The position numbers and the translations under genes were made by a program. Below, piece after piece: positions 1 through 21,052 of a stretch of 21,052 nucleotides of DNA. The notes beneath the pieces were generated by a model. It made no database searches. It saw nothing but the letters and a program-made list of their open reading frames with translations, and was not told the origin of the DNA. Source of the DNA: a virus; IMG/VR virus record IMGVR_UViG_3300037961_001850, positions 1-21,052 of that record. One strand, written 5' to 3'. Positions within the stretch are counted from its first letter, which is position 1. Every line of letters starts with the position of its first letter.

Positions 1-78
1 AAGACAAATTGTGGCTCTTGCGTTGCATCAGCATTTGACGGAATTAGAAAAATATATAATAAATATAAAAATGATTAG
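1..78 (+). CDS. C-terminal end of an unknown small Cys-containing protein (partial)
   Basis: The first 25 codons of the window are open in frame 1 and end in TAG at 76-78. The visible tail contains CGSC followed by a basic, Tyr/Asn-rich end (IRKIYNKYKND). The next gene starts inside it with an 8-base overlap, which is the spacing seen throughout this gene cluster and supports real coding. The N-terminus lies outside the window, so no function can be given. The CxxC pair may bind a metal, but this is inference. Confidence 0.55.
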   Translation, partial: KTNCGSCVASAFDGIRKIYNKYKND

Positions 79-187
79 AATTATATTAGTAATATTATTG
101 TTTTGTTATGCTTGCGTTTCTACAAAAGTTACAGAAAAGCACGATACAAGTAAAGAAACTAAAACAAACTGTTGTAGTAAAAAATGA
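71..187 (+). CDS. 38-residue lipoprotein-like peptide, possible lysis or Rz1-like role
   Basis: This 38-codon gene starts with a short basic end (MIR), then a hydrophobic stretch IILVILLFCYACVS, then a polar Lys/Thr-rich tail ending in CCSKK. The layout resembles a signal peptide with a lipobox-like Cys at about residue 15 (YAC-V), although position -3 is Cys rather than the usual Leu. A tiny lipoprotein next to a small membrane protein is common in phage lysis regions, where outer-membrane spanin partners look like this. It overlaps the upstream gene by 8 bases and the downstream gene by the ATGA arrangement at 184-187, so translation is probably coupled. No homology claim is made; the lysis role is inference. 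Confidence 0.45.
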   Translation: MIRIILVILLFCYACVSTKVTEKHDTSKETKTNCCSKK

Positions 188-315
188 TAGAATTTTTAAA
201 ACATATAACAGGCTTATGCGGAGAGCCTCATCCTAGCTTATTAACACTTATTTACGGAACTCCAATTTTAAGCTATGTAGTATATAAATATAAAAAATAT
301 AAAAATGACAAATAA
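184..315 (+). CDS. Small membrane-associated phage protein (43 aa)
   Basis: The 43-residue product has a short polar start with GLCGEPHPS, then a hydrophobic segment (about residues 19-34, LLTLIYGTPILSYVVY) and a strongly basic end KYKKYKND. This fits a single membrane span with a cytoplasmic basic tail. I recall small proteins with a CGEPH-type motif and one span in other Bacteroidetes phages, but none with a known function to my knowledge. It overlaps the preceding gene by four bases (ATGA) and the next gene by 11 bases, placing it in a translationally coupled chain. It could be a holin-like or spanin-partner protein. Confidence 0.5.
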   Translation: MIEFLKHITGLCGEPHPSLLTLIYGTPILSYVVYKYKKYKNDK

Positions 316-583
316 AAAATTAAATATAAAGATACCTGATTATTACATAGGAAAGACATACGGCTATGAAGCTAGAAAGGTAGTAGAAGATTTTAATTTA
401 AATTACAATATAGGCTCGACAGTTACTTATCTTTTACGAGCTAATAATAAACACGAAACTCCTAAAGAATGTATAAAGAAAGCTATTAATCATTTATATT
501 TTGAACTAGAGAGAATAGAAAATATTGAAAATAAAAATATTTATCCAAGATCAGGAGCTTTAATTTCAGGCGGCAAACTATGA
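305..583 (+). CDS. DUF3310 family protein
   Basis: The 92-residue protein matches the DUF3310 pattern: PDYY at the start, then VVEDFNLNYNIGSTVTYLLRA (residues about 27-46; compare the family's F-x-L-G-N-A-I-K-Y-x-x-R), then KECIKKAINHLYFELER (about 55-70), the family's K-A-x-x-Y-L-x-x-E-L helix. The family is small, alpha-helical and widespread in phage genomes, often called a nucleotide kinase-like protein without good biochemical support. The start overlaps the end of the membrane-protein gene by 11 bases, and the TGA overlaps the next ATG (ATGA at 580-583). The family call is fairly secure; the function is unknown. Confidence 0.75.
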   Translation: MTNKKLNIKIPDYYIGKTYGYEARKVVEDFNLNYNIGSTVTYLLRANNKHETPKECIKKAINHLYFELERIENIENKNIYPRSGALISGGKL

Positions 584-846
584 TAAAATTTGTATGTAAA
601 TGTAATAAAGAAATAAAAGAGTTACAGAAAGCTACTCTTAAAATAATAGACGGCAAAGTAAGAACTGTAGAAGCTGTCTGTAGCTGTGGAAAGTATATGC
701 AAGAATATGAGAAAGACTTTAACGGCTTTCCAAGTCTTATAAGGACTGAAGCTTCGCTAAGTAAAAAAAAAAGACAAGATAAACTTTGGGACTCAGCAAA
801 AGAGAAACTATGCGGAGAAAGAAGACTAGACGAGCCTTTTAAATAA
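580..846 (+). CDS. Small Cys-pair (putative zinc-ribbon) protein
   Basis: The 88-residue product has two CxC pairs, C6/C8 and C34/C36, with a short beta-like stretch between them (ATLKIIDGKVRTVEAV). This looks like a rubredoxin or zinc-ribbon knuckle pair that could bind one zinc ion. The C-terminal third is basic and predicted helical (KKKRQDKLWDSAKEKL), suggesting nucleic-acid or protein contact. It lies directly before the NinB-like gene, with TAA at 844-846 and the next ATG at 847, so it probably belongs to the same early or middle transcript. I know of no function. Coding is well supported by the tight packing on both sides. Confidence 0.65.
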   Translation: MIKFVCKCNKEIKELQKATLKIIDGKVRTVEAVCSCGKYMQEYEKDFNGFPSLIRTEASLSKKKRQDKLWDSAKEKLCGERRLDEPFK

Positions 847-1230
847 ATGAAATTTGTAATAAAAGATAATAAAGATAAGCAAAGTCTAATAAATTATCTA
901 AAAGAATTAGGCTCTGATTATATAGTAGACGTAAAAAAACAGAAAGAGAATAGGTCAATAATGCAAAATAATTATTATTGGAAATGTATCGTACAAGTAT
1001 TAGCAGAAGAGTGCGGCTACTTTAACGATGAAATGCACGATATACTTAAAGTAAAATTCTCTTCTCAATGGGAAAGTATACAAATAAAAGATAAGACAGT
1101 AGGATTGCAAACTATAAATTCTACGGCTAGAATGAACACTAAAAACTTTGAAATATATACAGAAAGTATTCGTATATGGGCACTATCAGAATTAGGAATA
1201 AGATTGATGCTACCAAATGAATACGAATAA
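847..1230 (+). CDS. NinB/Orf-like recombination protein
   Basis: The 127-residue protein has the NinB features: a basic turn followed by NRSIMQNNYYWKCIVQVLAEECGY (about residues 35-58; the family's R-S-x-x-Q-N-x-x-x-W), a central stretch resembling the K-x-K-F region (about 68-71), the block STARMNTKNFEIYTESIRIWALSELGI (about 91-117), and a Pro near the end (LMLPNEYE). NinB of phage lambda (Orf) binds single-stranded DNA and SSB and takes part in RecF-type recombination. Its length is close to lambda Orf (about 146 residues) but shorter. It is the last gene before a 43-base A/T-rich gap and the terminase genes, so it probably ends the recombination/replication-side gene set. Confidence 0.65.
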   Translation: MKFVIKDNKDKQSLINYLKELGSDYIVDVKKQKENRSIMQNNYYWKCIVQVLAEECGYFNDEMHDILKVKFSSQWESIQIKDKTVGLQTINSTARMNTKNFEIYTESIRIWALSELGIRLMLPNEYE

Positions 1231-1231
1231 A

Positions 1232-1246
1232 TTATATAATATAATA
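1232..1246 (+). promoter_or_regulatory. A/T motif TTATATAATATAATA, copy 1 (possible phage promoter element)
   Basis: This 15-base string lies in the gap between the NinB-like gene and the small terminase gene. The identical 15 bases occur again at 3438-3452, just before the tail operon, and a 14-base variant ending in GAAT lies at 16517-16530, just after a terminator. All three sit where transcription could begin, which suggests a phage-specific -10 type element. Chance repetition in A/T-rich DNA is possible, so confidence is low. Confidence 0.3.
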
Positions 1247-1273
1247 CAACTTGATTAATCAAATTTTTTCAAA

Positions 1274-1531
1274 ATGAAACAACACGGAGGCAAAAGACAA
1301 GGAGCAGGACGTAAGTCTAAAAGCGAAGAGCAAAAGCTTATAGAGAATCTTTCTCCTATGTCAGAAACAGCTTTAAACTCATTAAGAGAAGGATTAGAAA
1401 AAAAACAACAGTGGGCTGTAAAATTATTCTTTGAGTATTTTTACGGAAAGCCTCAGCAAAGAGTAGATGTAACTACAAACGAAGAGAGTCTTAATATGCC
1501 ACTTATAAACTTTGTAGACTCTGAATCTTAA
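1274..1531 (+). CDS. terS: Putative terminase small subunit
   Basis: The 85-residue protein opens with GGKRQGAGRKSKS (residues 5-17), a basic motif frequent at the N-terminus of phage small terminase and DNA-binding proteins. Short helices follow (AVKLFFEYFYGKPQQ) with an acidic end. It lies immediately upstream of an unmistakable large terminase subunit, the usual position for TerS. TerS recognises the phage packaging site and recruits the ATPase/nuclease subunit. The protein is short for the family (commonly 100-180 residues). The stop TAA at 1529-1531 lies inside the probable start of the next gene, so the two genes overlap and are likely coupled. Confidence 0.65.
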   Translation: MKQHGGKRQGAGRKSKSEEQKLIENLSPMSETALNSLREGLEKKQQWAVKLFFEYFYGKPQQRVDVTTNEESLNMPLINFVDSES

Positions 1532-2723
1532 TAGTAAATATAAAGCTTTATTTAATTCAGACGCTAGGTACTTTATAATAACTGGCGGTCGTGGCTCTGG
1601 AAAGTCTTTCGCTGTTACTGTATTCCTTACTCTTCTTACAATGACAGAAGGAATAAGAATACTTTTTACAAGATTTACTATGGTTTCGGCTCATTTGTCT
1701 ATAATACCAGAGTTTCTGGAGAAAATAAAACTTTTAGGATATACTAAGATATTTAACATTAATAAAGCTGAAGTATTAAATACAGCGAATAATTCAGAAA
1801 TACTATTCAGAGGTATTAAAACCTCAGCAGGAAATCAGACGGCTAGTCTTAAGTCTTTGCAAGGTATATCTACTTGGATTCTTGACGAAGCCGAAGAGCT
1901 AATAGACGAAAATATTTTCGATACTATAGACTTAAGTATAAGAGAGAAAGGAGTTCAAAATAGGATTATATTAGTACTTAATCCAGTCACTAAAGAGCAC
2001 TGGATATACGAGAGATTTTTTTTAGAAAGAGGAGTAGAAGCGGGATTCAACGGAGTTAAAGATAACGTCTGCTATATACATAGTACATATAAAGACAATA
2101 AAGAAAACCTATCAGATAGCTTTTTACAACGTATTAAAACTATTAAACAAAGAAATATAAAGAAATATAATCATACTATTTTAGGAGGTTGGCTAGACTC
2201 AGCAGAAGGAGTAGTCTTTACTAATTGGACAATAGGACAGTTTAATCCAGATAATTTACAAACAAGTTGCGGAATGGACTTTGGATTTTCTGTTGATCCT
2301 GACAGCTTAACAGAAGTAGCAATAGATAAAAAGAAACAAATAATATACTTAAAAGAGCATATATATAAAAACGGACTTAAGAGTCACGAATTAGCTAAGA
2401 TAGTTTTAGACAAAGTAGGAAATAAACTTATTATTGCTGATAGCTCAGAGCCTAGATTAATAGAAGATTTAAAACATTTAGGAGTAAATATAAGACCAGT
2501 TAAGAAAGGTACTATAGAAAGCGGCATAAGTCGTATGCAAGATTATCAATTAGTCGTAAGTCCAGAGTCTACTAATATAGCTAAAGAATTGAATAATTAT
2601 GTATATAGCGACAAGGGCAGTAAATTGTATGTAGATGCTTATAACCACGCTATAGACGGAATACGTTATAACGTAATATATCATTTAGACAATCCTAATT
2701 ATGGACGTTATGTAATTCAGTAG
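1521..2723 (+). CDS. terL: Terminase large subunit (TerL), probable CTG start
   Basis: TerL is the ATP-driven packaging motor and nuclease. The reading frame is open from 1518. There is no ATG, GTG or TTG before 1641, yet the Walker A motif GGRGSGKS lies at 1584-1607, upstream of that ATG, so the gene must begin earlier. CTG at 1521 gives a 400-residue product with about 13 residues before the conserved DARYFIITGG, a typical N-terminus. Numbered from CTG: Walker A 22-29; Walker B WILDEAEE 119-126; LVLNP coupling motif about 151-155; nuclease acids D253 (MDFGF), D307 (IIADSSEP), D372 and D379 (DAYNHAIDG). This matches the PBSX-type family (Terminase_3 plus C-terminal nuclease). It overlaps TerS by 11 bases. 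A +1 frameshift from TerS is an alternative. Its end overlaps the reverse-strand gene by 29 bases. Confidence 0.9.
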   Translation: MNLNSKYKALFNSDARYFIITGGRGSGKSFAVTVFLTLLTMTEGIRILFTRFTMVSAHLSIIPEFLEKIKLLGYTKIFNINKAEVLNTANNSEILFRGIKTSAGNQTASLKSLQGISTWILDEAEELIDENIFDTIDLSIREKGVQNRIILVLNPVTKEHWIYERFFLERGVEAGFNGVKDNVCYIHSTYKDNKENLSDSFLQRIKTIKQRNIKKYNHTILGGWLDSAEGVVFTNWTIGQFNPDNLQTSCGMDFGFSVDPDSLTEVAIDKKKQIIYLKEHIYKNGLKSHELAKIVLDKVGNKLIIADSSEPRLIEDLKHLGVNIRPVKKGTIESGISRMQDYQLVVSPESTNIAKELNNYVYSDKGSKLYVDAYNHAIDGIRYNVIYHLDNPNYGRYVIQ

Positions 2724-2868
2724 TCTTTTTAGGCTTTATAAATTTTAAGTAGCAACCAAAGGAGCAAAGGTCAATGCTATAATCAGGCTCAGCTTCTCCG
2801 CAGTCTATTCCTAATTTAGAGCCGCATACTTTACAATATCTATTTTTGTTTAATTTTATTTTATCCAT
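2695..2868 (-). CDS. Small Cys-rich (zinc-ribbon-like) protein on the reverse strand
   Basis: The 57-residue product has C12-x2-C15, C23, and C35-x3-C39 (YCKVCG ... LCSFGCYLKF), a layout expected for a small zinc-binding fold, followed by a basic stretch FIKPKK. I chose the start at 2868 rather than 2880 because its ATG overlaps the stop of the upstream reverse-strand gene (ATGGATAA), a typical coupled junction. The 3-prime end runs 29 bases into the end of terL, tail to tail. It should be co-transcribed with the 78-residue gene from the promoter at 3122-3152. Function unknown; a regulator or host-takeover factor is only a guess. Confidence 0.6.
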   Translation of the reverse strand: MDKIKLNKNRYCKVCGSKLGIDCGEAEPDYSIDLCSFGCYLKFIKPKKTTELHNVHN

Positions 2869-3097
2869 TTGGGTATGCATATTTTAATCTTTCTAATCTA
2901 AACTTAGGAGTTTCTCCTTCTATAGTATAATCTCCTATTATTTCGCAAATTAATTGTTCGTGTAAATCGCTTACACCTGAAAGCTCTAAGTCGAAATCTA
3001 TAAAAGCTTGTTTAACTTCATTTTGTAAAGAAGTTCTTAAGCTTCTCATATAGTGTCTGTATTCGTGTGCCCAAAAGTAAGTATTTGTATTTGTCAT
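2861..3097 (-). CDS. Unknown 78-residue protein, first gene of a reverse-strand cassette
   Basis: The frame could extend upstream to 3163, but those 22 residues would come from promoter-like DNA, so I take the ATG at 3097 (MTNTNTYFWAHEYRHYM). A homopolymer of A lies directly before the start, in line with Bacteroidetes leaders that lack a Shine-Dalgarno sequence. The protein is aromatic and basic at the start (HEYRHYMRSLR), helical in the middle, and has an acidic part (ISDY-like IIGDYTIEGE) before FRLERLKYAYPNG. I do not recognise a family. A strong host-type promoter upstream and opposite orientation to all neighbours mark it as an independently expressed unit, perhaps expressed early or as a moron. 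Confidence 0.6.
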   Translation of the reverse strand: MTNTNTYFWAHEYRHYMRSLRTSLQNEVKQAFIDFDLELSGVSDLHEQLICEIIGDYTIEGETPKFRLERLKYAYPNG

Positions 3098-3121
3098 TTT
3101 TTTTTGTTTTAAATTATGATA

Positions 3122-3152
3122 CAAATATACAGCTTTTTTTATAACTAACAAA
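3122..3152 (-). promoter_or_regulatory. Bacteroidetes-type promoter for the reverse-strand cassette
   Basis: Read on the reverse strand, TTTG (3149-3152) is followed after exactly 19 bases by TATATTTG (3122-3129). This is a full match to the Bacteroidetes housekeeping promoter, with -33 TTTG and -7 TAnnTTTG. The reverse-strand start codon lies at 3097, leaving about a 20-base leader. The match is the best of its kind I found in the window. Confidence 0.75.
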
Positions 3153-3186
3153 ATATTTAACAAAATAATTAAAAAGTTATTAACAA

Positions 3187-3307
3187 TTGTAAGGTTAATA
3201 AAAGAGATACTAGATATAAAGAGTCAATCCCTGTTTAGTTGTAAATTAAATTTTTTATTAATTTATTTTACTTGTTGTTTTCAATATTGACTATTTAACC
3301 TTTACAA
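3187..3307. repeat. Nested imperfect inverted repeat in the non-coding region
   Basis: The outer arms are TTGTAAGGTTAA (3187-3198) and TTAACCTTTACAA (3295-3307), complementary with one extra base. Inside them AGTCAAT (3222-3228) is complementary to ATTGACT (3286-3292). On the right the two arms are separated by only two bases; on the left by 23. Transcribed in either direction this could form a long lopsided hairpin. It may be an operator, part of an RNA, or a remnant; no function can be assigned. Confidence 0.4.
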
Positions 3308-3315
3308 AGTATAAC
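3287..3315 (+). promoter_or_regulatory. Possible promoter TTGACT-17-TATAAC reading into the tail operon
   Basis: TTGACT (3287-3292) and TATAAC (3310-3315) are separated by 17 bases and each match the enterobacterial sigma70 consensus at five of six positions. Bacteroidetes hosts normally use a different consensus, so the match may be accidental. If used, it would leave a leader of about 140 bases before the tail chaperone gene. TTGACT also forms part of an inverted-repeat arm. Confidence 0.25.
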
Positions 3316-3437
3316 CGCTGAGTTAATAATTATATAGATTAAAAACTTTATATTAGTACCTCTTTAAAGTGACAAAAACTTTAATAACCGTTACAAATAT
3401 AAAATAATAATTTTATTTTAAACTAAAAACAAAAAAT

Positions 3438-3452
3438 TTATATAATATAATA
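3438..3452 (+). promoter_or_regulatory. A/T motif TTATATAATATAATA, copy 2, just before the tail operon
   Basis: This is identical over 15 bases to 1232-1246. It ends 10 bases before the ATG of the tail chaperone gene, at the head of the long rightward structural operon. It could be a late-promoter element or a leader that helps translation start. The low sequence complexity keeps confidence down. Confidence 0.3.
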
Positions 3453-3462
3453 AGTAATTACT

Positions 3463-4074
3463 ATGAAGATAACAATAAACAATAAAGGCAAAAAAGAAAG
3501 TTTTGATTTAATTGAAAAGTGGGAAGACGTTACTTTAGAAAAGTGGCTAAAATTAATAGAGATAAAAACAGATAAAAAAGCTTTAGAGGCTATAGAAAAC
3601 ATATCTACTCTTTCTAATATTCCTAAAGATTTGATAAGACAGTTGTCTGTTTCGGCTGTAGCTGAAATAATGAAAAACATAAGTAAAATGCAAGTTGAGG
3701 CTTCTAGTAATTTAGTTAATATTATAGAAGTAGACGGAAGAGAATACGGATTTATTCCTAATTTAGATCATATTACTATCGGCGAATTTGCAGACATTGA
3801 AATGTTTATAAAAAACGGATTAGAGAAGCATATGCCTGAAATAATGGCTGTATTATATAGACCTGTTATTTCTAAAAAAAATGAGGCTTATACTATTATT
3901 GCTTATGACGGAGAAATTACTTTACGAGCCGAAGAGTTTAAAAAAATGAAAGCAGAGCAAGTACAATCCGCTCTAGTTTTTTTTTACAATTTAGGGAACG
4001 AATTGTTAAAGACTTCGCAGTTATATTTGATGGAGGAGGCGAAAAGACTATTGAAGAGCAACAAGACAGACTAG
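3463..4074 (+). CDS. Putative tail assembly chaperone, short form (gpG-like)
   Basis: The 203-residue product has an N-terminal part KWEDVTLEKWLKLIEI, a central block IIEVDGREYGFIPNLDHITIGEFADIEMFI and IMAVLYRPVI, and a C-terminal helix SALVFFYNLGNELLKTSQLYLMEEAKRLLK. I recognise this pattern from Bacteroidetes phages, where it precedes a frame-shifted partner, as lambda gpG precedes gpGT. Such chaperones hold the tape measure protein during tail assembly. It heads the rightward tail operon after the 310-base control region. A run of nine T at 3977-3985 lies inside codons 172-174 and appears to redirect some ribosomes into the -1 frame, giving the long form. The chaperone role is inferred from family pattern and gene architecture. 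Confidence 0.6.
   Translation: MKITINNKGKKESFDLIEKWEDVTLEKWLKLIEIKTDKKALEAIENISTLSNIPKDLIRQLSVSAVAEIMKNISKMQVEASSNLVNIIEVDGREYGFIPNLDHITIGEFADIEMFIKNGLEKHMPEIMAVLYRPVISKKNEAYTIIAYDGEITLRAEEFKKMKAEQVQSALVFFYNLGNELLKTSQLYLMEEAKRLLKSNKTD
3977..3985 (+). promoter_or_regulatory. Putative -1 frameshift site (run of nine T)
   Basis: In the chaperone frame the bases read GTT TTT TTT TAC. This contains T TTT TTT, a perfect slippery heptamer, at 3978-3984. A -1 slip enters the overlapping open frame that runs to the stop at 4263-4265 and encodes a conserved-looking extension. Nine T could also cause transcriptional slippage. I did not identify a clear downstream pseudoknot by eye. Confidence 0.55.
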
Positions 4075-4265
4075 AAGGAGAAAGCTTTAATGACCGCTGG
4101 AGTTGGTTTGGAGTTATGTATAGATTAACAAATGGAAACATAGTACATTTAGACACAGTATCGAAATTAAGTTTATTAGAGTGTTTAACTTGGCTAAGTT
4201 ATGAAACAGACTTAGAAGAAAGACATTCAGTACAATTAGAAAGTAAAAAAAATGGCAGTAGATAA
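3984..4265 (+). CDS. Tail assembly chaperone extension (gpT-like), reached by -1 frameshift
   Basis: The frame is open from 3909 and has no ATG before 4116, which would fall inside a conserved-looking block. The segment FNDRWSWFGVMYRLTNGNI, then DTVSKLSLLECLTWLSYETD, resembles the second half of the two-part tail protein in related phages (aromatic FNxRW, then L-x-x-C-L-x-x-L). I therefore read it as the extension of the upstream protein made by a -1 shift. The fused product would have 174 residues from the first frame plus 93 from the second, about 267 in all. The end overlaps the next gene by 14 bases. The exact slip point is inferred from the T run; a later slip cannot be excluded. Confidence 0.55.
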   Translation, partial: LQFRERIVKDFAVIFDGGGEKTIEEQQDRLEGESFNDRWSWFGVMYRLTNGNIVHLDTVSKLSLLECLTWLSYETDLEERHSVQLESKKNGSR

Positions 4266-4788
4266 TAAAACATATAACAACGCAATAAACACTCTTAAAA
4301 ATATAGGAGACAATCATTTACAGATTAAGACTACTACAAGCGGAGACATATACGAGGTTAATTTAGATAAAAACGAGTTGTTTCCTGTTATGCATATAAA
4401 TCCAGTGAATGTAACTACAGGGCAAAGCGAGTTAAATTTTAACTTTCAAATTTTTGTTATGGACTTAGTTAGCGAGGATAGTAACTGGACTCAAGCAAAT
4501 ATACAGTCAGCTAATAATCTTAGTAACGAGCAAGAAGTATTGAGCGAAACTATGTCAATTTGTACGGACATAATAGGAGCACTTAGACACGGAGTAATGC
4601 AAAGTATGCAAGGAGTAAACGACATAAATCAACCTATATACTTTTTAGACGGAGAGATGACTTTAGAGCCATTTAACGAAAGGTTTGATAATTTAGTTGC
4701 AGGATTTGTATTTACTGTAACTCTTACAACTATGAATGATTTTCAAACTTGTAATATACCTATGTTAAGCGTAGGAGCAGGAGAATGA
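4252..4788 (+). CDS. Putative tail completion/terminator-type structural protein
   Basis: The 178-residue protein carries the pattern I associate with a conserved Bacteroidetes phage virion protein: IYEVNLDKNELFPVMHINPV (about residues 33-52), FNFQIFVMDLV (about 64-74), EQEVLSETMSICTDIIGAL (about 93-111), and PFNERFDNLVAGFVFTVTL (about 139-157). A mixed alpha/beta fold with a long helix and a closing beta strand resembles tail terminator or neck proteins that cap the tail tube. The gene overlaps the end of the chaperone extension by 14 bases and is followed by a tiny overlapping frame. The exact place in the virion is inference. Confidence 0.5.
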   Translation: MAVDNKTYNNAINTLKNIGDNHLQIKTTTSGDIYEVNLDKNELFPVMHINPVNVTTGQSELNFNFQIFVMDLVSEDSNWTQANIQSANNLSNEQEVLSETMSICTDIIGALRHGVMQSMQGVNDINQPIYFLDGEMTLEPFNERFDNLVAGFVFTVTLTTMNDFQTCNIPMLSVGAGE

Positions 4789-4853
4789 TAAAATTTAAAA
4801 TTGGAAAATTAACAATACAACTAATACCGCCAAAGATAACATATGGACTATAA
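4785..4853 (+). CDS. Possible 22-residue gene bridging two tail genes
   Basis: An ATG overlaps the upstream stop (ATGA at 4785-4788), and the TAA at 4851-4853 lies just inside the next gene, which starts at 4843. The product is MIKFKIGKLTIQLIPPKITYGL, written here as two parts: MIKFKIGKLTIQ and LIPPKITYGL. It fills the 54-base space between its neighbours exactly, with coupled junctions at both ends, which is the pattern of a real gene in this phage. It is too short for a composition test, and it may serve only to carry ribosomes to the next start. Confidence 0.35.
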   Translation: MIKFKIGKLTIQLIPPKITYGL

Positions 4854-5205
4854 CGAATTATTAGAAAAATTAGATAAGATAAGTATAAATCTTAAGTCTT
4901 ATACAGACTATCCTCAAGCAGCAACTAATAACGCTAAAAGAGCTAGAAAATGGAAAGAAGAAAACGGAAGTACTTGCGGAACTAGAACTGGCTGGACAAG
5001 GAGCTCACAGCTCGCAGACAGAAAACCGATTTCGAGAGACACGATTGCTCGGATGGCTTCATTTAAAAGACATCAACAAAATAAAGATGTACCTTATAGC
5101 GAAGGTTGTGGGGGCTTAATGTGGGATGCTTGGGGAGGCTCAGCTGGAATAAACTGGGCTCAAAGTAAATTAAAACAAATAGACAAAGAAAAAAATAAAA
5201 AATAA
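4843..5205 (+). CDS. Conserved phage protein with DYPQAATNNAKRA and RMASF motifs
   Basis: The 120-residue protein shows the blocks DYPQAATNNAKRARKWKEENG (about 22-42), GWTRSSQLADRKPISRDTIARM (about 50-71) with ASFKRH, and WDAWGGSAGINWAQSKL (about 94-110). This series (N-A-x-R-A-x-x-W, G-W-x-R-x-x-x-L-A, R-M-A-S-F, W-G-G-x-x-G) recurs in many unrelated phages and sometimes as a domain of larger virion proteins, but to my knowledge has no proven role. Bases about 4990-5060, which encode the middle block, are markedly richer in G+C (31 of 60 bases at 4981-5040) than the surroundings and use CTC, CGA, CGG and TCG codons, suggesting an imported or constrained patch. It lies between tail-related genes. 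Confidence 0.55.
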   Translation: MDYNELLEKLDKISINLKSYTDYPQAATNNAKRARKWKEENGSTCGTRTGWTRSSQLADRKPISRDTIARMASFKRHQQNKDVPYSEGCGGLMWDAWGGSAGINWAQSKLKQIDKEKNKK

Positions 5206-5207
5206 TT

Positions 5208-5657
5208 ATGGCAGATTTAATCACGACAGTAACGGAAAGCGTTACATTAAACGGAGCTTCTAGAGGCTCAACTAATACTATTACTACTTCTGGAATAAAT
5301 GACGTATTAGAGAGAATTACAACTTGCGTACATAGTCAAGAGACTACTATAGCATTATTTGCAACAGCAAATTATACTTCGCCTGCAGCTATAGACGTAG
5401 AAAATGTAGCTTACGCTAGAGTCACTAATTTAAGTACTACTGACGCAATTTATTTATCTGTAGTAGGCACGGCTACTAACTACACTATAAAACTAAGACC
5501 AGAGTCAAGTCATATAATCTTTAACGGTGAGGAGCTTATGGTTGCTGAGGCAGATACATCTCCAGCTTTTGCTAGTTATGAAGATATTACTAAATTTATT
5601 GTCAAACCAGCAAGCTCAACAGATTGTCAAGTTGAGTTATTTGTAGGCTTAACGTAA
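5208..5657 (+). CDS. Unknown virion-like beta-rich protein
   Basis: The 149-residue protein is rich in Thr, Ser, Val and Ile, with alternating hydrophobic residues typical of a beta sandwich, and contains the block TIKLRPESSHIIFNGEELMVAEADT (about residues 96-120). It lacks a signal peptide or membrane span. In marine Bacteroidetes phages similar small beta-rich proteins occur among tail and decoration proteins; I infer a minor structural role here from composition and from its place between tail genes. The intergenic gap is only two bases upstream and three downstream, so it is part of the same operon. Confidence 0.5.
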   Translation: MADLITTVTESVTLNGASRGSTNTITTSGINDVLERITTCVHSQETTIALFATANYTSPAAIDVENVAYARVTNLSTTDAIYLSVVGTATNYTIKLRPESSHIIFNGEELMVAEADTSPAFASYEDITKFIVKPASSTDCQVELFVGLT

Positions 5658-5660
5658 TAA

Positions 5661-6215
5661 ATGGATAAGGCTTTAAATAAATATTTTACAAAGTTCGCTC
5701 AGAAAGTAGTGCGAGATTCTTTAAAAAATTTAAAGAAAAAAAAAGGAGCTACAGCTTTATCAGACACTGTAAGAGCTGAAGTTAAAAAAGGAGCTAACGG
5801 TTACGAAGTAGATTTTTATATGGCAGATTATGGAGCTTTCTTAGACAAAGGAGTCTCAGGAAACAAACAAATTCAAGAGTATACAACTTATGACGGAAGA
5901 GTAGTAGAAAGTCCTTATAAGTTTAGATCAAAACAGCCGCCGCCTGAGCCTTTAAGTAAATGGATTAAGAAAAAAGGTATAAAACCTAAAGGATTAGGAA
6001 GAGGAAGAGATAAAAAAAGCGGAAGATTTATATCAAATTTAGCCTTTTTAATAGGAAGAAAAATAAAAAGAGACGGACTTAAAAGTTTATCTTTTTTTCA
6101 GAAACCTTTAGGCTTAGGACTTAAAAAATTTGGAAACAATATACTTAATATTTTAGCTGACGATATATCCGATAATATAAGAGTAGTACAAACTAAAATA
6201 AATAAAATACAATGA
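5661..6215 (+). CDS. Putative head-tail joining/minor tail protein (HK97 gp10-like)
   Basis: The 184-residue protein is very basic (many KKK and KKKG segments) with the block DYGAFLDKGVSG (about residues 56-67), then SPYKFRSKQPPPEPLSKWIKKKGIKP (about 83-108), DKKSGRFISNLAFLIGRKIKRDG (about 116-138), and SFFQKPL. I associate this series with the HK97 gp10-like neck/tail-joining group as seen in Bacteroidetes and marine phages. These proteins sit at the head-tail interface or help close the tail tube. The stop overlaps the next gene by four bases (6212-6215, ATGA), so translation is coupled. The family assignment is moderate. Confidence 0.5.
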   Translation: MDKALNKYFTKFAQKVVRDSLKNLKKKKGATALSDTVRAEVKKGANGYEVDFYMADYGAFLDKGVSGNKQIQEYTTYDGRVVESPYKFRSKQPPPEPLSKWIKKKGIKPKGLGRGRDKKSGRFISNLAFLIGRKIKRDGLKSLSFFQKPLGLGLKKFGNNILNILADDISDNIRVVQTKINKIQ

Positions 6216-7714
6216 TTACTATAAATCAGAAACCAGCTTACAAGTTGCTACCCGCTGGACAAGAAATAATATACACAATAGGAGAAAATACTAATCTTTT
6301 GACAAGTAGTGCTATTCAAAACGCTAAAATTATATTGACTCTTACTGTGGCTAATGATTCAAGTCATACTGACGTTATATTTACAAGTCAATTTAAAGCA
6401 GCTCCAAACAGTGCTGGAGTTTGTATGTTTGACATAGGACAAATTTTAGAAAACGGAGTAAGTCCTACTCAGAGCGGAATGTTTGCTACAAATCCTTCTA
6501 GTATTTCTACTTGGCAAAATACAATATTTACAGAAACTAGAACTTATCACTCTATACACAATATCGACAAGTTTGCCTTTGGTAAAAATTGTGGAAAATA
6601 TGTTAAATCAGAATTTCAAATAGAATATTTAGGAGCTGATCCTAATAATCCTAATGTCGTTTCTATTAATCAAAATATGTCCGCTCAAGATGAATTATTT
6701 GTTTTTAATGGATATTTAAATCCAACAGACTTATTAAACTGGCCGAATAATTTAACTAACGATTTTGGTTACGATTTAACTCCTTATATGTTACAAAATT
6801 TAGCTGACACTCCAGCAGGAGGTTATATAACTAATGCTCCTAAAGACCAGTATGCAACTATAAATGACTACGGAACTTTTGCTTTTTTTAATGGAATGAA
6901 TACTTTTGATTTTAGTTTTTTTGTAGGAAGTAGCTCCCCTCCTGTAGGATATAAATTTACAGTTAAAGAAATAAGAATAATATTAAGAGATTCTAATAAT
7001 GTACAACTTGGAAGTACTATTACTATGACAAATTCTCAACTCAATGGAGGTTGGAGTGGAATTGCTGGAACTGGAGACGATGCTACTAATTTTACAAGTC
7101 AAACTAAATTTTTATTTGCAGGAGTCTTTCCAGCTAATTTAAGAGGTTGGAGTGCTGACGCTATTTTACATATTGCTAATACTTCTTACTATCAAATTCA
7201 AGCTTACGATCAAGACGACTTGCCTTTAGGCGAAGAGTATAGAATACATATTGTAAAAGAGTGTTTATATCCACCTGTCCGAATAGCTTGGCTTAACAAA
7301 TTTGGAGCGTGGGATTACTATACTTTCTTAAAAAAATCTAGTAAGAATTTAAAAAGTAAACGTAAAGAATATACTAAACTTAGGGGTACTTGGAATGAAG
7401 CAGTATATAATCCTAACAGACCTACAGGCGGACAGATGAATTATTTAGTACAAACTAACGAGACTATAAAAGTAAATACTGATTATATTACAGAGTCAGA
7501 AGCTGAATGGTTACAAGAATTATTTAATAGTCAACAAATGTATATAGTAAACGATTATCATTTTAATTCAGGAGTAAATAATATAAATAGATTTGTAGAG
7601 CCTGTAATATTAACTACTAGCTCATATAAAGTTAAAACTACAATAAACGATAAATTAATTCAGTACACTTTTGACTTTAAAAGAAACGCTGACAGAAGAA
7701 CTCAAAGAGCTTAA
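6212..7714 (+). CDS. Large tail protein, possible distal tail/tip component
   Basis: The 500-residue protein has beta-rich N-terminal and middle parts and a conserved C-terminal module: RIAWLNKFGAWDYYTFLKKSSK (about residues 356-377), LRGTWNEAVYNP (about 390-401), DYITESEAEWLQELFNSQQMYIV (about 425-447), and PVILTTSSYKVKTTINDKLIQYTFDF. I recognise this module from tail proteins of many Bacteroidetes phages, where it occurs next to the type of gene found immediately downstream. A role in the distal tail or adsorption apparatus is likely. The middle (about 190-345) may be a variable insert, as it is Gly/Asn/Thr-rich and aromatic. No enzymatic motif is apparent. Confidence 0.6.
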   Translation: MITINQKPAYKLLPAGQEIIYTIGENTNLLTSSAIQNAKIILTLTVANDSSHTDVIFTSQFKAAPNSAGVCMFDIGQILENGVSPTQSGMFATNPSSISTWQNTIFTETRTYHSIHNIDKFAFGKNCGKYVKSEFQIEYLGADPNNPNVVSINQNMSAQDELFVFNGYLNPTDLLNWPNNLTNDFGYDLTPYMLQNLADTPAGGYITNAPKDQYATINDYGTFAFFNGMNTFDFSFFVGSSSPPVGYKFTVKEIRIILRDSNNVQLGSTITMTNSQLNGGWSGIAGTGDDATNFTSQTKFLFAGVFPANLRGWSADAILHIANTSYYQIQAYDQDDLPLGEEYRIHIVKECLYPPVRIAWLNKFGAWDYYTFLKKSSKNLKSKRKEYTKLRGTWNEAVYNPNRPTGGQMNYLVQTNETIKVNTDYITESEAEWLQELFNSQQMYIVNDYHFNSGVNNINRFVEPVILTTSSYKVKTTINDKLIQYTFDFKRNADRRTQRA

Positions 7715-7717
7715 AAT

Positions 7718-10528
7718 ATGTCAATACAATTAGCAGTCTTTCCACAAAATTATCAGGGCTACACAGCCTACGCTAATCCGTCTATGAATTTAGTACAAGA
7801 CGGAGCTGCTTTTTTATCTATTCCTCCTTCTTTGTCAGTATCTTTAACTCCTCCTACTCTAGCATATACAGCACTAAATACAAGTCCTGCTAATACGAAC
7901 TGGAAGAGTTTTGGTACTACTGGAGCTACAGCTCCTAATATGCAATTTAATACTAATTTTTTAGTTAACGAATTAAGATTTCAAGGTACAGCTTTAGGAA
8001 CTCCTTGCACTACTGGAGTATATCAAAAAATTACAAATTTAGTACAAGGACAAACTTACGAAATACATTTAGATGTTACTAAGGCTATGACTTTAGGAAG
8101 TGGGGCTAATGAAAAATTAAAACTTGGAGTTTTAGGGAGTCAGTTTGTAAATCCTCCTCCAGTAATTCCAGCAAATTCGCAAATTGTTTCAGGTACTAAC
8201 ACTACAGGAACAAAAGGGCCGATTACATTCACAGCTCAAAGCACTTCAGGAGTTTTAGTTTTGCAATATAGAAGTAATCTAGTAGGAGCTAACGATTATC
8301 TAGGAATATCTAATATAAGAATAACAGCAGCTACAAATAATGTAGCTTATACTAACGGACAAGTTATACTAGATTTATATAATGAACAAGAAATTCCTTT
8401 GACTTTAAGTGCGGATTCATTTACAAAAGTAGGAGAGAAACAACAAAGTTACAGTAAGAATTTTAACTTACCAGCTACAAAACATAATAATAAAGTGTTT
8501 GAGTTTATTTTTGATTTTACTAGACAGTCTACTCAACTCCCTTTATTTAATCCTTATAAGCAAACTAGAGCAATATATAGTCAAAACGGAGTTACTATAT
8601 TTAAAGGATATTTAAGGCTTTTAAATATACAAGAAAAAAAAGGAGAAAGAAGTTATAATGTAAATTTATATTCTGAGTCTACTTCTTTTGCTGATATTGT
8701 CAAAACAAGATCACTTTCAGACTTAAGCAATATACTAAACGAATTAACTCATAAATACAATCGTACTACAATTCAGGAAAGCTGGAGCGGAGTTATTACT
8801 TTAGAAAATGCAATAACAAATTCTAATAGTTTTGCTGGAGACGTAGGAGACACGACTACAGATGTACTAAGATATCCGTTTTGTGATTGGACAGGAAATA
8901 TAAAAGCTGTAGCAAATCAAAATGACGAAGATAACGGAGCTTTAGAAGGTATGCCAGCTTTAAGACAATTAGAAGACGCTTTCAGACCTTTCATAAGTAT
9001 TTTATATTTATGGAATAACATATTTCAAGAAGCTGGATTTACTTACTCATCACAATTTATTCCTGCTACTTTCAAAGACTTGTATATGGATTTTAATTGG
9101 GGAGGGGACACGCATCCTACAAATCAATTATCAGAAGGACAAGCTTTATATAAATCTACAGATGCAGCTATAAATTTTAGTGCTGGAGGAGGAGCAGTAA
9201 CTTTAAAGTTTCCTAGTGCTGACACTTTTGCTCCAAATACAGGATATGATTCTACTACTGGAATATTTACAAGTCCACAAGACAATGTTAAATATGTAAT
9301 AGAATATGAGCTTTTTATGGATATTGACCTAGACACTTCCCCTTTGTCTCCTAGATATGGAAGGTTTCAATGTGAATACACTTTTAACGGACAAGCACTT
9401 ACAGCAAATACTCAAATAGTTCAAATAAGTACAGCGGCTAGTATAATTACATTTAACGGAGTTTTTGAAGAAGTGTTAAATAACGCAGATACTTTAAAAT
9501 TTACTTTTGAATTAATTTCTTCAGGAGCATCAACAGGGCATTTTGAAGCAATTTCTAGAATATCAGGAGGAGCTTCGCAAGGTAATATTACTACTGGCTC
9601 AATGTTAAACACTTTAAGAGGAGAGCTTAATCAATGGGAATTTTGTAAAGGTTTAATGACTATGTTTAATCTTGTTATGTTACAAGATAAATCTAATCCT
9701 ACAAACCTTATAATAGAGCCTTATCAATACGTATTTATAGAAAACTTAGTAGGATTAAATCCTAAGACTTTAGATTGGACGGATAAAGTAGATACTGACG
9801 ATTTAAAGCTAGAGCCTTTAAAATTAAAACAAACGACTCTCTTTGCTTATGACGAAGACAAAGACCACGCTTTTAACGTCTACAAAAATGCTACAGGAGG
9901 CTTTCAATATGGAAGTTTAAAGTATACAGTTCCTGAATATACTTTAGTTACTGGCGAACAAAAAATAATATGTAAGCCTTTTGCAGCTACAGTTATGAAA
10001 CCTATCTTTGATTTTACTCCTTCTTTTATAGCTCCAGCTATATATTCAGCAAATGAAGAAGGAACAGAGTTTCAGGCTTTTGAAAATAAGCCTCGTATTT
10101 TATTTAATGTATCAGGAAACACTCCTTATCAAATTTCTAACGCTCAAGGAGGATTAACGTATTTTATAAAATATCAAAACGGAGTTTCTGGAACTAATCA
10201 ACATACTTACGGATTATTTTCTCATACTGAGTCTATTCCTTCTACAGCTACAGGCGAAGACTATAATTTTGGAGCTTGTCAATTTGTAGGAAGTGTAGGA
10301 GTGCCACCAGTAGCAAATCTTTTTAGTAGATACTATCAAGACTATTACGATCAATTATACCATCCAGACACTAGAACTTTAAAATTAAGAATGTATTTAA
10401 GTGAAAACGATATAAGTAATTTTGAGTTTTACGATAAAATTATGATTAAAAATAGATTGTTTAGAGTAGATAAAATAAATTATAAGCCTGACACATTATC
10501 AACAGTTGAACTAATACTTTTACCCTAA
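7718..10528 (+). CDS. Very large tail tip/baseplate hub-like protein with carbohydrate-binding-like insert
   Basis: At 936 residues this is the largest gene. Residues about 30-207 form a beta-rich domain with VYQKITNLVQGQTYEIHLDV and ILQY-like strands resembling the jelly-roll carbohydrate-binding modules seen in phage fibres. From about residue 213 the family-like part begins: GQVILDLYNEQEIPLTLSAD, then SYSKNFNLPATKHNN and IFKGYLRLLNIQEKKGERSY, a pattern I know from Bacteroidetes phage tail proteins. The end (DKIMIKNRLFRVDKINYKP) resembles a beta-barrel closing module. The stop overlaps the next ATG (ATG at 10528). It probably forms the hub at the tail tip and contacts host surface glycans; that last point is inference from the insert. 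Confidence 0.6.
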   Translation: MSIQLAVFPQNYQGYTAYANPSMNLVQDGAAFLSIPPSLSVSLTPPTLAYTALNTSPANTNWKSFGTTGATAPNMQFNTNFLVNELRFQGTALGTPCTTGVYQKITNLVQGQTYEIHLDVTKAMTLGSGANEKLKLGVLGSQFVNPPPVIPANSQIVSGTNTTGTKGPITFTAQSTSGVLVLQYRSNLVGANDYLGISNIRITAATNNVAYTNGQVILDLYNEQEIPLTLSADSFTKVGEKQQSYSKNFNLPATKHNNKVFEFIFDFTRQSTQLPLFNPYKQTRAIYSQNGVTIFKGYLRLLNIQEKKGERSYNVNLYSESTSFADIVKTRSLSDLSNILNELTHKYNRTTIQESWSGVITLENAITNSNSFAGDVGDTTTDVLRYPFCDWTGNIKAVANQNDEDNGALEGMPALRQLEDAFRPFISILYLWNNIFQEAGFTYSSQFIPATFKDLYMDFNWGGDTHPTNQLSEGQALYKSTDAAINFSAGGGAVTLKFPSADTFAPNTGYDSTTGIFTSPQDNVKYVIEYELFMDIDLDTSPLSPRYGRFQCEYTFNGQALTANTQIVQISTAASIITFNGVFEEVLNNADTLKFTFELISSGASTGHFEAISRISGGASQGNITTGSMLNTLRGELNQWEFCKGLMTMFNLVMLQDKSNPTNLIIEPYQYVFIENLVGLNPKTLDWTDKVDTDDLKLEPLKLKQTTLFAYDEDKDHAFNVYKNATGGFQYGSLKYTVPEYTLVTGEQKIICKPFAATVMKPIFDFTPSFIAPAIYSANEEGTEFQAFENKPRILFNVSGNTPYQISNAQGGLTYFIKYQNGVSGTNQHTYGLFSHTESIPSTATGEDYNFGACQFVGSVGVPPVANLFSRYYQDYYDQLYHPDTRTLKLRMYLSENDISNFEFYDKIMIKNRLFRVDKINYKPDTLSTVELILLP

Positions 10529-11436
10529 TGTCATTTAAAAGAGATAATATTACGTATAGAAACGGATTTACAGTTAAACCTTATGAAATAACTTCTCAAG
10601 GACAGGTACTTTTTACTGACGGTACTACAAACGATTTAATTCCTAATAAAACAGCTTGCGAGGCTTACGGATATACATACGACCAAAATTCGCAAACTTG
10701 TAGACTTAATCAACAGCACAGCGTCCAGCTTAATACAAATATGCAGGAGGTTAATATGATAAAAACAGGTTTAAATAATACTTGTTATATAGGCTCTAAT
10801 TATGGACTTATTGGAGGCACAGATAATCAAATACAAGGAATGTCTAGAAACGACTTAGTTTTTGGAAGTGAAAATATAGTAACAAATGAAATAAATAATG
10901 CTACAGTTTTAGGAGTAAGAGGAAATGCAACTAGACAGTCAGAGTTTGTAATTGGAGGAGGCAAAAATAAACTGAGCAAAGTAGACGGAGAGGCTACTAC
11001 TAACACTTTTACAGACAGACAATTTTCTATAGTAGAATTAAGCGGAGTTAGTACTAGTAACGCAGCAATTAATTTAACTGTAAACGGAGACGGAAGTAGT
11101 TTTATAAATGTAAAGAATAATACAATTTTAGGATATGAATTGTATTTAACAAGATTAGAAGTAGGAGGCTCAGCTGGTACGGCTGGAGACTTTTCTTATA
11201 GAAATCAAAAAGGAGTAGTACAAATAGACAATAATTACGCTATGGATATAATAGTAGGATTTACTAGAAATATAGGGAAAGTAGGAGGAGTAAACGGAAC
11301 TTTTACTTTAATAGATTCTAGTACTACAGACGTAAAGTCTTTAAGTATACAATGTAGCGACAGAAATAACGTAACTAACGTATGGAGCGCAGTAGTTTAT
11401 TTACACGAACTAATTAGCACTAACGTAACATTTTAA
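10528..11436 (+). CDS. Putative tail fibre protein with YadA-like repeats
   Basis: The 302-residue protein has an N-terminal part with two Cys near the Tyr-rich stretch (CEAYGYTYDQNSQTCR, about residues 44-59). A run of short repeats follows (about 84-150; NTCYIGSNYGLIGG, NDLVFGSENIV, NATVLGVRGNA, SEFVIGGG), in which hydrophobic pairs recur about every 14-16 residues. This is the pattern of the left-handed beta-roll of trimeric YadA-type adhesins and phage fibres. The C-terminal half is beta-rich (FSIVELSGVS onwards) and could be a head or knob domain. It is joined to the upstream tail-tip gene by a one-base overlap of stop and start, consistent with co-assembly. Receptor binding is inference. 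Confidence 0.55.
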   Translation: MSFKRDNITYRNGFTVKPYEITSQGQVLFTDGTTNDLIPNKTACEAYGYTYDQNSQTCRLNQQHSVQLNTNMQEVNMIKTGLNNTCYIGSNYGLIGGTDNQIQGMSRNDLVFGSENIVTNEINNATVLGVRGNATRQSEFVIGGGKNKLSKVDGEATTNTFTDRQFSIVELSGVSTSNAAINLTVNGDGSSFINVKNNTILGYELYLTRLEVGGSAGTAGDFSYRNQKGVVQIDNNYAMDIIVGFTRNIGKVGGVNGTFTLIDSSTTDVKSLSIQCSDRNNVTNVWSAVVYLHELISTNVTF

Positions 11437-11448
11437 AACAGAATAAGT

Positions 11449-13359
11449 ATGGCTAGAGAAGAGTTAATATTTTCGGTAAAATCAGATATAAAACAAGTCA
11501 CTAAAGAAGTTCAACAGTTTGAAAAATCTTTAGACTCAGTTACTAAAGAATATAACGAACTTGGGGAGCAAATTAATATACAAAATAACGTCATTAACGA
11601 CTTAGAAAAAAATCTAATTGAGTTAAAAGCTAAACAAGATGAAATTCCTAAAGGAGCTTTTTATAAAGGAATAGACAATTTAAACAAACAAATAGCAGAC
11701 ACTACTAAAGAATTAAAGCTAGAAAAAATAGGATTAAAAGAATTAAAACAGCAACAGTCTCAAGCTAGCAAAGAAGTAAAAAAGTTTACAGATGAACAGA
11801 AAGAGTCAAATAAAGCTTTAGAAGACGGAGTAGGAAACTTTCGTTTATTTGGAGTTTCTTTAAATGACGTTAGGGCTACTACAAAAAAAATAATACCTAC
11901 TATAAAATTAATGTTTAGAAGTATAACAGCTGGTATTATGAGCACAGGAATAGGAGCTTTACTTATAGCCTTTGGCTCTTTAGCTACTTATTTTACAAGT
12001 ACAAAAAAAGGAGCAGACGAATTACGAGTAATTTTTGCTAAACTGGGAGCGGCTGTTGACGTTATAAAAGACAGGATATCAGCATTTGGAGGAATTATTA
12101 AAAATTACTTTACAGGAAAAACTTCATTAAAAGAAGCTGTAAATGATACAAAAGAGGCTTTCTCTGGTATGGGCGAAGAGATAAATAAAGAAGTAAAAAT
12201 AATGGGTGAGCTAGAAAAGGCTACTCAAAGACTAAGAGATGCTGATAACGAATTTATGATTCAAAAGGCAGCAACTAGACAAGAAATAGAAAGAGCTCGA
12301 CTAATTGCAGAAGATGAAACTAAGTCCGCAGAAGAAAGACTTACAAATTTAAAAAAGGCTTTAGACTTAGAGAAAGAGACTACAGATCAAGAATTAAAAC
12401 TTGCAAGAGAAAGAGTAAGAATACAAGAGCAGCAAATGGAACAAAGCGAAAACTTAGCTGAAGACGAAGAGAAACTAGCTCAGTTAAAAGCTCAACTTAT
12501 TGATACAGAAACAGCTTCTTTAAAAATGAGAAGACGAGTAGTAACTGAAGTTAATGCTTTAGAAAGAGAAATAGCTGCAGAAAAAAAAGCAAGAGACGAA
12601 GAGGAGCAAGCTAGAATAGACGAAAAAAACGCTCAAGAACAGAAAGACAAAGACGATAAATTAAGAAGAGAAAAGGAAGCAAACGATGCACTACAAGCTT
12701 TGAAAGAAGAAAACTTTTTAGCAGCAATAGAAGACGAGAAAGAGAGAGCACTAGCTGAGCTTGAAATTCAGAAAAAAAAGGAAGAGGAGGAGCTAAAACA
12801 ATTTGACAATTTTACAGAGCTAAAAATTGAATTAGATAAAAAATATAAAAGAGCTAAAGACAAGCTTAACGAAGTAGATGTCAAAGACGAAAAATTAACT
12901 AATAAACAAAAATTAGATTTAGCTAAAAATACTTTTAACGATTTAGCTACTATAGCAGGTAAAGAAAGTAAAGCAGGGAAAGCCGCAGCAATAGCAGCAA
13001 CTACTATTAGTACGTTTCAAGGAGCTCAAGAATCTTATAAGTCTTTAGCAGGAATACCTGTAGTAGGGCCGGCACTAGGAGCGGCCGCAGCAGCTGCAGC
13101 TATAGTAAACGGATTTAAAACTATTCAAGCAATAAAATCAGAAAGCTCTTCAGCACCTAGTCAATCAGGAGGAGGAGGAGGCTCTATAGCTCAAGCTCAA
13201 ACTGTAGACGCTGCACCTACAGAAGCTTTAGCCGCTTCAGGAGCTTTTACTTTAGGAGGGGGCGAAGAGCCAGAGCCTGTTAAGGCTTTTGTTGTCGCTG
13301 ACGAAATGACTAATAGTCAAGAGCAGCTAGGAGAAATTAGAAGAAATTCTACTCTATAA
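11449..13359 (+). CDS. Tape measure protein
   Basis: The 636-residue protein has long helical, charged segments: residues about 14-125 and about 245-480 are heptad-like coiled coil rich in Glu, Lys and Gln. A hydrophobic segment lies at about 161-183 (AGIMSTGIGALLIAFGSLATYF), and an Ala-rich hydrophobic segment (PVVGPALGAAAAAAAIVNGF) at about 530-550 is followed by a five-Gly linker. The end (EPVKAFVVADEMTNSQ ... RRNSTL) matches the tail-end motif I know from Bacteroidetes tape measure proteins. This protein sets tail length and is ejected ahead of the DNA. At about 1.5 angstrom per residue it would specify a tail of about 95 nm. It follows the tail tip and fibre genes instead of preceding them. 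Confidence 0.85.
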   Translation: MAREELIFSVKSDIKQVTKEVQQFEKSLDSVTKEYNELGEQINIQNNVINDLEKNLIELKAKQDEIPKGAFYKGIDNLNKQIADTTKELKLEKIGLKELKQQQSQASKEVKKFTDEQKESNKALEDGVGNFRLFGVSLNDVRATTKKIIPTIKLMFRSITAGIMSTGIGALLIAFGSLATYFTSTKKGADELRVIFAKLGAAVDVIKDRISAFGGIIKNYFTGKTSLKEAVNDTKEAFSGMGEEINKEVKIMGELEKATQRLRDADNEFMIQKAATRQEIERARLIAEDETKSAEERLTNLKKALDLEKETTDQELKLARERVRIQEQQMEQSENLAEDEEKLAQLKAQLIDTETASLKMRRRVVTEVNALEREIAAEKKARDEEEQARIDEKNAQEQKDKDDKLRREKEANDALQALKEENFLAAIEDEKERALAELEIQKKKEEEELKQFDNFTELKIELDKKYKRAKDKLNEVDVKDEKLTNKQKLDLAKNTFNDLATIAGKESKAGKAAAIAATTISTFQGAQESYKSLAGIPVVGPALGAAAAAAAIVNGFKTIQAIKSESSSAPSQSGGGGGSIAQAQTVDAAPTEALAASGAFTLGGGEEPEPVKAFVVADEMTNSQEQLGEIRRNSTL

Positions 13360-13393
13360 ATCAAATAATTAACTTTTAAATACATAATAGAAT

Positions 13394-14116
13394 ATGCCTT
13401 GTAAAAAATGTAAAGACGGTAACGTAAAATGGGGAAACACTGGCGAGTGTAAATACGACACTATAGAAGAGTGCGAGAAAGCAAATAAAGATTATTACGA
13501 TAAAACTACTCGAATCGTAGAGCTTGTAATAGACGAAGATTCTAAAGACTTAGCTATTGACGCTATTAGTTTAGTGACAGCTCCAGCTATAGAAGAGAAT
13601 TTTGTTTATATGAACAAAGCAAAAAATAATCTAACTTTAGCAAAAGTAGACGAAGCTAAAAAAGAAATAATTTCTCCAGCTCTTATTCCAAATAAAAATA
13701 TATATAGATATAATGCAGAATTAGACGAAGACTACTACGTCTACTTTTCGCCAGAGACTGTAAAACAATCAGCTTATTTATACTTAAAAAATAACAATCA
13801 TCATAAAGCTACTTATCAGCATCAAGACAGAGTTTCAGGAGTTTTAACTGTCGAATCGTGGATAATAGAAAACCCTAAAATGGATAAGTCTACTTTATAC
13901 GGATTCTCACTTCCTAAAGGGACTTGGATGGTAAAAATGAAGGTCTCAAATGAAGAGCTCTGGAGTCGTATAGTCGAAGGTGAACTTAAGGGTTTAAGTA
14001 TAGAAGGCTACTTTGTAGATCGGTTTCAAAAAATGAATGAAAGAAAGCCTAAAGACGAAGAAATTTTACAAGCTCTTTTAGAAATATTAAACGAAAATCA
14101 AACAAACAGTAAATAA
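13394..14116 (+). CDS. XkdF-like prohead protease with N-terminal Cys module
   Basis: The 240-residue protein contains the XkdF-type block KGTWMVKMKVSNEELW (about residues 175-190) followed by IVEGELKGLSIEGYF (about 193-207), the signature of the putative phage serine protease family S78_2. S202 in GLSIEG is the candidate nucleophile, and the His cluster at 136-143 (HHKATYQH) could supply the partner; this catalytic reading is inference. Residues 1-27 form a Cys module (CKKC, then GNTGECKYDTIEEC), probably metal-binding. Prohead proteases remove the scaffold and trim the capsid protein during maturation. It lies directly before the scaffold and capsid genes, as expected. ATG at 13394 follows the leader ACATAATAGAAT. 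Confidence 0.7.
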   Translation: MPCKKCKDGNVKWGNTGECKYDTIEECEKANKDYYDKTTRIVELVIDEDSKDLAIDAISLVTAPAIEENFVYMNKAKNNLTLAKVDEAKKEIISPALIPNKNIYRYNAELDEDYYVYFSPETVKQSAYLYLKNNNHHKATYQHQDRVSGVLTVESWIIENPKMDKSTLYGFSLPKGTWMVKMKVSNEELWSRIVEGELKGLSIEGYFVDRFQKMNERKPKDEEILQALLEILNENQTNSK

Positions 14117-14140
14117 ATATATATATAAAAAAGACTAATT

Positions 14141-14860
14141 ATGGATATCAAAGAACAAATACTTGTAGCACTTGGTTTAAATAAGGCTAAGGAGCTTAAA
14201 TTAGAGTGGCAGTCAAAGACAGAAGACGGCACGATTTTAGTAAGTACCGCTGACGAATTAGAAGCGGGAACAGACATAGGAGTACTAACCGAAGACGGAA
14301 CTGTAATACCTTTGCCTATCGGAACGTATAAGACAGAAACAGGCTTAACTGTAAGAATTGAAGAGGAAGGAGTAGTAGGAGAGCTGATAGAGTCAGAAAC
14401 TGAGGAAGAGGAAACTCCAAAAGAGGAAGTAGAAGCAGCTAAAAAAGACAAAGACGAAGACGATTACGAATCAGAAGCTGAAGAAACAGACTGGGCTAAG
14501 ACTTACGAAGAAATGAAAGACAGAGTCGATAATTTAGAAGACGCTATAGCTGATATAAAAGCTAAAATAGGAGGAGACGAAATGAAAGACGAGGAAGTAG
14601 AAGAGGAAGAAATGAGCGAAGAGACTAAAGAGCCTTCTGTAAATCCTAGCAAGAAAACTACTAAGACTACGGAAACTATAGAGTTTAGCTTAGAGGAGTT
14701 AAAAGCTGAAAACAAAAAGCTTAAAGAAGAGCTTAATAAAAAGCCAGCTGAAGCACCTTTAAATACTAATAAATTTAGTAGCGAAAAAGCTACACTAAGC
14801 AAAAAAGAATATAGAAAACTTTCACAAAGGGAAAGATTCTTATACAATTTAAATAAATAA
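14141..14860 (+). CDS. Putative scaffolding protein
   Basis: The 239-residue protein is strongly acidic, with Glu/Asp-rich stretches at about 83-120 and 149-168. A predicted coiled coil lies at about 122-142 (TYEEMKDRVDNLEDAIADIK), a second helix at about 182-200, and a basic end (KKEYRKLSQRERFLYNLNK) that could bind the capsid protein. Sequence order protease, scaffold, capsid is typical of HK97-like phages, and an acidic helical protein of this size in the middle slot is most likely the scaffold. The N-terminal 80 residues are beta-like (TEDGTVIPLPIGTYKTETGLTVRIEEEG) and may be a separate domain. No sequence motif proves the role. Confidence 0.6.
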   Translation: MDIKEQILVALGLNKAKELKLEWQSKTEDGTILVSTADELEAGTDIGVLTEDGTVIPLPIGTYKTETGLTVRIEEEGVVGELIESETEEEETPKEEVEAAKKDKDEDDYESEAEETDWAKTYEEMKDRVDNLEDAIADIKAKIGGDEMKDEEVEEEEMSEETKEPSVNPSKKTTKTTETIEFSLEELKAENKKLKEELNKKPAEAPLNTNKFSSEKATLSKKEYRKLSQRERFLYNLNK

Positions 14861-14862
14861 TA

Positions 14863-14883
14863 TAACTAACTTAAAATCAATAA
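14863..14883 (+). promoter_or_regulatory. Conserved leader before the major capsid gene
   Basis: These 21 bases (TAACTAAC followed by TTAAAATCAATAA) match 20 of 21 bases of the leader before the probable tail-tube gene at 15841-15861. It ends 3 bases before the capsid ATG. As no Shine-Dalgarno sequence is present, it may be a ribosome-loading or promoter element for the two most abundant virion proteins. Confidence 0.5.
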
Positions 14884-14886
14884 CTT

Positions 14887-15801
14887 ATGGCATTTAATGT
14901 GACTAGCAATTTTGCGGGGAAAGCAGCCGGATTCTACGTTTCCGCTGCCTTAAAGGAAGCAAAATCTTTAGAGTATTTAACAATACTAGAAAATGTAAAG
15001 TTTAAAAGCAACATACAAAGACAAGCGGGCTCTAATGTAGTAAGAGACGCTACTTGCGACTTTACAGATCACGGAACTTTGGCACTTACTGAAAAAGTAC
15101 TAGAGCCGAAAAATTTACAAATTAATTTAGACTTATGTAAAAAAACTTTACTTTCATCTTGGGAAGCTTTAGAAATGAGAGCAGGAGCAGGAGCACCACC
15201 GCCACCAGCTTTCGAAGACTATGTTATTTCTTATATGGGAGAAATCATAGCTCAAGCAACTGAAAATTCAATATGGGGAGGAGCAGCTGCAAATAATGGA
15301 GAGTTTGAAGGCTTTTTAACAGCAACTACTGGTATTTTTGCAGTAGACGGAACTGTACACGCTTCGACAGCTTCAGGAGCTTATACGGCAGCTAATATAA
15401 TCGGAGAGTTACAAACTTTAACTTCTGATATGGCTACTAATATATCAGCAGTATTAAGAAAAGAAGACTTACATATTTATATGAGTCCTAAGACTTACGC
15501 TTTATATGTATCAGCAGTATCTACTTTAGGATATGTTAATGCTTACAATATGAACGGAGAATATGAGCCAGTTTTTGAAGGCTATAAAATCGCCGTTTGT
15601 CCAGGTATGGCTAATAATCAGCTAGTAGCTGCAGCTAAGTCAAACTTATTCTTTGGAACTGACTTAATTTCTGACCATTCAGTAAATATCAAATTAATGG
15701 ATATGAGTTTACTAGACGGCTCAGATAATATGAGACTTGTAGCTAGGTATTCTGGAGCTGTTCAGCTAGGAGTAGGAACTGATATTGTTCATCAGTCTTA
15801 A
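14887..15801 (+). CDS. Major capsid protein (HK97-fold type)
   Basis: The 304-residue product has the size and composition of a capsid protein that is made without a cleaved delta domain. Features are an extended N-terminal arm (FAGKAAGFYVSAALKEAKSLEYLTILENVKFK), the block TLLSSWEALEMR (about 98 onward after K-rich LDLCKK), a Pro-rich turn PPPPAFEDYVISYMGEIIAQATENSIWGG that looks like the spine helix, and a C-terminal P-domain-like part with VCPGMANNQLVAAAKSNLFFGTDL and LVARYSGAVQLG. Position after protease and scaffold supports the call. A hairpin directly follows the gene. Bases about 14910-14957 are richer in G+C than the rest. Confidence 0.8.
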   Translation: MAFNVTSNFAGKAAGFYVSAALKEAKSLEYLTILENVKFKSNIQRQAGSNVVRDATCDFTDHGTLALTEKVLEPKNLQINLDLCKKTLLSSWEALEMRAGAGAPPPPAFEDYVISYMGEIIAQATENSIWGGAAANNGEFEGFLTATTGIFAVDGTVHASTASGAYTAANIIGELQTLTSDMATNISAVLRKEDLHIYMSPKTYALYVSAVSTLGYVNAYNMNGEYEPVFEGYKIAVCPGMANNQLVAAAKSNLFFGTDLISDHSVNIKLMDMSLLDGSDNMRLVARYSGAVQLGVGTDIVHQS

Positions 15802-15815
15802 TAAATAATTTTAAC

Positions 15816-15839
15816 GGAAGAGGATTAACGTCCTCTTCC
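15816..15839 (+). terminator. Hairpin after the capsid gene
   Basis: GGAAGAGGA (15816-15824), a loop of six bases TTAACG, and TCCTCTTCC (15831-15839) form a perfect nine-base-pair stem 15 bases after the capsid stop. It is followed by TTAAC, not a T run, so it may be a weak terminator or a 3-prime stabiliser of the capsid mRNA that lets some transcription pass. Confidence 0.6.
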
Positions 15840-15840
15840 T

Positions 15841-15861
15841 TAACTAACTAAAAATCAATAA
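15841..15861 (+). promoter_or_regulatory. Conserved leader before the probable tail-tube gene
   Basis: The sequence is TAACTAAC followed by TAAAAATCAATAA, differing from the capsid leader (14863-14883) at one of 21 bases. It begins two bases after the hairpin stem and ends one base before ATG at 15863. The position between hairpin and start suggests a role in transcription or translation initiation. Confidence 0.5.
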
Positions 15862-15862
15862 T

Positions 15863-16429
15863 ATGGCTTGTACTTCACTTACTAAAGGAAGAGGCTTAGA
15901 CTGTTCAAGAATAGCCGGCGGCGTTAAAGCGGTGTATTTCGCTGTCTCTGACCAGATTACTTCTATGACGGTTACCTCTTCAGAAATTACAGATATTGAT
16001 ATGACAACAAATAGTTTATATAAATACGTTGTACCTAGAGGCAGCACAAACGCTTCAGAAAGTATAACCGGCTCGGTTGAAAATGGAACTGTTTTTTACA
16101 CTCCTACAGTAAATATGGTATTAAATAAACTAACAAAAGAAGATCAAAACGAGATTAAGCTTTTAGGACAGACTCAAGTAGTTATCTTTTGCGAATTAAA
16201 TGCATTATTAGCTAACGGACATAATTCAATTATATGTTTAGGAAGACATAATTCTATGAGTCTTAATGCAGGTACTGAAGATACTGGGGCGGCCTTTGGG
16301 GATCGTTCGGGATACACTCTCACCTTTGACGGCCTCGAGCCAGAGCCTTTCGTATTTATGAAGGATTATACAGCAACTCCTTTTGACAATGCAGACTCAG
16401 GAGCTCAAATTCCTATTGTATCGTCTTAA
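15863..16429 (+). CDS. Probable major tail (tube) protein
   Basis: The 188-residue protein has a pattern I know from Bacteroidetes phages as a conserved virion protein close to the capsid gene: MACTSLTKGRGLDC at the start, GGVKAVYFAVSDQITSMTV (about 19-37), NGTVFYTPTVNMVLNKL (about 74-90), and GAAFGDRSGYTLTFDGLEPEP (about 142-162). The beta-rich fold and length fit a tube protein, and its own leader and terminator suggest high expression. I call it the tail tube with moderate confidence; a decoration protein is the main alternative. Two patches (about 15911-15975 and 16282-16350) have near 50% G+C and codons such as GCC, GGC, CTC and CGT that are rare elsewhere here. Confidence 0.55.
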   Translation: MACTSLTKGRGLDCSRIAGGVKAVYFAVSDQITSMTVTSSEITDIDMTTNSLYKYVVPRGSTNASESITGSVENGTVFYTPTVNMVLNKLTKEDQNEIKLLGQTQVVIFCELNALLANGHNSIICLGRHNSMSLNAGTEDTGAAFGDRSGYTLTFDGLEPEPFVFMKDYTATPFDNADSGAQIPIVSS

Positions 16430-16465
16430 TATTCTTACTTAAGTAATTCATATATCAATGGTATT

Positions 16466-16487
16466 AAGGAGCTTTACGCTCCTTTTT
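16466..16487 (+). terminator. Rho-independent terminator after the probable tail-tube gene
   Basis: AAGGAGC (16466-16472), a five-base loop TTTAC, and GCTCCTT (16478-16484) form a seven-base-pair stem followed by TTT within a longer T run. It lies 36 bases after the stop codon. The next gene starts 43 bases later after an A/T-rich leader, implying a fresh promoter there. Confidence 0.75.
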
Positions 16488-16516
16488 ACTTTTATAAACA
16501 AATATTTATAGTTATT

Positions 16517-16530
16517 TTATATAATAGAAT
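16517..16530 (+). promoter_or_regulatory. A/T motif TTATATAATAGAAT before the next virion gene
   Basis: This element directly abuts the ATG at 16531. It shares TTATATAATA with the motifs at 1232 and 3438, and ATAATAGAAT with the leader directly before the protease gene (13384-13393). Since it follows a terminator, some promoter must lie between 16488 and 16530, and this is the best candidate I see. Confidence 0.3.
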
Positions 16531-17226
16531 ATGATTCACGCTACACAGGGACAAAATTTTGAGGCTTATATAAGTACTAAAGAAAATAGGATAAATACTA
16601 CAGCTAGTAACTGGAATCATTTATTTAAATTTACTAATGATTTTAATAATACTACTATTTATTCTTACGCAGCTACAGAAACAATTTACGACAGATATAC
16701 TAAGGCGGCTTTTACTTATAGTGACACTCCTAATATTTTTACTGGAGCTATAAATTTAAATTTAGCAGGATATTGGAAGTACGAAGTTTACGAAGTATCT
16801 TGGGAGGAGTCAATTACTTTAGACGGACAGCACGCTCCAATGACAGAGTTATCAGTTTTACCAGTAAATCCATTGTATGGAGTTGTACAAGGATTAGTAG
16901 AAGTCGGAAAATTATACGTAGCTGAAAGAACAGGCTCTGAGGAAGTACAATATAAACAACACGCTAACTACGTAGTATCTTTAAATATTGATTATGGAGG
17001 AGCAGGATATACAAGCCCACCGACTATTACTATAGGAGCAGGCTCAATAACTACAGCTACGGCTACTTGTACTATTTCTGGAGGAGCAGTTAATTCAGTT
17101 ACAATAACTGATAAGGGAAGCGGATATACAAGTAATCCAGTAGTAACATTAACAGGAGGAGGCTTTACTCAAGAAGCTCAAATATCAGCAAATATTTACG
17201 AAACAAATTATATATATACACAATAA
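16531..17226 (+). CDS. Virion protein with inserted GxGYTS repeat domain
   Basis: The 231-residue protein has an N-terminal beta-rich part (residues about 1-146) with FEAYISTKENR and LAGYWKYEVYEVS. Residues about 155-212 hold two copies of a GxGYTSxPxxT repeat (GAGYTSPPTITIGAG and GSGYTSNPVVTLTGG) joined by TISGGAVNSVTITDKG. This repeat is frequent in fibre and structural proteins of marine phages. The sequence before (QYKQHANYV) and after it (YETNYIYTQ) look like the two ends of one original C-terminus, so the repeat appears inserted. A decoration or surface-binding role is inference. It is the first gene after the terminator at 16466-16487. Confidence 0.5.
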   Translation: MIHATQGQNFEAYISTKENRINTTASNWNHLFKFTNDFNNTTIYSYAATETIYDRYTKAAFTYSDTPNIFTGAINLNLAGYWKYEVYEVSWEESITLDGQHAPMTELSVLPVNPLYGVVQGLVEVGKLYVAERTGSEEVQYKQHANYVVSLNIDYGGAGYTSPPTITIGAGSITTATATCTISGGAVNSVTITDKGSGYTSNPVVTLTGGGFTQEAQISANIYETNYIYTQ

Positions 17227-17236
17227 ATAATAAAAA

Positions 17237-17458
17237 ATGGCAATAGAAAACGTACAACAATTATTAACGGAACAGCTTGGTAAAAACTTTTACTGTGTTT
17301 ATTTTCCTGTCGAAAGTGTAGTAAGTGCAATAACGGCAGCAAGTGTAACAAATGTAACAGCTTTACAAACAACACTCCCAGCAGGCACAACTTTATTTTT
17401 ACAAGGAATAACAGCTATGACTTTGACAAGTGGAATAGCAATAGGATATACAGAATAA
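17237..17458 (+). CDS. Small unknown virion-type protein
   Basis: The 73-residue product begins MAIENVQQLLTEQLGKNFYCVYFPVE and continues with a Thr/Ala-rich, beta-like part (TNVTALQTTLPAGTTLFLQGITAMTLTSGIAIGYTE) without charged residues until the final Glu. There is no signal peptide. Its place between two surface-type genes and its composition suggest a small structural or fibre-base protein. The start is 10 bases after the previous stop, and the next ATG begins two bases after its own stop, so it is surely co-translated. I recognise no family. Confidence 0.5.
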   Translation: MAIENVQQLLTEQLGKNFYCVYFPVESVVSAITAASVTNVTALQTTLPAGTTLFLQGITAMTLTSGIAIGYTE

Positions 17459-17459
17459 T

Positions 17460-18014
17460 ATGCTAGCTTTAAAATTAGGACTTAGTTTAAATACAATAAA
17501 ACCAATAGGCAGTTGGACTCCTGAAAGTGAATCAAGTGCCTTAGCTTGGTGGAAAAAAGCAACTGGCGTAACAACTGAGGAAGGAAAGCTTACAGACTGG
17601 CTAGATCAAATAGGAAACAATCATAATTTTAGACAAGCAACAGAAGAGGAAAGACCAACTTACACGTCTAGCGGGGCAAATGAAGGTACTGTTACATTTG
17701 ACTCTTCAGCAACTAACAATTTAGAAATAACAACTCAAATAACTTTTGCAGCAAATTCAGCGTTTACGGTAGGAATGAGAGTAAATGTAGGTAGTACTGG
17801 TAGTTTGTTTACAGATAACACAACTTCAGGAGAATTTATAAGAATAATGTCTACGACACAATTAAGAATAAAACTTAGTAACGGTACTTCTAGAAATTTT
17901 GATTTGTCAGAAGGAGTATGGACAGATAAAAAAACAATAATAGTAACAAGAACAACAGGAGGTTTAATTACAGTTCTTGCTACTAATCTACAAAACTATT
18001 TAAAAGATTTATAA
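17460..18014 (+). CDS. LamG/concanavalin-like domain protein
   Basis: The 184-residue protein has an N-terminal anchor (MLALKLGLSLNTIKP), then the pattern of a concanavalin-like lectin sandwich: ALAWWKKATGVTTEEGKLTDWLDQIGNNHNFRQAT (the W-x-D-x-x-G-x-x-x-x-x-x-x edge motif), VTFDSSATNNLEI, AFTVGMRVNVGSTGSLFTD, and RIKLSNGTSRNF. Such domains occur on phage heads and fibres and bind glycans. LamG domains usually run longer, and the final strands look curtailed at ATNLQNYLKDL, so the C-terminus may be shortened. The stop is directly followed by the portal ATG at 18015. Carbohydrate binding is inference from the fold pattern. Confidence 0.5.
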   Translation: MLALKLGLSLNTIKPIGSWTPESESSALAWWKKATGVTTEEGKLTDWLDQIGNNHNFRQATEEERPTYTSSGANEGTVTFDSSATNNLEITTQITFAANSAFTVGMRVNVGSTGSLFTDNTTSGEFIRIMSTTQLRIKLSNGTSRNFDLSEGVWTDKKTIIVTRTTGGLITVLATNLQNYLKDL

Positions 18015-20039
18015 ATGAAAGATAATTTAATAAGTATAGACTTAGGCACATCTACAGCTCCTACAGTAGAAGAAAGCAGAGCAAAGGATTATATTTCTTA
18101 TTCGACTGAAGGATGGAACAATTTATATCCTCAATTTCTTATAGATTTATATTATAATAGCTCAACTCAAGCAGCTATAATAAATCAAACCGCTGAGATG
18201 ATAGCTGGCGAAGATATTGTAATTGAAGACGAGTCAGAAAGAGACTTAGAAGCTATAGTAAAGCTAAAAAAATTCTTTGCAAATGCTAATAGTAACGAAA
18301 CTTTACACGAAGTAATAAAAAAGGTTTCTTTTGATTTTAAGCTACAAGGAGCTTTCGCTCTTAATATAGTATGGAGTCAAGACCGAACAGAGATAGCAGA
18401 AATATATCATATAGCAGTCGAAAAAATCAGAGTAGAAAGGCCGAATAGTCTAGGTAAAGTTACTGGATATTATGTTTGCTCAGACTGGAGCAATACTAGA
18501 GTTCATAAGCCTGAGAGAGTTGCAGCCTTTAATATTTACGATAGGACTTCAGCAAATCAAATTCTTTATACAGGACTTTACAGTCCTAATATGAACTCGT
18601 ATTTTTGTCCTGATTATTTAGCAGCTAATAACTGGGCTCTTATAGATCAAAACGTTGCAGAATTTCACTTAAATAACATAAAAAACGGATTCTCAGGTAG
18701 TTACTTTATATCGTTTGCAAATGGTATTCCTACGCAAGCCGAAAGAGCAGAGCTAGAAAGAGCACTAGAGCAGAAATTTACTGGAGCGTCAAACGCTGGG
18801 AAAGTAGTGCTTACGTTTTCAGATGACCGTAACAGAGTTCCAGAAATAACTCCTATTACTATGGATTCGGCCGATAAACAGTACCTCGCCTTGCAAGAAT
18901 TGCTCGTTCAGAACATTCTTACCGGCCATCGTGTGACGAGTCCAGTCTTGATGGGCATACGCAGCTCGACAGGGCTCGGAAATAATGCAGACGAAATTAA
19001 CGCAGCCGCAAATTTTTATTTAAACACAGTCATAAAAGGTTATCAAGGACATATCATTAAAATATTAAGAAAATTGTTTACAGTTAATAATATGGATATG
19101 CCTATAGGATTCGTACAAATGAAGCCTATTACTACAAGATTTACAAATCAGGATTTGTTGGCTGTAATGACTCAAAATGAGATAAGAGAGGAGCTCGGCT
19201 TAGCTCCGTTAGAAGAGAACGTAGAAGTAAGAGAAGACTTTGCTAAAGTCGGAAGTATGATTACAGACGGAAAGGAGCTTCCTTTATATGACACTATAGA
19301 AGAAGCTGAAGCTGAAGCTAAGCGTATAGGTTGTAAAGGCTATCACGAACATACGCAAGACGGAAAGACGTTTTATATGCCTTGCGAAGACCACAGTCAA
19401 ATTAAAGAGAAAACTTCCTTAGAAAGCTTCCTAGACACCTTAGAAGATATGCCAGAAGACTGGGAACTTATAAATACTGAAGTTGTAGACGGAGAACATA
19501 GAGACTTTGACTACGAGAAAGCAATAAATGATATATTTTATAACACTGTAGAATTAGCGTCTACAGGAAGAGCTAGTCCTAATGCTAGAAGCCCAGAGGA
19601 TGGATTAAACAAGAGCGGAACGGCTTTTTATAAAGTTCGTTATGTATACGCTAGAGATGAATCTTTGACTAATAAAAGCGGAACTAGAAGAGAATTTTGT
19701 CAAAAAATGATGGCGGCAAAAAAAATATATCGTAAAAAAGATATTCAAAAAATGAGTAGAATGGGCGTAAATGCTGGCTTCGGTCCTAATGGAGCTAAGA
19801 ATTATGATATTTTTCTTTTTAAAGGAGGACCCCAATGTTTTCACTACTGGGAGCGTAGGATATATAAAGCTCCTAAAGACGATAATAATTACGTTTACTA
19901 TCCTGACTCCGTACAAGATGACAAGATAGTAAGCTACGCAAAGGCTAAGAGCGAAGGATTTACAGCTCAAAAAAATGATGACTTAGTCTCTATAGCACCA
20001 AGAAAAATGAGAAATAACGGATATTTAAACCCTAGATAA
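18015..20039 (+). CDS. Portal protein with C-terminal extension
   Basis: Residues 1-400 form a portal: LIDLYYNSSTQAAIINQTAEMIAGEDI (about 42-68), KLQGAFALNIVWSQDRTEIAEIYHI (about 109-133), RVTSPVLMGIRSSTGLGNNADE (about 306-327) and NEIREELGLAPLE (388-400), the usual end. The portal ring fills the capsid vertex and passes DNA. The remaining 270 residues are an extension: a probable zinc site C440-x3-H444-x-H446 with C457-x2-H460 (CKGYHEH, MPCEDH), then from about 522 a conserved-looking module with YKVRYVYA, FCQKM, IYRKKDIQKMS, GVNAGFG and GGPQCFHYWERR. At 674 residues the protein is much longer than a plain portal of about 430. Bases about 18860-18995 (residues about 283-327) have far higher G+C and unlike codons. 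Confidence 0.8.
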   Translation: MKDNLISIDLGTSTAPTVEESRAKDYISYSTEGWNNLYPQFLIDLYYNSSTQAAIINQTAEMIAGEDIVIEDESERDLEAIVKLKKFFANANSNETLHEVIKKVSFDFKLQGAFALNIVWSQDRTEIAEIYHIAVEKIRVERPNSLGKVTGYYVCSDWSNTRVHKPERVAAFNIYDRTSANQILYTGLYSPNMNSYFCPDYLAANNWALIDQNVAEFHLNNIKNGFSGSYFISFANGIPTQAERAELERALEQKFTGASNAGKVVLTFSDDRNRVPEITPITMDSADKQYLALQELLVQNILTGHRVTSPVLMGIRSSTGLGNNADEINAAANFYLNTVIKGYQGHIIKILRKLFTVNNMDMPIGFVQMKPITTRFTNQDLLAVMTQNEIREELGLAPLEENVEVREDFAKVGSMITDGKELPLYDTIEEAEAEAKRIGCKGYHEHTQDGKTFYMPCEDHSQIKEKTSLESFLDTLEDMPEDWELINTEVVDGEHRDFDYEKAINDIFYNTVELASTGRASPNARSPEDGLNKSGTAFYKVRYVYARDESLTNKSGTRREFCQKMMAAKKIYRKKDIQKMSRMGVNAGFGPNGAKNYDIFLFKGGPQCFHYWERRIYKAPKDDNNYVYYPDSVQDDKIVSYAKAKSEGFTAQKNDDLVSIAPRKMRNNGYLNPR

Positions 20040-20040
20040 G

Positions 20041-20616
20041 ATGAGTTCATACGTATTATTTATATCAGAAGAGAAACTTCGAGATTCTACAAGTATTAAC
20101 CTTAATGTTGATCCAGATTTATTATTGCCTTTTGTAAAACAAGCACAGGCACTCTATTGCGAGACTAAGCTGGGCACAAAATTGACAGATAAGCTTAAAA
20201 GTCTAATAACAGCTGGCACTATAAACAACGCAGGAAACGAAGCTTATAAAACTTTAATAGACGATTATATTTCTGAATTTTTGCCGAATATGGCTTTATA
20301 TCACGCTATTCCATACCTTAGATTTAAAATCGAGAACGGCAATATATATAGTAAAACGTCAGAAACTGGAAATGCCTTGTCTACGGAGGAGAGTCAACAT
20401 TTAAGAGAAGAAATTAAAAATACTGGCGAATATTTTATTGACAGAATGATTACTTATATAAAAAACAATATATCTAGCTTTCCAGAGTACAATCAAAACA
20501 CTGGCTCAGATGTCAGTCCAGATTCAAATGCTTATTACTCTGGAATGAATTTAGAAGTACCAGATAAGCAAGGAACAAAGCTAACTTTAAGAGATTTCTT
20601 AACTCCAGATATATAA
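20041..20616 (+). CDS. Putative head-tail connector protein
   Basis: The 191-residue helical protein (SEEKLRDSTSINLNVDPDLLLPFVKQAQALYCETKLGTKL, then ALYHAIPYLRFKIENGNIYSKTSE) resembles the head completion or connector proteins that follow portal or capsid genes in Bacteroidetes phages, possibly the DUF6712 type. The pattern of N-terminal helices, LYCETKLG turn and central YxxIPYLRFKI helix is the basis of the call; the C-terminal 40 residues are polar. It begins one base after the portal stop (TAAG ATG). A role as an adaptor ring below the portal is inferred from position and family pattern. Confidence 0.55.
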   Translation: MSSYVLFISEEKLRDSTSINLNVDPDLLLPFVKQAQALYCETKLGTKLTDKLKSLITAGTINNAGNEAYKTLIDDYISEFLPNMALYHAIPYLRFKIENGNIYSKTSETGNALSTEESQHLREEIKNTGEYFIDRMITYIKNNISSFPEYNQNTGSDVSPDSNAYYSGMNLEVPDKQGTKLTLRDFLTPDI

Positions 20617-20617
20617 A

Positions 20618-20734
20618 ATGAAAAAAAGATATAAGGTTAAAAATATTAATAAAACTAAGTTAAAGACTTATTTAAAAAATAAACAAACAAATGAAACAAA
20701 TACAAGACACGCTACAAGTAGGAGTAGCAAATAG
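20618..20734 (+). CDS. Very small basic protein (38 aa)
   Basis: The frame opens with ATG two bases after the connector stop and ends at TAG 20732-20734, overlapping the next gene by 44 bases. The product is highly basic (MKKRYKVKNINKTKLKTYL, then Asn/Thr/Arg-rich). The long overlap with a more convincing membrane-protein gene weakens the case, and the last 14 codons simply read that gene in another frame. It may be real but is uncertain. Confidence 0.3.
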   Translation: MKKRYKVKNINKTKLKTYLKNKQTNETNTRHATSRSSK

Positions 20735-20855
20735 TATCGGTATTACTTTTAGTATAACTAAATGTAACGAGTATCTTACCTTTATATCTTTAACTCTAGC
20801 TATTATTTTTACAATCTATAAATTTATTAAATATGAAAAAAAGAAAACTAAATAG
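20691..20855 (+). CDS. Small single-span membrane protein, holin-like
   Basis: The 54-residue protein has a soluble start (MKQIQDTLQVGVANSIGITFSITK), one membrane segment at about residues 29-44 (LTFISLTLAIIFTIYK), and a basic end (KFIKYEKKKTK). Size, single hydrophobic span and positively charged tail fit small phage holins, and an M15 endolysin begins about 110 bases downstream, which supports a lysis role. Other small membrane proteins cannot be excluded. The end overlaps the next gene start by 23 bases. Confidence 0.55.
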   Translation: MKQIQDTLQVGVANSIGITFSITKCNEYLTFISLTLAIIFTIYKFIKYEKKKTK

Positions 20856-20964
20856 CAAAAATCCTAAGTACAATAAAAAGACTGAAACTAAAGAGAAAGT
20901 CACAAAAAAATTAGTACAAATTACAACAAGCGGAACTAAAATATATACAATACATAAAGACTAA
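20833..20964 (+). CDS. Small basic protein (43 aa) before the endolysin
   Basis: The gene starts with ATG at 20833 inside the end of the membrane-protein gene and ends at TAA 20962-20964, four bases before the endolysin TTG. The product is Lys-rich (MKKRKLNSKNPKYNKK), ending in a short beta-like stretch (LVQITTSGTKIYTIHKD). It may be a ribosomal-type basic peptide or a DNA-binding protein, but I recognise no family. Its reading frame closes the space between holin-like and endolysin genes neatly, which supports coding. Confidence 0.45.
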   Translation: MKKRKLNSKNPKYNKKTETKEKVTKKLVQITTSGTKIYTIHKD

Positions 20965-20967
20965 AAT

Positions 20968-21052
20968 TTGAAATTAAGATATTTTAAATTAAAAGAGTTT
21001 GACTGTCCTACAGAGGAAGGCAGTCATAAAAAAATGAATAAAACTCTATTAG
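20968..21052 (+). CDS. M15-family peptidase endolysin, N-terminal part (partial)
   Basis: The frame runs off the right edge. An in-frame TAA at 20962-20964 rules out an earlier start, and the only plausible start before the conserved motif is TTG at 20968. The visible residues YFKLKEFDCPTEEGSHKKMNKTLL match the N-terminal pattern of phage M15_3 peptidases (F-x-L-x-E-F-D-x-P-x-x-x-G-S-x-x-M-x-x-x-L-L). These are zinc peptidases that cut peptidoglycan cross-bridges to release progeny. The zinc-binding His and Asp residues would lie outside the window. The neighbouring holin-like gene fits a lysis module. Confidence 0.65.
   Translation, partial: MKLRYFKLKEFDCPTEEGSHKKMNKTLL

Follow-up and report, generated by a model that had tools for sequence, protein, structure and literature searches.

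The DNA analysed here (the window; 21,052 nucleotides) comprises positions 1–21052 of a 28.4-kb virus record (IMGVR_UViG_3300037961_001850), probably derived from a marine flavobacterial phage, and carries terminase, portal, capsid, protease and tape-measure genes. Downstream of the terminase lies a pair of overlapping coding regions, termed G (frame 0) and T (−1 frame), whose coordinates and neighbors are listed in Table 1. Around a run of nine T's near its 3′ end, G reads CTA GTT TTT TTT TAC AAT TTA GGG. The original prediction, made from this DNA, that G contains a T run with a perfect T TTT TTT heptamer agrees with the sequence at the positions given in Table 1, as does its estimate of a fusion of about 267 residues, since 174 residues of G joined to 93 residues of T give a predicted product (GT) of 267 aa. 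It also had the second frame open from 3909 to 4265; the end is right, whereas the opening is wrong because of a TAA at 3939–3941, and the −1 frame is actually open from 3942 to its stop, TAA 4263–4265, and carries the block FNDRWSW. Nine-base runs are about as frequent in this AT-rich window as expected by chance (5 matches observed vs 5.5 expected). Therefore, the run by itself proves nothing, and its conservation is what matters.

Table 1. Coordinates of the G/T locus and of the neighboring genes in the window.
Feature	Position	Strand	Basis or remark
Terminase	1641–2723		ORF list
G/T locus	3463–4265	+	
Gene G, frame 0, 203 aa, short product, putative tail assembly chaperone	3463–4074	+	ORF list
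T9 run, candidate shift site, GTT TTT TTT TAC	3977–3985	+	T9 or longer in 404/404 junctions read
In-frame heptamer T_TTT_TTT	3978–3984	+	Inside the T9 run of G
T domain, −1 frame, 93 aa, predicted to be reached only via a shift	3984–4265	+	Codon-position pattern beyond the frame-0 stop
Double-coding stretch: C-terminus of G (frame 0) and start of T (−1)	3984–4074	+	Third-position excess lost
Next gene, 178 aa; start overlaps last 14 bases of T	4252–4788	+	ORF list
Tape-measure gene	11449–13359		Seven ORFs between G/T and the tape measure

The terminase large subunit ORF, when counted from ATG 1641, is missing the Walker A motif, and the same frame upstream reads LNLNSKYKALFNSDARYFIITGGRGSGKSF. 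This stretch is located between TAG 1515–1517 and ATG 1641, where ATG, GTG and TTG are absent and a CTG occurs at 1521. Translation of the terminase is likely to begin at CTG or another rare start, or to be coupled to the small-subunit gene ending at 1531. G is preceded by an AT-rich region of about 300 bases (3164–3462), which contains no listed plus-strand gene, borders two small minus-strand ORFs (2695–3163) on its other side and could include the structural operon's promoter. Homopolymers of A that are possible slippage sites occur in two other plus-strand ORFs, A10 at 763–772 in ORF 580–846 and A9 at 5736–5744 in ORF 5661–6215.

Related loci were collected from IMG/VR contigs, cultured phages and bacterial genomes whenever the protein encoded by either frame was similar, and the six-frame ORFs of one strand were all scanned with profile models of the G and T domains. 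In this comparison of both frames with relatives, a kind of check proposed with the original prediction, T was in −1 relative to G in 405 of the 406 loci carrying both domains, and at least nine consecutive T's were present at all 404 junctions read. The sole exception among the 406 loci, L096, has a frame break upstream within G. An in-frame fusion at the T run was absent from the 405 −1 loci and was needed by none of them. As the 406-locus set includes overlapping copies of some contigs, loci were clustered by protein identity. Clustering at 95% gave 183 lineages (171 with T9, 10 with T10 and 2 with T12), and looser clustering gave 87 lineages at 80% and 39 at 60%, with exceptions to the rule of nine or more T's at no level. 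The T9 and −1 arrangement persists down to 25–30% protein identity. Two copies, L096:1398–2079 and L204:2976–3700, carry a frame break or stop inside G with the junction intact, either a sequencing error or a decayed copy, and they look odd only because of these breaks upstream in G.

The same arrangement was found outside environmental contigs. The cultured Nonlabens (Persicivirga) phages P12024S and P12024L read CTT TTT TTT TAT CAT TTA GGG at the equivalent place, and three genome-borne copies (L408, L409 and L410) have T9. A protein-pattern scan of genomes matched a single Winogradskyella MAG, and profile searches in 400-genome samples yielded further candidates, G216 and G205 and then G776 and G1055. 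Of these, G776 (locus L412) failed when both domain models were applied and was dropped as a relative. From the Nonlabens phages and the copies in Winogradskyella and other Flavobacteriaceae, we infer that the hosts of this lineage are probably Flavobacteriia.

Nucleotide differences among relatives were sorted by codon position. In T beyond the frame-0 stop, they amounted to.217,.163 and.375 at −1 codon positions 1, 2 and 3, and in G upstream, in its own frame, to.215,.149 and.449. In the overlap the −1 positions gave.288,.205 and.265; the third-position excess is gone there, as expected of a stretch that codes in two frames. Judged by these patterns, the −1 frame is evolving as a protein. 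The claim that it has no usable start before FNDRWSW held up, as no ATG, GTG or TTG was found in the −1 frame of the window from 3942 to ATG 4116, which is its first ATG and is located inside the conserved block. An ordinary start for the second frame in relatives, named beforehand as the case that would speak against a shift, was sought and not found: of 321 loci, 295 had no start codon in the interval from the upstream stop to the run, and of 162 loci, 130 had none within 120 nt after the run. The strictly conserved residues of the second frame, LxFRxRI, begin at the T run. The codon-position pattern, the missing start and the position of LxFRxRI therefore indicate that T is produced by extending G.

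That T is instead a separate gene, translated from its own start or by re-initiation, is the reading adopted in the P12024S and P12024L records, and short proteins of the T domain beginning at internal starts have been deposited (phrog_38404, 55 aa). We regard it as very unlikely, as it is contradicted by the scarcity of starts on either side of the run, by the fact that ATG 4116 falls amid the conserved block and by conservation that begins at the run itself, and it leaves the conservation of the T run unexplained. It is scarcely credible that the offset stems from a decayed gene or from faulty sequencing or assembly, with a true run of T10 (or T7) within a single 267-aa ORF. Homopolymers are prone to errors, and distant relatives do carry both domains in one ORF, but the same −1 offset occurs in 405 of the 406 loci, which come from many independent samples, it is also seen in cultured phage genomes and in a copy carried by a bacterial genome on an assembly of 3.9 Mb, and both frames are under coding selection. 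Across the sequences compared, the −1 arrangement is the product of neither chance nor error, and a programmed shift of some kind almost certainly takes place at the T run.

The function of the two domains was examined by profile and structure searches. All 53 members of a diverse alignment of G matched phrog_32199, a family without functional annotation, and 13 of the 53 also weakly matched phrog_166 ('tail protein'). The AlphaFold2 model of G was confident (pLDDT 88.7), and the predicted fold matched other phage proteins without assigned function; weaker matches were to two proteins annotated as tail assembly chaperones, A0A8S5V8Z8 (E 0.015) and A0A8S5RU45 (E 0.16). T was predicted as a small helical domain with modest confidence. 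Solved structures searched with G and T, by sequence and by fold, gave nothing convincing, and no known tail assembly chaperone was matched by sequence or solved structure. Pfam and NCBIfam yielded chance-level matches only for both domains, and an Rfam scan of the window yielded none. Eight viral proteins of 226–267 aa in BFVD match both the G and T models, and a Flavobacteriales genome contains a continuous 245-aa ORF (L413:961–1695) with a weak G match, a clear T match and no T run. Distant relatives thus seem to encode the fusion directly, without a shift, from which the T9 lineage would differ by also making the short form. A tail-chaperone role for G/GT is plausible and more likely than not.

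The original prediction was of a probable −1 frameshift, perhaps by transcriptional slippage; a programmed shift stands, and slippage now appears to be the somewhat likelier mechanism. RNA polymerase would slip on the nine T's and add one extra U in part of the transcripts. Most messages would be translated in frame 0 into the 203-aa G, and some would continue in the −1 frame after the run, ordinary translation of the U-added transcripts giving ...LVFF-LQFRERIVKDF..., that is, the 267-aa GT. The G/GT pair would probably work like lambda gpG/gpGT, as a tail assembly chaperone made in two lengths at a fixed ratio. In vivo, the polymerase slips very efficiently where 9 A or T follow one another, and its RNA-DNA hybrid is 9–10 bp (PMC5009743); slippage of the T9 type is cited for mxiE (PMC3711429).

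A different mechanism, which we consider possible but hold with less conviction, is programmed −1 ribosomal frameshifting at T_TTT_TTT, with two tRNA-Phe re-pairing one base back; except for the site itself, this would be the lambda G/GT mechanism. To our knowledge, the phage G/GT pairs so far tested are ribosomal. The heptamer is in frame at every junction read, a consequence of runs of T9 or more in any phase; as any run of at least nine holds an in-frame T_TTT_TTT, both mechanisms fit every sequence. The features that bear on the choice are the length and phase of the run and its surroundings. T9 occurs in all three codon phases, mostly in phase 1, in phase 0 in L017 and L125 and in phase 2 in L410, and the minimum is nine in every phase, whereas 8 T's in phase 1, or 7 in phase 2, suffice for T_TTT_TTT. 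Thus, the run of L410 (GGT TTT TTT TTG) is nine although seven would be enough for the ribosome, and in L017 and L125 two T's were lost before the run (GTT to CGG) and two gained after it (TAC to TTT), leaving it at nine. Where the second Phe codon is TTC or has given way to TTG, the T run is always extended upstream to T10. The variant GTT TTT TTC TAC, which is silent in both frames and retains T_TTT_TTC, occurred in 0 of 78 clusters, while TTC makes up 18% of Phe codons in the same genes; the absence of such variants, except behind a pure T10, speaks against the ribosomal mechanism. Among 34 sites examined for stimulators, only 2 were preceded by a Shine-Dalgarno-like sequence, and the RNA downstream showed no fold (mean z +0.33, n = 34). 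Their absence counts against ribosomal shifting, as does the poor performance of U_UUU_UUU as a ribosomal shift site in E. coli; still, frameshifting in phage tail chaperones is widely conserved and of low level, about 30:1 in lambda, and at such a level a weak site could do without stimulators (PMC5009743).

T runs elsewhere in these phages were compared with an expectation from synonymous shuffling of 415 kb of their other coding sequence. The observed/expected ratio was 0.96 for T6, 0.66 for T7, 0.30 for T8 and 0.10 for runs of at least nine, and the avoidance was similar with (0.61) or without (0.54) T_TTT_TTT in frame. Other genes thus carry the in-frame heptamer freely within shorter runs, at least as often as they carry it out of frame, which speaks against ribosomal shifting. 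Avoidance that follows length and is equal in and out of phase is a signature of polymerase slippage, in transcription or replication, rather than of the ribosome, and replication slippage may be the cause of the avoidance of long T runs. In the coding parts of the fetched loci, runs of at least nine T were seen once vs 9.9 expected and runs of at least nine A 14 times vs 44.7, irrespective of codon phase. On the other side, the ninth T can be explained by the amino acids it helps to encode, Leu/Phe in the −1 frame or Tyr/Trp/Cys/Ser in frame 0, and the off-phase cases that argue for transcriptional slippage are few, phase 0 being two near-identical loci and phase 2 a single one. Of about 400 loci, 355 have a +1-frame stop codon 6 nt beyond the run, mostly TAG in AATTTAGG, so that a one-base loss at the run would end the protein at once. 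This stop was not counted as evidence because the bases of AATTTAGG are constrained in the other two frames too.

The locus resembles lambda gpG/gpGT in that overlapping frames, located among the structural genes of a tailed phage, specify both a short protein and a longer −1 fusion, in its size-conserved domains of low similarity and in a formal X_XXY_YYZ heptamer. As in lambda, the second domain lies in a shifted, overlapping frame without its own start, and the candidate heptamer is in the right phase. It differs from lambda in having an invariant T9 or longer run vs GGGAAAG, in its location directly downstream of the terminase, with about 7 kb separating it from the tape-measure gene instead of lying immediately upstream of that gene, in that sequence homology was not found, and probably in slipping at the RNA level. 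A wider set of frameshifted tail chaperones is that of Xu, Hendrix and Duda 2004, as cited in PMC5009743. Of the lambda G/GT arrangement initially proposed, the overlapping −1 frame without a start stands, and a search for homology found no sequence or solved-structure match. As the tape-measure gene does not adjoin, the locus was not placed in the lambda G/GT family.

Thermus dnaX and Shigella mxiE are cases of programmed transcriptional slippage at nine A or T. The G/T locus is like them in that a nine-base homopolymer is the sole conserved signal and codon phase is irrelevant, and in that one gene would give two products without an RNA-structure or Shine-Dalgarno stimulator. Slippage genes have about nine or more A/T whatever the codon phase, and here no phase (0, 1 or 2) shows fewer than nine. 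It is unlike them in being a phage structural gene with presumed Flavobacteriia hosts, and in that slippage is here predicted from sequence. The direct homologues are gp38 and gp39 of P12024S and P12024L (JQ823122, JQ823123), with the same T9 and the order terminase-G-T; they are recorded as two separate hypothetical genes, with the frameshift unannotated and gp39 starting from an internal ATG. In the open-access literature searched, neither the T9 site nor a phage tail chaperone made by slippage was reported.

Frameshifted tail chaperones are textbook cases of ribosomal recoding. A further, tentative reading is that a large phage lineage, probably all on Flavobacteriia, may make a G/GT tail-chaperone pair via polymerase slippage at an invariant T9. 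If this is true, the ratio of length variants in a tailed phage would be set by the host polymerase, not the ribosome. The invariant nine T's, the lack of stimulators and a length rule close to the size of the polymerase hybrid would make the lineage a clean natural test of a two-product design achieved via transcription. For annotation, gp38/gp39 of P12024S and P12024L and their counterparts on hundreds of environmental contigs would each be one gene with a programmed shift.
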